This document shows, piece by piece, positions 1-64,000 of a stretch of DNA of 64,000 bases. The stretch is from Geothrix sp. GTDB lineage: Bacteria > Acidobacteriota > Holophagae > Holophagales > Holophagaceae. Position 1 is the stretch's first letter; every line of letters starts with the position of its first letter. The notes under the pieces are model-generated. The model saw only the letters and a list, made by a program, of their open reading frames with translations, was not told the DNA's origin and searched no databases. The position numbers and the translations under genes are program-made. Location: positions 1,538,857 through 1,602,856 of the forward strand of contig NZ_CP126625.1 of NCBI RefSeq assembly GCF_030219325.1, in the 5' to 3' direction.

Positions 1-268
1 CGGTTCGGCACCCATTCCCGTGCCCCTGGCCAGTTTCACGGCCTCCGCCACGGACCCCCGGCTCAGGACCGCCACGGTCAACCTGCCCATGCCCACGGGC
101 AAGGATGCCTGGTTTGTCGCCGAGGCCGGGGTGGCGCGGAACCAGTCCGGGCCCTACCGGGTCGGCACCCCCTGGAACAAGATCATGCGGGGGATTTATC
201 CCATTGCCGTGACCAACCCCATCTTTGTGGATGTGGATGGCGGCGGCTACACTCCTCCAGGACTCTGA
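1..268 (+). CDS. C-terminal end of a PHP-type (CehA/McbA-like) metallohydrolase, 5' truncated by the window
   Basis: The reading frame is open from the left edge to the stop at 266-268, so only about the last 88 codons are visible. The final segment (GTPWNKIMRGIYPIAVTNPI followed by a VDVDG element and a Pro-rich end) is typical of the C-terminus of CehA/McbA-type PHP-domain metallohydrolases, which end with a calcium-loop-like 'NPIxVDxDG' element. The metal-binding His and Asp residues lie outside the window, so the catalytic assignment cannot be tested here. It ends 13 bases before dnaB and may share its transcript. The GTG at 20 is in frame but is probably internal. The family call is from memory of the C-terminal pattern only. 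Confidence 0.5.
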   Translation, partial: GSAPIPVPLASFTASATDPRLRTATVNLPMPTGKDAWFVAEAGVARNQSGPYRVGTPWNKIMRGIYPIAVTNPIFVDVDGGGYTPPGL

Positions 269-281
269 TTCGGGAGTGGTG

Positions 282-1655
282 ATGGCGGACTGGCTTCCGG
301 AACGGCTTCCGGAGGATATCGACGCGGAGCGGTCCTTCCTGGCGACCTGCTGTGCTCCCGGGGCCGGTTTCGTGGCCAGCGAGGCGGTATTCACGCTGGC
401 CGAGGAGGACTTCGTCCACCCTTCGCACCGAGCGGTGTTCCGGGCCCTGAAGACCCTCATCGAGGCCCAGGTCGAGGTCAACTCCCTCACCCTGAAGGAT
501 GCCCTGGACCAGGACGACAGCCTGAACAAAGTGGGCGGTTATCCTGGGCTGGTCGAGCTCCTGGCGGGAGAGGACGTGGAGCGGCCCCAGGTGCTGGCGG
601 ACGTGATCCGTCGCAAGGCCAAGCTCCGGCGGCTGGTGCATCTGGGCGCCCAGCTGGTGCGCCAGGCCGCCGAAGAGGACGAGGCGCCTGAAGTGCTGGT
701 CGACCAGACGGCCCAGAGCCTCTTCCACCTGGCTCAGGGCGACGCCAAGGCCCGGGGCCTGCTCAGCATCCAGGCCGTTGCCGATGACACGATGGAGCGG
801 CTGTCGGACCGGATGGAGGGTCGTCTGTCCCCGGGTGTACGCGTGGGATTCGCCCGTTTCGATGAGCTCACCCAGGGCTTCCAGCCTGGCAACCTCATCG
901 TCCTGGCGGCGAGACCGGGCATCGGCAAGACCGCCCTGGCCCTGAACTGGATCCTGCGGGCGGCCCAGGATCGGGATGGCCGCCCGGGGCATTGTGGCGC
1001 TTTCTTCAGCCTGGAGATGAGCCACGAGGAGGTCTTCATGCGCCTGCTCGCCGCCAAGAGCCAGACCAACATGAAGGACCTCCAATCCGGTCGCGCCACC
1101 GGCCGCATGAACGACGTGATGAAGGCGCGGGACGAGCTGACCCAGATGCCCCTGTTCATCTGCGATCGGGCCTCGATCACGGTGCCGCAGATCCAGAACA
1201 TGATCGTGAAACAGGGCAGCCAGAGCAACCGGCGGGTGGAGTTCGTCATCATAGACTACCTGCAGCTGCTCAGCAGCCCGGAGGGGAGCCGCGGCGCCAA
1301 GCAGAACGAGGCCGTCCGCATCGGCGAGATCAGCCGTGGCCTCAAGCTCATGGCCAAGGACTTCGGCATCCCCGTGGTGGTGCTGTCCCAGCTGAACCGC
1401 GAGGTCGAACACCGCACCGGCGGGCGCCCCCAGCTCAGCGACCTCCGGGATTCCGGCGCCATCGAGCAGGACGCGGACATGGTGGCTTTCATCCACCGGA
1501 AGATGATGCCCTCGGCCACCGAGGAGCCGGACCCATCGGCGGAACTCATCGTGGCCAAGCACCGCAACGGCCCCACCGCCATCATCCAGCTGCACTTCCA
1601 GGGCGAGTACGCCATGTACCGGGAGATGGTGCGGGAAACCGCATCCTACGGATAG
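282..1655 (+). CDS. dnaB: Replicative DNA helicase DnaB
   Basis: Hexameric 5'-3' helicase that unwinds DNA at the replication fork and recruits primase. The 457-aa product has the N-terminal DnaB domain (PEDIDAERSFL start, HPSHRAVF) and a RecA-like C-terminal domain. Walker A is AARPGIGKT, followed by FFSLEMSHEE, Walker B VEFVIIDYLQLL, and the arginine-finger region DLRDSGAIEQDAD. Length is normal for the family. I chose ATG at 282 because GGAG lies 6 bases upstream and the protein then begins MADWLPERLPEDIDAE; an in-frame ATG at 225 would overlap the preceding gene by 44 bases and add a non-conserved leader. No dnaA, dnaC or primase gene is adjacent. Confidence 0.95.
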   Translation: MADWLPERLPEDIDAERSFLATCCAPGAGFVASEAVFTLAEEDFVHPSHRAVFRALKTLIEAQVEVNSLTLKDALDQDDSLNKVGGYPGLVELLAGEDVERPQVLADVIRRKAKLRRLVHLGAQLVRQAAEEDEAPEVLVDQTAQSLFHLAQGDAKARGLLSIQAVADDTMERLSDRMEGRLSPGVRVGFARFDELTQGFQPGNLIVLAARPGIGKTALALNWILRAAQDRDGRPGHCGAFFSLEMSHEEVFMRLLAAKSQTNMKDLQSGRATGRMNDVMKARDELTQMPLFICDRASITVPQIQNMIVKQGSQSNRRVEFVIIDYLQLLSSPEGSRGAKQNEAVRIGEISRGLKLMAKDFGIPVVVLSQLNREVEHRTGGRPQLSDLRDSGAIEQDADMVAFIHRKMMPSATEEPDPSAELIVAKHRNGPTAIIQLHFQGEYAMYREMVRETASYG

Positions 1656-1667
1656 CAGAACGGCGGC

Positions 1668-1926
1668 TATTCGAGGCCGAAAGTCGAAGTCTCCAGCTCC
1701 TTCTTCTCGGTATCACCCCCTGGCGGGGGCGATACGCGAGACCTCTCCTTCAGGCTTTGAGACGACGCTTAGCTCCTACTCCAACCCGAAGGTCGAAGTC
1801 TCCAGCTCCATCATCTCGGTATCACCCCCTGGCGGGGGCGATACGCGAGACTTCTCCTTCGGGCTTTGAGACGACGCTTAGGTCCTACTCCAACCCGAAA
1901 GTCGAAGTCTCCAGCTCCTTCTTCAC
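1668..1926. repeat. 109-bp direct tandem repeat (two full copies plus a partial) derived from the 3' end of the E2 gene
   Basis: Copy 1 is 1679-1787, copy 2 is 1788-1896, and a third, partial copy (1897-1926) is the end of the minus-strand E2 acyltransferase gene itself. Copies 1 and 2 differ at about six of 109 positions. Bases 1668-1678 are a weaker match to the end of the unit. Each full unit therefore carries the last codons and stop of the E2 gene in addition to a palindrome (arms TATCACCCCC and GGGGGCGATA around TGGC, at 1711-1734 and 1820-1843). The block fills the whole gap between dnaB and the E2 gene, which converge here. No ORF of interest lies in it. Confidence 0.9.
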
Positions 1927-3207
1927 AAAAGCCATGAAGAGGTCGCCGGTGGCGCCGTCGATGATCCGGTGATCGAAGCCCAGGCTGCTGAACATCATCT
2001 GGCGGATGGCGATGAAGTCGGTGCCGTCGGGGCCAGTGATGACCACGGGACGCTTCACGATGGCGCCCACGCCCTGGATGGCCACCTGGGGCTGGTTGAT
2101 GATGGGCAAACCGAAGGTGTCGCCGTAGACGCCGGGGTTGGTGATGGTGAAGGTACCGCCGCTGATCTCGTCGGGCTTCAACTGCTTGGTGCGGGCGCGC
2201 TCGGCCAGATCGTTGAGGCTGCGGGCCAGGCCCCCCAGGTTCATCATGTCGGCGTTCTTGACCACGGGCACGATGAGGCCCCAGTCCAGGCTCACGGCGA
2301 TGCCCAGGTTGATGTCCTGCTTGTAGACGATGTTGTCGCCGTCCACGGAGGCATTGGCCACGGGATAGGCGCGCAGGGCCTTGCAGGCGGCCATCATCAC
2401 GAAGGGCATGAAGCTGAGCTTGGTGCCGAACTGGGATCCGAAGGCCTGCTTGTGCTTGTTGCGCAGCTGGGCCACGTGCGTCATGTCGATCTCGAAGACC
2501 GTGTAGACGTGGGCCGAGGTGCGCTTGCTGGCCACCATGCCGTCGGCGATGATCTTCCGCATGCGGCTCATGGGCTCGACCTTGACCCGCTCGCCTGGTG
2601 CAAAGGCCGGGGCCACGGGAGTGGGTGGGACGGCCAGGGCCGGGGTGATCCCCATGGTCGGCGCGGAGGGGTCATGGACTGCCGGCAGGGCGGGGGCGAT
2701 GGACGGAGCCGGCGCTGCAGGGCTCTTGGCGAGGAAGGCCTCGAGGTCCTCCTTGGTGACGCGACCGGCTTGGCCGGTTCCCTGGACCTTCGCGAGATCC
2801 ACGCCATGCTGTTTGGCCATCTCACGGACCAGGGGGCTGCTCTTGGCTTTCAGGCGGCCCTCGAGGCTGTTCTCATCCTCCAGGGGTGCCTGGATGATGG
2901 CTGCGGCTGCGACCTGTTCCACCGGAGTGGCCGGGGGGAGCAAAGCCGGGGCGCCCGCCGGCTTTTCCGAGGCATCGCCGATGCGGGCGACCACGGTGCC
3001 CACGGGAACGGTGACGTTCACGTCCACGAGGATTTCCAGCAAGGTGCCGGCGGCGGGAGCCGGGATCTCCGCGTCCACCTTGTCCGTGCTGATCTCGTAG
3101 AGGGTGTCGTCCTTGGCGATCGCCTCTCCCACCTGCTTGTGCCACTTCAGCACAGTGGCTTCGGCGATGCTCTCGCCCATCTGGGGCATGACGACGTCAA
3201 AGGCCAT
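1885..3207 (-). CDS. sucB: Dihydrolipoyl acyltransferase (E2), probably of 2-oxoglutarate dehydrogenase
   Basis: E2 core of a 2-oxoacid dehydrogenase complex, which transfers the acyl group from lipoyl-lysine to CoA. The 440 aa show one lipoyl domain (MPQMGESIAEAT; lipoylated Lys about 43 in EISTDKVDAEI), a Pro/Ala linker, an E3-binding domain (SPLVREMAKQHGVDLAKVQG) at about 124-160, a second linker, and a catalytic domain with His413 and Asp417 in FDHRIIDGA. The GESI lipoyl motif and single lipoyl domain favour succinyltransferase, but a branched-chain or pyruvate E2 is possible. ATG at 3207 has AGGAG upstream. It lies 9 bases after gatA on the same strand, so the two are likely co-transcribed. 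No E1 or E3 gene is adjacent. Its last codons are repeated downstream in the 109-bp repeat. Confidence 0.88.
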   Translation of the reverse strand: MAFDVVMPQMGESIAEATVLKWHKQVGEAIAKDDTLYEISTDKVDAEIPAPAAGTLLEILVDVNVTVPVGTVVARIGDASEKPAGAPALLPPATPVEQVAAAAIIQAPLEDENSLEGRLKAKSSPLVREMAKQHGVDLAKVQGTGQAGRVTKEDLEAFLAKSPAAPAPSIAPALPAVHDPSAPTMGITPALAVPPTPVAPAFAPGERVKVEPMSRMRKIIADGMVASKRTSAHVYTVFEIDMTHVAQLRNKHKQAFGSQFGTKLSFMPFVMMAACKALRAYPVANASVDGDNIVYKQDINLGIAVSLDWGLIVPVVKNADMMNLGGLARSLNDLAERARTKQLKPDEISGGTFTITNPGVYGDTFGLPIINQPQVAIQGVGAIVKRPVVITGPDGTDFIAIRQMMFSSLGFDHRIIDGATGDLFMAFVKKELETSTFGLE

Positions 3208-3216
3208 GGTTCGCTC

Positions 3217-4674
3217 CTATGCGGAAAGGGGGGGGGGGATCTCGAGGTGGTGGGTGGTGAGCAGCTGGAAGGCGTGGGCCGTCTCAAGCAGCATGACATC
3301 CGAGAAAGCGGGTCCGATGAGTTGGATGCCGGCCGGCAGCCCCGCGGTGAATCCTGCGGGCATGGACAGGCAGGGTAGCCCAGCCAGGGGAGCGGTCACC
3401 GTGAAGGCATCCGCGAGGTACATGGCCATGGGGTCCTCTGTCTTGACTCCGAAAGGGAAGGCCACCCCGGGGCTGACCGGGGTGGCAAGCACGTCCACCG
3501 ACTCGAAGACCTGCTCGAAGTCCCTGGCGATGAGGGTCCGGGCCTTCATGGCCTTGAGGTAGAAGGCGTCGTAGTAGCCCTTGGAAAGGCAGAACGCCCC
3601 GAGCAGGATGCGGCGCTTGACCTCGGCGCCCAGGCCCTCGTCCCGGGTCTCGGCGATCATCTCCCGCAGGTTCCCGCCCTTGGCGCGGTGACCATAGCGG
3701 ACCCCATCGAAGCGGCTGAGGTTGCTGGAGACTTCGCTGGTGCAGATTAGGTAATAGGTATCGATGGCGTACCGGGTGTGGGGAAGGCTCACTTCCCGGA
3801 TCTCGGCCCCCTGGTCGGCGTACACGCGCAGCGCCCCCTCGAGGAGGCTGCGCACGCCAGCCTCCAGACCATCCCCGAAGTATTCCCTGGGGAGTCCGAT
3901 GCGGAGCCCCTTGAGGTCCTTCGGTCGGAAGGAGGCCAAGCGTTCCGCGCCAGGAAGGTCGGAAGATGTGCTGTCCAGGGGGTCCCGGCCGACCATGGCG
4001 CCCAGGGCCAGAGCCAGGTCCGCGGCCGTGGCGGCGATCGGCCCGACCTGATCCAGGCTGGAGGCCATGGCCGTCAGGCCGAATCGACTCAGGACGCCAT
4101 AGGTCGGGCGCAGGGCGGTGACATTGCAGAAGCTGGCCGGCAGGCGGACGGAACCCCCGGTGTCGCTTCCGAGAGCCAGGGGGGCATAGCCCGCTGCCAC
4201 GGCGACCACCGAACCGCTGCTGCTGCCTCCGGGGACCCGCGTTGTGTCCCAGGGATTGCGGGCCGGCCCGAAGGCGCTGTATTCGCCACTGGAACCCATG
4301 GCGAACTCATCCATGTTGGCCTTGGCCACGGGTACCGCCCCGGCCTGGAGGAGGCGATCCACGACCGTGGCGTCGTACGGCGTCATGTAGCCGTCGAGCA
4401 CCCGGGAGCCGCAGGAAACCGGGAGCCCCCTCCAGTTCAGGTTGTCCTTGAGCACGATGGGCAGACCCAGCACGGGAGAGCGTTCTCCGGCCCGCAGCCG
4501 CGCATCGGCGGCCCGGGCGAGCTGGAGGCTGCGTTCTTCATTCACGGCGAGGATCGCGCCGAGGAGCGGGTCCAGCCTGCGGATGCGCTCGAAGGCTGTC
4601 TTGACCAGGATTTCGGAGGACACGTCGCCGGCATCGAGGCCTTCGCGCCAATCCACCGCCGTGCCTGCCGCCAT
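3217..4674 (-). CDS. gatA: Aspartyl/glutamyl-tRNA amidotransferase subunit A
   Basis: Amidase subunit of GatCAB, which releases ammonia from glutamine to convert Glu-tRNA(Gln) or Asp-tRNA(Asn) to the amide form. The 485 aa carry the amidase signature with the Ser-cisSer-Lys triad: Lys76 (VLKDN), Ser151 (PGGSSSGS) and Ser175 (SDTGGSVRLPAS). GatA features such as ANMDEFAMGSSGEYSAFGPA and SSLDQVGP are present, which separates it from general amidases. I chose ATG at 4674 because GGAGG sits 7 bases upstream; an upstream in-frame start at 4752 lacks conserved sequence. Neither gatB nor gatC is in the window. The E2 acyltransferase gene follows after 9 bases. Confidence 0.93.
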   Translation of the reverse strand: MAAGTAVDWREGLDAGDVSSEILVKTAFERIRRLDPLLGAILAVNEERSLQLARAADARLRAGERSPVLGLPIVLKDNLNWRGLPVSCGSRVLDGYMTPYDATVVDRLLQAGAVPVAKANMDEFAMGSSGEYSAFGPARNPWDTTRVPGGSSSGSVVAVAAGYAPLALGSDTGGSVRLPASFCNVTALRPTYGVLSRFGLTAMASSLDQVGPIAATAADLALALGAMVGRDPLDSTSSDLPGAERLASFRPKDLKGLRIGLPREYFGDGLEAGVRSLLEGALRVYADQGAEIREVSLPHTRYAIDTYYLICTSEVSSNLSRFDGVRYGHRAKGGNLREMIAETRDEGLGAEVKRRILLGAFCLSKGYYDAFYLKAMKARTLIARDFEQVFESVDVLATPVSPGVAFPFGVKTEDPMAMYLADAFTVTAPLAGLPCLSMPAGFTAGLPAGIQLIGPAFSDVMLLETAHAFQLLTTHHLEIPPPLSA

Positions 4675-4884
4675 GCCTGCGCCTCCGGAGCCTTCTACTG
4701 TGCCATCGAGCCTGAGGCACTGCCAGCCTCGTGACGGGGGCCCGCGGCCCATCTCACGAAGCGAATCCCCCCCGTTTCGAAGCTCAGGAACTGCGCTCAG
4801 GATGGAAATAGGCTACCATCCTCTGCTCAAGCCCTGTCCTTCCATCCCGTTCGGTTCGCTGGTGGCTTGCCTCCCTGGAAACTC

Positions 4885-5616
4885 ATGAATCCCTTCAATG
4901 TCCTGGAAATTTCGCCCGACGCCTCGCCCGAGGACATCAAGGCCGCGTACCACCGGCTTGCCAAGCGCTGGCACCCGGATCGCTATGTCGGGGCCGAGAA
5001 GGAGGAGGCCGAATCGAAGTTCCGCGAACTGGCCGAGGCATTCAGCATCCTAAAGGATCCGGCCAAACGGCTGGGGCTGCAGCAGCAGATGCCGAAACCC
5101 CAATCTCCCGTCACCGCGGAACGGGAACCCGAGTCCGCGCAGGAACGGACCCCCGAAGACTGGGCCTCCCTGGCGAAGGCTGCCTTCGAAGAGGGGAATG
5201 TCGATCAGGCGCGCGCGCTCATCCACTACGCGATCCGCTTGGACGATGAGAAGGCGCACTATCACTCCCTGCTCGCCTCCATCCTCGAGCGGGAAGGGGG
5301 GGATCTCCGCGCCGTGGTGAAGGCGCTCGAGACGGCCGTGCGCCTCGCGCCCCGCGACGTGGACAGCCACATCCGCCTTGCCCACCATTTCCAGACCCTG
5401 GGCATGGAGGCCCGGGCTCAGCGCCACCTCCAGACGGCCCGCGAGATCTCCCCCAATCACCCGAAGCTGCGCATGCCGGCCCCCAAAGGGCCAAAAGGTG
5501 GCCAGGGAGCCAAGGGGAGGCCCGCCCCGGGCCAGAAGGCCAAGGGATCTGCACCGCCCAAGGGCCTCCTCGATCAACTAAAGGACCTGTGGGGCCGACT
5601 GACGGGAAAGGGTTGA
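4885..5616 (+). CDS. J-domain protein with TPR-like helical repeats
   Basis: The N-terminal 65 residues form a DnaJ domain (NPFNVLEISPDASPEDIKAA) with the HPD motif at 30-32 needed to stimulate Hsp70 ATPase. There is no Gly/Phe region or zinc domain, so it is not a canonical DnaJ. Residues about 90-200 look like two to three TPR-type helix pairs (WASLAKAAFEEGNVDQARAL, LAHHFQTLGMEARAQRHLQ), followed by a Gly/Pro/Lys-rich basic linker and a short amphipathic C-terminus. ATG at 4885 is preferred to the TTG at 4867 because the J domain starts there. It ends 2 bases before a PP2C gene and stands ahead of the pilus operon, so it may recruit DnaK to an envelope or pilus client; this is inference. 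Confidence 0.8.
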   Translation: MNPFNVLEISPDASPEDIKAAYHRLAKRWHPDRYVGAEKEEAESKFRELAEAFSILKDPAKRLGLQQQMPKPQSPVTAEREPESAQERTPEDWASLAKAAFEEGNVDQARALIHYAIRLDDEKAHYHSLLASILEREGGDLRAVVKALETAVRLAPRDVDSHIRLAHHFQTLGMEARAQRHLQTAREISPNHPKLRMPAPKGPKGGQGAKGRPAPGQKAKGSAPPKGLLDQLKDLWGRLTGKG

Positions 5617-5618
5617 TC

Positions 5619-6386
5619 ATGGGGATCCGCGCCGCGGGCGTTACCGATGTGGGTTGTGTCCGGAAACACAACGAAGACAGTTTCCTTTCGGATCCGGGCC
5701 TGGGGCTCTTCATCGTGGCCGATGGCCTGGGCGGTCATGCCGCCGGTGAAGTCGCCAGCCAGATCGTGGTGGAGACCGTGGCCCGCTTCGTCGGGGAGAC
5801 GCTCGAGAAGGATCGGACCTGGCCCGTGGAGTACGATCCAACCCTTTCCTACGACGGCAACCGGTTGAAGGTGGCGCTGCTCCTGTCGGATCAGGCCATC
5901 GCCGACGACATCCGGCGCAACCCCGAACGGGAGACCATGGGATCGACCGTGGTGGCCGGCCTCTTCCATGGTCCGAAGGTCACCCTGGCCCATGTGGGGG
6001 ACAGTCGCGCCTATGTGCTCGGGCCGGAAGGCATCCGTCAGGTGACCCGCGACCACAGCTGGGTGGCCGAGCAGGTGGCCAATGGGATCCTGACCCCCTC
6101 CGAGGCGAGGGTCCATCCCTTCCGGAACGTGATCACCCAGGCCCTGGGCAATGGCGGGGAGCTGGATGTGGAACTGCAGGATCTGGAACTTTCCAAATCG
6201 GAGCGACTTTTGCTTTGCTCCGATGGCCTGTCAGGAATGATCGGCGACAAACAGATCTGGGACATCGTGGAGCAATCCAATGATATCCAACATGCTGTTG
6301 AATCATTGATTTCAGCGGCCAGGGAACACGGAGGCGAGGACAATATCACAGCCGTCCTGGTGGGCTGGGAATCCGAGGAAGCCTAA
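5619..6386 (+). CDS. PP2C-type serine/threonine protein phosphatase
   Basis: Metal-dependent protein phosphatase of the bacterial PP2C (Stp/PrpC) type, 255 aa. The N-terminal signature GVTDVGCVRKHNEDSFL, then VADGLGGHAAGE (metal Asp-Gly), GSTVVAGLF, HVGDSRAYVL, CSDGLSGMI and GGEDNITAVLV give the full set of metal-coordinating motifs, so it should be active. ATG at 5619 follows the J-protein stop by 2 bases with a GGAAAGGG stretch upstream. No cognate kinase is visible in the window; bacterial homologues usually oppose PknB-type kinases. Its place between a J-domain protein and pilM suggests, but does not show, a role in pilus or envelope control. A second PP2C gene lies at 12707. Confidence 0.92.
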   Translation: MGIRAAGVTDVGCVRKHNEDSFLSDPGLGLFIVADGLGGHAAGEVASQIVVETVARFVGETLEKDRTWPVEYDPTLSYDGNRLKVALLLSDQAIADDIRRNPERETMGSTVVAGLFHGPKVTLAHVGDSRAYVLGPEGIRQVTRDHSWVAEQVANGILTPSEARVHPFRNVITQALGNGGELDVELQDLELSKSERLLLCSDGLSGMIGDKQIWDIVEQSNDIQHAVESLISAAREHGGEDNITAVLVGWESEEA

Positions 6387-6403
6387 CGCAAGCATAGTTA
6401 ACC

Positions 6404-6431
6404 TTGACCTAATCCATTCTGGCGGTACTCT
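6404..6431 (+). promoter_or_regulatory. Candidate sigma-70 promoter of the pilMNOPQ operon
   Basis: TTGACC at 6404-6409 and TACTCT at 6426-6431 are separated by 16 bases. They lie in an AT-richer patch just upstream of pilM (start 6466), after the PP2C stop. The -35 is good and the -10 only fair, so this is a prediction from the sequence. Confidence 0.4.
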
Positions 6432-6465
6432 TTCCTTTACCTAATTTCTCCAAGTGAGGCATCCG

Positions 6466-7548
6466 GTGGGTCTTTTCGGAAGCAAAACCAAAAGTCTTGT
6501 CGGCTTGGATATTGGTTCCAGCTCTGTGAAAGTCTGTGAACTTCAACAGATGGGGAAGGGAAGCAACATCCGCTATCGGCTCCAGAAACTGGGGCAGGTG
6601 GCTCTGCCGGCTGATGCCATCGTGGACGGCGACATCATGGATAGCAACGCTGTGGCGTCGGCTATCCGCCAGGCCCTCGCAGAACAGAAAATCAAAGCCA
6701 AGGAAGTGGCCATTTCCGTGTCAGGCCAGCAGGTGATGGTCAAAAAAGTGACATTTCCCCTGATGAGCCAAGCCGAATTGGCCGAATCCGTCCGCTGGGA
6801 GGCCGAGAGCTTCTTCCCGGCCGGGCAGGGATTGGATTCCTACGCCCTCGATTACTACCTGATCGAGGAGCGGGCCGGCGAAGGCAACATGGATGTGGTC
6901 CTTGTCGCCTGTCGGAAAGACAAGCTCGAAGCCTACGTCAGCTGCGTGGCCCAGGCCGGCTGCAGCCCGAAGGTCGTGGACGTGGATGTCTTTGCCGTCC
7001 AGAACGCCTATGAAATCAATACGATGGGGGCCGGACGGGACGAGGTCGTCGCCCTGGTGAACATGGGTGCGACATTCACCAACCTCACCATGATGGTGGG
7101 GGGCAAGTCCGTGTTCTGGCGGGACATGGCCTGGGGAAGCGGCCGATATTCCGAGAAGCTCTCCGAGGACTGGGGCGTGAGTCGCGAGGCCGCCGAGCGT
7201 CTGAAGCGGAACCAGGCTTCCGAGGGCCGGGAGCCCGAGGAAGTGCAGCCCTCCATCAATGCGGTCTCGGATGCCTTCGCCGACGAGCTGACGCGGACCC
7301 TGGACTTCTTCAAGAGCAGCTTCAAGGTGGACCGCCTCGACCGGGTGCTGGTCTGTGGCGGCGGCTCCATGATTCACGGCCTGATGGATGTGCTGAGCGA
7401 TCGGCTCCGCGTGTCTGTGGACCGGTTCAATCCCTTCCAGCTCATCGAAGTCGATGGTCGCACCGAGGATCCCGTGACGGTCCGTGAGATCGGCGGCGGC
7501 GCCGCCGTCGTCGTCGGGCTGGCCATGCGCCAAGTGGGGGACCGATGA
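6466..7548 (+). CDS. pilM: Type IV pilus assembly protein PilM
   Basis: Cytoplasmic actin-like ATPase-fold protein that binds the N-terminus of PilN and links the inner-membrane alignment complex to the pilus motor. The 360 aa start with GLFGSKTKSLVGLDIGSSSVKVCEL and keep the actin-fold nucleotide motifs (GLDIGSSSVK; ALVNMGATFTNLTMM; VLVCGGGSMI). The length is usual for PilM. I chose GTG at 6466 because GAGG lies 6 bases upstream and it matches the typical PilM N-terminus; GTG at 6454 is an alternative. It overlaps pilN by 4 bases (ATGA), which shows translational coupling. Confidence 0.93.
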   Translation: MGLFGSKTKSLVGLDIGSSSVKVCELQQMGKGSNIRYRLQKLGQVALPADAIVDGDIMDSNAVASAIRQALAEQKIKAKEVAISVSGQQVMVKKVTFPLMSQAELAESVRWEAESFFPAGQGLDSYALDYYLIEERAGEGNMDVVLVACRKDKLEAYVSCVAQAGCSPKVVDVDVFAVQNAYEINTMGAGRDEVVALVNMGATFTNLTMMVGGKSVFWRDMAWGSGRYSEKLSEDWGVSREAAERLKRNQASEGREPEEVQPSINAVSDAFADELTRTLDFFKSSFKVDRLDRVLVCGGGSMIHGLMDVLSDRLRVSVDRFNPFQLIEVDGRTEDPVTVREIGGGAAVVVGLAMRQVGDR

Positions 7549-8144
7549 TCAAGATCAACCTGCTCGGTGATGCGCTGGCCCAGGCCGGGGCGAAAAAGGG
7601 CGGTGACAAGGCCTCGGCCGAACCCGTCCAGGTGTATACGGGCGAGGGCGGTAGCCGGGCCAGCCTGCCCATCGCCGGCGTGGTGGTGGGTCTCATTTTC
7701 GCGGCCCTCGGGGGCGTCTACTACCTCTGGCTGAACAGTGAGGCCACCAAGGCCGAGAAGAAGAAGGCCGACCTCGACCGCGACAAGAAGGTGTACGAGC
7801 CCTACATCGCCCAGGAGAAGAAATACCGGGAGAAGAAGGAAGCGCTGCAGAAGAAGGAAGAGGTCATGACCGCCCTGAAGCGCCAGCAGGCCCTGCCGGT
7901 GCATTTCATCGAGGAACTGGCCAACAGCCTTCCGGACGACGTCTGGTTCAAGAAGATCGCCCAGAAGGGAATGATCATCACCATCGAAGGAGAGGGCCGG
8001 AACTTCGAGTCCATCAACGCCTTCTACGGGAACCTCCAGTCCCGGACCCGGTGGTTCAAGAAGATCAATTATCCCGGTGCCAAGCGCGGCACCAGCGGGG
8101 CCTTCGAATTCACCATCTCCTTCGAACTCCAGAACGCCGTCTGA
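7545..8144 (+). CDS. pilN: Type IV pilus assembly protein PilN
   Basis: Bitopic inner-membrane protein that pairs with PilO and carries the PilM-binding motif. The N-terminus MIKINLLGDALAQAG is the classic PilN 'INLL' motif. It is followed by one membrane segment at about 43-65 (LPIAGVVVGLIFAALGGVYY), a Lys/Glu-rich coiled coil at about 68-110, and a ferredoxin-like periplasmic domain (FIEELANSLPDDVWFKKIAQ). The 199-aa length fits. Its start overlaps pilM by 4 bases, and pilO begins 8 bases after its stop, so it is part of one operon. Confidence 0.92.
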   Translation: MIKINLLGDALAQAGAKKGGDKASAEPVQVYTGEGGSRASLPIAGVVVGLIFAALGGVYYLWLNSEATKAEKKKADLDRDKKVYEPYIAQEKKYREKKEALQKKEEVMTALKRQQALPVHFIEELANSLPDDVWFKKIAQKGMIITIEGEGRNFESINAFYGNLQSRTRWFKKINYPGAKRGTSGAFEFTISFELQNAV

Positions 8145-8152
8145 GGTAGGCC

Positions 8153-8761
8153 ATGAATCCCCAACTTCAGAAACAAATTGGTGTGGGTGCGCTGGTCGGC
8201 ATCGTCCTGGCCGGATTGGTCTACTTCCTCCTCGGCGGCAAGCGCTCCGACCTCGAAGCCACGAACGAAAGCGTGAAGATCCTCCAGGCTGAGGTGGACA
8301 AGGGCAAGCTGCTCAAGGCCAGCTACGAGAAGCTGCGCGAAGAGGTCGCCAAGCAGGACAAGCGGATCGAGGAACTGATCAAGATCATGCCTTCCGAGAC
8401 GGACTACGGCGAGATCCCCTACCGCATCAAGAAGATCGCCGACGATGCGGGCATCGACCAGGTGTCCTTCTCGCTCAAGCCTGAGCGCAGGGATTCCTAC
8501 TACACCGAGAAGCCGGTGGAATTCGAATTCCGCGTGGGGTTCCATTCCTTCGGCCAGTTCGCATCGCTGGTTTCCGGATACGACAAGATCATCAACATCT
8601 CGAACATCGAGTTCACCCGGAAAACCGATAACCGCAGTGTCTACCCTGCTTCCGTCAAGTGCACCATCAGTGCCTTCATCTACAATCCCGAGCCCCCTCC
8701 GGCTGACCCCGTGAAGAAGCCGGTCGCCGCCGCCCCCAAGGCCGGCGCCAAAGAGGATTGA
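8153..8761 (+). CDS. pilO: Type IV pilus assembly protein PilO
   Basis: Inner-membrane partner of PilN in the alignment complex. The 202 aa comprise a short cytoplasmic start, one membrane span at about 9-26 (IGVGALVGIVLAGLVYFLLG), a coiled coil at about 35-75 (EVDKGKLLKASYEKLREEVA), and a periplasmic PilO domain (MPSETDYGEIPYRIKKIADD; FEFRVGFHSFGQFASLVSGY). The C-terminal tail is Pro/Ala/Lys-rich. It sits between pilN and pilP with 8-9 base spacers, the order found in most PilMNOPQ clusters. Confidence 0.92.
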   Translation: MNPQLQKQIGVGALVGIVLAGLVYFLLGGKRSDLEATNESVKILQAEVDKGKLLKASYEKLREEVAKQDKRIEELIKIMPSETDYGEIPYRIKKIADDAGIDQVSFSLKPERRDSYYTEKPVEFEFRVGFHSFGQFASLVSGYDKIINISNIEFTRKTDNRSVYPASVKCTISAFIYNPEPPPADPVKKPVAAAPKAGAKED

Positions 8762-8770
8762 GGTTCCACC

Positions 8771-9217
8771 ATGACCTGTCGACTTCTCGCCCTTCCGCTC
8801 CTGTCAGCCGTCGCGCTCCTGGCCCAGGCACCTGCCAAGCCGGCACCTGCCCCGGCGCCCGCTCAGGCGGCCCCGATCGAGGATGTGGCCCTCATCAAGG
8901 CGACCCCCTACAAGCCGGCCATTCAGCGTGACCCCTTCTCTGCTCCGAGAGATGAGCGGCCTGCGGATGCCCTGGACGTCCTCGATGACATCGCCGTGAA
9001 GGGGATGATCAAGAAGGATGGCAAGAATTTCGCAATCGTCTCCGACAGCCGGGGAAATGTCCGCTGGCTTCCCGTCGGACACCGGTTCAAAGACGGCGAG
9101 ATCACCGCCATCACTGACAAGGCCGTGACCTTCCATCAGTGGGAATTGAATACCACCAACCGTTCCATATTCCGAACCATCACGAAGACGTTCAAGCGTG
9201 AGGAGGGTAAACGATGA
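8771..9217 (+). CDS. pilP: Type IV pilus assembly protein PilP
   Basis: Periplasmic pilotin-like linker between PilNO and the PilQ secretin. The 148-aa product has an N-terminal signal sequence (LLALPLLSAVALLAQ), an Ala/Pro linker, and the PilP core beginning IQRDPFSAPRDERPADALDV, with a C-terminal beta domain (GMIKKDGKNFAIVSDSRGNV). No clear lipobox Cys follows the signal peptide, unlike many PilP lipoproteins, so it may be a soluble periplasmic form. It overlaps pilQ by 4 bases. Confidence 0.85.
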   Translation: MTCRLLALPLLSAVALLAQAPAKPAPAPAPAQAAPIEDVALIKATPYKPAIQRDPFSAPRDERPADALDVLDDIAVKGMIKKDGKNFAIVSDSRGNVRWLPVGHRFKDGEITAITDKAVTFHQWELNTTNRSIFRTITKTFKREEGKR

Positions 9218-11250
9218 ATGCTCGCCTGAGTTCCTTGCTGGTTGCAGGGGGCGTGGTCCTGGCGGGGATCCACACCGGGTCCCTCCACGCGTCACCTGCT
9301 CTTGAAGCCGCGGCGCGGAAGGCCGTCCTGGTGTCCACGTCCATGGAAGCCGACGGTCCAGGTGCCAAGGTGTTCCTCAGGGTGACCGGGATGACCTCCC
9401 AGCCCGGAGTGCAGGTCCTGGCCAATCCCCACCGGGTGGTACTGGACCTTCATGGCGTGGATCGTGGCACCACGGTCACCCGGAAGGACCTTGCCCAGCT
9501 GGCTCACCCCCTGATCCTGAAGACCCGCCTCGCCCAGTTCGCCACGGATCCCAAGCCGGTGACCCGCCTGGTCCTGGAAGTCGCTCCCGGGACCCAGGTC
9601 CTGGTCGGATCCAGCCCCGAAGGGGTGCAGCTCCACCTGACGCCGGGTGAAGGCCGTGTCCAGGCCCGTTTCGACGGGGCCATCCAGCCGATCCTCCTCC
9701 CTGCGGCCGCAGTGGAGCTCGCTGCCATGACGACGGCTCCCGCCGCGGCCATCGCTCCGCTGCCCGAGAAGGCCGCGCCCCGCCCCCTGGCCGCGCTGCC
9801 CGCAGTGGGCGGATCGTTCCAGCTGCTGCCCCAGCTTGCGGTCTCGACCGCGCTGCCCGTCGCGAGCCCCGAGGCCGTCCAGACCCCCGAGGCCGAGAAG
9901 CCCCATGCCCAGGCGCCGGCTCCCAGCCGGGCCGGCGGGCGGACCCTCGGCGAGGGCCTTACCAAGTATTCCGGTTCCAAGATCACCATCGACCTCCAGA
10001 ACACCGAAATCCGCGACTTCCTCCGGATCCTGGCCGATACCGGCAAGCTCAACCTGGTCATGGACCCTGACGTGCAGGGCAACTTCGGCTTCAAGTTCAC
10101 GGACACCCCCTGGGACCAGGTCCTGGATGTGGTCCTGAAGAATGCGGGGCTCGGCAAGGAGATCCAGAACGGCGTGCTGCGGGTCGCCAAGGTCGACAAG
10201 CTCCAGAAGGAAGAGGAAGAGCGCAAGAAGCTGGATGAGACCAAGGCCCTGGCCGGCGAGCTCCAGACCATCACGCGCCCCCTCTCCTATGCGAAGGTTT
10301 CGGAGGTCCAGAAGATCCTCAAGGACATGCTCACGAAGCGTGGCTCCGCGATCCTGGACGACCGCACCAACACCCTGATCATCACGGATCTCCCCCGCAA
10401 CATCTCCGTCATCGACGACCTGCTCCAGACCCTGGACGTCCAGATCCAGCAGGTCCAGATCGAGGCCCGCGTGGTGGAGGCCAACAAGAACTGGCAGCGG
10501 GAATTCGGCGTCAAGTGGCCCCAGTCCAACAACGGATCGGTCGCCATCACCAGCGGTTCGACCTCCACGGGCACACCCTGGGTGGGAAGCTCCTCACCCT
10601 TCTGGAATGGCGTCCAGGGCTTCAACCGCCCAGCTTCCGGGCAGGATGCCTCCATCGCCTGGTCTCCTGGCAAGGACGGCGCCACCTCCATCACCGCTCC
10701 GGCGGGCGAACTGTGGCTCTCCTTCCTCAGCAACCGCTTCAGCATCAACGCGGTCCTGCAGGCCATGGAGAAGGATGGCACGCTCAAGATCGTCTCCTCC
10801 CCCAAGGTTGTCACCCAGAACAACAAGAAGGCCACCATCCTCAGTGGCCAGAAGATTCCCTACCCGACTCAGCAGGGCGGTGCCCAGGGCGGTGCCATCA
10901 CGGTGGCCTTCATCGACGCGAACCTCCAGCTGGATGTGACGCCGCAGATCACCAGCGAAGGCACGATCATCATGGATCTGAAGATTGAGAAGGCGGAGGC
11001 CGATTTCACCCGGACGGTGCAAGGCACGCCGACCATCCTCCGCAAGGCCATCGAGACTCAGGTCCTGGTCAGGGATGGCGGCACTGCCGTGCTGGGCGGT
11101 GTCTACATCACCAGCACTTCAACGGGGACGACCGGCGTGCCCTTCCTGTCGAAGATCCCCCTCATCGGCTTCCTCTTCCGGAACGACACCAAGCAGGACC
11201 AGAACGTGGAATTGCTGATCTTCATCACGCCCCGCGTGTTGCGCCAGTAG
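9214..11250 (+). CDS. pilQ: Type IV pilus secretin PilQ
   Basis: Outer-membrane channel through which the pilus leaves the cell. The 678 aa have a signal peptide (about 1-28), one AMIN-type domain (about 36-140) expected to bind peptidoglycan, an Ala/Pro-rich linker, a secretin N0/STN domain (about 250-330; ITIDLQNTEIRDFLRILADT), a short charged coil, an N1/NolW-type domain (about 355-430) and the secretin barrel ending with VPFLSKIPLIGFLFRND and LLIFITPRVL. It is last in the ATGA-linked pil operon and is followed by a strong two-way terminator. Confidence 0.94.
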   Translation: MNARLSSLLVAGGVVLAGIHTGSLHASPALEAAARKAVLVSTSMEADGPGAKVFLRVTGMTSQPGVQVLANPHRVVLDLHGVDRGTTVTRKDLAQLAHPLILKTRLAQFATDPKPVTRLVLEVAPGTQVLVGSSPEGVQLHLTPGEGRVQARFDGAIQPILLPAAAVELAAMTTAPAAAIAPLPEKAAPRPLAALPAVGGSFQLLPQLAVSTALPVASPEAVQTPEAEKPHAQAPAPSRAGGRTLGEGLTKYSGSKITIDLQNTEIRDFLRILADTGKLNLVMDPDVQGNFGFKFTDTPWDQVLDVVLKNAGLGKEIQNGVLRVAKVDKLQKEEEERKKLDETKALAGELQTITRPLSYAKVSEVQKILKDMLTKRGSAILDDRTNTLIITDLPRNISVIDDLLQTLDVQIQQVQIEARVVEANKNWQREFGVKWPQSNNGSVAITSGSTSTGTPWVGSSSPFWNGVQGFNRPASGQDASIAWSPGKDGATSITAPAGELWLSFLSNRFSINAVLQAMEKDGTLKIVSSPKVVTQNNKKATILSGQKIPYPTQQGGAQGGAITVAFIDANLQLDVTPQITSEGTIIMDLKIEKAEADFTRTVQGTPTILRKAIETQVLVRDGGTAVLGGVYITSTSTGTTGVPFLSKIPLIGFLFRNDTKQDQNVELLIFITPRVLRQ

Positions 11251-11265
11251 TCTCACCCGCCCACA

Positions 11266-11295
11266 GAGAAACGGCCCCGAACGGGGCCGTTTCTC
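11266..11295. terminator. Bidirectional intrinsic terminator between pilQ and the zinc-ribbon gene
   Basis: Perfect 13-bp inverted repeat (GAGAAACGGCCCC, loop GAAC, GGGGCCGTTTCTC) between two convergent genes. The A/T-rich outer part of each arm gives a short U tract in either direction. Confidence 0.8.
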
Positions 11296-11310
11296 ATGAT
11301 GGGGAAGAAG

Positions 11311-11511
11311 CTACTTGGCGATCGGCAGGGTCCGCACCAGGCGCTTGCAGCTGTTGCACAGGATGGTGAAGTTGTCGGCCTGCTCGAAGTGGTACTTGAA
11401 GCCGGGATCTTCGTCGACCTTTTCCATCCGGCCGAAGTGGTATTCGGCGATGCGGACGCTCTGGGGTGCGGTCAGGTCGGCGCCGCAGTGGGTGCAGGAG
11501 ATGGCGGCCAT
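11311..11511 (-). CDS. Small zinc-ribbon protein
   Basis: A 66-aa protein with two CxxC pairs, CTHC near the N-terminus and CNSC near the C-terminus, separated by about 40 residues, consistent with one treble-clef or zinc-ribbon site. The middle (SVRIAEYHFGRMEKVDEDPG) is charged. I do not recognise a named family. ATG at 11511 has AGGAG 6 bases upstream; starts further up give a low-quality extension that overlaps the 50-aa gene. It lies 23 bases after that gene on the same strand and probably ends this minus-strand unit, just before the shared terminator. Confidence 0.7.
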   Translation of the reverse strand: MAAISCTHCGADLTAPQSVRIAEYHFGRMEKVDEDPGFKYHFEQADNFTILCNSCKRLVRTLPIAK

Positions 11512-11534
11512 GCTGGCTCCTCGGGAATCGGGAT

Positions 11535-11687
11535 TCAGGAGTGGAAGAATTTCCAGAGCCCCCAGCTTAGCAGAGCCAGTGCGGCGAGGCCGATGAAGAC
11601 CCGCAGCAGAAGCTTGCCGATCCGATATGCGACATAGATCACGAGGAAGATCAGCGCTCCGCAGAAGACCAGCCAAGGGGTCGTCAT
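11535..11687 (-). CDS. 50-aa two-span membrane protein
   Basis: A small ORF with ATG at 11687, stop at 11535-11537 and GGAG 7 bases upstream. The start overlaps the stop of the preceding dehydrogenase-like gene as ATGA, which argues for a real, coupled gene. The product begins MTTPWLVFCGALIFLVIYVA and has two hydrophobic stretches (about 5-20 and 29-44) separated by a YRIGK basic turn, ending WKFFHS. I know of no family for it. It may be a membrane anchor or a small regulator for one of its neighbours; this is inference. Confidence 0.65.
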   Translation of the reverse strand: MTTPWLVFCGALIFLVIYVAYRIGKLLLRVFIGLAALALLSWGLWKFFHS

Positions 11688-12550
11688 GATCGTCTCCGGG
11701 TTGCCGTCCAGGCGTGGAAGCCCTGCCCGCCTTTCAGGCCCGTGTGCCCGGCGGCCACCTTGGCCTGAAGGAGTCCCGGCGGCTGGAACCGCTCCTCACC
11801 GCTGGCGAGCAGCCCCTCGGCGATGCGAAGGCGCAGATCCAGGCCGATCCGATCGGACAGCTCGAGGGGACCGACGGGATGCCCATAGCCGAGGGTCATG
11901 AGGGCGTCCAGGTCCTCGGCGGAGGCCACCCCGGACTCCACCAGCCGGATGGCCTCCAGCCCCTGGGCCAGGGCCATCCTGGCCGCGGCAAAGCCCGGCT
12001 GGTCGCGGACCTGCACCACCCGCTTCCGAAGGTCCGCCCCCAGGGATCTGGCCCGGTCCACCCAGGATGGGAGCGTCCCCTCCGGCACGGCCATTTCGAC
12101 CACGGCCATCCGGGGCACCGGCACGAACAGGTGGAACCCCACCAGGCGGCCCATGACCCCGGCCCTGCGGGCCAGATCCGTGATGGGGAGGGCGGATGTG
12201 CCCGCAAGGACCAGCAGCTCAGGGGAACCCCACGTGCTGGCCGCCGACAGGGCCGGGGCCTTGAGGTCCGGGGCCTCGGGCAGTGCCTCGAGGAATGCAG
12301 AAGCACCCTCCAGGGCCGATGCGCAGAACGCCGCGGCCGAGAGCCTTTCCATGCAGCGGTCCCTCGTCTCAGGGCTCATCCGGTCTTTGGAGATGGCGCG
12401 GTCCCAGCGACGGTGGATCTCCCTGAGGCCCACCTCGGCGTGCCCCCGGTCTCTTCCCAGCAGCCTGGTCTCCAGTCCGCATTCAGCGGCCCACTGGGCG
12501 GTGGACAGGCCCAGGACACCCGGGCCCAGGATGGCGAGCGTGGCGCTCAA
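11684..12550 (-). CDS. 3-hydroxyacyl-CoA dehydrogenase-like NAD-binding protein
   Basis: A 288-aa protein with an N-terminal Rossmann fold (LAILGPGVLGLSTAQWA, a GxGxxG variant) and a C-terminal 3HCDH-type helical domain (DQPGFAAARMALAQGLEAIR; LDALMTLGYGHPVGPLELSD). HLFVPVPRMAVVEM corresponds to the usual catalytic-His 'FFNPVPxMxLVEV' segment, and the His is kept. It is probably a 3-hydroxybutyryl-CoA dehydrogenase or a related hydroxyacyl-CoA oxidoreductase. No other beta-oxidation gene lies nearby. It starts the three-gene minus unit with the 50-aa and zinc-ribbon proteins. Confidence 0.75.
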   Translation of the reverse strand: MSATLAILGPGVLGLSTAQWAAECGLETRLLGRDRGHAEVGLREIHRRWDRAISKDRMSPETRDRCMERLSAAAFCASALEGASAFLEALPEAPDLKAPALSAASTWGSPELLVLAGTSALPITDLARRAGVMGRLVGFHLFVPVPRMAVVEMAVPEGTLPSWVDRARSLGADLRKRVVQVRDQPGFAAARMALAQGLEAIRLVESGVASAEDLDALMTLGYGHPVGPLELSDRIGLDLRLRIAEGLLASGEERFQPPGLLQAKVAAGHTGLKGGQGFHAWTATRRRS

Positions 12551-12706
12551 GGCCTGCTCCCGGGTCCCGTGGAGGGGAGGCCGAGAAGTTCCGATCCAAG
12601 GGGTCCTTCAGTCATGGAATCGCGCCTCCACCCGCTATGATGAACGGAAAGGGCCGCCCGTACGCCACCGCAACCCCGCCCACCCCTGTCAGGGCCATCT
12701 ATCCTC

Positions 12707-13627
12707 ATGCTCATCGACTACGCCGCCATCACGCATCCGGGCAAGGTCCGGAAGAACAACGAAGATGCCTACCTGCTGAGCGCACTCGATGGCGATGAGC
12801 CCATCATCAATAGACCTGCGCGATCCCTCAAGGTGGGGGAGTCCGGGCTCCTGGTGGCCGTGGCCGATGGCATGGGCGGAGCTGCGGCCGGCGAGGTGGC
12901 GAGCCGTGAGGGATTGGCTGCGGTATCCCTGTTCCTCTTCGGCCATTGGGGGCGCCTCGCTGCAGCCAAGGACCGAGAGAGTGAACTGCTCGGAGCCCTC
13001 GAAACGGCCGTGGAGGAAGCCAGCGATGCGGTCCTGCGCTACTCGGATGACGACCGGACGGCGCGGGGGATGGGCTCCACGCTGACGGCTGCGGTCATCT
13101 GGAACGGTTGCGCCTACGTGGCCCAGATCGGCGACTCGAGGGCCTACCTGCTGAGGCAGGGATTGCTGCACCAGATCACCGAGGATCAGACCCTGGTGAA
13201 TGATCTGGTGGCCCAGGGCAGCCTCACGCGTGAGCAGGCCCGCACCCATCCACAGCGCAACATGATCACCCAGGCGCTCGGGTCGCCCCAGCCACTCCGG
13301 GTGGTCCTCTCGCGGCTCGCGCTCCGGCGGGGCGACCGCTTGCTCTGCTGTTCTGACGGCCTGCACGGGGAAGTCCCCGATGCGCAGATCCAGGAAGTGC
13401 TGAACCAGGGGCTCAGTCCCCGGCGCAGCCTGGAGCTGCTGGTGGACGAGGCCCTCGCGCACGGGGGCCGCGACAACATCACGGGCGTGATTCTCACCCT
13501 CAACGACCCCGGCCTGCCGCTGCCCAAGCCCGGCGAGGCGATCGATCTGGTCCATCCCGGCCTGAACCATCGCGGGCGGGGGCTCTGGGATCGGTTCCGC
13601 AGGTTTTTCGGAGGCGGTGCCCCATGA
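12707..13627 (+). CDS. PP2C-type serine/threonine protein phosphatase (second copy)
   Basis: A 306-aa PP2C phosphatase with AAITHPGKVRKNNEDAYLL, VADGMGGAAAGEVASREGL, GMGSTLTAAV, QIGDSRAYLLRQG, CCSDGLHGEVPDAQI and GGRDNITGVILT, so all metal-site motifs are present. A Pro-rich C-terminal extension of about 45 residues ends in a basic/aromatic stretch (GLWDRFRRFFGGG), possibly a membrane-contacting tail. The stop overlaps the start of the next gene (ATGA at 13624-13627). It heads the operon with the split rdgC and the amidase. TATGAT at 12636-12641 may be its -10 box. Confidence 0.92.
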   Translation: MLIDYAAITHPGKVRKNNEDAYLLSALDGDEPIINRPARSLKVGESGLLVAVADGMGGAAAGEVASREGLAAVSLFLFGHWGRLAAAKDRESELLGALETAVEEASDAVLRYSDDDRTARGMGSTLTAAVIWNGCAYVAQIGDSRAYLLRQGLLHQITEDQTLVNDLVAQGSLTREQARTHPQRNMITQALGSPQPLRVVLSRLALRRGDRLLCCSDGLHGEVPDAQIQEVLNQGLSPRRSLELLVDEALAHGGRDNITGVILTLNDPGLPLPKPGEAIDLVHPGLNHRGRGLWDRFRRFFGGGAP

Positions 13628-14235
13628 GCATCCTTCAGGGGACCGTGTCCCTCAAACGCTTTCTGGTGCTCGGCCCCGTGCCCGACGAGAAGGACCTCCA
13701 GGCCGGCTTGGAGCAGGACCAGTTCCGCCCCTTCCAGGATGGGCTCGAGGAGGAGCGCATGGGCTGGTGCGATTGGCGGAACCCGCTCATCACCCCGCCG
13801 GACGAGGACTGGGTGGGCCAGGAGCGCTTCGCGGTATTCGGTCTGCGCATCGACACCCGACGCGTGCCGCCATCCCTGCTGAAGGCCCACGTGGACCTGC
13901 GGCTGCAGAGCCTGCAGAAGGAGAAGGACCTGGCCTTCATCGGCAAGGAGGCGCGGATCTCCCTGGCGGACGAGGTGAAGGTCGAGCTGCTGCGCAAGGT
14001 GCTGCCCACGCCCAAGGTGGTGGAAGTGGCCTGGGATCTCAAGGGCGGCATCCTCTGGACCACGGCCTCGTCCAGCAAGGCCCAGGGCGCGCTGACGACC
14101 CTGTTCATCAAGTCCTTCGGCTGCGAGATCCACCCCCTGGCGCCCCTGGTGCTGTCGGGCCGGCTCTGTCCGGACCTGTCCGTGGAAGCCCTGATGGCGC
14201 TGGATCCCCTGGATCTCGAACTCGAGGAGGCCTGA
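13624..14235 (+). CDS. rdgC: RdgC-like protein, N-terminal half (first part of a split rdgC)
   Basis: RdgC forms a DNA-encircling dimeric ring and modulates RecA. The 203 aa follow the pattern of the first two thirds of E. coli RdgC: an MGWCDWRNP segment near the 'GWVPP' motif, a short 'R-VPPSLLKAHVDLRLQSLQKE' helix corresponding to ILPSPVIKQALEAKIAKLE, LADEVKVELLRKVLP for LKDEVLHSLLPRAF, and GGILWTTASSSKAQGALTTL for [20 protein letters not shown]. It then ends, whereas RdgC continues for another 100 or so residues; that part appears to be the next gene. The match is by eye, without a search. The start is coupled to the PP2C stop by ATGA. Confidence 0.7.
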   Translation: MSILQGTVSLKRFLVLGPVPDEKDLQAGLEQDQFRPFQDGLEEERMGWCDWRNPLITPPDEDWVGQERFAVFGLRIDTRRVPPSLLKAHVDLRLQSLQKEKDLAFIGKEARISLADEVKVELLRKVLPTPKVVEVAWDLKGGILWTTASSSKAQGALTTLFIKSFGCEIHPLAPLVLSGRLCPDLSVEALMALDPLDLELEEA

Positions 14236-14236
14236 G

Positions 14237-14785
14237 GTGAAGCCTCTTGAACTCATGGAACAAGGGCGCTTCCTCGGAGAGGAATTCCTGCTCTGGCTCT
14301 GGATGCGCAGCATGACCGAAGGCGGCGCCAGCGGCGAGGATGGCGATGGCTCCGGCTGCTTCGTGGATGACGCCATCCAGCTCGTCTCCGAGCGCGGCGA
14401 AGTGAAGGAGATCTCCCTCCGCAAGGGCAACCCGTCCGAATGTCGCGAGGCCTTCGAGGCCCTCGGCCGGGGCATGCGGCCCGCGAAGGTGAAGCTGCGC
14501 ATCCTGTCCGGCGACCTGGAGTGGGTGTTCACCCTCAATGCCGCCACCCTGGACATGGGCACCCTGAAGCTGCCGCCCAGCACCGGCAAGGCACCCCACG
14601 AGCGGCTCCACGACCGCATCTTCCTGCTGGAGGAGGGCGCAGGCCACCTGGAGCGTCGTCTGAAACGATTCCTGCATGAGCGCGCCGGTGATTCGGAGGG
14701 GTTGCAGGAGGCCATGCGCGCCTGGGTCCGTGCCGGCCGCACCGGCGAGGCATTGCCCACGGGCGAGGCCCCGTGGGAGGCCTGA
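14237..14785 (+). CDS. RdgC-like protein, C-terminal half (second part of a split rdgC)
   Basis: A 182-aa protein starting at GTG 14237, one base after the preceding stop, with GGAGG about 7 bases upstream. After an N-terminal stretch (QGRFLGEEFLLWLWMRS), the segments DDAIQLVSERGEVKEISLRK, MRPAKVKLRILSGDLEWVF and HDRIFLLEEGAGHLERRLKR follow the order of the RdgC C-terminal region ([20 protein letters not shown] ... VVTKLALDWQQRIQFVM ... ADFILMTGELAALIQNL). The two ORFs are in different frames. Either RdgC is made here as two polypeptides or a frameshift joins them. The call rests on visual alignment only. Confidence 0.55.
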   Translation: MKPLELMEQGRFLGEEFLLWLWMRSMTEGGASGEDGDGSGCFVDDAIQLVSERGEVKEISLRKGNPSECREAFEALGRGMRPAKVKLRILSGDLEWVFTLNAATLDMGTLKLPPSTGKAPHERLHDRIFLLEEGAGHLERRLKRFLHERAGDSEGLQEAMRAWVRAGRTGEALPTGEAPWEA

Positions 14786-16458
14786 GGTCCCTCCGGCCGA
14801 TGGGCCTGGCGGGCCTGCTGCTGGCCGTGCCTGCCGTCCTCGCGGCGCAGGACCCCGCACCCGTGCTGTCCCATGCGCGCACGCCGGATGGCCGGGCCAT
14901 CCTGTTGCGCCTGCAGTTCCGGAGAGGCCTCAGCGTGGAGGGGAAGGCGCTGCCCCGCGCCTTTCTGGGCAAGGGCGCGGATCCCGGCGGCTGGGTGCCC
15001 TTCGAAGGCCTCAGCCCCGAGGGCAAGCGCTGGGCCCTGGCCGCGCTGTTTCCCGAGGACCAGTGGCGTCAGGATGAGGTCCGGCACCGGATCCGCCACC
15101 CCGACGTGGAATCCGTCTGGACCATGGCCGCGCTGTTCACGGGCCACGGGCAGAACTACGACAAGGTGATGGCGGCGAACCCCGACCTGCCGGAGAAGCT
15201 CCGGGAGGGCGACACCTGGCGCATCCCCAAGGCCCTGCTGTCGGTGGACCTGGGTGGTGCGGGGAAGGGACCCGACCGCACCCAGCCCGAGGACGACCTG
15301 GACGACGAGGCGCGCGTGGCGGCCTACCGCGCCCTGCTGTCCTTTGGCGAGGACGCCCAGGGGAAGTACGCGGCCTACCGCATGCGTAAGGGGGAGGCGC
15401 TGTACTCCAGCGTCGTGATCCGCTACACGGACCGCGTGGACCCCAAGGGCGTGAACGAGCTGGCGGACCGCATCGCCAAGCGCACCGGCATCACCGACGT
15501 GCGGGGCATCCAGCCGGGCCAGCTCATCAAGATCCCCGTGGCCTTCCTGGCGGATCCCTTCCAGTCCGAAGGCAGCTCGGCGCTGGCGGAGGAGCGCGAA
15601 GTGCGCGCCGAGGTGCGCCGCACGGTGCGTGTCGAGGCGGGGCCCAAGCTCAAGGGCGTGCGCATCATCCTCGACGCGGGCCATGGCGGCGTGGATTCCG
15701 GCGCCCAGGCCAACGGCATCTGGGAATCCGACTTCGTCTACGACATCGCCATGCGCGTGCGTCGCCTCCTCGAGCAGGAGACCGACGCCCAGGTGAGCAG
15801 CACCATCCGCTACCCGGGTCTGGGCTTCAAGAGCCGTGAGGAGATCCGCACCCCCAGCCGCGCCGCGGAGATCCTCACCACGCCCCCCTTCGCGGTGGAT
15901 GGCGAAAGCCCTTCGGCCGTGAGCGTCCACCTCCGCTGGGTGCTGGCCAACGACCTCTTCGCCGCCTTCCGCAAGGGGAAAGGGGACGCGCAGAAGACGC
16001 TGTTCCTGAGCTTCCACGCGGACAGCCTGCATCCCTCGGCCCGGGGCTCCATGGTCTACGTCCCTAGTGCAACCCTGGTGCCCAGCACCTTCGCTCTGGG
16101 CGGCGCCAAGACCGGCCATGTGGCCGAGGCCAAACGCTCCACACGCGTGGCCTTCAGCGGCAAGGAGAAGCTGCAGGGCGAGGCCCGCAGCCGGCAGTTC
16201 TCCGAAGGTCTGCTGAAGGCACTCCAGAAGGACCGCATCCCCGTCCACGCCAACCGGCCCATCCGCAATGTCATCTACCGTGGCGGCGGGAAGTGGGTGC
16301 CGGCGGTCCTCCGCTACAGCAGCAGCGCCACCAAGGCTCTCATCGAAGTGGCCAACCTCACCAACGAGGACGATGCCGCCAACCTGCGCGATCCCGATTT
16401 CCGTGAGCGGTACGCCGTGGCGGTGGTGAATGCCATCCGGGCGTACTACCGGAAATAA
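14773..16458 (+). CDS. N-acetylmuramoyl-L-alanine amidase with LysM-like N-terminal domains
   Basis: Exported cell-wall hydrolase that cleaves the amide between muramic acid and the stem peptide. A signal peptide (about 1-26, with two Arg before the hydrophobic core) is followed by two LysM-like segments (about 115-155 and 200-255, the second ending IQPGQLIKIPVAFL) and an Amidase_3 catalytic domain starting VRIILDAGHGGVDSGAQANG (zinc His and nearby Glu in WESDF), with FLSFHADSLHPSARG and VANLTNEDDA. The total is 561 aa. GTG 14773 gives the better signal peptide, while ATG 14800 is an alternative start. It overlaps the RdgC C-half gene by 13 bases, so it is translationally tied to that operon. 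Confidence 0.88.
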   Translation: MGGLRSLRPMGLAGLLLAVPAVLAAQDPAPVLSHARTPDGRAILLRLQFRRGLSVEGKALPRAFLGKGADPGGWVPFEGLSPEGKRWALAALFPEDQWRQDEVRHRIRHPDVESVWTMAALFTGHGQNYDKVMAANPDLPEKLREGDTWRIPKALLSVDLGGAGKGPDRTQPEDDLDDEARVAAYRALLSFGEDAQGKYAAYRMRKGEALYSSVVIRYTDRVDPKGVNELADRIAKRTGITDVRGIQPGQLIKIPVAFLADPFQSEGSSALAEEREVRAEVRRTVRVEAGPKLKGVRIILDAGHGGVDSGAQANGIWESDFVYDIAMRVRRLLEQETDAQVSSTIRYPGLGFKSREEIRTPSRAAEILTTPPFAVDGESPSAVSVHLRWVLANDLFAAFRKGKGDAQKTLFLSFHADSLHPSARGSMVYVPSATLVPSTFALGGAKTGHVAEAKRSTRVAFSGKEKLQGEARSRQFSEGLLKALQKDRIPVHANRPIRNVIYRGGGKWVPAVLRYSSSATKALIEVANLTNEDDAANLRDPDFRERYAVAVVNAIRAYYRK

Positions 16459-16484
16459 GGGGTCCACCCATGAGGCGGCCCCGC

Positions 16485-16507
16485 GGCACAAAGGTGCCCT
16501 TTGTACC
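16485..16507 (+). terminator. Hairpin after the amidase gene
   Basis: Arms GGCACAAAGG and CCTTTGTACC around TGC form a 10-bp stem with one mismatch. There is no U tract, so it may be a weak or Rho-assisted terminator, or a leader structure of the next gene. Confidence 0.35.
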
Positions 16508-16554
16508 GTTGGGAGAAGCCATGGAGTGGGATCACACTGGGAACGGGAGGCCTC

Positions 16555-16968
16555 ATGCGGGTTCTGCTGGTGGTAATGCTCCTGCTTGCCGGCTTCGGTT
16601 GCCGCAGACCTGAGCCCGCGCCGCCGCCCCAGGCCCGGCTCATCGTGCGGTTCCTGGACCGGGACGCGGTGCTGGAGCTGGCCGCCGCGCCTGCCGAGGG
16701 CCCCTGGCGCCTCATGAACGCGGGCCTGTGGGAACCCCTCGACATCCGCTGGAAGCCAGGCCCACTGCCCATCGGCGCCGCCGTGGTGGGTCGCACCGCC
16801 CCGGACTGGGTGCTGCTGGAGGATCCCGCCCGGGATACCCACCGCGTCGTCATGCGTGGTCCCGGTCCCGAGGAGCTCGCCCTCCGGAATGAGCGCATGG
16901 ACCCCACCGAACGCGACGCCCTCGCCCTGCTGGGCGTGCTGTGGGTGCTGAGCTGGGTGAGGCGCTGA
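16555..16968 (+). CDS. Small exported (lipo)protein of unknown function
   Basis: A 137-aa product with a hydrophobic N-terminus ([16 protein letters not shown]) ending in Cys, then a Pro-rich spacer and a globular part containing [16 protein letters not shown] and a hydrophobic C-terminal helix ([15 protein letters not shown]). The residues before the Cys (G-F-G) fit a lipobox only loosely, so lipidation is likely but not certain. ATG at 16555 has GGGAGG upstream; earlier in-frame starts do not give a signal peptide. I do not recognise a family. It lies between the amidase and purE. Confidence 0.6.
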
Positions 16969-16995
16969 GGGCCTTCGCCAGGAGAGGCCCCCTCC

Positions 16996-17001
16996 GCTAG
17001 A
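16996..17001 (+). promoter_or_regulatory. Candidate -10 box upstream of purE
   Basis: TAGAAT, 47 bases before the purE start, in a pattern (GC-rich flank, TAnnnT) seen upstream of several other genes here. No convincing -35 is visible. Confidence 0.3.
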
Positions 17002-17047
17002 ATGGCCCTTCCCTGATCCGTTCCCATTGCACTTCCCCGAGGCATCC

Positions 17048-17545
17048 ATGACGACGACTCCCCTGGTGGGCATCCTGATGGGCTCCAAGAACGACTGGGA
17101 GACCATGCAGCACACGGCGCTGACGCTGAAGGCCCTGGGCATTCCCTGCGAGGCCCACGTGGCCAGCGCGCACCGGACGCCGGAGAAGGTGGTCGAGTTC
17201 TGCAAGGGCGCCGAAGGGCGGGGCATGAAGGTGATCATCGCGGCGGCCGGCGGGGCGGCCCACCTGGCGGGCGTCTGCGCCAGCAAGACGCACCTGCCGG
17301 TGCTGGGCGTGCCCATGAAGGGCTGGGCCACGGAGGGCATGGATGCGCTGCTCTCCACGGTGCAGATGCCCTCGGGCATCCCGGTGGGCACCCTGGCCAT
17401 CGGCAAGGCCGGCGCCATCAATGCCGCGCTGCTGGCCACGTCCATCCTCGCCCTGGGCGACGCCGCCATCCGCGAGCGGTACCTCGCCTACCGCCAGGCC
17501 CAGACCGAGAAGGCCCTGGCTGACGATGATCTCGTGATGCCCTGA
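17048..17545 (+). CDS. purE: 5-(carboxyamino)imidazole ribonucleotide mutase
   Basis: PurE class I mutase converting N5-CAIR to CAIR in purine biosynthesis. The 165 aa include [23 protein letters not shown] (active-site loop), [20 protein letters not shown] and [20 protein letters not shown], all hallmark PurE motifs. ATG at 17048 has GAGG upstream and matches the family N-terminus; an upstream ATG at 17027 is less likely. purK is not adjacent. The mog gene begins 1 base after its stop, so the two share a transcript. Confidence 0.95.
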
Positions 17546-17546
17546 C

Positions 17547-18032
17547 ATGGAGCGCGTGCACCTCATCACCCTGTCGGACCGCGCCTCCCGGGGCGAGTAC
17601 CAGGATCAGTCCACACCGATGCTGACCTCCTGGCTGAAGGGGCAGGGCGTGAAGGCCGTGACCGCCTCGCTGATGCCGGACGAGCCGCACCTGCTGGAAC
17701 AGGACCTTCATGGCGCCGTGGCAGACGGTGCGCCCCTGGTCCTCACCTGCGGGGGTACGGGCTTCGGGTCCCGGGACACGACGCCGGAAGCCACCCGCCG
17801 CGTCATCGAGCGCGAGGCCCCGGGCATCTGCGAACTGATCCGCGCCAAGGGCGGCCATCCGCTGGCCTTCGCCAGCCGGGCCGTGTGCGGCATCGCCGGG
17901 AGGACCGTGATCCTGAACCTGTCGGGCCGACCCGCCGCGGCCCTGGAGCAGATCCAGCTGGCCTGGCCCCTGCTGATCCACGCGGTGGCCGTCCTCCGCA
18001 AGGAGGGCGAGGCCGGAGGACCATGCACATGA
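17547..18032 (+). CDS. mog: Molybdopterin adenylyltransferase (MogA/MoaB-type)
   Basis: Adenylylates molybdopterin before molybdenum insertion. The 161-aa product has a VHLITLSDRASRGEYQDQST start, the CGGTGFGSRDTTPEATRRVI motif that binds molybdopterin, and AVCGIAGRTVILNLSGRPAA at the C-terminus. The length matches Mog/MoaB. It follows purE by 1 base, and its stop overlaps the start of a 71-aa gene as ATGA. No other Moco genes are visible in the window. Confidence 0.9.
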   Translation: MERVHLITLSDRASRGEYQDQSTPMLTSWLKGQGVKAVTASLMPDEPHLLEQDLHGAVADGAPLVLTCGGTGFGSRDTTPEATRRVIEREAPGICELIRAKGGHPLAFASRAVCGIAGRTVILNLSGRPAAALEQIQLAWPLLIHAVAVLRKEGEAGGPCT

Positions 18033-18244
18033 AGGTCTGGGCCCGCATCAACCACGTGGGCTGGGTCCACCTCTGGCGCCTGCGCGAGGACTATGACTCG
18101 GCGCAGCCCTCTGCCCATTTCCTGAACGGGCGGACCGATCCAAGGTGGCTTGAGGCGGCGCTGACGGCCGGGCAGCGGGCGGGGCTGGAGGCGGGTGAGC
18201 TGGTCGAAATCGAGGACCCCGGCTACTTCCCTGACGAGGTGTAA
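18029..18244 (+). CDS. 71-aa protein of unknown function coupled to mog
   Basis: ATG at 18029 overlaps the mog stop (ATGA), with GGAGG 9 bases upstream; ATG 18023 is an alternative start. The product begins MKVWARINHVGWVHLWRLRE and continues with a soluble, acidic tail (GELVEIEDPGYFPDEV). It has no Cys, no membrane segment and no motif I recognise. The tight coupling and sensible ribosome site support a real gene. A molybdenum-cofactor link is only suggested by position. Confidence 0.6.
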   Translation: MKVWARINHVGWVHLWRLREDYDSAQPSAHFLNGRTDPRWLEAALTAGQRAGLEAGELVEIEDPGYFPDEV

Positions 18245-18329
18245 AGGGCCGGGCGCTGGCCTTCCATGACCAGCACCCCAGCGGGTGGTCTGTGAGATCG
18301 TGGAGGGGTACCCCTCACGAGGCCACGGA

Positions 18330-19391
18330 ATGATTGGAATCCAGCCGACCCTGCACACCCTGAGCCGCCTGGTCGGTCGCACCCCCCTTTTGGCCCTGGA
18401 CCTGCGGTACAAGGGCGAGCTGCGGCGGATCTACGCCAAGGCCGAGAATTTCAACTTCACGGGGAGCATCAAGGACCGCATGGCCCTGCACATCCTGCGG
18501 CAGGCCCACGAAAGTGGCGCCCTCAAGCCGGGAGCGCCCATCGCCGAGGCCACCAGCGGCAACACCGGCATCTCCTTTTCGGCCCTGGGCCGGGCCCTTG
18601 GACACCCCGTCACCATCTTCATGCCCGACTGGATGAGCCAGGAGCGGAAGGATCTGATCCGGTCCTTCGGAGCGGAGGTCCGCCTGGTGAGCCATGGCGA
18701 GGGTGGTTTCCTCGGATCCATCCGGCTCAGCGAGGCCTGGGCCGAGGCGATGCCCGACGCCTTCCTGCCCTGCCAGTTCGCCAACGATGCCAATGTGGAG
18801 GCCCACGCCACCACCACCGGCCCCGAGATCTGGGCCCAGCTGGCCTCGGTGGGGCTGCAGCCCCACGCCTTCGTGGCGGGCGTAGGCACCGGCGGCACGG
18901 TCATGGGCGTGGCCCGGTTTCTCAAGGGCATGGATGCCGCCATCCGGATCCATCCGGTCGAGCCCGCCAACTCCCCGACGCTGCACACGGGGCACAAGGT
19001 CGGCAAGCACCGCATCCAGGGCATCTCCGATGAGTTCATCCCCGCCATCGTGAAGCTGGACCAGCTGGACGACATCCTGGCCGTGGATGACGGGGACGCC
19101 ATCCTCATGGCCCAGAAGCTGGCGAGCCGGGGCCTCGGGGTGGGCATCAGCAGCGGCGCGAACCTCCTGGCCGCGCTCCAGGCCCAGGACCGCCTCGGCC
19201 AGGACGCGGTGGTGGTGACGGTCTTCAGCGACAGCAACAAGAAGTACCTGTCCACGGACCTCATGAAGGAAGAGCCCGTCAAGGAAGGCTTCCTCAGTCC
19301 CCAGGTCGAACTGCTGGGGATCGGGCAGGCCATCCGCGTCTGCGAAGTCTGTGTCCAGGGCGGGGTCGTCCCCCCCGGCTGCGGCTGCTGA
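18330..19391 (+). CDS. PLP-dependent cysteine-synthase-family enzyme with a Cys-rich tail
   Basis: Fold-type II PLP enzyme related to O-acetylserine sulfhydrylase. [20 protein letters not shown] holds the Schiff-base Lys, followed by [18 protein letters not shown] and [16 protein letters not shown] (phosphate-binding loop) and [13 protein letters not shown]. At 353 aa it is about 40 residues longer than CysK. The extension contains [20 protein letters not shown], known from a CysK/CBS-like subgroup in anaerobes, and ends with four Cys (338, 341, 351, 353). ATG at 18330 has a GAGG upstream. A near-palindrome AGGGGTACCCCT lies at 18304-18315, just ahead. It could make cysteine or cystathionine; the substrate is unknown. 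Confidence 0.85.
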
Positions 19392-19394
19392 GCC

Positions 19395-20192
19395 TCAGGC
19401 GCCCGCCGGGGGTTGGACGGAGGCCTCCAGCCGCTGGTACAGCGCCAGCAGGGCGCAGCTGAGCCAGAGGTTGAGGAGCCCGCCTGTCAGATTGAAGAAC
19501 CAGAAAGCGGGATGTTTCAGGCGCAGGACCGCCGGCAGAACCTTCTCGGGGTCAGCGGCAGGGATGAAGAGGTTCATGACCCAGCCGACCAGGCCGAGGT
19601 AGACCATGACCACCAGCAGCATCGCCAGCACAGCCTGGATGATCCTGGGCCAGTGGCGGGCCATCGCAGCCTGACTCCACTTCAGGGCCGAAAGGAAGCT
19701 GTCTCCCCGGAGGAGCATGCGCGTGGGCGCCCAGCCGACCAGCGTCATGAGCACGATGGTCGGTACCAGAATGAGCATCAGGCCGATGCCGATCGGCAGG
19801 CCGAGACCGAGGGCGATGCCGAGGCCGGTGACCAAGAAGAGGCCGAGGACCAGGCCGATGCCTAGTCTGGCCAGGAAGGCCGGGAGCCATCGTCCATCAA
19901 AGGCAGGGCCCCAGGACGCGAGTGGGTTCAAGGGGCTGTTGAGACCTTCCGCGTCCAGTTGGGCTTGAAGGCGAGGGATGAAATACATCTCCAATGGCAG
20001 CAGACCGACGAATCCGAAAATGGTCTGGAAGAGAGGGTTCGGCCCCGCCCCCGCGGCCAGCTCCAGGGCCGGGCCCAGCTGGGACAGGAGCATCGCCAGG
20101 ACAGCGAGGCCGAGGACCTGCCAGGGATGGCGCTGGAGCAGCCTGAGCCCTTTCGGAAGGGCACCCAGGTGGGAAGGCGGGGGCGTACGCAT
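19395..20192 (-). CDS. Integral membrane protein of unknown function
   Basis: A 265-aa hydrophobic protein with about five or six predicted spans (for example VLGLAVLAMLLSQLGPALEL, IGLVLGLFLVTGLGIALGLG, IGLMLILVPTIVLMTLVGWA, AVLAMLLVVMVYLGLVGWVM and a last one near NLTGGLLNLWLSCALLALYQ). It has no clear signature residues. The layout resembles the poorly characterised 'stage II sporulation M-like / DUF975-like' small membrane proteins only in general, so I assign no function. It converges with the cysteine-synthase-like gene with a 3-base gap. Confidence 0.7.
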   Translation of the reverse strand: MRTPPPSHLGALPKGLRLLQRHPWQVLGLAVLAMLLSQLGPALELAAGAGPNPLFQTIFGFVGLLPLEMYFIPRLQAQLDAEGLNSPLNPLASWGPAFDGRWLPAFLARLGIGLVLGLFLVTGLGIALGLGLPIGIGLMLILVPTIVLMTLVGWAPTRMLLRGDSFLSALKWSQAAMARHWPRIIQAVLAMLLVVMVYLGLVGWVMNLFIPAADPEKVLPAVLRLKHPAFWFFNLTGGLLNLWLSCALLALYQRLEASVQPPAGA

Positions 20193-20235
20193 CCCTCCAG
20201 CCTAGCTGGTGCGCTCGGCTATCATCATCGGCATC

Positions 20236-20748
20236 ATGTCGTATGAAGCTCCCTGTCTCCTGGTGGCCAGCCCCGCGCTCCTGGATCCGAACTTCCTGCA
20301 CAGCGTGGTGCTGATCGTGGAGCACGACGAGGAGGGGGCCCTGGGCCTGATCCTCAACCGGCCGTTGCCGCTGGCCCTGGCGCAGGTCTGTGCCGAGGGT
20401 GACATGGCCTTCCTCGGCTCCGAGGAAGCCACAGCCTGGCGCGGGGGGCCGGTCGATCCCCAGCGCGGCATCCTCCTGGTGCAGGGGGGGCTGCCCGAGG
20501 AAGAGGACACGGTGGTGGACCTCACCCACTTCGTGAGCCATCGCAAAGATCTGCTGGTGGCCCTGCTGGGGGATCCGATGGCCCGGTACCGCCTCTTCCT
20601 GGGCTATGCCGGGTGGAGCCCCGGCCAGCTGGACCAGGAGCTGGAGATGGGTGCCTGGACGCGCCGACCGGTGGTCTCCGAATGGCTCATGCATCCCGAT
20701 CCCACGGGGCTGTGGCAGGTGGCGCTGGGCAGCGAAGCCAGCGGGTGA
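20236..20748 (+). CDS. yqgE: YqgE/AlgH family protein
   Basis: A 170-aa UPF0301 protein. The N-terminus MSYEAPCLLVASPALLDPNF, then HSVVLIVEHDEEGALGLILN and WRGGPVDPQRGILLV, with FLGYAGWSPGQLDQELEMGA, are the standard family motifs. The biochemical role is not settled; some homologues affect alginate and pilus gene expression. No Shine-Dalgarno precedes ATG 20236. A TATCAT box (20220-20225) lies 10 bases before the start, so the mRNA may have almost no leader. It is divergent from the membrane protein at 19395. Confidence 0.9.
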   Translation: MSYEAPCLLVASPALLDPNFLHSVVLIVEHDEEGALGLILNRPLPLALAQVCAEGDMAFLGSEEATAWRGGPVDPQRGILLVQGGLPEEEDTVVDLTHFVSHRKDLLVALLGDPMARYRLFLGYAGWSPGQLDQELEMGAWTRRPVVSEWLMHPDPTGLWQVALGSEASG

Positions 20749-20751
20749 CGG

Positions 20752-20795
20752 CAGTTATGGGTCCATCAGAAATCTAAATGGGTGGGGCATAACTG
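20752..20795. promoter_or_regulatory. Inverted repeat between yqgE and amtB
   Basis: Exact 8-base arms CAGTTATG (20752-20759) and CATAACTG (20788-20795) enclose a second small pair, CCAT (20764) and ATGG (20777). It lies 4 bases after the yqgE stop and about 85 bases before amtB. It may end yqgE transcripts or be an operator for amtB. I found no sigma-54 promoter here. Confidence 0.4.
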
Positions 20796-20879
20796 AGGCG
20801 TCGAATCGGGCCTTCCGGATAGGATTTTTTTATAGCCCGACCGCCCGTTGGATTCACGAGCCCTTTTCCGGAGGACCCG

Positions 20880-22202
20880 ATGACCTGGAAGCGCATCCTC
20901 TCGCTCACCCTGATGCTTGGCGCGGGGCTTCCCCTCTGCGCCCAGGGGACCGGTCCCGTGAACGATTCCGGGGCCACCGCCTGGATGCTCACCTCCACCA
21001 CCCTGGTGCTGCTGATGGTGCCGGGCCTGGCGATGTTCTACGGTGGCCTGGTGCGCACGAAGAACGTGCTGGGCACGATGATGCACTCCTACGCGGCCAT
21101 GGCCGTGGTGGGCGTCCTTTGGACCGTGGTGGGCTACGCGCTGAGCTTCGGGCCCAACGCCCTGGGCGGTCTCATCGGCTGGAGCCGCGGCCTGGTGCTG
21201 CTGCGCAGCATTGACCACACCATCCTGCCGGCCGGCGTGCCGGAATATGCCTTCGCCATGTTCCAGGGCAAGTTCGCCATCATCACGCCGGCCCTCATCG
21301 CCGGAGCCGTGGCGGAACGGATCTCCTTCCGCGGCTGGGTGGCCTTCATCACGCTCTGGGTGTTGTTCGTCTACTGCCCGCTCTGCCACTGGGTCTGGGC
21401 GTCGGACGGCTACTTCTTCAACCTGGGCGCCAAGGGCGCCATCGACTTCGCCGGCGGCACGGTGGTGCACATCTCCTCCGGCGCTGCGGGCCTGGCCCTC
21501 GCGCTGTTCCTCGGGGCGCGCCACGGCTATCCGAAGACGGCCATGGCCCCCAACAACCTCACCTTCACCCTCATCGGCGCGGGCCTGCTGTGGGTGGGCT
21601 GGTTCGGCTTCAACGCCGGATCGTCCATCGCCTCCAACCTGGAGACGGCGCGGGCCCTCACGGTCACCCAGGTGGCCGCGGCCTCCGGCGCCCTCACCTG
21701 GGTGCTGATCGAAACCATCCGGGACGACAAGCCCACCAGCCTGGGCATGGCCTCGGGCATCTTGGCGGGTCTGGTGGTCATCACCCCCGCCGCCGGCGTC
21801 GTGCAGGTGGGCGGCGCCATCGTGCTGGGCGCCATCGCCGCCTGCGCCTGCTTCGGCATGATCCTGCTGAAGAACCGCCTGGGCTATGACGACTCTCTTG
21901 ATGCCTTCGGCATCCACGGCACCGGAGGCATCGTCGGCGCCCTGGGCCTCACCTTCTTCATCCGCGATTCCTGGTGGGCGGAGGCCGCGGCCAAGTCCCC
22001 AGGTTGGGGCCTCTTCGCCCAGCTGAAGGTGCAGGCCTTCGCCGCGGGCGCCACGATCCTCTTCTCGGTCTGCATGACGCTGCTCATCGCCCTGCTGGTG
22101 GAGAAGCTCGTGGGCTTCCGCGTGGCCGAGGCAGTGGAGAAGACCGGGCTCGACCACGAGATCCACGGCGAACGGGCCTACGGCCTGAACAACTTGAACT
22201 AA
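20880..22202 (+). CDS. amtB: Ammonium transporter
   Basis: Amt/Rh-type ammonium channel, 440 aa, with a cleavable signal peptide (LSLTLMLGAGLPLCAQG) followed by 11 membrane spans. Family motifs include GLAMFYGGLVRTKNVLGTMM, GTVVHISSGAAGLALALFLG (first pore His) and DAFGIHGTGGIVGALGLTFF (second pore His). A GGAGG precedes ATG 20880. The PII gene follows 9 bases after the stop, the usual amtB-glnK pairing in which PII blocks the channel under nitrogen-rich conditions, although gene order is reversed from E. coli. Confidence 0.95.
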   Translation: MTWKRILSLTLMLGAGLPLCAQGTGPVNDSGATAWMLTSTTLVLLMVPGLAMFYGGLVRTKNVLGTMMHSYAAMAVVGVLWTVVGYALSFGPNALGGLIGWSRGLVLLRSIDHTILPAGVPEYAFAMFQGKFAIITPALIAGAVAERISFRGWVAFITLWVLFVYCPLCHWVWASDGYFFNLGAKGAIDFAGGTVVHISSGAAGLALALFLGARHGYPKTAMAPNNLTFTLIGAGLLWVGWFGFNAGSSIASNLETARALTVTQVAAASGALTWVLIETIRDDKPTSLGMASGILAGLVVITPAAGVVQVGGAIVLGAIAACACFGMILLKNRLGYDDSLDAFGIHGTGGIVGALGLTFFIRDSWWAEAAAKSPGWGLFAQLKVQAFAAGATILFSVCMTLLIALLVEKLVGFRVAEAVEKTGLDHEIHGERAYGLNNLN

Positions 22203-22211
22203 GGAGCTCCC

Positions 22212-22553
22212 ATGAAGCTCATCACCGCCATCATTCCCGAAGAGAAGCTCGACGAGGTCCGCGAGGCCCTGATCGAGGCGGAGATCGAACGCATCACCGT
22301 CCTGCGCGTCAGCGGCCACGGCCGCCAGCAGGAGATCGTGGTGCAGCGGGGCAAGAAGGTCGTGCCCAACCTCATCCCCAAGGTGCAGATCACCATCGCC
22401 TGCAACGATGCCTTCGAAGACATCACCGTGGACACCATCATCCGCACGGCCCGCCACGGCGGGGGCGAGGTGGGCGACGGGAAGATCTTCGTCCAGGACC
22501 TGAAGGAGTGCATCCGCATCCGCACCGGCGAGCGGGGCGGCCAGGCCATCTGA
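22212..22553 (+). CDS. glnK: PII-family nitrogen regulatory protein without the uridylylation Tyr
   Basis: Trimeric 2-oxoglutarate/ATP sensor, 113 aa. It begins MKLITAIIPEEKLDEVREAL and ends with DGKIFVQDLKECIRIRTGER, typical of amtB-linked PII proteins. The T-loop region reads GHGRQQEIVVQRGKKVVPNL; aligned with E. coli GlnB/GlnK, the position of Tyr51 (uridylylated by GlnD) is Val50 and Tyr46 is Gln, and the loop is one residue shorter. Control is therefore likely by effector binding alone, or by another modification. Its direct partner is AmtB, encoded immediately upstream. Confidence 0.92.
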   Translation: MKLITAIIPEEKLDEVREALIEAEIERITVLRVSGHGRQQEIVVQRGKKVVPNLIPKVQITIACNDAFEDITVDTIIRTARHGGGEVGDGKIFVQDLKECIRIRTGERGGQAI

Positions 22554-22639
22554 GGGCCTCCCCCTTCCCATCGCGGCGAGGGCTTTGAGTTCAAATCGCC
22601 CCCCGGAAGGAGTATCTTCGCCTGGAGACCGGAGCCCGC

Positions 22640-23560
22640 ATGCTGTTTCCTGGAGATTGGGTGGAGGTGCTGTCGGCGGCGCAGATCCTGGCCACCCTCG
22701 ACATGGACTCCACCCTCGAAGCGCTTCCCTTCATGCCTGAAATGCTGGCCTTCTGCGGCCTGGTCTTCCAGGTCCAGGTCCGGGCGGATCGGACCTGCGT
22801 CCGCGCCCTGCCGCCTGGAGAGCCCGAGCCCATCCGGGCCCTTCGGGACTGCGTCGTGCTGGCGGGGCTGCGCTGCGACGGTGCCGCCCACGGGGGCTGC
22901 CAGCTGGGCTGCATGTTCTTCTGGAAGGAACGCTGGCTGAGGAAGGTCGAGGGCCCGCGCCCCCGCCTGGCGGGAACTCCGCCGCCAGCCGCGTCCCCGG
23001 TTGCCCTGTCCTCGTCCAGGGGGGCGGACCCCGCCGTCTTCTTCTGCCAGGGCACGGACCTGGGCCGGGCGACCCGGCGCGGCCACTCGAAGTGGAATCC
23101 CGTCGAGTACTTCCACCTGGTGAGGGCGGGCACCTTCACGGTCCCCGGGGTGATCCGGATGCTCCACCATGCCGGAGTCCGCAAGGTTGAACTGCTGCTC
23201 CTCACCCGGCTGCCCTTCCTGCGGGCCGCCCGGAATCCGGCCCCCGAACCCCTGGGGTTGCGGGCTGGCGAGTGGGTGGAGGTCAAGAGCATGAAGGAGG
23301 TCCTTCAGACCCTGGACCTTCACGGATGCCACAAGGGGCTGGCCTTCAGCAACGACATGTACGGCTTCTGCGGCCAACGCCTGCTGGTCCAGAGCCGCGT
23401 CCAGACCATTCTCGCCGAGGAGACCGGCCGGGTCCGCACGGTCCAGGACACCGTCATCCTGGCGGGAACGACCTGCCGGAAGTACATGGGCTGCGCCCGG
23501 CAGATGCCCCTCCTCTGGCGGGAGGCCTGGCTGAAGCGAGTCGACTCGCCCTTTCCCTGA
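22640..23560 (+). CDS. Protein of unknown function with two related copies of a Cys-containing domain
   Basis: A 306-aa protein made of two similar halves. The first (about 1-115) reads PGDWVEVLSAAQILATLDMD, FMPEMLAFCG, CDGAAHGGCQLGC and FFWKERWLRKVE. The second (about 205-306) reads AGEWVEVKSMKEVLQTLDLH, FSNDMYGFCGQRLLV, CRKYMGC and LLWREAWLKRVD. A linker (about 135-200) contains FFCQGTDLGRATRRGHSKWN. The shared order (GxWVEV...ILxTLD...M..FCG...D.V.L.G..C...W+E.WL+RV) is an internal duplication. I have seen this arrangement in polysaccharide and natural-product clusters of other bacteria, always without assigned function. The conserved Cys suggest a metal or thiol site. It has no signal peptide. 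ATG 22640 has GGAG upstream. Confidence 0.75.
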   Translation: MLFPGDWVEVLSAAQILATLDMDSTLEALPFMPEMLAFCGLVFQVQVRADRTCVRALPPGEPEPIRALRDCVVLAGLRCDGAAHGGCQLGCMFFWKERWLRKVEGPRPRLAGTPPPAASPVALSSSRGADPAVFFCQGTDLGRATRRGHSKWNPVEYFHLVRAGTFTVPGVIRMLHHAGVRKVELLLLTRLPFLRAARNPAPEPLGLRAGEWVEVKSMKEVLQTLDLHGCHKGLAFSNDMYGFCGQRLLVQSRVQTILAEETGRVRTVQDTVILAGTTCRKYMGCARQMPLLWREAWLKRVDSPFP

Positions 23561-23640
23561 CGGGATCCCCTGTGCGGGGGACCGGCCAGTCCAGGTTTCC
23601 CCGACCTTCGCAGCAGATGGGACAGGGTAGGCTTCGAGGC

Positions 23641-25050
23641 ATGCGATCCATCGTCTGGTTCCGGGGCAAGGACCTCCGCTTGGCGGAGCACGCACCGCTG
23701 ACCGGGGCCGCGGCAGCGGGCGAGGTGATCCCGCTCTTCGTGCTGGATCCCTTCTTCTTCGCGCCGGAGCGGGCCCGGGAGCTGCCCCACCGCATGCAGT
23801 TCCTGCTGGATTCGCTGCGGGCGCTGGAGGCCGATCTCGCGCACCTGGGCTCGCGCCTGGTGGTGGTGTCTGGGCGCAGCGGGGAGGTGCTGCCCCGACT
23901 GGCGGCGCAGTGGAAGGTGGACCAGGTGCTGGTCCATCGCTGGGTGGAGCCCTTTGGTCGCGAGCGCGATCGTCGGATCGCCGAGACCCTGGATCGGGAG
24001 CGCATCGCCTTCCGGCTCTTCGAAGGGGAGACCCTGCTGCCACCGGGTTCCGTGCGGAACGGACAGGGCGCCATGTTCCGGGTGTTCACGCCCTTCGCGA
24101 GGGCCGCCGGAGCGAGGCTGGATCTGGATCGGGCGCTGCCAGCGCCCCGCTCGCTGCCGCCCCTGCCGGAGGGACTCGCCATCGAGACGGCGCCGATCCC
24201 GACGCTGGCGGACCTTGGTCTGCCTCTGAAACCGAATCTGCAGACCGGTGGCGAAAAGGCCGCGTGGGCCCGGTTGAAGGCCTTTGTGAGCGGCCCCATC
24301 GCCGACTACGGGACCGACCGCGACCGAATGGATCGCCCGGGCACGTCACGGCTCAGCGCCGACCTGAAGTTCGGCACCCTGTCCGCCCGCGCAGTCTGGC
24401 AGGCTGCCGCGGCAGCCGGAGCCGGCGAATCCGGGCGGCGCTTCCTCAACGAGCTGCTGTGGCGGGAGTTCAGCCATCACCTGCTCTGGGAGTGGCCGGA
24501 GCTGCTGAAAGCCCCCTTCCGTGCGGATTTCACAGGCTTCCCCTGGCGCGAAGATGAAGCCGACTGGCGTGCCTGGAGCGAAGGCCGCACGGGGTACCCC
24601 GTGGTGGACGCCGCCGCCCGGCAGCTGCTGGCCGAGGGCTTCGTCCACAACCGCGCCCGCATGGTGGCCGCCAGCTTCCTCACGAAGCACCTGCTGCTGG
24701 ATTACCGCCTGGGCGAGGCCCACTACCTGAAGTGGCTCACGGATGGCGACTGGGCCCAGAACAGCGCCGGCTGGCAATGGAGCGCGGGCTGCGGCTGCGA
24801 CGCCCAGCCCTGGTTCCGCATCTTCAATCCCGTGGCCCAGGGGCTGAAGTTCGATCCGGAGGGCGCCTACGTGAAGCGCTGGGTGCCTGAACTGGGCGGC
24901 TGCCCTGTGGCCTTCATCCACGAACCCTGGAAGCTGCCCCGGGGCCAGCGGGCCCATCTCGACTACCCCGAACCCATCGTGGATCACGCCCTGGCTCGGG
25001 AGCGGTTCCTGGCCACGGCGAAAGGGCATCTGGGCCGGATTAAGGAATGA
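23641..25050 (+). CDS. phrB: Deoxyribodipyrimidine photolyase (cryptochrome/photolyase family)
   Basis: Light-driven repair of cyclobutane pyrimidine dimers. The 469 aa have the N-terminal alpha/beta antenna domain (SIVWFRGKDLRLAEHAPLTG) and the C-terminal FAD-binding domain. The latter contains TSRLSADLKFGTLSARAVWQ, FLNELLWREFSHHLLWEWPE, GYPVVDAAARQLLAEGFVHN, RMVAASFLTKHLLLDYRLGE and DGDWAQNSAGWQWSAGCGCD, the class I CPD photolyase signature. ATG 23641 starts the domain exactly. It has no usable Shine-Dalgarno but a TAGGCT box 7 bases upstream, so it may be leaderless. It converges with the oxidoreductase gene, overlapping it by 11 bases. Confidence 0.95.
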   Translation: MRSIVWFRGKDLRLAEHAPLTGAAAAGEVIPLFVLDPFFFAPERARELPHRMQFLLDSLRALEADLAHLGSRLVVVSGRSGEVLPRLAAQWKVDQVLVHRWVEPFGRERDRRIAETLDRERIAFRLFEGETLLPPGSVRNGQGAMFRVFTPFARAAGARLDLDRALPAPRSLPPLPEGLAIETAPIPTLADLGLPLKPNLQTGGEKAAWARLKAFVSGPIADYGTDRDRMDRPGTSRLSADLKFGTLSARAVWQAAAAAGAGESGRRFLNELLWREFSHHLLWEWPELLKAPFRADFTGFPWREDEADWRAWSEGRTGYPVVDAAARQLLAEGFVHNRARMVAASFLTKHLLLDYRLGEAHYLKWLTDGDWAQNSAGWQWSAGCGCDAQPWFRIFNPVAQGLKFDPEGAYVKRWVPELGGCPVAFIHEPWKLPRGQRAHLDYPEPIVDHALARERFLATAKGHLGRIKE

Positions 25051-26032
25051 GCAGGACTTTGCCGGTCGTGGTTCTGGATTCCAAGAGCCGATGGGCCTCG
25101 GCCCCCTGGGCCAGGGGAACCCGGGCGGCAATGTGCACCTTCAAGTGACCGCGGCGCACCCAATCAAACAGCTCGTCCGCTCGCATGAGGCGATCTTCCC
25201 GGGTGCGGAGCACGTTCCAGAGGTCGCCGCCGGTGAGGCTCTTGCTCGTGTCCATCAGGTAGCGTGGATCCACGGGCACGGGATCGCCTCCGGCCATGCC
25301 GAAGAACACCACGTGGCCACCGGTCCGGGCCGCCTCCAGGCTCATTTGCAGGGTGGAACCCACGCTGTCGTAGACCACGTCCACACCCTCGCTGAGCACC
25401 ATGCCCGTCTCGTCAACCCTGCTTCGGAAATCCCGGGAGGCCTGCGGCCAATCCGCGCCGAAGAGGACCACTTCCTTCGCTCCCGCAGCCAGGACCGGCT
25501 GGATTTTCGATTCCTTCGACACGATGCCCATGACTTCGGCCCCCAGCAGGGTGGCCATCTGCACGAGCAGCAGGCCCACGCCCCCGGCAGCTGCGTGGAC
25601 GAGCACGCTGTCGCCTTCCCGGATGGCGTGGCTGTCCCGGACGAGGTACTGGGCGGTGAGCCCTTGCAGGAGCAGGGCCGCCGCGGTTTCGAACGGGATG
25701 TCGTCCGGGAGGGGGATGAGCTTGGCGAGGGGGACGATCACCCGTTCGGCATGGGCGAAGGGGGAGTCCGCAAAGGCGACCCGGTCGCCCACCTTGAACC
25801 CGGTCACGCCCGGGCCCAGAGCTTCCACCTCGCCCGCCGCCTCATAGCCCGCGATCCAGGGGGCTTCGCCCTTCTGGTGGTAGCGGCCCTGGCGGCGGTA
25901 GCAGTCCGCAAAGTTCATCCCGATGGCCCGGGTGCGCACGCAAACCTCGCCGCCTCCGGGCACGGGATCGGGGAGGTCGCGCCATTCCATGACTTCCGGG
26001 CCACCATAGTGGCTGAAGGTGAGGGCTTTCAT
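25040..26032 (-). CDS. Zinc-independent quinone oxidoreductase (MDR family)
   Basis: NADPH-dependent reductase of the QOR branch of medium-chain dehydrogenases, 330 aa. It begins MKALTFSHYGGPEVMEWRDL with IGMNFADCYRRQGRY in place of the zinc site, and carries the AAAGGVGLLLVQMATLLGAE Rossmann motif and DVVYDSVGSTLQMSLEAART. There are no structural-zinc Cys residues, as expected for QOR. The substrate is not predictable. ATG 26032 is the first Met in a family-like start. The 176-base region upstream is discussed under rejected items. Confidence 0.88.
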   Translation of the reverse strand: MKALTFSHYGGPEVMEWRDLPDPVPGGGEVCVRTRAIGMNFADCYRRQGRYHQKGEAPWIAGYEAAGEVEALGPGVTGFKVGDRVAFADSPFAHAERVIVPLAKLIPLPDDIPFETAAALLLQGLTAQYLVRDSHAIREGDSVLVHAAAGGVGLLLVQMATLLGAEVMGIVSKESKIQPVLAAGAKEVVLFGADWPQASRDFRSRVDETGMVLSEGVDVVYDSVGSTLQMSLEAARTGGHVVFFGMAGGDPVPVDPRYLMDTSKSLTGGDLWNVLRTREDRLMRADELFDWVRRGHLKVHIAARVPLAQGAEAHRLLESRTTTGKVLLIP

Positions 26033-26208
26033 ATGGGGCCTCCTGACGTCCCGGGCCGCGTAGGGGAACCTCGACCGGAACCATCTCCTGGATCAGGTTA
26101 GTCCCATCTCCAAGCAATCCCGGGGGTCCGCAGTCGGGGGGGCGCCCTGATAGAGTAATGAGTAAGCGGTTTTTTATTCCTTCTGCGTTAATGACTTACG
26201 GGTAACCC

Positions 26209-26490
26209 ATGCACACCATCCGATTCGACGGCAAGACGCCTGGTGCCGCGGAATGCGACCGGGAGACGGCGCTCCTCGCCGCCAGCGCCAAGGCGAACGT
26301 GCCGCTGAACCACCGGTGCGGGGGCCATGCCCGCTGCGGCACCTGCCTCGTCACGGTGGTGGAGGGCGCCGAGCACCTCAGCGAGAAGGGCGCGGCGGAA
26401 ACGCGCGTGCTCCTCGCCCTCAAGGCCGACCCCGACCAGCGCCTCGCCTGCCAGACCTGGGCCCGGGGCGACGTCAGCGTGAAGTACTAA
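26209..26490 (+). CDS. Plant-type [2Fe-2S] ferredoxin
   Basis: A 93-aa ferredoxin with the cluster motif C-x5-C-x2-C (RCGGHARCGTC) and a fourth Cys in LACQTW, the standard plant/adrenodoxin-like spacing. Its N-terminus (IRFDGKTPGAAECDRETALL) is short. It is an electron carrier; the partner is unknown. It stands alone on the plus strand behind a markedly AT-rich stretch (26155-26205) that probably holds its promoter, and its stop overlaps the recR stop from the other strand by 4 bases. Confidence 0.88.
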   Translation: MHTIRFDGKTPGAAECDRETALLAASAKANVPLNHRCGGHARCGTCLVTVVEGAEHLSEKGAAETRVLLALKADPDQRLACQTWARGDVSVKY

Positions 26491-27089
26491 GTACCGACGA
26501 CCCGCCGCCCTTCCATGGCGCGATCCAAGGTGAGTTCGTCGGCGTATTCGAGGTCGCTGCCGATGGGCAGGCCCAGCCCGATGCGGGTGGTGCGGATGCC
26601 GATGGGTTCCAGCAGGCGGGCCAGCCAGCTGGCGGTGGCCTCGCCATCCACCGTGGGGTTGGTGGCCAGGATGACCTCCTGGATGGCCTGATCCTCCAGG
26701 CGCTTCAGCAGCTCGCGGATGCGCAGCTGATCCGGGCCCACGCCCCGCAGGGGGGAGATGAGGCCGCCCAGCACGTGGTAGCGGCCCCGGAAGTGGCCGC
26801 TACGCTCGAAGCTGAGCACGTTGGAGGCTTCGGCCACGATGACCAGGCTGGCGGGATCCCGGCGGGGATCCAGGCAGATGGGGCAGGTGGGCTGGTCCGT
26901 GAAGGCTCCACAGGTCCCGCAGAAGCCCACCTTCTCGGCGGCCTGCTGCAGCTGGTGGGCCAGGTGGGCCATGGCCTCCGGCCCCTCCTTCAGCAGGTGC
27001 AGGGCCATGCGCTGGGCGGACTTCGAGCCCACCCCCGGCAGCTTCTGGAGGCTCTCGACCACGGCCTCGAGGGGCGGCGGCAGCTTCAT
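26487..27089 (-). CDS. recR: Recombination mediator RecR
   Basis: Gap-repair protein that with RecFO loads RecA on SSB-coated DNA. The 200 aa have a helix-hairpin-helix start (LPGVGSKSAQRMALHLL), the C4 zinc motif (CGTCGAFTDQPTCPIC), and a Toprim domain (LVIVAEASNVLSFERSGHFR; HVLGGLISPLRGVGPDQLRI). It is preceded after 4 bases by ybaB, the usual ybaB-recR pairing. dnaX is not in the window. Confidence 0.95.
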   Translation of the reverse strand: MKLPPPLEAVVESLQKLPGVGSKSAQRMALHLLKEGPEAMAHLAHQLQQAAEKVGFCGTCGAFTDQPTCPICLDPRRDPASLVIVAEASNVLSFERSGHFRGRYHVLGGLISPLRGVGPDQLRIRELLKRLEDQAIQEVILATNPTVDGEATASWLARLLEPIGIRTTRIGLGLPIGSDLEYADELTLDRAMEGRRVVGT

Positions 27090-27093
27090 CCCG

Positions 27094-27396
27094 TTACAGC
27101 CCCAGGCCGGGCAGGTTGAGGCCGGCGCCCATGCCGCCCATCTGCTTCTTCATGGTCTCGTCGACCTTGGTGGTGGCATCGCGGAAGGCGGCCAGCAGCA
27201 GGTCTTCGAGCATGGAGGGATCCTCGGGATCCAGGGCGTCCTTGGCGATGGAGAGGCCCATCAGCTCCTTGGAGCCATTGAGGGTGACCTTCACCAGCTC
27301 GCCGCCGGCGGTGCCTTCGACGCGCAGGTTGGCCTGGGTCTCGGCCAGCTTCGCCTGCATCTGCTGGGCCTGTTTCATCAGAAAGCGCATGTCCAT
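27094..27396 (-). CDS. ybaB: YbaB/EbfC family nucleoid-associated protein
   Basis: A 100-aa DNA-binding protein. The start MDMRFLMKQAQQMQAKLAET, followed by VEGTAGGELVKVTLNGSKEL and DPSMLEDLLLAAFRDATTKV, is the standard YbaB/EbfC layout (two helices around a small sheet, forming a dimeric 'tweezer'). It lies directly upstream of recR, as in many bacteria, and 4 bases after the DUF2062 gene, so four genes (thiL, DUF2062, ybaB, recR) form one minus-strand unit. Confidence 0.93.
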   Translation of the reverse strand: MDMRFLMKQAQQMQAKLAETQANLRVEGTAGGELVKVTLNGSKELMGLSIAKDALDPEDPSMLEDLLLAAFRDATTKVDETMKKQMGGMGAGLNLPGLGL

Positions 27397-27400
27397 GGGA

Positions 27401-27982
27401 TCAGCCTCCGGGGGGGACGTCGTGGGGTGGGCAGGATGCGTGGTGCAGGTGGGGCCAATGGATCCGGCGCAGCCGCCTGGCCAGCCAGAGCATGAAGAAG
27501 TATCCGATGGGCAGGGCGAGAACGGTGCAGATGAAGCCGCCGATGAGGTAGGACTTGAGGATCGGGCGCAGCATGGTGGTCATGGCGTCGAAACCGTCCC
27601 AGGTCAGGAAGCTCCGCCAGCCGATCTCATGCCACTGGACCCGGGCCAGGTTGGCGCTGCTGAAGCGGCCGCGCACCAGGTTGCCCACCCAGGTGCTGGC
27701 GGTGGCGATGGGCACCATGGTCCAGGGGTTGTTGATCAGCATGGCCATGATCATCAGGGGCCGGTGGAGCCGCCGGAAGATGAGGCAGAACGCGAACACC
27801 ATGCCGGTGTGGAGTCCCAGCAGGGGGTTCCAGGCGATGGAGAGCCCCAGGCAGAAGCTCCAGGCCACCTGTTCGGGGCTCAATTCCGGATGGAGGATGT
27901 GCGCCTTCAGGCGGCCCCAGACCCCCCTGGGGGGTGGCGCGGGAACGGGCATGGGCGAGGGCGGCGCTGCGGCATCAGTCAT
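27401..27982 (-). CDS. DUF2062 domain membrane protein
   Basis: A 193-aa inner-membrane protein with a Pro-rich N-terminus and two to three hydrophobic segments. The motif string SPEQVAWSFCLGLSIAWNPL, then LLGLHTGMVFAFCLIFRRLH and NNPWTMVPIATASTWVGNLV, is the DUF2062 signature (GxxxAxxP..G.QT and NPxT.P). Function is unknown; homologues often sit near glycosyltransferase or envelope genes. Its start overlaps the thiL stop by 4 bases. Confidence 0.85.
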   Translation of the reverse strand: MTDAAAPPSPMPVPAPPPRGVWGRLKAHILHPELSPEQVAWSFCLGLSIAWNPLLGLHTGMVFAFCLIFRRLHRPLMIMAMLINNPWTMVPIATASTWVGNLVRGRFSSANLARVQWHEIGWRSFLTWDGFDAMTTMLRPILKSYLIGGFICTVLALPIGYFFMLWLARRLRRIHWPHLHHASCPPHDVPPGG

Positions 27983-28893
27983 GGGGCGAAGTGGTCGAAT
28001 CCAAGGTCCGGCAAGGCGCGCGGCGCCCCTCCATCATAGACGAGAAGGGGCGCCGGGCCCCTCGGGACGGCCCGGCCCACCGGGATCAGTGCCAGGCCCA
28101 GCCTGGCCTCCAGCTCGGCCTGGGGCAGGGAAGTGCCGAAGCAGCGGGCATAGTCCTCGCCGCCGCGCAGGGCATCCTCGTCCAGATCCTGGTCCACGAC
28201 GATGCTGAGACCCGAGGCCTCCGCCAGATTCCGCAGATCCCGGCTGAGGCCATCGGACAGGTCCAGGCAGGCGTGGACTTCCGGCATCGCGCCCAGACGA
28301 ACCCCCAGGCCCAGGCGGGGCCTGGGCGCCAGATGGACCGCCAGGTCGGGGTCGGGGTTTACTGGATCCCAGCGCCACCCGGCCTGGAGCTTGCGCAGGC
28401 CCCGCAGGCTGGCGCCGGGCCGCTGGTCCACGAAGATCCGGTCACCGGATTCCAGGCCATCCCGCCGGAGCCACCGGGGCGCGAAGCCGAAGGCCGTCAG
28501 GCCGAGCCCCAGGCCCGCAGGTCGCCCCACGGTGTCGCCCCCCAGGACCCGCACCTCGGCCTCCCGGCTGGCGGCGGCCAGACCTGCCAGGAAGGTGTCG
28601 AGCCAGGGCGCCTCCACCTCCGGCCCCAGGGCGAGGGTCAGGGTGTAGCCGAAGGGGCGGGCCCCGGAGGCGTCCAGGTCCGACAGGTTCACCGCCAGCA
28701 GCTTCCGCGCCAGCAGGTCGGGCGGATGCCAGTCGAGACGGAAGTGCTGGCCCGACTCCATCAGGTCCGTCGTCACCAGCAAGGTCTGGCCGGGTGGCGT
28801 GGCGGGGAGGGCCCCGCAGTCGTCCAGGAGGTCCCCACCGCCGGGCAGCAGGTCCCGGATCCGGGCAAGAATTCCCGTCTCCATCAGGGGCAT
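27979..28893 (-). CDS. thiL: Thiamine-monophosphate kinase
   Basis: Phosphorylates thiamine monophosphate to the active diphosphate. The 304 aa include a DDCGALPATPPGQTLLVTTD start (metal/ATP Asp), the ARKLLAVNLSDLDASGARPF motif, VLGGDTVGRPAGLGLGLTAF and CLDLSDGLSRDL near the C-terminal active site. I chose ATG 28893 because GGAGG lies 7 bases upstream; an ORF start 216 bases further up has no ribosome site and poor sequence. It is first in the thiL-DUF2062-ybaB-recR unit. No other thi gene is in the window. Confidence 0.9.
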   Translation of the reverse strand: MPLMETGILARIRDLLPGGGDLLDDCGALPATPPGQTLLVTTDLMESGQHFRLDWHPPDLLARKLLAVNLSDLDASGARPFGYTLTLALGPEVEAPWLDTFLAGLAAASREAEVRVLGGDTVGRPAGLGLGLTAFGFAPRWLRRDGLESGDRIFVDQRPGASLRGLRKLQAGWRWDPVNPDPDLAVHLAPRPRLGLGVRLGAMPEVHACLDLSDGLSRDLRNLAEASGLSIVVDQDLDEDALRGGEDYARCFGTSLPQAELEARLGLALIPVGRAVPRGPAPLLVYDGGAPRALPDLGFDHFAP

Positions 28894-29028
28894 GAAAGGA
28901 CCTCCGTCACACTTCCAGTCTCCCACGGCCCAGGAGGCCAGGCGATGCTTGGTCCCGGGCCTTGGCGATGCTAGGTTGGTTGGGTCCGCCCATGCAGGGC
29001 CCCCTATATGAATCGCGAGGAGACGACC

Positions 29029-29283
29029 ATGGCCATCACCAAAGTCTGGATCGAAGAAGGCTGCATCGTATGCAACGCCTGCGAGGCCGAGTGCCCCGAC
29101 GTGTTCCACGTCACCGACACCAGCTGCAACATCAACGGCTCGGTCCGCAAGGATGGCGTGGACAGCGAGAACCGCGACGAGATGAGCGAGCTGAACGATG
29201 ACGTCCAGACCGCCCAGGAGGCCGCCATCGAGGCCGCCGCCGCCAGCTGCCCCGTGGAAGTCATCAAGTTCGACAAGGTCTAA
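29029..29283 (+). CDS. 4Fe-4S ferredoxin
   Basis: An 84-aa ferredoxin with C-x2-C-x2-C-x3-CP (CIVCNACEAECP) and a distal SCPVEVIKF, giving one [4Fe-4S] cluster; an extra CN in the middle could belong to a second, partial site. The acidic middle (ENRDEMSELNDDVQTAQEAA) is common in small low-potential ferredoxins. ATG 29029 has GAGGAG upstream; ATG 29008 would add seven residues and is less likely. It is followed by two hairpins and converges with cheX. Confidence 0.9.
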   Translation: MAITKVWIEEGCIVCNACEAECPDVFHVTDTSCNINGSVRKDGVDSENRDEMSELNDDVQTAQEAAIEAAAASCPVEVIKFDKV

Positions 29284-29292
29284 GCCCCAAGG

Positions 29293-29315
29293 CTGAAACG
29301 GCTCCGCCGTTTCAG
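29293..29315 (+). terminator. Hairpin after the 4Fe-4S ferredoxin
   Basis: Perfect 10-bp stem CTGAAACGGC / GCCGTTTCAG with a 3-base loop, without a T run. It lies 10 bases after the stop and directly before a second, stronger hairpin. Confidence 0.5.
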
Positions 29316-29318
29316 ATA

Positions 29319-29348
29319 CGAAAAGGGCGCCTCGCGGCGCCCTTTTCG
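29319..29348. terminator. Bidirectional intrinsic terminator between ferredoxin and cheX
   Basis: Perfect 13-bp inverted repeat CGAAAAGGGCGCC / GGCGCCCTTTTCG with loop TCGC. A-rich and T-rich outer arms serve both converging genes. Confidence 0.85.
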
Positions 29349-29361
29349 TTGTTCCGGTGGC

Positions 29362-29823
29362 CTATTCCTTCAGCCCCACGTTGACTTCGAACTCGCCGAA
29401 CTCCGTCTTGAAGGGGATGGCGATGCAGGGGACGTCGCCGCTGCGGCTGATCTTGTGCCCCTTGCCGACCACGACGGTGGGCACGGAGATGTTGAGGCTG
29501 AAGCCGTCCTGGATCAGCAGGCGGCGGGCGTCGCCCACCACGATGTTGCCGATCTCGCCAACGGCATCCTCCACGCTCTGGTCCAGGGTGGCGATCTCCT
29601 CCATGAGCATGTTGCTGGCGATGCGGCAGGCCAGGGAGGCCGGGAAGCTCAGGATGATGGAGCCGGACGTGTCCCCCGTGATGCCGATGATGGCCGAGAT
29701 GTCGTAGGTGGTGATGAGGTCCTCTTTGACCGACAGGCCGATCTTCTCGGCCGCGATGCTGGCCATCATCTCGAGGCTGCGGAGGGTGGATTCGATGAAG
29801 GGATTGATGAAGGCGACGTTCAT
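29362..29823 (-). CDS. cheX: CheX-like chemotaxis phosphatase
   Basis: CheC/CheX-fold protein that dephosphorylates CheY-P. The 153-aa product (from ATG 29823) has FINPFIESTLRSLEMMASIA, GDTSGSIILSFPASLACRIA and VEDAVGEIGNIVVGDARRLL; the last holds the E-x2-N catalytic pair. The C-terminal half repeats the fold (VPCIAIPFKTEFGEFEVNVG). The N-terminal start is chosen by similarity, since the ribosome site is weak; an upstream start at 29889 would overlap the divergent yqeY ORF region. No other che gene is adjacent, but a chemoreceptor is encoded at 50941. Confidence 0.85.
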   Translation of the reverse strand: MNVAFINPFIESTLRSLEMMASIAAEKIGLSVKEDLITTYDISAIIGITGDTSGSIILSFPASLACRIASNMLMEEIATLDQSVEDAVGEIGNIVVGDARRLLIQDGFSLNISVPTVVVGKGHKISRSGDVPCIAIPFKTEFGEFEVNVGLKE

Positions 29824-29938
29824 GGGACCCCGGTCGGTTTGACTTTCCCTTGTTTCGGTCAAGGTTCCGGGGGGCATGACTTCTGGCATTGAGGGGGATG
29901 GGCACTGGGGTCACCATGGAGAATTCCAGGAGTTGCCC

Positions 29939-30388
29939 ATGCTCATCCGCCTGCAGGCCGATCTGAAGACCGCCATGCTGGCCCGGGATGCGGCGCGCAC
30001 CCAGGTGCTCCGCATGGCCCTGGCCGCCTACAAGAACGAGGCGGTGGCCAAGGGCCTGGGCCCCCAGGGGACCCTGCCCGAGGCGGAGGCCATCGCCGTG
30101 TTCAAGCGCCTGGTGAAGTCCCGGGAGGACAGCGTCGCCCAGTTCGAGAAAGTGGGGCAGGCGGAGCGGGCCGCCCAGGAGCGGCAGGAGATCGAACTGC
30201 TGAAACCCTATCTGCCGGCCATGATCGAGGGACCGGCCCTGGAGGCGGCCGTGAAGGAGGCCATCGCCAGCAGCGGGGCGAGCTCCAAAAAGGACATGGG
30301 GCTGGTGATGAAGGCCCTGCAGGCGGCCCATGGCACCGCCTACGATGGCAAGGCCGCCTCGATCCTGGTGCAGTCGCTCCTCGCCTGA
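29939..30388 (+). CDS. yqeY: GatB/YqeY domain protein
   Basis: A 149-aa YqeY protein. It begins MLIRLQADLKTAMLARDAAR with RTQVLRMALAAYKNEAVAKG and ELLKPYLPAMIEGPALEAAV, and a C-terminal helical domain (SSKKDMGLVMKALQAAHG) like the tail of GatB that recognises tRNA. The function of free-standing YqeY is not firmly known. ATG 29939 has AGGAG 7 bases upstream. It lies 46 bases before proS. Confidence 0.9.
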   Translation: MLIRLQADLKTAMLARDAARTQVLRMALAAYKNEAVAKGLGPQGTLPEAEAIAVFKRLVKSREDSVAQFEKVGQAERAAQERQEIELLKPYLPAMIEGPALEAAVKEAIASSGASSKKDMGLVMKALQAAHGTAYDGKAASILVQSLLA

Positions 30389-30434
30389 GGCTCGTGCCAG
30401 CTTCATGGGTTAGACTCGAAGGTTCGAGGACCCC

Positions 30435-32273
30435 ATGAAGCAGTCGAAGCTCCTGATCCAGACCCTGCGCGAGACGCCGCGCGATGCCGATGTCGTGAGC
30501 CAGCAGCTCATGATGCGGGCTGGCATGATCCAGAAGGTGGCGGCCGGGATCTACAGCTACCTGCCCCTGGCCTTCCGGAGCATCCGCAAGTTCGAGGAGA
30601 TCGTCCGCGAGGAGCTGGCCAAGGATGGCTGCCAGGAGCTGCTCATGCCGGCCGTGCTGCCGGCCGAGCTGTGGCAGGAGAGCGGGCGCTGGAAGTTCTA
30701 CGGCGACGAGCTGCTCCGCTTCTGCGACCGCAAGGCCAAGGCCGAGGTGGCCGAGCGCCGCGCCCGTGGCGAGAAACCCGACGAGCGGGACTTCTACAAC
30801 TTCTGCCTGGGGCCCACCCACGAGGAAGTGATCACCGACATCGTCCGCAAGAACGTGCGCAGCTACAAGCAGCTGCCCATGAACCTCTTCCAGATCCAGA
30901 CCAAGTTCCGGGACGAGCGCCGCCCGCGCTTCGGCCTCATGCGGGGCCGCGAGTTCACCATGAAGGACGGCTACTCCTTCCATCCCGACGATGCCTGCGC
31001 CGACCGGGAATACTGGGCCATGTTCAACGCCTACAAGCGGATCTTCTCGCGCCTGGGCGTGAAGTTCCGCCCCGTGGAGGCCGACAGCGGCGCCATCGGC
31101 GGCAGCTTCACCCACGAGTTCCACGTGCTGGCGGGCAGCGGTGAGGACGCCATCCTGAGCTGCGACGGGTGCGATTACACGTCGAACATCGAGAAGACGG
31201 AGGCTCCGGCGCTGGGCGCCGGAGAGAATGGAACCGCCTTTGAGCTGAAGCGGGATCACTTCGCCACGCCCGGCGTGGTGGGCCAGGTGGAGCAGGCGGC
31301 GGGGATGAAGGATGCCGAGCACGATGGCATGCCCATCGAGCAGACCAGCAAGTTCTTCCTCTACCGCGTCACGTTCGGCGATGGCGCCACCAAGCTGGTG
31401 GGTGCCGTCCTGCGGGGCGACCATGAGGTCAATCCCGTCAAGGTGAAGAACTTCACCGGGGCCGCGGAAATGGAGCTCCTACCCCTGGAGGAGGCCGAGG
31501 CCTTCACCGGCGCCAAGACTGGCTTCATGGGGCCCGTGGGGCTCAAGGACGTCCAGGTCCTGGTGGACGCCAGCCTGAAGGGCGCCGTGAACCTCACCTG
31601 CGGCGCGAACCGGACGGACTACCACCACTTCGGCCTGGACCCCGTCCGTGATCTGCCCGGCTGCACCTTCACGGACCTGCGCATGGCCGCCGAAGGGGAC
31701 ACCTGCACCCGCTGTGGGAAGGGGCGGTACCAGCCCTTCCGCGGCATCGAGGTGGGCCAGGTCTTCAAGCTCGGCATCAAGTATTCCAAGTCCATGGGCT
31801 GCACCTTCCTGGATGAGCAGGGCAAGGAAAATCCGATGGTGATGGGCTGCTATGGCATCGGCATCACGCGCACGGTGGCCGCCGCCGTGGAACAGAACTA
31901 CGACGCCGACGGCATCATCTGGCCCTGGCCCATCGCGCCCTACCAGGTGCACCTGCTCTGTCTGGATCCGGCCAGCGCCGACGTGGCCGGTGTGGCCACG
32001 CAGGTGGAGAAGGATCTCGAGGCCGCCGGTTTCGAGGTGCTCCATGACGACCGGGAGGGCATGAGCCCCGGCGCCAAGTTCAAGGATGCCGACCTGCTGG
32101 GTTTCCCCCTGCGCATCACCGTGGGCGCCAAGGGCCTGAAGGACGGCATCGTGGAGCTGCGCGACCGCCGCACCAAGGACGTGATCAAGCTCAAGCCCGA
32201 AGCGGCCGTGGCGGAAGTCTCCGCGGCCCGGGATCGCATCATGCTGGAGCTGGAAACCGCAGGAGGGCGCTGA
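30435..32273 (+). CDS. proS: Prolyl-tRNA synthetase (bacterial type)
   Basis: Class II synthetase charging tRNA-Pro, 612 aa. Visible are the N-terminal MKQSKLLIQTLRETPRDADV, motif 1 region (RAGMIQKVAAGIYSYLPLAF), motif 2 (IQTKFRDERRPRFGLMRGRE), an inserted editing (INS) domain at about 230-400, motif 3 (GCYGIGITRTVAAAVEQNYD) and a C-terminal anticodon-binding domain (PYQVHLLCLDPASADVAGVA). The editing domain marks it as the bacterial form. TAGACT at 30411-30416 may be its -10 box. The next gene starts on the last base of its stop codon. Confidence 0.96.
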   Translation: MKQSKLLIQTLRETPRDADVVSQQLMMRAGMIQKVAAGIYSYLPLAFRSIRKFEEIVREELAKDGCQELLMPAVLPAELWQESGRWKFYGDELLRFCDRKAKAEVAERRARGEKPDERDFYNFCLGPTHEEVITDIVRKNVRSYKQLPMNLFQIQTKFRDERRPRFGLMRGREFTMKDGYSFHPDDACADREYWAMFNAYKRIFSRLGVKFRPVEADSGAIGGSFTHEFHVLAGSGEDAILSCDGCDYTSNIEKTEAPALGAGENGTAFELKRDHFATPGVVGQVEQAAGMKDAEHDGMPIEQTSKFFLYRVTFGDGATKLVGAVLRGDHEVNPVKVKNFTGAAEMELLPLEEAEAFTGAKTGFMGPVGLKDVQVLVDASLKGAVNLTCGANRTDYHHFGLDPVRDLPGCTFTDLRMAAEGDTCTRCGKGRYQPFRGIEVGQVFKLGIKYSKSMGCTFLDEQGKENPMVMGCYGIGITRTVAAAVEQNYDADGIIWPWPIAPYQVHLLCLDPASADVAGVATQVEKDLEAAGFEVLHDDREGMSPGAKFKDADLLGFPLRITVGAKGLKDGIVELRDRRTKDVIKLKPEAAVAEVSAARDRIMLELETAGGR

Positions 32274-32746
32274 TGGCAGAAGGCCGGGTCCACCTCACCA
32301 CATTCATCGAAGGGGTGCTGGTCCACGGCCAGCAGACGCCCTTCGTCCTGCTCGTGCCTTCACCGCACAGCCCCCATCGGGGCCTGCTCATGCCCGCCCA
32401 GATCCCCTGGTCGCCGGGCTTCCTCCCCACCTCGCTCCTCAACGCGCAGATCGAGGCCGCCTGGGGCATCCCCTTCCGATTCGTGGACAGCTCGGTGCTG
32501 CCGGTGGTGTTCGATGAGCGCACCAGCCGCCTGCCCACCCCCTGGCTCCTGCGCCTGGAGGGTCTCGAGGGCCAGCAGCGCCTCTACCTCAGCCACCTCC
32601 TCCGCACCAAGGCGCCCGACGACCTGCTGCCGCCGCCGCCCGCCGGCGGACAGTGGTTCAGCGACAAGGGCCTGCTGAACGCGGATCTGCTGCCCGGTGT
32701 CCGGCGCCTCTGCCAGTCGGCCCTGCAGGCGGTGGCGGAGGGCTGA
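32273..32746 (+). CDS. 157-aa protein of unknown function downstream of proS
   Basis: ATG at 32273 shares a base with the proS stop (TGATG), indicating coupled translation. The product begins MAEGRVHLTTFIEGVLVHGQ, is soluble and Pro/Leu-rich, with WLLRLEGLEGQQRLYLSHLL in the middle and a helical C-terminus. There are no Cys clusters and no membrane segment. I do not recognise a family. Codon use resembles its neighbours. It is followed by a strong terminator. Confidence 0.65.
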   Translation: MAEGRVHLTTFIEGVLVHGQQTPFVLLVPSPHSPHRGLLMPAQIPWSPGFLPTSLLNAQIEAAWGIPFRFVDSSVLPVVFDERTSRLPTPWLLRLEGLEGQQRLYLSHLLRTKAPDDLLPPPPAGGQWFSDKGLLNADLLPGVRRLCQSALQAVAEG

Positions 32747-32770
32747 GGTTCCAATCACCTTCTGTTCAAA

Positions 32771-32801
32771 CGAAAATCGGCGCCGACGGCGCCGATTTTC
32801 G
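32771..32801. terminator. Bidirectional intrinsic terminator between the proS unit and ndk
   Basis: Perfect 14-bp inverted repeat CGAAAATCGGCGCC / GGCGCCGATTTTCG with loop GAC, lying between convergent genes. Confidence 0.85.
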
Positions 32802-32821
32802 CAGGGGCTGCGCCTGAGAGT

Positions 32822-33241
32822 TCAGTGCTGCTCGAACGCATTGAAGAAGTAGCCCACCTCGAACTTCGCGCTCTCGGGCTTGTCGCTGCCATGGGTGGCG
32901 TTGCGGCCGATGTTGGCGCCGAAGCGCTTGCGGAGGGTGCCTTCGGCGGCATTGGCGGGATTGGTGGCGCCCATGAGGTCGCGCCAGCGGAGGATGGCGT
33001 TCTCGCCCTCGAGCACCATGATCGCCACGGGGCCCTCAGTCATGAAGGCCTCGAGCTCGGGGTAGAAGCCCTTGCCCACGTGCTCGTGGTAGAAGCCCTG
33101 GCAGATGGCGGGGGTGAGCCGGGTCAGCTTCAGGCCCACGATCTTCAGGCCGCTCTGCTCGATGGCGGTGATGATCTCGCCGACGTGGCCGTCCTTGACG
33201 GCGTCGGGCTTGACGATGGCAAAGGTGCGCTCTAGGGCCAT
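32822..33241 (-). CDS. ndk: Nucleoside diphosphate kinase
   Basis: Exchanges the gamma phosphate among nucleoside di- and triphosphates through a phospho-His. The 139 aa include ERTFAIVKPDAVKDGHVGEI, LRWRDLMGATNPANAAEGTL and GRNATHGSDKPESAKFEVGY, where the His of NATHGSD is the phosphorylated residue. Length is typical. ATG 33241 has GGAGG 4-5 bases upstream, and an upstream ORF start at 33298 is not needed. It is divergent from secA. Confidence 0.96.
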   Translation of the reverse strand: MALERTFAIVKPDAVKDGHVGEIITAIEQSGLKIVGLKLTRLTPAICQGFYHEHVGKGFYPELEAFMTEGPVAIMVLEGENAILRWRDLMGATNPANAAEGTLRKRFGANIGRNATHGSDKPESAKFEVGYFFNAFEQH

Positions 33242-33347
33242 GGTGCCTCCGGAATCCAAACGATCAGTGTGCCCTGAAGGGGTAACTTCGGCAACCACGA
33301 AGGCTTGAGGGCAGTCACGGGCGCTGGGAAATGGCGACTCATCGCGC

Positions 33348-33353
33348 TACAAT
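33348..33353 (+). promoter_or_regulatory. Candidate -10 box of secA
   Basis: TACAAT 28 bases before the secA start, in the ndk-secA divergent gap. The -35 is not clear. Confidence 0.4.
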
Positions 33354-33380
33354 CGATGGTTTACGCGACTGGACGGCTCC

Positions 33381-35999
33381 ATGCTCGATAACTTTCTCAA
33401 GAAACTCATCGGCTCCAAGAACGACCGGGAGCTGAAGCGCCTCTGGGCCAAGGTCCAGGCCATCAACGTCCTCGAGCCGGAGATCTCGGCGCTGAGCGAC
33501 GAGGCCCTGAAGGCCAAGACCCCCTATCTCAAGGAGAAGCTGGCGAACGGCGCCACCCTGGAGGACATCCTCCCCGAAGCCTTCGCCGTAGCCCGCGAGG
33601 CCAGCAAGCGCGTCCTCAAGATGCGGCACTTCGACGTGCAGCTGGTGGGCGGCATGGCCCTGCACGAGGGCAAGGTCGCCGAGATGCGCACGGGTGAGGG
33701 CAAGACGCTCACGGCCACGCTGCCGCTCTACCTGAACGCCCTGGCAGGCAAGGGCGCTCACCTGGTCACGGTGAACGACTACCTGGCCCGCCGCGACGCC
33801 GAGTGGATGGGCCGCCTCTACACCTGGCTGGGCCTGAGCGTCGGCATCATCCAGCACGGCCTCGACGACCAGCAGCGGCGGGACGCCTACGGCTCCGACA
33901 TCACCTACGCCACCAACAACGAGCTGGGCTTCGACTACCTCCGCGACAACATGAAGTGGGACCTGGAGGACTTCACCCAGCGCGGCTTCAACTTTGCCAT
34001 CGTGGACGAAGTGGACAGCATCCTCATCGACGAGGCCCGGACGCCGCTCATCATCGCCGGCAGCAGCGAGGAGGACACCTCCAAGTACTTCCGCATCGAT
34101 GCCATCGTTCCCAAGCTCAAGAAGGACACCCACTACAAGGTGGATGAGAAGGACCGCCAGGTGATGCTGACGGATGACGGCATCCACTACGCCGAGCAGC
34201 TGCTGGGCGTGACGAACCTCTACGATCCGACCAGCATCGAGACCCTGCACGGGTTGAACCAGGCCCTCCTGGCCCACAACCTCTACCGCCTGGACGTGGA
34301 CTACATGGTCCGCCCCAAGGAGGATGGCAAGGGCATGGAAGTGGTCATCGTGGACGAGTTCACGGGCCGCCTCATGCCGGGCCGCCGCTGGTCCAACGGC
34401 CTGCACCAGGCCATCGAGGCCAAGGAGGGCGTGGAGGTCAACGCCGAGAACCAGACCCTCGCCACCGTCACCTTCCAGAACTTCTTCCGCATGTACAAGA
34501 CGCTGGCCGGCATGACCGGCACGGCCGAGACGGAGGCCACGGAGCTCCACTCCATCTACAAGCTGGACGTGATCGTGGTGCCCACCAACATGCCCATGGT
34601 CCGCAAGGACTTTGCCGATACGGTCTATTCCACCCGGAGCGGCAAGAAGAAGGCCATCGTGGAGGAGATCAAGGACCTGCACACCAAGGGCCAGCCCATG
34701 CTGGTGGGCACGGCCAGCATCGAAAGCAGCGAGGACCTGTCCGACGCCCTCAAGGCGGCCCGCATCCCCCACGTGGTGCTGAACGCGAAGCACCACGAGC
34801 GGGAGGCCGAGATCGTGGCCCAGGCCGGCCGCAAGGGCGCCGTCACCATCGCCACCAACATGGCAGGCCGCGGCACCGACATCATCCTGGGCGGCAATCC
34901 GGAAGGCCTAGCCCGGCTTGAAGCCAAGAAGAAGAACATCGCCCTCTACGATGAGGAGGGCTTCGAAACGCCCGAGTTCTCCGCCCTGGTGGAGCAGATG
35001 CGCCTGCAGACCGCGGCCGAGCACGAGGAAGTGGTGTCCCTGGGTGGCCTGCACATCCTCGGCACCGAGCGCCACGAGAGCCGCCGCATCGACAATCAGC
35101 TCCGCGGCCGCGCCGGCCGCCAGGGCGATCCCGGTTCGAGCCGTTTCTACCTGTCCCTCGAGGACGACCTGATGCGGATCTTCGGCGGCGACCGCATCAA
35201 GAACCTCATGGGCGCCATGGGCATGAATGATGACGAGCCCATCGAGGCGGGCATGGTCACGCGCGCCATCGAGCGCAGCCAGAAGCGCGTCGAGACCCAC
35301 AACTTCGAGATCCGCAAGCACCTGCTCGAATACGACGACGTCATGAACAAGCAGCGCATCTTCTTCTACGGGCTGCGCACCGAGATCCTCAAGGGCAACA
35401 CCAAGGACTACGTCCTCCGCGTCGCCGCCGAGATCGCCGAAGGCATCGCCAACGACTTCCTGCCCGACAAGGGCGAGCGCGACCTCGCGGGCTTCCGGGA
35501 ACGCGTCGAGCAGCTGTTCACGCTGACCGGTGAGGAAGTGGATGCCGTGGGCCAGATGCCCCAGGCCCAGGCCAGCGAAGCCCTGGGCGCGCTGGTCCAG
35601 CGCTACTACGAAGGCAAGGACGAGCGCCTGGGCGGCGAAGGCATGCGCAGCTACGAGCGCTGGTCGATCCTGCAGATCATCGACGCGGCCTGGAAGCGCC
35701 ACCTGCTGGTCATGGATCACCTGAAGGAGGCCATCGGCTTCCGGGGTTACGGCCAGAAGGATCCGCTGGTGGAATACAAGCGCGAGAGCTACGAGTACTT
35801 CGAGCAGATGCGCTTCGGCTACGAGGACGAGATCATCTCGTACCTCTTCCGCGTGGAGCCCCAGCCGGCCTACGTTCCGGATGAGGACTTCTTCCGCGGC
35901 CCCTCGGAGACCTTCGAGCTGGGTCCCGACGAGCAGGGCAATCCCCCGGATGGCATCCAGCGGGTCCTCCGCTTCACCGCCGGCGGGCTGGAAGATTGA
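33381..35999 (+). CDS. secA: Preprotein translocase ATPase SecA
   Basis: Motor that drives unfolded preproteins through SecYEG. The 872 aa carry Walker [10 protein letters not shown] (about 101-109), [20 protein letters not shown] (DEAD-like box), the preprotein cross-linking domain, [40 protein letters not shown] (motif V), [20 protein letters not shown] (motif VI) and the helical scaffold. The C-terminus ends about residue 872 without the Cys-rich SEC-C zinc motif found in E. coli SecA. Some bacteria naturally lack it. A strong terminator follows. Confidence 0.97.
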
Positions 36000-36020
36000 T
36001 CCTCATTGCCTTCCCATTGA

Positions 36021-36060
36021 GAAAATCGCAGGGGGCCATCCGGCCCCCTGCGATTTTCTT
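36021..36060. terminator. Strong intrinsic terminator after secA
   Basis: Perfect 18-bp inverted repeat, AGAAAATCGCAGGGGGCC pairing with GGCCCCCTGCGATTTTCT, with loop ATCC and an outer U-rich end. Confidence 0.9.
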
Positions 36061-36095
36061 AGGCAGGGCCTCCGGCCCTGTTTCACACTAGGGGC

Positions 36096-36947
36096 ATGGA
36101 ACTCATCGTTGTCACGGGACTCTCCGGTGCTGGCCGCCACTCGGTGCTCGGGGCGTTGGAGGACACGGGCTGCACGGCCCTGGACAACGTTCCCCCCAGG
36201 CTGCTGGAGCCCCTGATCGAACTGGAAGCCAAGCTGCAGCCCAACCGGGAGCGGCTGGTCGTGGGCATGGACAGCCGCCAGGCGGATTTCGCGGAGGAGT
36301 TCGGCCCGCTGCTGGAGCGACTCCACCTCGGCGACGTGCCCGTGCAGGTGGTCTTCTGTGAGGCCTCGGAGGAGGTCCTGCTGCGCCGCTTCTCGGAGAC
36401 CCGCCGCCCCCACCACCTCGCGCTGCTGGGCACGGCGGGCGAAGGCATCCAGCGTGAGCGGGAGCTGCTGGCCCCCATCCGGGCCCTGGCCACGACCATC
36501 CTCGACACCAGCCAGCTCACCCTCTCGGAGCTGCGCCTGCGCATCGCGGCCCTGGTGCCCCAGGTGCCCACGAGAAGTACCGCGGTGCGTCTGCTCAGCT
36601 TCGGGTTCAAGCGGGGGGTCCCGCCGGATGCGGACGTGATCCTCGATGCGCGGTTCCTCCCCAACCCCTTCTACGTCGAGGCCCTCAAACCCCTCACGGG
36701 CCGGGACTGGCCCGTGCAGCAGTACCTGCTGGAATCCCACGAATTCAGGGAATTCCTGGAACGCGCGGAGTCCTGGCTGCGCTGGTCCCTCCCGCTCGTG
36801 CAGCAGGAGGGCCGCGCCTACCACACGCTGGCCATCGGGTGCACCGGGGGCCAGCACCGCTCCGTCGCCCTGGTGGAGATGCTGGCCCACCGGCTCAGGG
36901 CCGATGTGGCGGCCCTGACCGTGCGGCACCGCGAACTGGAAGGCTGA
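36096..36947 (+). CDS. rapZ: RapZ/YvcJ-family RNase adaptor (nucleotide-binding)
   Basis: A 283-aa member of the RapZ family, which in E. coli binds small RNAs and controls GlmS synthesis. The N-terminal domain has ELIVVTGLSGAGRHSVLGAL, GCTALDNVPPRLLEPLIELE and RPHHLALLGTAGEGIQRERE; the C-terminal domain has LLSFGFKRGVPPDADVILDA and IGCTGGQHRSVALVEMLA, typical of the family. The P-loop reads GLSGAGRH, so the Walker Lys is Arg14 and the Ser/Thr is His15. Arg at that place also occurs in actinobacterial homologues. No hprK or PTS gene adjoins. Confidence 0.9.
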   Translation: MELIVVTGLSGAGRHSVLGALEDTGCTALDNVPPRLLEPLIELEAKLQPNRERLVVGMDSRQADFAEEFGPLLERLHLGDVPVQVVFCEASEEVLLRRFSETRRPHHLALLGTAGEGIQRERELLAPIRALATTILDTSQLTLSELRLRIAALVPQVPTRSTAVRLLSFGFKRGVPPDADVILDARFLPNPFYVEALKPLTGRDWPVQQYLLESHEFREFLERAESWLRWSLPLVQQEGRAYHTLAIGCTGGQHRSVALVEMLAHRLRADVAALTVRHRELEG

Positions 36948-36956
36948 GGTTCAGGC

Positions 36957-38078
36957 TCAGCCCTCGGTGAACACCACGCCCCGCTTGGCCATGTCCTCGC
37001 GGATGAAGGTCCAGGCGCCGGGCTCCTGGCCCACGAACTCCGGGGGGCTGATGCCCTTGCGGCTGAATCCGCCCTTGGCCAGCAGCCGCACGGCCGCCGT
37101 GCAGGTGTAGCCCGTGGTGCGGGCCATGGAGGTGGTCTTCGTGGCCCGATCGTAGCGGTCGAGCAGGTTCAGCTGGTGGCGCACGGGGCGCCCATCCTTC
37201 TCTCCCTCCACCGTGACCCTCATGACGGTGAAGTCCTCGTCGCCCTCCTCCATGAACCACATGGGGAAGAGCAGGGCCGTGGTCAGGTCGAGGGGGCTGA
37301 TCTCCACACCGGCCACCCGGATCTTCTCCTTGTTGAAGAAGCCCGATTCCCGCAGCATGCGCATCTTCTCGATGTGGCCGGGGTAGCGCAGGGTCTTCTC
37401 CTTCATGTCGGGGATGCCGGGGAAGCTCTTGATGAGGCTCCGGAGGCCGTCGGTGTTGAAGGATTCCAGGGTGCCCAGGCCGGGGAAGTCGAGGAGTTCC
37501 GGCTCCGAGAGGGCGGGAAAGACCACGACCTTGCCGTCCTTCACGTAGCGGGTGGGCCGGGTGTACTCCTCGATGACGTCGATGGGGCTGAAGCCGGCCT
37601 TGTACTCGTAGGGCCAGGTGCGGATCGCGGGGAGCCCGCCCACCAGAGTCTCGAAGGAGGTGATGCGATCCCACTGGCGGGAGAGGTCGCCCAGGATGAT
37701 GTTGTGGCATCCCGGCGCGATGCCGCAGTCCACGATGGCCGTCAGCCCCTGGGCCTTGGCCAGCGCGTCCAGCTCGAAGCAGTCCTCATCGAAGAAGGAG
37801 ATGTCCACCAGGGGCTTGCCCGCCTCCAGCACGGCCTTGGCCGTGGCGAAGCCCATGAAGCCCGGCACCGATCCCACCACCAGATCCGCGCCCGCCACGG
37901 CGGTCTTCACGCCCTCAGGGGTGGACAGGTCGGCGGCCAGGGTGGTGAGGCCTGCGGCCTGCATGCGGGCCAGGGCGGCTTCGGAGCGATCCGCGACCGT
38001 GACCTTGAAATCGGGGGCCAGGTCCTTGGCCATGGCCCCGCCCACGCGGCCGGCTCCGAGAACGACGACATGCTTCAT
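36957..38078 (-). CDS. Saccharopine dehydrogenase-like / lysine dehydrogenase-like NAD(P) enzyme
   Basis: A 373-aa Rossmann enzyme. MKHVVVLGAGRVGGAMAKDL is the nucleotide-binding motif; GSVPGFMGFATAKAVLEAGK, DISFFDEDCFELDALAKAQG and IVDCGIAPGCHNIILGDLSR are typical of the saccharopine dehydrogenase (Lys9)/lysine 6-dehydrogenase/carboxynorspermidine group, and AGFSPIDVIEEYTRPTRYVK supports this. Which substrate it uses cannot be told. An amino-acid permease gene lies upstream on the same strand with a 123-base gap that carries a palindrome and its own likely -10 (GATAAT, minus strand, 38121-38126). Confidence 0.85.
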   Translation of the reverse strand: MKHVVVLGAGRVGGAMAKDLAPDFKVTVADRSEAALARMQAAGLTTLAADLSTPEGVKTAVAGADLVVGSVPGFMGFATAKAVLEAGKPLVDISFFDEDCFELDALAKAQGLTAIVDCGIAPGCHNIILGDLSRQWDRITSFETLVGGLPAIRTWPYEYKAGFSPIDVIEEYTRPTRYVKDGKVVVFPALSEPELLDFPGLGTLESFNTDGLRSLIKSFPGIPDMKEKTLRYPGHIEKMRMLRESGFFNKEKIRVAGVEISPLDLTTALLFPMWFMEEGDEDFTVMRVTVEGEKDGRPVRHQLNLLDRYDRATKTTSMARTTGYTCTAAVRLLAKGGFSRKGISPPEFVGQEPGAWTFIREDMAKRGVVFTEG

Positions 38079-38165
38079 GGCAGTCCCCCTGTGAGGTGTA
38101 GGTATGTAGGTGCTTGCCGGATTATCCCCGGGATGTCGGCCACTCCCAGGCCGATCCCCTACTTT

Positions 38166-38182
38166 CTTGACAGATTGTCCAG
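38166..38182. promoter_or_regulatory. Palindromic operator candidate upstream of the saccharopine dehydrogenase-like gene
   Basis: CTTGACAGATTGTCCAG fits CT-N-GACA-N3-TGTC-N-AG, with 12 of 16 non-central bases symmetric. It lies about 90 bases upstream of the 38078 start, in the position of an activator site relative to a likely minus-strand -10 at 38121-38126. Confidence 0.35.
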
Positions 38183-38201
38183 AGCGGTGGGGAGGCTCGG
38201 C

Positions 38202-39623
38202 CTACTCGGCGGCTGCGACCCGGGGCTTCACCGCGAGGTAGACGGGCCAGCCCAGGGCCACCAGGATCAGGCCCGGCCAGGAGTAGCTGGGCCGGTGGAT
38301 GAAGAGGGCGCCGACGATGGCGCAGGCGCCCACCAGGTAGAGGGCGGGCACCACTGGATAGCCCCAGACGCGCACGGGGCGCTCCAGATCCGGCCGGCGC
38401 CAGCGCAGCAGGAAGACGCCACCCACGGTGAAGACGTAGAAGAGGATCGTGGGCAGCATGACGAAATCCAGCAGCTGGCCATAGGTGCCCGTGAGGGTGA
38501 GCAGGCAGGTCCAGAGGGCCTGGATCCAGAGTCCGAAGGCCGGAACACCGTGGGCATTCAGCGATGCGGCGCTGGGGTAGAACAGGCCGTCCTCGGCCAT
38601 GCGCTGGTAGACACGGGCTCCCGACAGCACCAGACCGTTCAGGCAGCCGAACATGGAGATGAGGATGCTGCCTGCCATGATGAGGCCGCCGCCGGAGCCC
38701 AGCAGGGCCTGCAGGGCGGCACTGCCCACGCGATCCTGGGGGGCATTGGCGATGCCGGTGGGACCCAGCACCTTCAGGTAGGCGGCATTGGCCAGCACGT
38801 AGAGACCGCAGACCAGGGTGGTGCCGATGAGCAGGGAGTAGGGGATGGTCCGCTCGGGCTCTTTTACTTCGCCGGCAATGAAGGTGATGGCATTCCAGGC
38901 ATCCGCCGAGAACATGCTGCCGGTCTGCACCACCAGCAGGGCCGTCAGGAAGGGCAGGGCGGCGGAGCCATCCAATGGGAGGAACGGGGTCTGGGCGGCG
39001 GCCACCGGGGGCTTCAGGAACAGGCCCAGGAGGATGAGCGCCGCCAGCCCGCCGATCTTGGCGACGGTGAACAGGTTCTGGATGCGGGCGCCCAGCTTGA
39101 CGCCGTAGAGGTTCACGGCACTGAGGAACACCACCACGGCGATGGCCGAGAGCCGGGAGGGCGTCAGGCCCAGGTGGTAAGGCCCCACCGCGATGCTCTG
39201 CGTGACCTGCCACAGGGGCACGTCCAGGTGGGGCCCGAGCCACGCGGTGTCCGTGACCGCCGGGAAGAAGGTCCCGAGATACTTCCCGAAGCCCACGGCC
39301 ACGGCGGCGATGGTGCCGCACTCGATGACCACGAAGAAGGTCCAGCCATAGAGGAAGCCGGTCATGGCGCCGTAGGTCTCGCGGAGGTAGGTGTACTGGC
39401 CGCCGGCCTGCGGGAACATGCCCGCCAGCTCACCGTAGCTCAGGGCCGCGAAGAGCGTCAGCACCGCCGTGAGGCCCCAGGCGGCCAGCAGGAAGCCGCC
39501 CGAGTGCCCGGTGCGCACCATGTCGGCCGCGACGATGAACACGCCGGATCCGATCATGGACCCGGCGATGAGCATCGTGGCCGAGAACAGGCCGAGGTGA
39601 CGGCGGTAGCCGGTGGCGTTCAT
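38202..39623 (-). CDS. APC-family amino acid permease
   Basis: A 473-aa transporter with about 12 spans. The N-terminal ATMLIAGSMIGSGVFIVAAD is the first unwound APC helix, followed by GELAGMFPQAGGQYTYLRET, typical of amino acid-polyamine-organocation carriers. The LAT-like pattern suggests a neutral amino acid or exchange substrate. ATG 39623 has AGGA upstream and gives the usual short N-terminus. It lies upstream of the lysine/saccharopine dehydrogenase-like gene on the same strand, so the pair may import and catabolise one amino acid, perhaps lysine. It is divergent from mltG. Confidence 0.9.
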   Translation of the reverse strand: MNATGYRRHLGLFSATMLIAGSMIGSGVFIVAADMVRTGHSGGFLLAAWGLTAVLTLFAALSYGELAGMFPQAGGQYTYLRETYGAMTGFLYGWTFFVVIECGTIAAVAVGFGKYLGTFFPAVTDTAWLGPHLDVPLWQVTQSIAVGPYHLGLTPSRLSAIAVVVFLSAVNLYGVKLGARIQNLFTVAKIGGLAALILLGLFLKPPVAAAQTPFLPLDGSAALPFLTALLVVQTGSMFSADAWNAITFIAGEVKEPERTIPYSLLIGTTLVCGLYVLANAAYLKVLGPTGIANAPQDRVGSAALQALLGSGGGLIMAGSILISMFGCLNGLVLSGARVYQRMAEDGLFYPSAASLNAHGVPAFGLWIQALWTCLLTLTGTYGQLLDFVMLPTILFYVFTVGGVFLLRWRRPDLERPVRVWGYPVVPALYLVGACAIVGALFIHRPSYSWPGLILVALGWPVYLAVKPRVAAAE

Positions 39624-39670
39624 AGGTTCCTTGGGTAGATCGAACCACGCTACCACGGCATCCTGGAGGG

Positions 39671-40687
39671 ATGGCGCGTTCCCCCATCTCCCTCCGGCTC
39701 TCCGTGGCCATCCTCGTCCTGGCCGCCCTGCCGGTGCTCGGCGGGTGGTGGGCCTGGAAAGGGCAGGGGCCGCTGCAGCAGGAGGCCACGGTCCTGGTGA
39801 AGAAGGGCACGAGCATCAACCAGATGGCGGACCAGCTGGAACGCGAGGGCGTGATCCGCTCCGCCTCGCTGTTCAAGCTCTGGGCCCGGGCCCGCAAGCT
39901 GCAGCTCATCCGCGGCGAGTACACCTTCAGCTCCCAGGCCAGCCTTTCGGACGTGGCGGGCAAGCTGCGGCGGGCGGAGATCCACTACACCACCGTCTCC
40001 ATTCCCGAAGGCGCCCATGCCTGGTCGGTGCAGAAGCGCCTGAAGGACTTCGTGCCTGAAGAGGTTTTCTGGACCCTCTGGAAGAGCCCGCGGCTGGCCC
40101 GGACCGCCGGCTTCGAGGGGGCCGAGAGCCTGGAGGGCCTGACGGCCCCGGCCACCTACAAGCTGCACCACGCCATGGAACCCGAGGAGGTCATGCTCAT
40201 GCTGGTGGAGGCCTTCCGCGACCAGGTGCGACCGAAGCTCGAAGGCGGCGTGCTTCCGCCCTACGAGACGCTGATCCTGGCGAGCCTGGTGGAGAAGGAG
40301 ACCAAGCTGGCGGAGGAGCAGCCGAAGGTGGCCGGGGTCTACAAGAAGCGCCTGGACCTCGGCATGCGCCTGCAGTGCGACCCCACCAGCCTCTACGCAC
40401 GCTGGATCAGCGGTGATCTGCGGTTCACCGCCCCGCTGGTGGCGGACATCCGGCGCTCCCATCGGTTCAACACCTACGCCGTGGCCGGCCTGCCGCCCAC
40501 GCCCATCGCCATCCCCAGTCCCACCGCCATCGAGGCCGCCAAGGCCCCTCTGGCCGGGAAGGACCTCTACTTCGTGGCCACCGGCAAAGGGGGGCACAGC
40601 TTCGCGCCCAGCCTGAAGGACCACAACAAGAACGTGGGCGTATACCGCAAGGAAATCGCCCGCCAGAAGAAAGTGGCCCGTGGCTAA
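39671..40687 (+). CDS. mltG: Endolytic murein transglycosylase MltG (YceG-like)
   Basis: Single-pass inner-membrane enzyme that cuts nascent glycan chains and terminates their growth. The 338 aa start with a signal anchor (LRLSVAILVLAALPVLGGWW), a LysM-like segment (VLVKKGTSINQMADQLEREG) and the catalytic YceG domain with the general acid Glu in LILASLVEKETKLAEEQPKV, then MRLQCDPTSLYA and FNTYAVAGLPPTPIAIPSPT. All are family hallmarks. It overlaps tlyA by 8 bases. Confidence 0.94.
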   Translation: MARSPISLRLSVAILVLAALPVLGGWWAWKGQGPLQQEATVLVKKGTSINQMADQLEREGVIRSASLFKLWARARKLQLIRGEYTFSSQASLSDVAGKLRRAEIHYTTVSIPEGAHAWSVQKRLKDFVPEEVFWTLWKSPRLARTAGFEGAESLEGLTAPATYKLHHAMEPEEVMLMLVEAFRDQVRPKLEGGVLPPYETLILASLVEKETKLAEEQPKVAGVYKKRLDLGMRLQCDPTSLYARWISGDLRFTAPLVADIRRSHRFNTYAVAGLPPTPIAIPSPTAIEAAKAPLAGKDLYFVATGKGGHSFAPSLKDHNKNVGVYRKEIARQKKVARG

Positions 40688-41459
40688 GCTGCGCCTGGAT
40701 CTGCTGCTGGTACAGCTGGGCCTGTGCGAAACCCGCGCCCGGGCCCAGGCCCGCATCCTCGCGGGGGATGTCCTGGTGGAGGATCGCCCCGTCACCAAGG
40801 CCGGTACCGCCGTGGACGAGGCCGCGACCATCCGTCTGCGCGGGGAGGCACTGCCCTTCGTGAGCCGGGGTGGCCTCAAGCTGGCCGGTGCGCTCGATCT
40901 GTGGGGCATCGATCCGGCGGGACTCACCTGCTTCGATGCCGGTTCGAGCACCGGCGGCTTCACCGACTGCCTGCTCCAGCGCGGCGCGGCCAAGGTCTAC
41001 GCGGTGGACGTGGGCACCAACCAGCTGCACTGGAAGCTCCGCAGCGATCCCCGCGTGGTCTCCATGGAGCAGGTGAACCTGCGCACCTGGGATCCGGCCT
41101 GCATTCCGGAACGCTGCCACCTGCTGGTGGCGGACCTGAGCTTCATCTCGCTGCGCCTGGCCATCCCGCCGGTGCTGCCCAGCCTCGTGCCGGGGGCCGA
41201 GGCGGTGCTGCTGGTGAAGCCACAATTCGAAGCCGGGAGGGAGGATGTGGGTTCCGGCGGCATCGTGCGCGATCCGGCGGTCCACCGGCGCGTCCTGGTC
41301 GACACCTGGACCTTCTTCGCTGCAACGGAGCTTCGCCCTCAGGCCCTGGGCGTGAGCCCCATCAAGGGCGGCGAGGGCAACATCGAATTCCTGCTGCGTC
41401 TCAACCTGGGCGGGGCGCCCGGGGATTTGGGCGCCGCCCTGGCAGGGCTGGATCTTTGA
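40680..41459 (+). CDS. tlyA: TlyA-family rRNA 2'-O-methyltransferase
   Basis: S4-domain methyltransferase that in other bacteria modifies 16S and 23S rRNA cytidines. The 259 aa begin with an S4 RNA-binding domain (LRLDLLLVQLGLCETRARAQ; VSRGGLKLAGALDLWGIDPA) followed by an FtsJ-type Rossmann domain with CFDAGSSTGGFTDCLLQRGA (SAM motif), VYAVDVGTNQLHWKLRSDP, LLVADLSFISLRLA and LLVKPQFEAGR. The start (GTG 40680) lies inside mltG and is family-like. It converges with the ALDH-like gene at a 16-base distance. Confidence 0.92.
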   Translation: MAKLRLDLLLVQLGLCETRARAQARILAGDVLVEDRPVTKAGTAVDEAATIRLRGEALPFVSRGGLKLAGALDLWGIDPAGLTCFDAGSSTGGFTDCLLQRGAAKVYAVDVGTNQLHWKLRSDPRVVSMEQVNLRTWDPACIPERCHLLVADLSFISLRLAIPPVLPSLVPGAEAVLLVKPQFEAGREDVGSGGIVRDPAVHRRVLVDTWTFFAATELRPQALGVSPIKGGEGNIEFLLRLNLGGAPGDLGAALAGLDL

Positions 41460-41475
41460 TCTGCCGGAACTGGGC

Positions 41476-43041
41476 CTAGAGGCTGTCCCAGTCGGTCTTG
41501 AGGGCGCTCGCCACGGGTTCCGGAGGTTTGGTCGCGGTGATCGGAGCCCACCCACCCTGGCCCTGCACGGACATCCACCGGGTGAACCCGTCGAGGACCG
41601 GCTGACAGCCCGAGTGGGTGCCGTGGCCGGTGAAGGACAACAGGGCGGTCCGGTCATCGAGGGTGGTGTTGACGCGGGCGATGTCCGTCCGGCCCGCCCG
41701 CTGGAACAGCTCGATGGGAGCGGATTCCCGAGTGTAGAGGCTGATCGTGGCGCCCGACGTGGAGTCGGCGATCCAACCCAGGGCTTCGCCCAGGTCCTGG
41801 AAGGTGCACAGGTTCACCGTGGGGCCCGTCACCTGGTGGCGGAACAGCCCCATGTCGGCGGTCACGCCCTCCCAGACGCAGGGCTGCATGTAGACGCCAT
41901 GGGAGATCTCGCCCTTCACCTGGGCCGTGCGGTTGGCCTCGGTCCACTGGGCGCCGCCGGTGAGCAGCGTTGCGCCCTGGGCCAGGCCCAGGTCCCAGTG
42001 CTCGCGGAACGCCGTGGCCGCGCGGGCGTTGATCATGGGGCCGTAAGCCACGTCCGGATGCGTCAGGGGGTTGCCCACCTCCAGGGTGGCGACGCGATCC
42101 AGGAGGCGCTGTCGGAACACCGCCGCGCAGGCCTCGTGCACAAGGAGGTTGACCAAGCCGATGGGGCGCTGGCCGGCCTGGCCGAAGGCGGCCTGGACGG
42201 CATCGTCCGCCGCCCGGTCCAGGTCGGCGTCCGGCAGGATCACCAGGCTGCCTTTCCCCACCAGGTCCAGGCTTGGCAGGATGAGGTTCCGGCCGCAGGC
42301 CTCCCCCACGATGCGTCCCAGGGAGGCCGAGCCCACGAAGCTGAAGGACTGGAAGTGACCCTTGTCGATGCCCGCCAGGAAGTGCTTGCCGCAGCCGGCC
42401 CGGCCCCGGCCGTTGACCGTATTCACCACGCCTGGAGGGAGGCCCGCCTCCATCATGGCCCGGAGGAGCAGGTAGGCAGCGGTGGGGGCGTTGTCGCTGG
42501 GCTTCCAGACGACGGTGTTGCCGCAGAGGATGGCGGGCAGGATCTTGCAGGCGGGGGCCGCCAGGGGAGAACTGCCCGTGGCGAGGACGCCACAGACGCC
42601 CACGGGCCGGCGACGCGGGCCGGCACCTGCCGGAAGCTCCTGGGCCCCGACGGCGGCCGCGAAGAAGGCGCAGGCGTCGATGGCCTCCTGGACATCCCCC
42701 AGGGCCTCCCGGGGGGTCATGCCGACTTCGCGGGTGATGATGCGGGCCAGCTTGTCCCGGTGGGCGGTCAGGATGCCGGCCGCGCGGAGCACGATGGCCT
42801 CCCGGGCCGGGAAGGGGGTTCCGGACCAGGCGGGGAAGGCGTCCGCGGCGGCCTTGGCGGCCCGGGCCACATCCTTCTCGCCGCTGTCGGGGAACATGCC
42901 CACCAGATCCCGGCTGTCCACGGCGGACTTGGACTGGATCAGGGAGAGGTCGCCCTCGACCTCCTTGCCATTGATCAGGTTGAACCCAATGACGCTCTTT
43001 CCCGCGGCAGCGGCATGGGGCGAGTTGGCTTTCACATACAT
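41476..43041 (-). CDS. Aldehyde dehydrogenase-fold protein lacking the catalytic residues (pseudoenzyme)
   Basis: A 521-aa ALDH superfamily protein with a recognisable NAD(P) fold: KILPAILCGNTVVWKPS, FSFVGSASLGRIVGEACGRN, DLVGKGSLVILPDADLDRA and AFGQAGQRPIGLVNLLVHEA. The catalytic Cys (GQRC) is Pro293, the oxyanion Asn of the PWNFP motif is Ser157 (TGSSPL), the general-base Glu (LELGGK) is Asp259, and the Glu of EIFGP is Gln403 (HQVTGP). The Lys of VVWKPS is kept, so it may still bind NAD(P). ATG 43041 has GGAG upstream. It cannot act as an ordinary aldehyde dehydrogenase and may be regulatory or have another reaction. Confidence 0.85.
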   Translation of the reverse strand: MYVKANSPHAAAAGKSVIGFNLINGKEVEGDLSLIQSKSAVDSRDLVGMFPDSGEKDVARAAKAAADAFPAWSGTPFPAREAIVLRAAGILTAHRDKLARIITREVGMTPREALGDVQEAIDACAFFAAAVGAQELPAGAGPRRRPVGVCGVLATGSSPLAAPACKILPAILCGNTVVWKPSDNAPTAAYLLLRAMMEAGLPPGVVNTVNGRGRAGCGKHFLAGIDKGHFQSFSFVGSASLGRIVGEACGRNLILPSLDLVGKGSLVILPDADLDRAADDAVQAAFGQAGQRPIGLVNLLVHEACAAVFRQRLLDRVATLEVGNPLTHPDVAYGPMINARAATAFREHWDLGLAQGATLLTGGAQWTEANRTAQVKGEISHGVYMQPCVWEGVTADMGLFRHQVTGPTVNLCTFQDLGEALGWIADSTSGATISLYTRESAPIELFQRAGRTDIARVNTTLDDRTALLSFTGHGTHSGCQPVLDGFTRWMSVQGQGGWAPITATKPPEPVASALKTDWDSL

Positions 43042-43152
43042 GCCTGGCTCCGGATCGAGGGATAAGCATAACCAGAGCCAGCACTGCCTCTGCATGCCAT
43101 CCCTCGGTTCATCGGCCTCCGCCCTGTACACTGGAATATTGCCGGAGTCCGG

Positions 43153-43902
43153 GTGTTCGATAGCATCTCCATCCCCACCATCCTCGTCAGCTATGTGGCC
43201 CTGCTGTTCAGCCTCAGCGTCCACGAGGCCAGCCATGCCACCGTGGCCTACTGGCTGGAGGACGACACCGCCGCCCGCTTGGGGCGCATGACGCTGAATC
43301 CGCTGGCCCATATCGATCCCCTCGGCACGGTGGTCTTCCCCCTTCTGGGCATGGCCACGGGGTTTCCCTTCATCGGCTGGGCCAAGCCCGTGCCCGTGGA
43401 CCCCCGGAATTTGACCCGTCGCTTCACCCAGAGGGGTGGCATGGCCATCGTGTCCGCGGCCGGGCCTGCCTCGAATTTGGTGCTGGCCGTGATCTTCCTG
43501 TCCCTCCTTCTGATCCTGGTAAAGCTCGTGGCACCGCCCCGGGAGCTTGAGCTGCGCCTCTTTGTCCATGCCTTGTTCGCACGGAAGGTTGAGAACCTGC
43601 AGGCCCTGGAACTGGGCACCGGAATGACGCTGGCCCTGGCCATGACTGGCCGTCTGGTGCTCATCAACATCGGGCTCGCCCTGTTCAACCTGCTTCCCAT
43701 GGGACCTCTGGATGGTTCTGGAATCCTGCGGGGCCTGTTGCCCTGGCGTTGGCTTCCGAAATACGACCGCGTCCAGCCCTGGATGGGTGGGGCCTTGATC
43801 GTACTGGCCCTTACGGGTCTGCTGGGTTACGTCATCGGCCCTGTCTTCGGGTTGATTCTTTCGGGCATCGAAGCTGTCGCCCGCGTTTTTCTTGGAGCCT
43901 GA
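43153..43902 (+). CDS. Site-2 protease family (M50) membrane metalloprotease
   Basis: A 249-aa intramembrane zinc protease of the RseP/SpoIVFB fold (short, 'YwhC-like' type). HEASH at 24-28 (H-E-x2-H) and GPLDGSGILRGLLPW (third ligand Asp near the end) are the metal site; about five to six spans. It contains no PDZ domain. The likely role is cleavage of a membrane-bound regulator, substrate unknown. GTG 43153 has GGAG upstream. It is 3 bases from trpS, so the two are co-transcribed, and divergent from the ALDH-like gene. Confidence 0.88.
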   Translation: MFDSISIPTILVSYVALLFSLSVHEASHATVAYWLEDDTAARLGRMTLNPLAHIDPLGTVVFPLLGMATGFPFIGWAKPVPVDPRNLTRRFTQRGGMAIVSAAGPASNLVLAVIFLSLLLILVKLVAPPRELELRLFVHALFARKVENLQALELGTGMTLALAMTGRLVLINIGLALFNLLPMGPLDGSGILRGLLPWRWLPKYDRVQPWMGGALIVLALTGLLGYVIGPVFGLILSGIEAVARVFLGA

Positions 43903-43905
43903 TCC

Positions 43906-44898
43906 ATGCAGCACCGCGTCCTCTCCGGCATCCAGCCTTCGGGCTCCCAGCACATCGGCCACCTGGTGGGGGCCCTGGACAACTTCACCCGCCTACAGGG
44001 CCAGGGCGAGGCCTTCTACATGATCGCGGACTGGCACGCGCTGACTTCGAAGTACGAGTCCGTCGAGGAGATCTGGCCGGCCACCCTCGAGCTGACGGCG
44101 ACCTTCCTGGCGGCGGGCCTGGATCCGAACCAGGCCACCTTGTTCGTGCAGAGCCTGGTGAAGGAGCACGCTGAGCTGCACCTGCTGCTCTCCATGGTGA
44201 CGCCGCTCTCCTGGCTGGAGCGGGTGCCCACCTACAAGGAGAAGCTGCAGAACGCCGTGGCGGACCTGGGCAGCTACGGCTTCCTGGGCTACCCCCTGCT
44301 CCAGACCGCCGACATCATCATCTACAAGGCCCACAAGGTGCCCGTGGGCGAGGACCAGCTCTTCCACCTGGAACTGGCCCGGGAGGTGGTGCGCCGCTTC
44401 AACTTCCTCTTCCAGCGGGAGGTCTTCCCCGAGCCCGAGGCCGTGCTCACCAAGACGCCCAAGGTGCCCGGCCTGGACGGCCGGAAGATGTCGAAGAGCT
44501 ACGGGAACTGCATCTACCTGCGCGACACCAACGCCGAGATCCTGGAGAAGTGCACCCGCCAGATGGCCTCAGACCCCGCGCGGGTCCGGAAGACGGATGT
44601 GGGCAACCCCGACATCTGCCCAGTCTTCGAGTTCCACAAGCTGTTCAGCGATGACGACACCATCCAGCTGGTGAATACGGAATGCCGTCGGGCGGGCATC
44701 GGCTGCTTTGACTGCAAGAAGCGAGTGGCCGAGGCCATGACCCGCCGCATCGAGCCCGTGCGGGAGAAGATCGAGGGCCACTTGGCCCACCCCGGGGACA
44801 TCGAAGCCGTGCTGCGGGACGGGAGTGCCAGGGCACGGTCCGTGGCCGCCGAGACCATGGCCGACGTCCGGGATGCCATGAAGATGCCGGTGCTCTGA
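43906..44898 (+). CDS. trpS: Tryptophanyl-tRNA synthetase
   Basis: Class I synthetase charging tRNA-Trp, 330 aa. The HIGH motif is in GIQPSGSQHIGHLVGALDNF, and the KMSKS loop is RKMSKSYGN. ADIIIYKAHKVPVGEDQLFH is the usual ATP/Trp-site segment. It begins 3 bases after the M50 protease stop. The length is normal. Confidence 0.96.
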   Translation: MQHRVLSGIQPSGSQHIGHLVGALDNFTRLQGQGEAFYMIADWHALTSKYESVEEIWPATLELTATFLAAGLDPNQATLFVQSLVKEHAELHLLLSMVTPLSWLERVPTYKEKLQNAVADLGSYGFLGYPLLQTADIIIYKAHKVPVGEDQLFHLELAREVVRRFNFLFQREVFPEPEAVLTKTPKVPGLDGRKMSKSYGNCIYLRDTNAEILEKCTRQMASDPARVRKTDVGNPDICPVFEFHKLFSDDDTIQLVNTECRRAGIGCFDCKKRVAEAMTRRIEPVREKIEGHLAHPGDIEAVLRDGSARARSVAAETMADVRDAMKMPVL

Positions 44899-44939
44899 GG
44901 GCCTCCCACGGACCCCAGGATACGGTGCAGAACCGGGTC

Positions 44940-44967
44940 TTGCGTTCCGGGGCGGCCCTGGTAAACT
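44940..44967 (+). promoter_or_regulatory. Promoter of tRNA-Lys
   Basis: TTGCGT (44940-44945) and TAAACT (44962-44967) with a 16-base spacer, 11 bases before the mature tRNA 5' end. Confidence 0.6.
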
Positions 44968-44978
44968 TTTCTTCTCGT

Positions 44979-45055
44979 GGTCCCTTAGCTCAGCTGGTTA
45001 GAGCATCTGACTCTTAATCAGAGGGTCCCCGGTTCGAGTCCGGGAGGGACCACCA
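44979..45055 (+). tRNA. tRNA-Lys (anticodon CTT)
   Basis: A complete 77-base cloverleaf with encoded CCA: acceptor stem GGTCCCT/AGGGACC, D arm GCTC/GAGC, anticodon stem TCTGA/TCAGA with loop CTCTTAA (anticodon CTT at 45013-45015), T stem CCCGG/CCGGG with TTCGAGT. It reads AAG codons. Confidence 0.97.
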
Positions 45056-45062
45056 GACCAGG

Positions 45063-45093
45063 AGCCCGCAGACTAAACATCTGCGGGCTTTTT
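45063..45093 (+). terminator. Intrinsic terminator after tRNA-Lys
   Basis: 10-bp stem AGCCCGCAGA / TCTGCGGGCT with a 7-base loop followed by TTTTT, starting 8 bases after the tRNA. Confidence 0.9.
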
Positions 45094-45153
45094 CGTGCTG
45101 TCTCTCCCGTCACATCTCGTTCTCCTGGGCGCGTTGTGGATGAGGGTGGCCGC

Positions 45154-45159
45154 TATAAT
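45154..45159 (+). promoter_or_regulatory. Consensus -10 box of the proline dehydrogenase gene
   Basis: An exact TATAAT, about 70 bases before the GTG start. A TTGTGG at 45134-45139 gives only a 14-base spacer, so the -35 is uncertain. Confidence 0.5.
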
Positions 45160-45228
45160 TCCTGATTGAGGAAGCCGATCCCCGAGGGGGATCCGGGCTT
45201 GAAAAGCAGGGTTGCCGGGAGGAACACC

Positions 45229-46125
45229 GTGGATCTGAAACGCGCCATCATCGACCTCATGCCCGGCCCCCTGGTCCGGACCTTCGCCGCCCCGTACATC
45301 TCGGGCAAGGGCATCGCCAGCGGAGTCACCAAGGCCGACGAGTTGCACGCGAAGCTGGGCATCTCGTCCACGGTGGATCTGCTGGCCGAGGAGGTCTTCA
45401 GCCGCGAGGACGTGGAAGCGACGGTGCAGGTCTACCTGCGCATGGTCGAGGCCCTGAAGGACCGCCCCTTCGCCAGCATCAGCCTCAAGCCGACCTCGCT
45501 GGGCATCAACGAGAGCGAGGAGTACTGCCAGGCCAACCTGCGGCGCATCGTGTCCGCTGCCGCCGTTCACGGCATGCACATCACCCTCGACATGGAAGAC
45601 CGGCACTTCACGGACGTGACGCTGCGGATGTTCAAGGCGATCCGCGACGAGTTCGACAACTTCGGGATCGTCCTCCAGAGCCGCCTGTTCCGCACCGCCG
45701 AGGACATCAAGAACCTCCATGCGAAGCGCTGCAAGGTGCGCATCTGCATCGGCATCTACAAGGAGCCCGCCGACGTGGCACTCCAGGAGAAGCCGGACAT
45801 GAAGGACAGGCTCTTCGAGCTCGTGCAGCTCCTGCTGGAGCACGGCCACTATCCCGAGATCGCCACCCATGACGAGCCGCTGGTCCGGCGCTGCATGGCG
45901 TACCTCGACCAGCAGGGCGTGGCGAAGGATGCCTACGAGTTCCAGATGCTGCTGGGCGTGCCCCGCACGGAACTGCAGCAGGAGATCGTCAAGCGCGGCC
46001 AGATCGTGCGCCTCTACGTGCCCTTCGCGGAGGACTGGAAGTACGCGGTCCACTACCTCAAGCGCCGCCTCGCCGCCAACCCCGCCATGGCGCTCATGGT
46101 CATGAAGAACATGTTCGGCAGCTGA
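45229..46125 (+). CDS. Proline dehydrogenase (monofunctional)
   Basis: FAD enzyme oxidising proline to pyrroline-5-carboxylate. The 298 aa form one PRODH barrel: SISLKPTSLGINESEEYCQA, GMHITLDMEDRHFTDVTLRM, FGIVLQSRLFRTAEDIKNLH, RICIGIYKEPADVALQEKPD and IATHDEPLVRR, with YLKRRLAANPAMALMV at the C-terminus, match the small PutB-type family. GTG 45229 has GGGAGG upstream; a TTG at 45166 gives a poor leader. No P5C dehydrogenase fusion or neighbour is seen; the ALDH-like gene 2 kb away lacks catalytic residues and so is not a candidate. Confidence 0.9.
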   Translation: MDLKRAIIDLMPGPLVRTFAAPYISGKGIASGVTKADELHAKLGISSTVDLLAEEVFSREDVEATVQVYLRMVEALKDRPFASISLKPTSLGINESEEYCQANLRRIVSAAAVHGMHITLDMEDRHFTDVTLRMFKAIRDEFDNFGIVLQSRLFRTAEDIKNLHAKRCKVRICIGIYKEPADVALQEKPDMKDRLFELVQLLLEHGHYPEIATHDEPLVRRCMAYLDQQGVAKDAYEFQMLLGVPRTELQQEIVKRGQIVRLYVPFAEDWKYAVHYLKRRLAANPAMALMVMKNMFGS

Positions 46126-46156
46126 ACGGGATTTTGCTGTTGGGAAAGCCGATTTT

Positions 46157-46191
46157 CGGGAGTATGGTGCTCCCGTGGGATCGTGTCCCAC
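46157..46191 (+). other. Two adjacent hairpins in the leader of the Cys-rich peptide gene
   Basis: CGGGAG/CTCCCG (46157-46175) and GTGGGA/TCCCAC (46175-46191) form back-to-back 6-bp stems just before the GGAGG at about 46198-46202. They may end the previous transcript or regulate translation. Confidence 0.4.
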
Positions 46192-46207
46192 CCATCCGGA
46201 GGATTCC

Positions 46208-46396
46208 ATGAAGAAGTTCCTGGCGCTGGCCCTGGTCAGCTCGTTCGCCTTCGTCGCCTTCGCGTCCGAGGAGAAGAAGCCCGAGGCGAAGAAGAAGCCC
46301 GCCTGCGGCATGGCCTGCTGCGAGAAGAACAAGGTCGCCTCCTGCAAGGACTGCCCCGACTGCGGCAAGAAGAAGGAAGCCCCCAAGAAGGGCTGA
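46208..46396 (+). CDS. Small exported Cys-rich peptide
   Basis: A 62-aa product with an N-terminal signal sequence (KKFLALALVSSFAFVAFA, cleavage likely near residue 19-20), leaving about 42 residues rich in Lys, Glu and Cys. Six Cys at 33, 37, 38, 46, 49 and 52 form a CxxxCC...CxxCxxC pattern (CGMACCEKN, CKDCPDCGKK). GGAGG lies before ATG 46208. It looks like a periplasmic metal-binding or redox peptide, but I know of no named family. It has its own strong terminator and lies between proline dehydrogenase and an MscS channel. Confidence 0.75.
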   Translation: MKKFLALALVSSFAFVAFASEEKKPEAKKKPACGMACCEKNKVASCKDCPDCGKKKEAPKKG

Positions 46397-46415
46397 AACC
46401 AGCCACCGCACCCGT

Positions 46416-46450
46416 CAAAAGACCCCGGGGCCCGGCCCCGGGGTCTTTTG
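46416..46450 (+). terminator. Strong intrinsic terminator after the Cys-rich peptide
   Basis: 15-bp stem CAAAAGACCCCGGGG / CCCCGGGGTCTTTTG with a 5-base loop. Confidence 0.88.
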
Positions 46451-46482
46451 CGTTCCGGGCCCATTCGTGATTGTCTGGATCC

Positions 46483-48369
46483 ATGAAGATTCGCCCCTGG
46501 ATTCCCGCCCTGGTCCTGCTTCTCCTGGCCGCCGTGGCGACCGGCGGATGGCTGTGGACGCGCGAGGCCCTGGCCCCGGCGTCCCAGGAGGCCACTGCCC
46601 ACGAAAGACCCGGGCCTGCGGCCCGCCGCGGCCTTCGGCGCGTGGCGCCGGTGCAGGAGCGGCTGGTGGACCAGTCCCCGCTGCTGACCGCCCGCAGCCT
46701 GATGCCCCTGGCCGTCACCCAGGAGGAGAAGCAGCTGGCGCTGCAGGCGGAACGGCTCGGCAACCACTCGGTGGACCTGGCCTTTTCCGATGCACTGCGC
46801 CGGGCGGCCACCGCGCAGCCACCCCAGACGCCCGAGATCAAGGACCTGATCGAGGCGAAGGCCAAGGCCCAGGCCGCGGTGGATGCAGACCAGCAGCTCG
46901 TCCAGCGGCTCGCCCGGCAGCTCGCCGGGGCCCCGGAATCGCGCAAGGACGCCCTGGAAGACCAGACGGAGGTCGCCAAGGCCCAGCTGGAACTGGATAA
47001 GGACGAACTCGAGGCTGCGGCCAACGACCTCGCCAATGCCGGGGGTGATCCCCAGGCCAAGATCAAGCGCCTGAAGGAGGCCCACGAGGCCGCCGACCGC
47101 GAATCTTCCCAGGCCATGGCAGCCGCCAGGCCCGCCTCGGTGTTCCAGCCGGGAAGCCTCGTGGGCCGGATCCTGGAGTGGCGGTCCCAGCGCGCCAAGT
47201 GCATCCGCCTGGAGCAGGCCCGGCTGGAAGCCGAGACCAAGAGCCAGACTCTGGCGAAGCGCCGCTCGGAGATCGAAGCCCAGGCCCAGAAGGAGAAGGA
47301 GGACCGCGAGGCCGCGAAGTTCTGGGCTGCGAACCTGGTCAAGGAATCCGCCGCGTCGGGGGGTGGGCCCGGGCGGGATCAGGCCCGCTCTGCCGTGACC
47401 TACCTCAAGCAGTACGGCGACGTGCAGCACCGGCTCTCCACCATGGCCCGCCGGGTCCAGGACCAGCAGGCCCTGACGGAGACCTACGGCGCGTGGCTGG
47501 CCCTGGCCGACGGGTACCGCAACGGGGCCCTGCACCGGGTGCTCACCCAGGCCCTGGTGATCCTCGGGCTGGTCGTGGTGGCCTACGCCCTGGGTGTGCT
47601 CCTCGGGCGGAGCTTCCACCGGGTCCATGACGAGGACCGCGTCTCGGTGGCGGCCCACAAGTCGGTGCTGAAAGTGATTCTCCGGGTGGTGGTGGCGCTC
47701 GCCATCCTCCTGCTCATCCTGGGCATCCCGCCTCAGGCCACCACCGTGTTCGGCCTGGCCGGCGCGGGCCTCACGGTGGCGCTCAAGGACTTCATCGTGG
47801 CTTTCTTCGGCTGGTTCATCCTCATGGGGAAGAATGGCATCCGGGTGGGCGACTGGGTGGAGATCCGCGGCGTGGGCGGCGAAGTGGTCGAACTCGGGCT
47901 GCTCCGGACGGTGATCCTCGAGACCGGCAGCTGGAGCGATGCGGGCCACCCCACGGGCCGCCGGGTCGCCTTCGTGAACAATTTCGCCATCGAGGGCCAT
48001 TTCTTCAATTTCTCCACCTCCGGCAAGTGGATGTGGGATGAGCTCAACCTGGTCATCCCCCAGGGCCAGGATCCGTACCTGGTCATTGACGGCGTGCAGC
48101 GTCTGGTGGAGCAGCAGACCCAGCTCAACGCCAAGCTGGCGGAGGCGGAATGGCAGCAGACCGCAGCCCGCTACCGGGTGAAGGCCTTTTCGGCGGTGCC
48201 AGGCGTCCAGGTGGTGCCGGGCCCGAGCGGCATGGAGGTCCGCGCCCGCTACCTCACCCGCGCCTTCGAGCGCCATGAGACCCGGCTGCGGCTGAACCAG
48301 GCCGTGGTGGAGCTCATGCATGGTCCCCGTGGGGACGCGGAAGCACCCACCGTGAAAGCCGAGGCCTGA
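46483..48369 (+). CDS. MscS-family mechanosensitive channel with a long coiled-coil N-terminal domain
   Basis: A 628-aa membrane protein. After a signal/anchor at about 5-25 (LVLLLLAAVATGGWLWTR), an Ala/Glu/Lys-rich coiled-coil region spans about 75-320. Two to three membrane segments follow (VLTQALVILGLVVVAYALGV; VVVALAILLLILGI), then the MscS pore helix AGAGLTVALKDFIVAFFGWF and the beta domain MGKNGIRVGDWVEIRGVGGE, which are family-specific. The N-terminal part probably lies in the periplasm. ATG 46483 is chosen for the anchor position; the ribosome site is weak. It overlaps the ABC-F start by 1 base. Confidence 0.88.
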   Translation: MKIRPWIPALVLLLLAAVATGGWLWTREALAPASQEATAHERPGPAARRGLRRVAPVQERLVDQSPLLTARSLMPLAVTQEEKQLALQAERLGNHSVDLAFSDALRRAATAQPPQTPEIKDLIEAKAKAQAAVDADQQLVQRLARQLAGAPESRKDALEDQTEVAKAQLELDKDELEAAANDLANAGGDPQAKIKRLKEAHEAADRESSQAMAAARPASVFQPGSLVGRILEWRSQRAKCIRLEQARLEAETKSQTLAKRRSEIEAQAQKEKEDREAAKFWAANLVKESAASGGGPGRDQARSAVTYLKQYGDVQHRLSTMARRVQDQQALTETYGAWLALADGYRNGALHRVLTQALVILGLVVVAYALGVLLGRSFHRVHDEDRVSVAAHKSVLKVILRVVVALAILLLILGIPPQATTVFGLAGAGLTVALKDFIVAFFGWFILMGKNGIRVGDWVEIRGVGGEVVELGLLRTVILETGSWSDAGHPTGRRVAFVNNFAIEGHFFNFSTSGKWMWDELNLVIPQGQDPYLVIDGVQRLVEQQTQLNAKLAEAEWQQTAARYRVKAFSAVPGVQVVPGPSGMEVRARYLTRAFERHETRLRLNQAVVELMHGPRGDAEAPTVKAEA

Positions 48370-49997
48370 TGATTTCGTTTTCCAATGTCAGCAAGCAGTA
48401 CGGCCGGCAGATCCTCTTCATCGAGGCGGACTTCCAGCTGAACCCCGGCGAGAAGGTGGGGTTGGTGGGACCGAACGGGGCGGGCAAGTCGACCCTGTTC
48501 CGCATGATCATGGGCGAGGAATCACCGGACGACGGCTCCGTCACCCTGCCCAAGAAGCTCACCCTCGGCTACTTCCGGCAGGAGGTGGACGAGATGGCCG
48601 GCCGGCCCGTGCTGGACGAGGCCATCGCCGGCAGCGGCCGCCTGGGCGACCTCCACCACGAGCTGATGGATCTTGAACATGCCATGTCCGATCCCGACAC
48701 ATCTGACTTCGAGGCGGTGCTGGAGCGCTTCGGCCACGTGCAGGAGGAGTACCAGCACCTGGGGGGCTACGAGCTGGAAGCCAAGGCCCGGGCCTGCCTC
48801 CACGGCCTCGGCTTCGAGGATACGCAGATCGACGGCGATGTCGGCGCCCTCTCCGGCGGATGGAAGATGCGCGTGTCCATGGCCAAGGTGCTGCTCGGAA
48901 ACTTCGACGTGCTGCTCATGGACGAGCCCACCAACCACCTGGACATCGAGTCCATCCTTTGGCTGGAGACCTACCTGAAGAACGTGCCGGCCACGCTGCT
49001 CATGACGAGCCACGACAAGGACTTCATGAACCGGGTGGTCACCAAGGTGCTGGAGATCGAGGGTGGTGACATCGTCACCTACAACGGCAACTATGACTTC
49101 TACGTGAAGGAGCGCGAGCAGCGCGACGCCAACCAGGAGGCCGCCTACGCCCGCCAGCAGGCCAAGCTGGCCAAGGAGCGGCGCTTCATCGAGCGGTTCT
49201 CGGCCCATGCCGCCAAGGCCGCGCAGGTGCAGAGCCGAGTGAAGGCCCTGGACAAGATCGAGCGCATCGAGCCACCGAAGCAGCGGCGGGTGGTCAAGTG
49301 GGACTTCCGCAGCCCGGGCCGCTCGGGCGATGACGTGGTCATGCTGGACGGCGTGTGCAAGGCCTACGGCTCCCGGAAGCTCTACGAGCAGTTCGCCTTC
49401 CACATCCGCCGCGGCGAGCGCTGGTGCGTCATGGGCAAGAACGGCGCCGGCAAGTCCACGCTGCTGAAGATGGTGGCGGGCGCGATCCAGCCGGACTCGG
49501 GCATCGTGAAGCTGGGCGCCAGTCTGAGCCTGGGCTACTTCTCCCAGCAGGCCCTGGATCTGCTGGATCCCGAGCTCACGGTGATCGAGCAGATGCAGAA
49601 GGACTTCCCCATGGAAGGCCTGGGCGTGCTGCGCAACCTGCTGGGCGCCTTCCAGTTTTCCGGGGACGACGTGGACAAGAAGGTCAGGGCGCTGTCGGGT
49701 GGCGAGAAATCACGGCTGGTCATGGGCCGGATGCTGTTCAATCCCCCGAACTTCCTGGTGCTGGACGAACCCACCAACCACCTGGATCTGGCCACCAAGG
49801 AGATGCTCATCGAGGCGCTGAAGGACTTCGAAGGCACCATGCTCTTCGTGTCCCACGACCGCACCTTCCTGCGGGGTCTCGCCAATCGCGTGCTGGAGCT
49901 GGGGGGCGAGGAACACGCTGGGCCCCTGGTCTTCGGGGGCACCTACCCTGAATATGTCGAACGCATGGGCCGCGAAGCGCCGGGCGTGCACAACTAG
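48369..49997 (+). CDS. ABC-F family ATPase (ribosome-associated)
   Basis: Soluble protein with two ATPase domains and no membrane segment, 542 aa. The first domain has VGPNGAGKSTLFRM, a LSGGWKMR signature and LLMDEPTNHLDIESILWLE; the second has GKNGAGKSTLLKMV, LSGGEKSRLVMGRM and LVLDEPTNHLDLATKEMLIE. The linker (about 235-310) is charged and helical (AKLAKERRFIERFSAHAAKA), fitting an ABC-F P-site tRNA interaction motif. The size is close to YbiT/EttA. The exact subfamily and any antibiotic role are not decidable. Confidence 0.93.
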   Translation: MISFSNVSKQYGRQILFIEADFQLNPGEKVGLVGPNGAGKSTLFRMIMGEESPDDGSVTLPKKLTLGYFRQEVDEMAGRPVLDEAIAGSGRLGDLHHELMDLEHAMSDPDTSDFEAVLERFGHVQEEYQHLGGYELEAKARACLHGLGFEDTQIDGDVGALSGGWKMRVSMAKVLLGNFDVLLMDEPTNHLDIESILWLETYLKNVPATLLMTSHDKDFMNRVVTKVLEIEGGDIVTYNGNYDFYVKEREQRDANQEAAYARQQAKLAKERRFIERFSAHAAKAAQVQSRVKALDKIERIEPPKQRRVVKWDFRSPGRSGDDVVMLDGVCKAYGSRKLYEQFAFHIRRGERWCVMGKNGAGKSTLLKMVAGAIQPDSGIVKLGASLSLGYFSQQALDLLDPELTVIEQMQKDFPMEGLGVLRNLLGAFQFSGDDVDKKVRALSGGEKSRLVMGRMLFNPPNFLVLDEPTNHLDLATKEMLIEALKDFEGTMLFVSHDRTFLRGLANRVLELGGEEHAGPLVFGGTYPEYVERMGREAPGVHN

Positions 49998-50899
49998 CGA
50001 GAGGTTCTAAGCGACGGCGGTGGCGGGCAGGTAAGCTCGAGTCGCTCGCCCGTGCGCGGATGGTTCAGCTCCAGGCGGTGGGCATGGAGCAGGTAGCCCG
50101 GGTCGCCGGGCAGGGCCTGGGTTCCTTCAAGGGGGGTGCCGCCGGGGCCGTAAAGCGGGTCGCCCACCAGGGGATGCCCCGCCCAGGCCAGGTGGATGCG
50201 GATCTGGTGGGGGCGGCCGGTCCTGATCTCCACATCGAGAAGGGTGCAGTCCTCTCTGCGATCCAGGACGGTCACCCGGCTGAAGGAGGAGCGTCCCTCG
50301 GGATGGAAGGCGTGGAGCCTGCCGAGGGGGGCGTAGGGGACCTCGCCGATGGGGGCCGTGATCTCGAAGGCATCGCTTGCAGGATGCCCGCTGCACAGGG
50401 CGCGGTAGACCTTGCGGGTGCCGGGGGCCTGGAAGGCGGCCTGAAGGGGTTTCCCGGAAGCGGCATCGGGCGCGAACAGCACCACGCCGGATGTGCAGCG
50501 GCCCAGGCGATGCATGGGATTGGCCTCGGGATGGCGCCGCCGCACCAGGTTCAGGAGGGTGTGCTCGAGGAACTCCCCGCCACCGGGCAGGGTGGGCAGG
50601 CCACTGGGCTTGGCCACGGCGAGCAGATCCTGATCTTCGTACAGGATCGCCGTTGCCAGGGGGACTTCGGGCTCGATCCACGGGGGGCGGATCCAGGCGA
50701 GCCGCTGCCCGGCCCGGAGCGGGTCATTCGGGCCGGCGGGGTGCTCATCGAGGAGGACCTGCCCCGAGTCGATGCGCTGCAGCCACTCGTCCGCAGAAGC
50801 GAGTGGGTAGCGGGACGCCAGGTAGGCAACCACCGTCCGGCCCGAATCGGCGGTTCCGATCTGGTCGAGGTGGCGATGGCCTCCGTTCGGGGCGCGCAT
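49994..50899 (-). CDS. RluA-family pseudouridine synthase with a substituted active-site motif
   Basis: A 301-aa protein of the RluA/TruC family. DQDLLAVAKPSGLPTLPGGG, ALCSGHPASDAFEITAPIGE and RTGRPHQIRIHLAWAGHPLV, GDPLYGPGG are standard family motifs. The catalytic motif HRLDxxTSG reads HRLGRCTSG at 130-138, so the Asp that attacks uridine is Gly133. It is either inactive, uses another residue, or belongs to a variant branch. An S4-like segment at about 35-70 (DEWLQRIDSGQVLLDEHPAG) is partly conserved. Its stop overlaps the ABC-F stop by 4 bases. Confidence 0.88.
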   Translation of the reverse strand: MRAPNGGHRHLDQIGTADSGRTVVAYLASRYPLASADEWLQRIDSGQVLLDEHPAGPNDPLRAGQRLAWIRPPWIEPEVPLATAILYEDQDLLAVAKPSGLPTLPGGGEFLEHTLLNLVRRRHPEANPMHRLGRCTSGVVLFAPDAASGKPLQAAFQAPGTRKVYRALCSGHPASDAFEITAPIGEVPYAPLGRLHAFHPEGRSSFSRVTVLDRREDCTLLDVEIRTGRPHQIRIHLAWAGHPLVGDPLYGPGGTPLEGTQALPGDPGYLLHAHRLELNHPRTGERLELTCPPPPSLRTSR

Positions 50900-50940
50900 G
50901 CTACTCCTGAGGCCACCCGGGAGATCCGAGTGGCCCAGGA

Positions 50941-52476
50941 TTATCGCAGCTTGAACCGCTGCACGGTTTCCTTGAGGGTCTCCGCCACGCGGGACAGCTC
51001 GTCCGATGTGCGGGCCACCTCATGCACGGTGGCTGCCAGCTGGTGGGTGGCCGTGGCGTTCTGATCCAGTCGCGAAGCGGTCTGGTTCATCAATCGGCCC
51101 ACCTCCTGGCTGGTCTGGGCCTGGCCCTGGCTGAGGCTGCCGATGTCGTGGATGCTCCCGGACACCTCGGAGATCCGGTCCCGGATGGCCTCGAGGTGGT
51201 GGAGGGTGACGTCCACGCTGGAGGTACCTTCATGGACCGCATCCTGCATGGCGTGGATGGTCTCCTCGATCTCCTTGGCGCTCTGCCCGCTGCGCTCGGC
51301 GAGGATGCGCACCTCCTCGGCCACGACGGCGAAGCCCTTGCCCTGGGCCCCGGCCTTGGCCGCCTCGATGGCGGCGTTGAGGGAGAGCAGGTTGGTCTGG
51401 CGGGCCAGGCCCTGGATCACCTTCACGGCCTGGACGATGCGCGAGGTGGCCTGCTGGATGGCCTGCATCCCCTGGGCGGTGCCCCGGCCCGTTTCGGCCC
51501 CCCGGTCCGTATCCTTCACGGCCTCGTCGGTCTTGGCCCCGGTCTGGCGGGTGTGATCGCCCATGGATTCCACGTTGGCGTCCAGCTGGCGGAGGGCCTG
51601 CAGGACCTCGCGTCCGGCCTCGCGCAGATCCTCGCCCACCCGGGCCGTCTCCTGGACGGTCTGGCTCATCTGCTCCGCGCTGGCGGCGAGTTCCGTGCTG
51701 CCGGAGGCCACCTGCTCCGAGGCCTGGCCCATGTTCCCGAGGGCGCGGTTGAGGTCGGAGACCATGCCGTTGAACGTGGTGGCCAGCTTGGCAAGCTCAT
51801 CCTCGCTTTCCACCGGGGCCTTCACGGTCATGTCCCCGGTCGCCACCCGGCCGATGGCCTTCGAGAGGTGCTCCAGGGGAGTCAGGATGGTGGTCTTCAC
51901 CCGGTGGGTCATGATGGCGCTGATGAGGCCCAGCAGGGCCAAGCCGGCCACGATCGACAGGATGCGGATGTTGCGTTGCGTCCGGTAGAGCTCAGCGGTG
52001 GACATGGACACGCCGAAGGAGGCGACCAGTTCCCCCGCCTTCCGGGACTTGAAGGCCTCGATCCCGAAGGCGCCATGGCAGGTGATGCAGGAATCCTTCA
52101 GCCGACCCTGGCTCAGCACGTAGATCCGGGGATCCCCGCTGGCGTTCCGGAACTGCCCCACCTTGTATTCCAGGGCCGGATTGGCCTCGAACAGAGTCAT
52201 GCTTCCACGCTCGAAGGCCGCCTCAGCCGAATCTTCGGAATACCGGCCCTGGGCGACTCGGTGGAAGGTCATGCCGCGGGTGCGGCAATAGTCCTCGGCA
52301 TCGGCATGGAACATGGAGCGCGAAGCCACCGCCAGCGAGGTCAGGTGCTCCTCGAAGGCCTTTTCGGCCTGCGAGATCTGGTAGGCGCTGACACCCCAGA
52401 TGACCAGACCGAGGAGCGCTGCCAAGGCCAGAGAGACAGGCAGGAAGAACTTCAGGGCCAAGCCTTTGCGATTCAT
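50941..52476 (-). CDS. Methyl-accepting chemotaxis protein with a periplasmic c-type heme domain
   Basis: A 511-aa receptor with two membrane segments (about 10-31 and 170-190) around a periplasmic domain of the Tll0287/DUF3365 type. The latter holds a heme-binding CxxCH at 130-134 (SCITCHGAF). HAMP (about 192-245) and a full signalling helix pair follow, with the MCP tip hairpin region [20 protein letters not shown] and [20 protein letters not shown]. There is no C-terminal CheR pentapeptide. It probably senses redox state, oxygen or a small gas. ATG 52476 is chosen for the membrane anchor. It is divergent from a soluble exported protein. Confidence 0.9.
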
Positions 52477-52656
52477 GGAAGGGTACCCCTGGCAAAAAAG
52501 AGAGAATTCGAACAGTTTCTTTTCGGCCCGGGTGGAGCGGGGTTGAATAACGATCGAGGGCTCTGGCCCATATGACGAAATCTCAAGCGCGGGGCGAAGG
52601 TGGTCGCTAAGCAGATCGAACCCCAGAGAGGGGCCCAACCCTGCAAGGAGCACATC

Positions 52657-53115
52657 ATGCGCAAGACTTGGATCATCCTGGCGGCGTCGGCCATGGCAGC
52701 CGCGTCCCTGACGGCCCAGACCCGCGACCAGGCGAAATCATTCGTGAAGCAGGCCGTCGAATTCGCCAAGAAGAACCCAAAAGAGAAGTTCCTGGAAGAG
52801 GTCTCGGGCGTGAAGGGCCAGTTCCACTTCAACAAGGGCCAGAACAACGACCTCTACATCTTCGTCTACGACCTGGAGGGCAAGGTGCTGGCCCACGGGG
52901 TTCGGCGCGAGCTGGTGGGCGTGGTCCGCTGGACGGCCAAGGATCCGGATGGCAAGCCCTGGATCCAGGACTGGACCAAGCTCGTGAAGGAGAAGGGCAA
53001 CGGCTGGATCGAGTACAAGGAGCTGAATCCCGCCCAGGGCAACAAGGTCATGAAGAAGGCCTCCTTCGTGGAGCTCTTCAACGGCATGGTCGTCGGGGCC
53101 GGCATCTACGAGTAG
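52657..53115 (+). CDS. Exported single Cache-type domain protein
   Basis: A 152-aa product with a signal peptide ([19 protein letters not shown]) and one domain resembling sCache_2 ligand-binding domains: [60 protein letters not shown] and [17 protein letters not shown]. It has no membrane anchor or signalling part, so it is a free periplasmic protein. AGGAG precedes ATG 52657. Divergent from the heme chemoreceptor with 180 bases between, it could work as a periplasmic partner of it or act independently. Confidence 0.8.
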
Positions 53116-53130
53116 GCCCTTGGCGACGAC

Positions 53131-53161
53131 GGAAAACGGGGGCCTGGCGGCCCCCGTTTCC
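53131..53161 (+). terminator. Intrinsic terminator after the Cache-domain gene
   Basis: 11-bp stem AAACGGGGGCC / GGCCCCCGTTT with a 4-base loop (TGGC). Confidence 0.75.
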
Positions 53162-53201
53162 ACGTCCGATGTAGGCTGGATCCAACGCCCGGAGATCCCG
53201 C

Positions 53202-53885
53202 ATGCCACTGCCCGTTCCCGCCCCCCGGCGGTTGCCCTCGTTGCCCTATCGCAAACCTCAGGAGGGCCGGGACTACTGGATCGTGGATGGCATCCTGCCG
53301 GAGGCCGAGACCGTGGCATCACGGTTCCAGGCCCTGGAGGAATGGGAGCTGGGTTTCCCCCACACCCGCGAGACCTGGCCGGGCATGCGCTCCAGGAATG
53401 CCCTGACTCCTGCCGAACTGGAGCGGCTGGAGGCCAAGGTCCGCGAGCTGACCGGGGCCCGGCGGCTCTGGTCCGAGACCGCTCCCGACGGCGCCTACCT
53501 CAACCACAACGTGGTGCAGGTGGTGGGCGAAAGGGAATCAGGGCCGCGGCCCCACACGGATTCGCGGAAGCTCTGTCGCTTCGCGGCCGTCATCTACCTC
53601 ACGCCGAAGGCGCCCGCGAAAGCAGGCACCACCTTCTACCGCCTGCGCTATCCCAACGGGACCCTCAGCGGAAATGTCTGCCCGCCGCCCCACACCAACC
53701 TGCGCGAGGCCCTGGGCGTGACCGGGCTGCCCCTGCAGGCCTGGCACCCCGAGCTGTCGATTCCCAACGTGTTCAACCGCCTGCTGCTGTACCGCGCGGA
53801 CCTCGTCCATTCCGCCACGGGCTACTGCGGTTACGACCTCGCGACCAAGCGGATGACCGCACTGTTCTTCTGGATGGCCGAGTAG
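53202..53885 (+). CDS. 2-oxoglutarate/Fe(II) oxygenase-like protein (DUF6445-like)
   Basis: A 227-aa protein with PHTDSRKLCRFAAVIYLTPK (HxD iron ligands), a WHPELSIPNVFNRLLLYRAD segment and LVHSATGYCGYDLATKRMTA with the distal His, then TALFFWMAE. This His-x-Asp...His order and the C-terminal strand are typical of the double-stranded beta-helix oxygenases; the best-fitting family I recall is DUF6445. The substrate is unknown. GGAG lies ahead of ATG 53202. It converges with ftcD. Confidence 0.75.
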   Translation: MPLPVPAPRRLPSLPYRKPQEGRDYWIVDGILPEAETVASRFQALEEWELGFPHTRETWPGMRSRNALTPAELERLEAKVRELTGARRLWSETAPDGAYLNHNVVQVVGERESGPRPHTDSRKLCRFAAVIYLTPKAPAKAGTTFYRLRYPNGTLSGNVCPPPHTNLREALGVTGLPLQAWHPELSIPNVFNRLLLYRADLVHSATGYCGYDLATKRMTALFFWMAE

Positions 53886-53888
53886 GCG

Positions 53889-55736
53889 CTACTTCTTGGC
53901 CTTGTTGAGGCGGTCCAGCAGCTTCTGGTCGATGTAGGCCGTCACCTCGGCGAGCTTTGCCGTGGCCTGGGCCAGCAGGTCCGCGCACTGGGCCTGCATG
54001 TCGGCCACGTAGGCCCCATCCGTGATGTCCTTGAGGTTGATGACCACGTTCCAGATGCCGCCGCGCACGCCCGCGAAGGCCATCTGGGCGCCCACGGCCG
54101 CGTCGGTGATGGACGCCACCTTGCCCAGCTTCGAGGCTTCCCCCGCCAGCTCCAGGGCCGCGTAGCTGGCCTTGGCGGTGTCCAGGGGCACGTCAATGGC
54201 CACCTTGAGGCCGGCCTGCATGGCGGCCTGGCGGGCGGCCTTCTGCTCGGGCGTAGCGTCGGGGAGGCGGCGCGCATCCATGAAGGCATTGAAGGCGTTG
54301 GTATCGGCGTCCACGGCCACCATGAGGCGGTCCTTGAGCACCTGGGCCTGCTCGGCCACGGCGATGAGCTTGGCATCCTTCTCCGCATCAGGCCCGCCCT
54401 GGGCCAGGTTGGCCACCATGCTGGCCAGAGCGGCACCCAGGCTGCCGGCCAGGGCCGCGATGGAACCGCCGCCGGGGGCCGGCGTGTCGCGGCTCACTTC
54501 ATCGGTGAAGGCGTGAACCTGCATGGAGACCAGTGCTTTGGGGTCGTAGGTGGGCAGGCCCAGCACCTTCTTTTCGATCTCGAAGGGCGCCACGTCGCCG
54601 AGGCCCATGGAGAAGACCGCCGTCTGCAGGATGTCAACCGTGGGCACCCCCGTGGACTTGCCCATGGCCTTCAGGTAGTGCCGGCCCGAAGCCAGCAGGC
54701 ACTGGAAGGGCACCAGGCCCACGATCTCGCTGCCCGTGACCACCAGCCCGCGCTCGGCGGCCAGGCTGCGGGCCTCCTCCAGCACGGTGTGCGGCGCGGT
54801 CTGCTTGTAGTCCGTGAGGTTCACGCTGATCTGGGCGCGGCGGTAGGTATCGACGTACCAGCCGATGGCCTTGCAGTGGCTGAAGATGCCGCGACGGCGG
54901 ACCTTCTGGCCCACGGGGTTCCCGGGGTCCACGTCGTTCATGCGCATGAGGGCCGGCAGGTCGTAGCCGTGGGCCTTCGCACAGTGGTCCACCGTCTCCT
55001 GGAACGTGGCGCCGGTGAAATCGCAGTTGCCGCAGGGGAAGGAGCCCTCGGCGTAGAAGATCAGCTCGCCGGCCTGGTAGTAGGGCTTCACGCGGCCGCG
55101 GCGCGCCACACGACCCTTCTCGCGCAGTTCGAAGGCGATGTCCGTCGCGTGGTCCTTGCTGCCGGAGTTCAGCGTCACGTTGTAGGCCACCAGGAACTCC
55201 CGGGCCCCCATGATGGTGGCCCCGGCCTGGGCGTTGTAGGCGGCGGAGAAATCAGGCTGCCACTGGGGATCCTGCAGCTTCTTCTGCAGCCCCTCGTATT
55301 CGCCACGGCGGACTTCGGCCAGATTCCGTCGCTCCGGGCGCGAGGCGGCGGCCTCGTAGAGGTAGACGGGAATGGCCAGTTCACGGGCCACGCGCTCGCC
55401 CAGGCGGCGAGCCAGTTCGGCGCAGTCTTCCATGGACACGCCCTCCACCGGCACGAAGGGCACCACGTCCGTGGCCCCCATGCGGGGATGGGCGCCGTGG
55501 TGCTGGCGCATGTCGATGAGCCTGGCGGCCTCCCGGATGCAGACGAAGGCACCCTCCAGCACGGCTTCGGGCTCGCCCACGAAGGTGATCACCGTCCGGT
55601 TGGTGTCCGCCCCCGGATCCACGTCCAGCAGTTCCACGCCGGCCACCGCGGCGATGGCGTCCGTCACCTGCTTGATCTTCGCGGCATCCCGGCCCTCCGA
55701 GATGTTCGGCACGCACTCCACCAGCTTGCGGGACAT
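53889..55736 (-). CDS. ftcD: Bifunctional glutamate formimidoyltransferase / formimidotetrahydrofolate cyclodeaminase
   Basis: A 615-aa fusion acting in histidine breakdown. The N-terminal formimidoyltransferase (about 1-300) shows LVECVPNISEGRDAAKIKQV, RQHHGAHPRMGATDVVPFVP and VNLTDYKQTAPHTVLEEARS. The C-terminal cyclodeaminase (about 400-615) shows FTDEVSRDTPAPGGGSIAAL and GPDAEKDAKLIAVAEQAQVL. Together they pass the formimino group from formiminoglutamate to tetrahydrofolate and release ammonia. AGGA precedes ATG 55736. No other hut gene is in the window. A strong hairpin and an inverted repeat lie in its leader. Confidence 0.95.
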   Translation of the reverse strand: MSRKLVECVPNISEGRDAAKIKQVTDAIAAVAGVELLDVDPGADTNRTVITFVGEPEAVLEGAFVCIREAARLIDMRQHHGAHPRMGATDVVPFVPVEGVSMEDCAELARRLGERVARELAIPVYLYEAAASRPERRNLAEVRRGEYEGLQKKLQDPQWQPDFSAAYNAQAGATIMGAREFLVAYNVTLNSGSKDHATDIAFELREKGRVARRGRVKPYYQAGELIFYAEGSFPCGNCDFTGATFQETVDHCAKAHGYDLPALMRMNDVDPGNPVGQKVRRRGIFSHCKAIGWYVDTYRRAQISVNLTDYKQTAPHTVLEEARSLAAERGLVVTGSEIVGLVPFQCLLASGRHYLKAMGKSTGVPTVDILQTAVFSMGLGDVAPFEIEKKVLGLPTYDPKALVSMQVHAFTDEVSRDTPAPGGGSIAALAGSLGAALASMVANLAQGGPDAEKDAKLIAVAEQAQVLKDRLMVAVDADTNAFNAFMDARRLPDATPEQKAARQAAMQAGLKVAIDVPLDTAKASYAALELAGEASKLGKVASITDAAVGAQMAFAGVRGGIWNVVINLKDITDGAYVADMQAQCADLLAQATAKLAEVTAYIDQKLLDRLNKAKK

Positions 55737-55769
55737 GGTTCCTCCGTTCGTTCCAGTCTAGCCGTGCGG

Positions 55770-55826
55770 CTCCAGGGGTGGGCCGCGGGGCAGCCCGCCC
55801 CTGGAGTAGGGTTAACGACTTGTTAA
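55770..55826 (-). promoter_or_regulatory. Palindrome and hairpin in the ftcD leader
   Basis: TTAAC-N5-GTTAA at 55812-55826 is AT-rich and symmetric in a GC-rich setting, and looks like an operator or promoter core. Just downstream (minus strand), a 14-bp stem (CTCCAGGGG-T-GGGC, 55770-55783, with GCCC-G-CCCCTGGAG, 55793-55806; one G-T pair) covers most of the leader, with its near edge 33 bases before ftcD. Confidence 0.45.
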
Positions 55827-55869
55827 AGGGGAGGCTTTCCCCGGACTCGGAACGCGCAGCGTCCCGGGC

Positions 55870-56796
55870 CTACCGGGGCCCTTCTCCGGACTCCCCCACC
55901 TCATTCTTCACGCCGCTCACCACGTGACCCGTGGGCCCCACGCGGGAGGCGGTATCGCAGTAGCCGGTCTGGTCGTCGAAGAAGAAGTCCGGCTCGAATT
56001 CCCGCAGGAAGTCGGCCTTCTCCAGGCCGCCGAGGAACATGGCCTCGTCCACCTGGATGTTCCAGGCCATGAGGGTGCGGATGGCGCGCTCGTGGGCCGG
56101 AGCGCTGCGGGCGGTGACCAGGGCGGTGCGGACGCGCATGGGCGCGCCCGCGGCCATGTCCTGGAGGGGACGCAGGGCCTCCAGCAGGGGCTTGAAGGGC
56201 CCCGGGGGCAGGGGGACGGCGGCCCGCTCGATCTCGTGGGCCTGGAAGGCCGCCAGGCCGTCCTTGGCATAGACGCGCTCGGCTTCATCGCTGAACAGCA
56301 CGGCGTCGCCGTCGAAGGCGATGCGGATCTCGTCGGGATGACGGTCCGCCGCCACGGCGCTGTCGGGATAGACCCGGGCGGCGGCGAAACCGGCGTTGAG
56401 GGCGGCCCGCACATCGTCCTCCTTCGCCGAGAGGAACAGGTTCGCACCCAGGGAGGTGAGGTAGGGATAGGGATTCCGGCCCCGGGTGAAGACGCCGCGC
56501 TCCAGCTGGAGCTTCGATTCCTGCGCGCTGCGGAAGACCCGCAGGCCGCTCACGGGGTCGTTGCGGGAGAGGATCACCACGGCCACGCGCGTCTCGTCTC
56601 CCGTGTTGAAGGCCAGCAGCTTCTTCACCAGCGGGTACGCCACGCCTGGCTTGGCGGGCACGTCCAGGCGCGACAGCTGGAGGTCCATGTAGGCCCGGTC
56701 ATCGGTCTCTTCGAAGACCCGGTTCTCCTCCTCGAAGTCGAAGAGGGCGCGGGAGGAGATGGCGACGACGAGCTTGCCTTCCAGGGTTTTGGCCAT
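55870..56796 (-). CDS. 5'-nucleotidase (cytosolic NT5C1-like)
   Basis: A 308-aa protein of the cytosolic 5'-nucleotidase I family (HAD superfamily). Features are LVVAISSRALFDFEEENRVF, VAVVILSRNDPVSGLRVFRS, IRIAFDGDAVLFSDEAERVY (metal-binding DGD), MRVRTALVTARSAPAHERAI and FEPDFFFDDQTGYCDTASRV. It hydrolyses nucleoside monophosphates such as AMP or IMP. Its start is uncertain: ATG 56796 gives the compact form, but ATG 56820 or 56811 is possible. It is divergent from the cysteine desulfurase-like gene 22 bases away. Confidence 0.85.
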   Translation of the reverse strand: MAKTLEGKLVVAISSRALFDFEEENRVFEETDDRAYMDLQLSRLDVPAKPGVAYPLVKKLLAFNTGDETRVAVVILSRNDPVSGLRVFRSAQESKLQLERGVFTRGRNPYPYLTSLGANLFLSAKEDDVRAALNAGFAAARVYPDSAVAADRHPDEIRIAFDGDAVLFSDEAERVYAKDGLAAFQAHEIERAAVPLPPGPFKPLLEALRPLQDMAAGAPMRVRTALVTARSAPAHERAIRTLMAWNIQVDEAMFLGGLEKADFLREFEPDFFFDDQTGYCDTASRVGPTGHVVSGVKNEVGESGEGPR

Positions 56797-56818
56797 GGCC
56801 TCAGGGTACATTGGTCCC

Positions 56819-57853
56819 ATGCCGCGCCTCTACTTCGATGCCAACGCCAGTGCGCCGCCCCACCCGGAGGCGGTGGAGGCGGTTCGGCGGGCCATGGCCG
56901 AGGACTGGGCCAATCCCACCAGCACACACCGGGAGGGGCAGCGGGCGCGGTTCCGCCTCGAGGAGGCCCGGCGGGAGCTCGCCGCCTCCCTGAGCGTGGC
57001 GCCGGGGGAGCTGGTCTTCTGCGCCAGTGCCACGGAGGCCCTGTTCCTGCTCATCCGCGGTCTGCAGCCGGCCCTGGGGGATCGCCCCGCGGCGGCCTTC
57101 CCAGGGGAGCACAGCGCCTGCCTGAACCCCCTGCGCGACTGGTCACGGCTGGCCTGGCTGCCGGAGCTTCCGCCGGACTGCGCCACCGTGGTGCAGATGG
57201 CGGCCAACAACGAGACGGGCCTCCTCTACGCCATGCCCGCCCTGCTCGACGCGGTGCGCATCAAGGACTGCTGTCAGGCCTGGGGCAAGGTGCCGGTGGA
57301 GCTCTCCGACTGCGACGCCGCCGTGTTCAGCGGCCACAAGATGGGTGGTCCCCGGGGCGCCGCCCTGCTCTGGCTGCGGCCCGGCCTGCCCTGGGAAATC
57401 GTGATGGAGGGGCCGCAGGAGCGCCGGAGGCGCGGCGGCACCGAGGACCTGCCGGCCATCCTGGGCCTGGCGGCGGCCGCGCGGCACTTGACGGAGCGTC
57501 AAGAGATGAACGCGGCGCTGGCGCCGTTGCGGGATGCCTTCGAGACGGAGGTCACATCCCGGGGCGGTGACATCGCGGTCATCGGCCAGGGGTCGCCGCG
57601 CCTGCCGAACACCAGCTGCATCCTGTTCAAGGGCAGGAATGGCGAGGCTCTGCACGCCTCCCTGGACCTGGCGGGATTCGCCGTGAGCACCGGCAGCGCC
57701 TGCCACAGCGGGTCGGTGAAACCCAGTCATGCAATTACTACCTTGGGGTATAGTTTGGATGATGCGCGTTCGGTCCTTCGTTTCTCGATGCTTCCGGATG
57801 CGCAGCCCAGCGAGGTGGAGGCCCTGGCGGCGGCCATCAAGCGGTTGACATGA
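56819..57853 (+). CDS. Class V aminotransferase / cysteine desulfurase (NifS/IscS-like)
   Basis: A 344-aa PLP enzyme with LYFDANASAPPHPEAVEAVR at the start, VFSGHKMGGPRG (PLP Lys), and GFAVSTGSACHSGSVKPSHA, in which the Cys is the persulfide-forming residue. The GGTEDLPAILGLA and NTSCILF segments are also family-typical. It should release sulfur from cysteine for Fe-S or thio-cofactor synthesis. No iscU or suf gene is adjacent. The ATG at 56819 has no Shine-Dalgarno but a TACATT box 6 bases upstream. It lies 34 bases before the AspT-type transporter. Confidence 0.9.
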   Translation: MPRLYFDANASAPPHPEAVEAVRRAMAEDWANPTSTHREGQRARFRLEEARRELAASLSVAPGELVFCASATEALFLLIRGLQPALGDRPAAAFPGEHSACLNPLRDWSRLAWLPELPPDCATVVQMAANNETGLLYAMPALLDAVRIKDCCQAWGKVPVELSDCDAAVFSGHKMGGPRGAALLWLRPGLPWEIVMEGPQERRRRGGTEDLPAILGLAAAARHLTERQEMNAALAPLRDAFETEVTSRGGDIAVIGQGSPRLPNTSCILFKGRNGEALHASLDLAGFAVSTGSACHSGSVKPSHAITTLGYSLDDARSVLRFSMLPDAQPSEVEALAAAIKRLT

Positions 57854-57887
57854 AGCCCGGTGGCGTCGACCCCGATGCGGAGCAGGC

Positions 57888-59573
57888 ATGATCGAGCAGG
57901 TCCTCTTCTTCTTCGCGCACAACCCCCTCCTGATGCTGTTCGCGGTGGTGGCGCTGGGCTATCCCATCAGCAAGCTCCGCATCGCTGGCGCCTCCTTCGG
58001 CATCGCCAGCATCCTCTTCGCGGGCATCGCCCTGGGTGCCCTGGTGATGGCACCGGGCCTGGATCCGGGCCTCAAGAAGGACATCTCCAAAGAGATGAAG
58101 CTGGTCTACGAGCTGGGCCTGGCGGTGTTCGTGTACGCCATGGGGCTGTCCATCTCCCACAGCTTCTGGGCGGCCTTCAGCCGCGAGGGCATGAAGAAGA
58201 ACGCCGTGGTGCTGCTGGTGATGCTGACCTCCACGGCCTTCGTGGTGGTACTGGCCAAGGCCATGGGCTTCAATTCCCGCTACGCCGCCGGCCTGCTCAC
58301 GGGCAGCTTCACGAACATGCCGGCCCTGGCCGGCGTCATCGAGCGGGTGAAGACCATGACGGGCGTGGGCCCGGTGGAGCTGGCCCAGCCCACGGTGGCC
58401 TCCGCCATCGCCTATCCCATCGGCGTGCTGGTCCCCATGCTGATCATCCTCGTCAGCGCGAAGGTCTTCCGGGTGAACCTGCGGGAGGAGGCCGATGGCC
58501 TCAAGGACTATCAGACCGGCCACCAGAAACTGGAGGTCTGGACCCTGCGGGTGACCCAGCCGGATGCGGTGGCCATGACCAAGCGGGACATCCGCGCGCC
58601 CCAGGGCCTGCACGTGGTCTTCGGCCGCGTGCTGCGCAAGGCGGAATTGCTGATCCCGGGACCGGATTTCCGCCTCCAGCTGGAGGACCTCGTCACGGTG
58701 GTGGGCTCCCCTGAGGACCTGGCCAAGGTCGAATCGCTCATCGGCCAGCGGAGCCACGTGGAGCTGGACCGCGATCAGAGTGCCCTCGACGCCACGCGGG
58801 TCTTCGTGTCCAGCCGGGACGTGGTGGGGGTTCCCCTGGGCAGGCTCGACCTCATCAACAAGCACGCGGCCATCATCACCCGGGTGCGTCGGGGGGACCT
58901 CTGGTTCGTTCCCGATGGCGACACGGTGCTGGAACTCGGCGATCGCGTGCGCGTCACCACGCGGCGGGACAACATCGAGGCCATCGAGGAGTTCTTCGGC
59001 GACAGCTACCGCGACCTCAGCGAAGTGAGCTTCCTCACCTTCGCCATGGGGCTCGCCGCGGGCCTGGCCCTGGGCCAGCTGCCCATCCCGCTGAGCCACG
59101 GCATCATCTTCAAGCTGGGCTTCGCGGGCGGGCCCCTGGCCGTGGCGCTGATCCTGGGCCGCTTCCACCGCATCGGCCCTCTGGTCTGGAACTTCCCCTA
59201 CAGCGCCAACCACACCATCCGCCAGTTCGGGCTGGTGCTGTTCGCGGCGGGCATCGGCGTCATCTCGGGCGAGGGCTTCCGGGCCATCGTCTCCCAGAAC
59301 GTCTCGGTGCTGCCGCTCTTCCTGGGCGCGGCCTTCCTCGTCTGCTTCGTGGCGGATTCCCTCACCATGCTGCTGGGGCACAAGCTCTTCGGCATCCCCC
59401 TGAACATCATGTTCGGCATCCTGGCCGGCACCCACACCCAGCCCGTGGTGCTGGGCTACGCGAACCACCACACGGGCAACGACCTGCCCAACGTGGGCTT
59501 CGCCACCGTCTATCCCCTGGCCACCATCCTCAAGATCGTCCTGGCCCAGGTGCTGCTGGCCATCATCCGGTAG
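57888..59573 (+). CDS. AspT/YbjL-type (AAE family) transporter with two TrkA-C domains
   Basis: A 561-aa membrane protein with two five-span halves (for example LMLFAVVALGYPISKLRIAG and FLTFAMGLAAGLALGQLPIP) around two central cytoplasmic TrkA_C domains at about 205-365. FAGGPLAVALILGRFHRIGP, NHTIRQFGLVLFAAGIGVIS and GILAGTHTQPVVLGYANHHT are family motifs. Relatives exchange aspartate and alanine or export dicarboxylates and other anions. GGAG lies before ATG 57888. The substrate is unknown. Confidence 0.9.
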   Translation: MIEQVLFFFAHNPLLMLFAVVALGYPISKLRIAGASFGIASILFAGIALGALVMAPGLDPGLKKDISKEMKLVYELGLAVFVYAMGLSISHSFWAAFSREGMKKNAVVLLVMLTSTAFVVVLAKAMGFNSRYAAGLLTGSFTNMPALAGVIERVKTMTGVGPVELAQPTVASAIAYPIGVLVPMLIILVSAKVFRVNLREEADGLKDYQTGHQKLEVWTLRVTQPDAVAMTKRDIRAPQGLHVVFGRVLRKAELLIPGPDFRLQLEDLVTVVGSPEDLAKVESLIGQRSHVELDRDQSALDATRVFVSSRDVVGVPLGRLDLINKHAAIITRVRRGDLWFVPDGDTVLELGDRVRVTTRRDNIEAIEEFFGDSYRDLSEVSFLTFAMGLAAGLALGQLPIPLSHGIIFKLGFAGGPLAVALILGRFHRIGPLVWNFPYSANHTIRQFGLVLFAAGIGVISGEGFRAIVSQNVSVLPLFLGAAFLVCFVADSLTMLLGHKLFGIPLNIMFGILAGTHTQPVVLGYANHHTGNDLPNVGFATVYPLATILKIVLAQVLLAIIR

Positions 59574-59627
59574 CGGCTAAATCGCCCGCCCTGCTTCCCG
59601 TAGCCCACCTCATGGTCGGGAGGCGCC

Positions 59628-61487
59628 ATGGGCGGCTGGAGAACCTGGGGACTGACTCTGATCTGCCTGGCGGGGCTGGCCAGGGAGCTTCCACCGTCCC
59701 TGCGGGTGCCCTTCCTGGCTCAGGCGCCGAAGATCGACGGTGCGCTGGATGCGGAGCTGGCGGATCTGCCGGCCTTCCTCCTCCAGGCTCCTGATGCGAA
59801 CGGCGAGGTCCGGGCCCGGGTGGCCTATGGGGCCGATTTCCTTTACGTGCAGGTGGAGGCCGCGCAGGACTCGGTGCGCTGCCGGGACCGGGCCTACCAG
59901 AACGGGGACGGCCTGCTGCTGGCGGTGGCCACGGCATTGCCTGGCGGCGATCCTGCCGATGAGTTCCGGGTGCTGGGCTTCTCGCCCCAGCTCGAAGGCC
60001 AGCGCACCTGGCAGTACGCCTTCACCTGGTACCGGGACCGCGCCCTGGAGATGGCGCCTCTGCCGGGCGCCCGCTTCGCCTGGAGCAGCGGCGGGGGTCG
60101 GGTCTCCTTCGAGCTCCTCGTGCCCTGGTCCTCAATTCCGCCGTACCACCCCTGGTTGCGGGGGCCGGGCTCCATTGGGCTGAACCTCGCCTATGTGCAG
60201 GCGGAGGCTGGGTCCGGCAAGACCCGCCATGCCCTCGTGGAGGATCCGCGCCTGGGCTCCGAGAACAGCCCGCGGCGCTACCTTCCGCTGAGCTTCGAGG
60301 CTCCTGGTGCGAAGGCTGGCCTGGCCTGGGCCGCGGAGCCCCTGCGGGCGAACCTGCGCGGGGGGGAATCCCTCGGCCTGCGGGTGGCCGCCGTGGGATC
60401 GGCCGGGGCGGGCCTGCCGCTGTCGGTGCGGATCCTCAACGGGGAGGGTGAGGTCCTGGTCCGCAGGCGGGTGGAGACCCCCGCGGGTCCAGCCCCGTAC
60501 CCCACGGAGTTGGACCTGGCCCTGCGCCTGCCCGTGGGTGGCTATCAGCTCGAAGTGGAGGGGCCCGGCTCCACCGTCCTCCGGCGGGGGGTCACGGTGC
60601 TTCCCGGCGTGGATGGCCCGGCGTGTAGATCCATGCTGGAGGTCGCCAAGACCCTGGCCCAGGGCAGCCGGAGCACCCTCGCCTTCCGTCTGGCGGAGGC
60701 CGAAGCTGCGCTGGCCGGACTGAAGCCCCATGAGACTGCAGGGCGCCTGCGGGCCTCCCTCGAGGAGCTGGACCGCGACCTGCGGGCCGCGGCCTCGGGC
60801 CAGGATCCGGTGGCCAGCCGGACCGGCATCCAGCGCCGGGCCTACCGCTCGGCTCTGGACGGCACGCTTCAGCCCTACACCGTGCGGATCCCCCAAGGCT
60901 TGAAGCCGGGCCTCCGGGTGCCGCTGCTGGTCTACCTCCACGGTAGCGGTGACGACGACCGGGGGATGCTCGATCGGAGCCGCGCGCCGGAAGGCTGGAT
61001 CCAGCTGGCTCCGCGGGGGCGGGGCACCTCCAACTGCTACAGCGCGGACCTGGCCCAGGACGATCTGCGCGAGGCCGTGGCCGATGTCCTCGCCCACTAT
61101 CCCGTGGATCCGGAGCGGGTGTTTCTGGCGGGCTTCAGCATGGGCGGCTATGGCGTCTACCGCACGGCCCTGGCCCAGCCGGGGCGGTTCCGGGGCCTGG
61201 CGGTCCTGGCCGGGCAGCCCGACCTCGGTCCCCAGTGGCTGGGCGGGGGCCATCCGGATGCCCTCGATCCGGCGAACCTCGCGCGGCTGAAGGGCGAGAC
61301 CTTCTTCATCGTCCATGGCATGGAGGACCGCAACTGCCCCTACGCCAAAACGGTCCAGATGGTCGAAGGATTGAAGGCCGCCGGGGCCAAGGTCACCTTC
61401 CTGGCCGAGCCGGGTCGGGGGCACGACGGCCCCAGCGCCGTAGGCGAGGCCCGCTACCTGGATTGGCTGCGGGAGCTCGCCAACTAG
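59628..61487 (+). CDS. Exported two-domain esterase (CBM9-like plus alpha/beta-hydrolase)
   Basis: A 619-aa secreted protein with a signal peptide at about 1-20. The N-terminal domain (about 28-220) looks like a CBM9/DOMON carbohydrate-binding fold (PKIDGALDAELADLPAFLLQ; VSFELLVPWSSI). The linker to about 400 includes a beta-rich part and a helical stretch. The C-terminal alpha/beta-hydrolase (about 405-619) has LLVYLHGSGDDDRGMLDRSR, the nucleophile elbow AGFSMGGYG, Asp in VHGMEDRN and His in GRGHDGPS, like PHB-depolymerase or feruloyl esterase-type enzymes. GGGAGG precedes ATG 59628. The stop overlaps that of the next gene by 4 bases. Confidence 0.85.
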   Translation: MGGWRTWGLTLICLAGLARELPPSLRVPFLAQAPKIDGALDAELADLPAFLLQAPDANGEVRARVAYGADFLYVQVEAAQDSVRCRDRAYQNGDGLLLAVATALPGGDPADEFRVLGFSPQLEGQRTWQYAFTWYRDRALEMAPLPGARFAWSSGGGRVSFELLVPWSSIPPYHPWLRGPGSIGLNLAYVQAEAGSGKTRHALVEDPRLGSENSPRRYLPLSFEAPGAKAGLAWAAEPLRANLRGGESLGLRVAAVGSAGAGLPLSVRILNGEGEVLVRRRVETPAGPAPYPTELDLALRLPVGGYQLEVEGPGSTVLRRGVTVLPGVDGPACRSMLEVAKTLAQGSRSTLAFRLAEAEAALAGLKPHETAGRLRASLEELDRDLRAAASGQDPVASRTGIQRRAYRSALDGTLQPYTVRIPQGLKPGLRVPLLVYLHGSGDDDRGMLDRSRAPEGWIQLAPRGRGTSNCYSADLAQDDLREAVADVLAHYPVDPERVFLAGFSMGGYGVYRTALAQPGRFRGLAVLAGQPDLGPQWLGGGHPDALDPANLARLKGETFFIVHGMEDRNCPYAKTVQMVEGLKAAGAKVTFLAEPGRGHDGPSAVGEARYLDWLRELAN

Positions 61488-62635
61488 TGACTTCCGACCA
61501 GGACGGGAACGGGGCTTCCATCCGGCGGCCTGAGCCACTGGATGTCCAGCCAGGAGGCCATGGTGGGGGCCAGGTCCCAGAGGGCCACGGGGCCGAGGGA
61601 GCCGTGGCCGGCGCCCAGGACCACGAGCCAGGTGCGCATGGTCCTGGTGTCGGCGGTGTAGGCATGGGCACCGCGACGGCCGTGCAGCTCTTCAGCCTCC
61701 TCGCGGCTGGAGCGTGCCTTGGACAGCCACTGGCCTTCCCTGGCAAGGATCACCAGGTCGCCGACCCGGTCATTGCCCGCCAGGTGGAGTCTGCCGGGGA
61801 CCTCATCCCGCCTCCAGGCCCTCAGTCCCGCGCGACGGAGGCGCGACAGGGCCTTCTCCGCATCCTGCGGGTGCTGGAGGTAGACGTAGGCGCTGCCGCC
61901 ATGGGTCAGCAGATCGCAACCGATGCCGTCCAGCAGGCTGGGCAGGTGGATGCGGCGGCGCATGGGCGCCATGCCATGGTCCGCCGCGAGGATCACCTTC
62001 AGGCCCGGATGCGCGGCCAGCATGCGCTGGAGCCAGGGCGCCAGCTCGTCGTCCATCTGTCTCAGCTTGGTGGCGGTCTCGGCGCTGCGGGGGCCCTTCA
62101 GGTGGCCCTCCTCGTCGGTTCCGGAGAGGTAGGTCATGACCAGGCCCGCGCCATCCCGGAGCGCGGCCTCGCTGAAGGCCAGGGCCTCCGAATCCGGCCG
62201 GCCGAGGCGGAAGACCTCCAGGCGCCAGGGGCTCACGCCTTCCCAGGGGCCGGTGGCACCCACCCACTGGAAGACGGCGGTGCGGATGCCGCTGCGGGTG
62301 GCTGCGGCCCAGAGGGGTTCCCGTTGCACGTCCTCCGCGCGGGAGGCGACCGGCACCAGGGCCTTCGTGGCAGGATCCACATAGCCATTGGCCACCACGC
62401 CGTGGTGCTCCGGCCAGCAGCCCGTGGCCATGGTCACGTGGCCGTTGAAGGTGGTGGCGGGGAAGGGGGGGAGGCCCTGGCCGCGGCGGCCCTGCTCCGA
62501 CAGCGCCCAGAGCTTGGGCATGGAGCGGGATGTGAACTGGTCCGCGCCCAGGCCATCCGCGCTGAGCAGGAGCACGGGCGGGGCGGCCTGGAGGGCAAGG
62601 GCGACCAGCAGAGGGAAAAAGGCGGCACGACGCAT
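61484..62635 (-). CDS. Exported alkaline-phosphatase-superfamily protein (phosphodiesterase/pyrophosphatase-like)
   Basis: A 383-aa product with a signal sequence (AAFFPLLVALALQAA) and the type I phosphodiesterase/nucleotide pyrophosphatase fold. LLLSADGLGADQFTSR holds the first metal Asp; PPFPATTFNGHVTMATGCWP carries the nucleophile Thr; GTDEEGH gives a second Asp and His; VILAADHGMAP the Asp-His pair; and GRRGAHAYTADTRTMRTWLV the last His. All metal ligands look present, so it should be active on a phosphate ester. The substrate is unknown. ATG 62635 is chosen for the signal peptide. Confidence 0.88.
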   Translation of the reverse strand: MRRAAFFPLLVALALQAAPPVLLLSADGLGADQFTSRSMPKLWALSEQGRRGQGLPPFPATTFNGHVTMATGCWPEHHGVVANGYVDPATKALVPVASRAEDVQREPLWAAATRSGIRTAVFQWVGATGPWEGVSPWRLEVFRLGRPDSEALAFSEAALRDGAGLVMTYLSGTDEEGHLKGPRSAETATKLRQMDDELAPWLQRMLAAHPGLKVILAADHGMAPMRRRIHLPSLLDGIGCDLLTHGGSAYVYLQHPQDAEKALSRLRRAGLRAWRRDEVPGRLHLAGNDRVGDLVILAREGQWLSKARSSREEAEELHGRRGAHAYTADTRTMRTWLVVLGAGHGSLGPVALWDLAPTMASWLDIQWLRPPDGSPVPVLVGSH

Positions 62636-62665
62636 GGTCCCAGGGTAACAAGCTACCCTTGATTC

Positions 62666-63856
62666 ATGACCACCCCCCGTTGGCCCTATCCCCTGCTCCG
62701 CCTCAAACCGGGCAAAGAGGCGTTGATCTCCAAGCGGCACCCCTGGGTGTTCTCGGGGGCGCTGGCCAAGCCCTCCGACGCGGCCCTGGTGCGGTTGGCG
62801 GACGATTCCGGCTGCGTGCTGGGCATCGGCACGGCCAGTCCGACGAATCCCCTGGCGGCTCGGATCTTCCGTTTCGAGGACGCGCCCCTGGACGAGGCCT
62901 TCTTCCGCGAGCGGTTCGAATCGGCCCTGGCCCTGAGGAAGGAGCTGGGCCTGTGGGATCCCGAAGGCGGCTGCCGCTGGATCTTCGGCGAGGGCGATGG
63001 CCTGCCGGGCCTGGTGGTCGATCGTTATGCCTCGGCCCTGGTGCTGCAGGTGGGCACGGCGGGCCTGGAGCTTCTGCGGGAGACCTGGTGGCCCATTCTC
63101 TTCGAGCTCGGCAAGCGCGAGGGCATCACGGCCTTCGTGGAGCGCAGCCAGTCCGGCCGCCGCGACGAGGGCCTGGATCCCGTGAACCGCCTGCTCAAGG
63201 GCAGCCTCGCGGGCCCGGTCACGGTTCGCGAAGGCGACGCCAAGCTCACCGTGGACCTGCTGCGCGGCCAGAAGACCGGCTTCTTCCTGGATCAGCGGGA
63301 GCATCGCCTGCAGCTGGGCCGGGTGTCGCAGGGCAAGCGCGTGCTCAACGCCTTCGGCTACACCGGTGGCTTCAGCATCCACGCTGGGTTGGGGGGCGCT
63401 GTGGAAGTCGCAACGCTGGACATCAGCGCCCCGGCCCTGGACCAGGCGGAGCGGGACTGGGCCGCCAACGGCCTGGATCCGGCCTCGCACATCCGCATGG
63501 AGGGTGATGCCTTCGAGCTCATGCGGCAGCTGGAGCCCCTGGGTTGGGACCGCGTCATCGTGGATCCGCCCGCCTTCGCCAAACAGCGCAAGGACGTGGA
63601 CAAGGCCTTCAAGGCCTACAAGGACGTCTTCCGCCTGGGCGCCCGCGCCACCGCGCCCGGCGGCATGCTCTGGTGCTTCTCCTGCAGCCAGCACCTGGAC
63701 CGCACCCGCTTCCAGGAAGCCGTGTGGACCGCGCTGCTCGAAGCCGGCCGCGAAGCCCGCGTGCTGGCACACCTGGGTCAGCCGTCGGATCATCCCTACG
63801 CCCTGAACCATCCCGAGGGGTTCTACCTCAAGGGGTTGTGGCTGAGCGTGGGTTAG
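62666..63856 (+). CDS. rlmI: RlmI/RlmK-type 23S rRNA (cytosine-C5) methyltransferase
   Basis: Class I SAM-dependent methyltransferase with an N-terminal PUA-like domain, 396 aa. LRLKPGKEALISKRHPWVFS is the PUA start, QKTGFFLDQREHRLQLGRVS and VLNAFGYTGGFSIHAGLGGA the SAM motif region, and VIVDPPAFAKQRKDVDKAFK the catalytic DPP motif; CSCSQHLD-like FSCSQHLDRTRFQEAVW holds the conserved Cys. The closest named relative is RlmI. A TACCCT box ends 6 bases before ATG 62666, and there is no Shine-Dalgarno. Confidence 0.92.
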   Translation: MTTPRWPYPLLRLKPGKEALISKRHPWVFSGALAKPSDAALVRLADDSGCVLGIGTASPTNPLAARIFRFEDAPLDEAFFRERFESALALRKELGLWDPEGGCRWIFGEGDGLPGLVVDRYASALVLQVGTAGLELLRETWWPILFELGKREGITAFVERSQSGRRDEGLDPVNRLLKGSLAGPVTVREGDAKLTVDLLRGQKTGFFLDQREHRLQLGRVSQGKRVLNAFGYTGGFSIHAGLGGAVEVATLDISAPALDQAERDWAANGLDPASHIRMEGDAFELMRQLEPLGWDRVIVDPPAFAKQRKDVDKAFKAYKDVFRLGARATAPGGMLWCFSCSQHLDRTRFQEAVWTALLEAGREARVLAHLGQPSDHPYALNHPEGFYLKGLWLSVG

Positions 63857-64000
63857 CCCAAGCGCTCCACGGCCTCATCCACGCCCTTGGCATGCAGGGC
63901 GCCCAGGTTCAAGTCGAGCAGGTGGCTCAGCTTCACGTTGCCCATGGCGCCGAGCATGGAGGCCTTCAGCCGCGGGATGCTGCCTTCCATGGAGCCAATG
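63853..64000 (-). CDS. C-terminal end of an unidentified protein, cut by the window
   Basis: The minus-strand frame is open from the right edge to the TAA at 63853-63855, giving about 48 residues (IGSMEGSIPRLKASMLGAMG, then NVKLSHLLDLNLGALHAKGV and DEAVERLG). The codon use is normal. I do not recognise the family from this fragment. The stop overlaps the rlmI-like stop (TTAG), like three other convergent pairs in this window. Confidence 0.5.
   Translation of the reverse strand, partial: IGSMEGSIPRLKASMLGAMGNVKLSHLLDLNLGALHAKGVDEAVERLG

Follow-up and report, generated by a model that had tools for sequence, protein, structure and literature searches.

An aldehyde dehydrogenase-fold protein of Geothrix that lost its catalytic centre and is probably kept as a nucleotide-binding pseudoenzyme

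The structural, phylogenetic and codon-based comparisons presented here suggest that in Geothrix, a soil and sediment bacterium, a protein with the aldehyde dehydrogenase (ALDH) fold, P0001, is a non-catalytic pseudoenzyme that derives from an active ALDH at the same locus and is kept for (di)nucleotide binding, acting by binding, a reading to which we give a probability of about 0.6. The ligand would most likely be NAD(P)(H) or a different adenine nucleotide, bound but not turned over, and contact with a partner is probably part of what the protein does. Its gene lies in the 64,000-nucleotide stretch of DNA that was analysed (the window), and its features are collected in Table 1. A search of the literature turned up no ALDH pseudoenzyme described from Geothrix.

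Table 1. Features of the P0001 gene, in window coordinates
Feature	Position	Strand	Observation
P0001, ALDH-fold pseudoenzyme gene	41476..43041	minus	ATG to stop, 521 aa plus stop, uninterrupted
Ser157 codon, oxyanion Asn replaced	42571..42573	minus	ALDHTt N159; N in 16/16 intact orthologues, 0/25 pseudoenzymes
Asp259 codon, general base Glu replaced	42265..42267	minus	ALDHTt E261; D20/E3 in core pseudoenzyme clade
Pro293 codon, nucleophile Cys replaced	42163..42165	minus	ALDHTt C295; Cys in 0/25 pseudoenzymes
Gln403 codon, nicotinamide-ribose Glu replaced	41833..41835	minus	ALDHTt E404
Lys180 codon, kept adenosine-ribose contact	42502..42504	minus	ALDHTt K182; K in 25/25 pseudoenzymes, 16/16 intact
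Ser238 codon, kept pyrophosphate contact in G-S-x-x-x-G	42328..42330	minus	ALDHTt S240; S in 25/25 pseudoenzymes
Arg340 codon, kept pyrophosphate contact	42022..42024	minus	ALDHTt R342; R in 25/25 pseudoenzymes
Residues 1-66, slow N-terminal block, candidate interaction face	42844..43041	minus	28-residue block 39-66 lowest of 493 windows
TDWDSL motif, end of C-terminal arm	41479..41496	minus	T516, D517, W518 and L521 invariant in 23 core pseudoenzymes; arm otherwise fast

The first-pass annotation had assigned P0001 to the ALDH fold, and this is borne out by sequence and structure alike. The protein scores 306.7 bits against Pfam Aldedh (cut-off 23) over residues 44-474, and its nearest solved relative is the Thermus thermophilus ALDH (ALDHTt; PDB IDs 6FJX, 6FK3, 6FKU and 6FKV), matched at about 350 bits over residues 9-494 (6FKU, 6FK3 and 6FJX). 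Structure prediction, which the annotation had proposed as a check, gave an AlphaFold (AF2) model with pLDDT 84 and pTM 0.86 from 36 relatives as input, and with this model Foldseek returned the Thermus enzyme first (6FK3, E 7.7e-54, TM 0.88). We infer that P0001 is a homo-oligomer. None of the NCBIfam ALDH equivalogs (P6C DH, KGSA DH, HpaE and others) reaches its cut-off for P0001, the best scoring 220.9 versus 750, and an intact orthologue likewise stays below (375.8 versus 770 bits). Identity as a piperideine-6-carboxylate dehydrogenase was rejected, as the model for that enzyme fits another gene, L001, which narrowly misses the cut-off of 730 with 729.8 bits. So was a part in proline catabolism through the nearby PRODH (45166-46125): a distinct gene of this genome (L003) scores above the cut-off for P5C dehydrogenase, and in other genera the intact orthologues have no PRODH next to them.

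We located the active-site positions by alignment to ALDHTt, an active enzyme whose catalytic residues are published as Asn159, Glu261, Cys295 and Glu404 (PMC6127216). All four are intact in the Thermus enzyme, whereas all four are replaced in P0001, exactly where the annotation had placed the changes (N159 to S157, E261 to D259, C295 to P293 and E404 to Q403). To its further question, whether these substitutions are conserved among orthologues, the family alignment gives a divided answer: the loss of Cys and Asn is common to 25 genomes, but the exact replacements vary within the clade. Among the 23 core pseudoenzyme sequences position 293 is P15/L2/Q2/S2/A1/T1, position 157 is S16/A3/T2/C1/I1 and position 403 is Q16/P4/R2/H1, and only Asp259, a conservative change, is nearly fixed (20 of 23, the rest Glu). 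The changes also exceed these four residues, extending to the Phe170-, Trp177- and Gly-type tunnel positions (S158, A162, R/C165 and D453). Here Ser158, Ala162 and Asp453 are present in 23/23 (Asp453 is Glu in two sister sequences) and Arg165 in 22/25, and the S158, A162, D453 and R165 positions are F, V, G and W in the intact forms. Because the subclade to which the window belongs has Cys at position 165, we do not claim a buried new Arg165-Asp453 salt bridge. The ALDH reaction needs the Cys to form a thiohemiacetal (PMC6127216, PMC8160307), and with the Cys gone no thiohemiacetal is possible and therefore neither the dehydrogenase nor the esterase reaction; judged from its sequence and by the established ALDH mechanism, P0001 cannot perform ALDH chemistry.

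The catalytic centre was lost once, long ago, within a large branch of Geothrix. Of 77 genomes from the family, 48 carry one copy each and none carries two (E<=1e-60), the named records with an orthologue being Geothrix and other Holophagaceae (Acidobacteriota). In the genus itself 25 copies lack the catalytic Cys and Asn and six, from basal Geothrix-group genomes, are intact, as are copies in other genera; thus the copy of Geothrix limicola Red804 has lost catalysis and that of Geothrix rubra Red803 is intact. The intact orthologues (for example that of Geothrix rubra Red803, record L098, and those of other Holophagaceae) share the M50-TrpS locus with P0001 at 47-61% identity and, unlike it, keep the N/E/C/E set. 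M50 and TrpS flank pseudoenzymes and intact copies alike, which makes this one and the same locus; the neighbours identified around P0001 are MltG, TlyA, M50, TrpS and PRODH. In a gene tree built with the catalytic columns excluded the 25 dead copies are monophyletic (100/99), with the intact Geothrix copies branching just outside and a transitional pair (L038 and L041, residues TEGQ), in which Glu259 is kept, as sister to the other 23. In a SecA species tree the 21 rows sampled from species that have a dead copy or lack the gene group together (100/100), and one state change is enough. A tree of five locus genes is in conflict, with intact species falling inside the pseudoenzyme clade, but the rows of these species are about 60% empty; because the intact species are largely missing data there, we prefer the single loss given by full-length SecA, and several losses or transfer within Geothrix were rejected. 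The annotation had held that close orthologues with an intact active site would mark a recently broken gene; such orthologues do exist (58-60% identity in the basal Geothrix-group genomes), yet the loss is old and common to 25 genomes.

The gene is not essential, as a full-length copy is missing from 16 of the 47 genomes of the genus, which points to an accessory role. In gene-less genomes TlyA directly adjoins M50, and the five junctions of this kind that we examined in Geothrix hold no remnant or half-decayed copy; G036 has a C-terminal piece broken off by the contig end and G038 a short piece on another contig. The locus varies in other ways too. The M50 protease gene (window 43153-43902) is only 53-59% identical in three Geothrix-group records (L056:5595-6332, L075:8774-9517 and L023:649-1395), as though a divergent allele had taken its place, the flanking genes being about 90% or more identical. 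Between pseudoenzyme and TlyA a PAS/histidine-kinase gene is inserted in L060 (9332-10723), and L059, L061, L062 and L073 have an unannotated gap of similar size there.

That the dead copies are nevertheless under selection is evident from codon models (GY+F3X4), which give an omega of 0.098 for the dead clade (23 of the 25 sequences), 0.035 for intact Geothrix and 0.041 for all intact copies. SecA shows no such rise in these species (omega 0.023 versus 0.036), and therefore the relaxation is confined to the pseudoenzyme gene and not genome-wide. The tree of 23 lineages shows no stop codon, although a neutral gene should have gathered about 460 stop-creating mutations on it (a rough estimate, the deep branches being near synonymous saturation), and decay is thereby rejected. 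The annotation had argued from full-length preservation against a decaying pseudogene and had proposed a dN/dS test, and on both counts, as with its broader suggestion of a conserved pseudoenzyme, the outcome agrees: a monophyletic clade of 25 genomes with one origin, in which the catalytic residues are gone and purifying selection acts across species.

Constraint, as read from the site rates (scaled in each group to its own mean), has moved onto the ADP half of the cofactor site and the N-terminal 60 residues and off the catalytic and tunnel positions. The ADP-half contacts of ALDHTt are Lys182, Ser184, Ser240 and Arg342 (PMC6127216), and their counterparts Lys180, Ser182, Ser238 and Arg340 are invariant in the 25 pseudoenzymes. 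ADP-half NAD(P) positions have a relative rate of 0.68 in intact copies but of 0.20 in the pseudoenzyme clade, and none of 5000 random sets was that low; for tunnel positions the rates are 0.52 and 1.29. We take these figures as supportive rather than final because both sets include neighbours that we picked by ALDH2/ALDHTt homology beyond the published contacts. The catalytic/nicotinamide positions run at 0.83, near average, in the pseudoenzyme clade and at 0.31 in intact copies. Residues 1-60, in 20-residue windows, show 0.23-0.44 in the pseudoenzyme clade against 1.13-1.42 in intact copies, and the fastest parts of the pseudoenzymes are the oligomerisation hairpin (121-140) and the C-terminal arm. 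By domain, omega rises in the clade from 0.058 (NAD/coenzyme) through 0.107 (catalytic) to 0.165 (hairpin plus arm), and with constraint on hairpin and arm relaxed the tetramer may be lost. Cofactor-site retention, which speaks for the option of NAD(P) binding that the annotation had raised, is thus backed by residue conservation, although the conservation of Lys180, Ser182, Ser238 and Arg340 could alternatively serve folding.

How might such a protein have arisen? Outside Geothrix an FAD oxidase of the sarcosine-oxidase/DAO type divergently adjoins the ALDH in 16 of the 17 genomes with an orthologue, while in the genus it is present in 1 of 47. Two such oxidase genes (L067:6134-7507 and L068:9092-10333), each in a divergent pair with an intact ALDH, fall below all NCBIfam cut-offs, and oxidase and intact ALDH form a probable, uncharacterised amine-oxidase plus aldehyde-dehydrogenase pathway. 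A plausible history is that the genus lost this divergently transcribed amine-oxidase-like neighbour, that the need for aldehyde oxidation would then have gone and catalysis disappeared once in one branch, and that the ALDH fold was re-used, selection holding on to the N-terminal coenzyme-binding domain and the ADP-half residues; the strongly conserved N-terminal block would be the surface by which the nucleotide is presented to, or sensed for, a partner, and the gene would later have been cleanly deleted in several species. Loss of the oxidase first is not general, because a second Cys-less Holophagaceae genus (L046:5921-7438, L048:2310-3827, L049:5293-6810 and L050:5126-6640) still has it. 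In this independent loss the Cys became Arg and the Asn became Ile, Val or Ala, both Glu were kept, the pyrophosphate Ser changed to Gly or Ala, and the copies are under strong constraint (omega 0.049). The same genus has at the locus a TrpS of another type, about 36% identical (L070:4021-5001 and L071:10995-11975). Two further variants were seen, one with NDRE and the Cys displaced by one residue (GQCR; L051:3358-4728) and one with the Cys kept and Val in place of the oxyanion Asn (L047:5825-7342). We would only tentatively go as far as a free-standing ALDH turned wholesale, with no active copy left, into a sensor or carrier of NAD(P) or adenine nucleotide working via its N-terminal face, with the second genus as a parallel.

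Against a binding role one may set a re-purposed enzyme whose emptied pocket runs another, non-thiol chemistry via Arg165, Ser158, Asp259 and Asp453. The new clade-fixed pocket residues described above would fit such a chemistry, but position 293 and the other nicotinamide/catalytic positions vary freely, at a relative rate of 0.83, the window's own subclade has Cys instead of Arg165, and the loss of the nicotinamide-ribose Glu makes hydride chemistry unlikely, so that we think this reading improbable. ALDHs are oligomeric. This, together with the Cys-less AldDH that adjoins an active one in glycyl-radical microcompartment loci (PMC4207490), lends some appeal to the idea of a regulatory subunit that assembles into mixed oligomers together with one of the cell's active ALDHs, yet no genome has a second family copy at E<=1e-60, the genome's remaining ALDHs fit different families, among them P5C dehydrogenase and a P6C dehydrogenase-like one, and the expected interfaces (hairpin and C-terminal arm) evolve fastest; we rate it lower still.

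A dispensable relic that decays after loss of its FAD oxidase partner and still awaits erasure would explain an omega about 2.5 times that of the intact orthologues and the clean absence of the gene from several species. This we consider very improbable when omega lies far under 1 and no stop has arisen across 23 lineages, some parts of the protein are relatively slower than in intact enzymes, and the gene-less junctions hold no half-decayed copy. An artefact of sequencing, frame or alignment has next to no likelihood, the same residues being lost in 25 independent genomes, finished ones (G011, G033 and G035) among them, and the intact forms aligning unambiguously.

ALDH pseudoenzymes are already known, in ALDH16A1 and in glycyl-radical microcompartments, and the Geothrix case differs from these in its sole-copy status and its preserved transition. 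Human ALDH16A1 is a recognised pseudoenzyme that lacks the catalytic residues on an ALDH fold, as P0001 does, and is described as a binding protein (PMC8160307, PMC10650815), but ALDH16 has a large extra non-functional cofactor-binding domain, whereas P0001, of another subfamily, is a single Aldedh unit of 521 aa with no extra C-terminal ALDH-like domain. Loci of GRM1 microcompartments encode a bacterial AldDH in which the catalytic Cys is similarly replaced, by Ser or Pro (PMC4207490); that protein accompanies an active AldDH as an additional copy, whereas P0001 has no other member of its family in the genome and stands among MltG, TlyA, M50, TrpS and PRODH, a neighbourhood in which we noticed no gene for a shell protein.

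Pseudoenzymes have mostly been studied in animals, often beside an active paralogue. Here a single syntenic locus retains the active ancestor, a transitional pair and a dead clade, as well as a second, independent case of loss and outright deletions of the gene, and these stages survive in cultured and uncultured bacteria. For the dead clade the annotation 'aldehyde dehydrogenase' is wrong, and since all stages survive at one locus, the order in which the steps towards a binding protein were taken can be tested directly.
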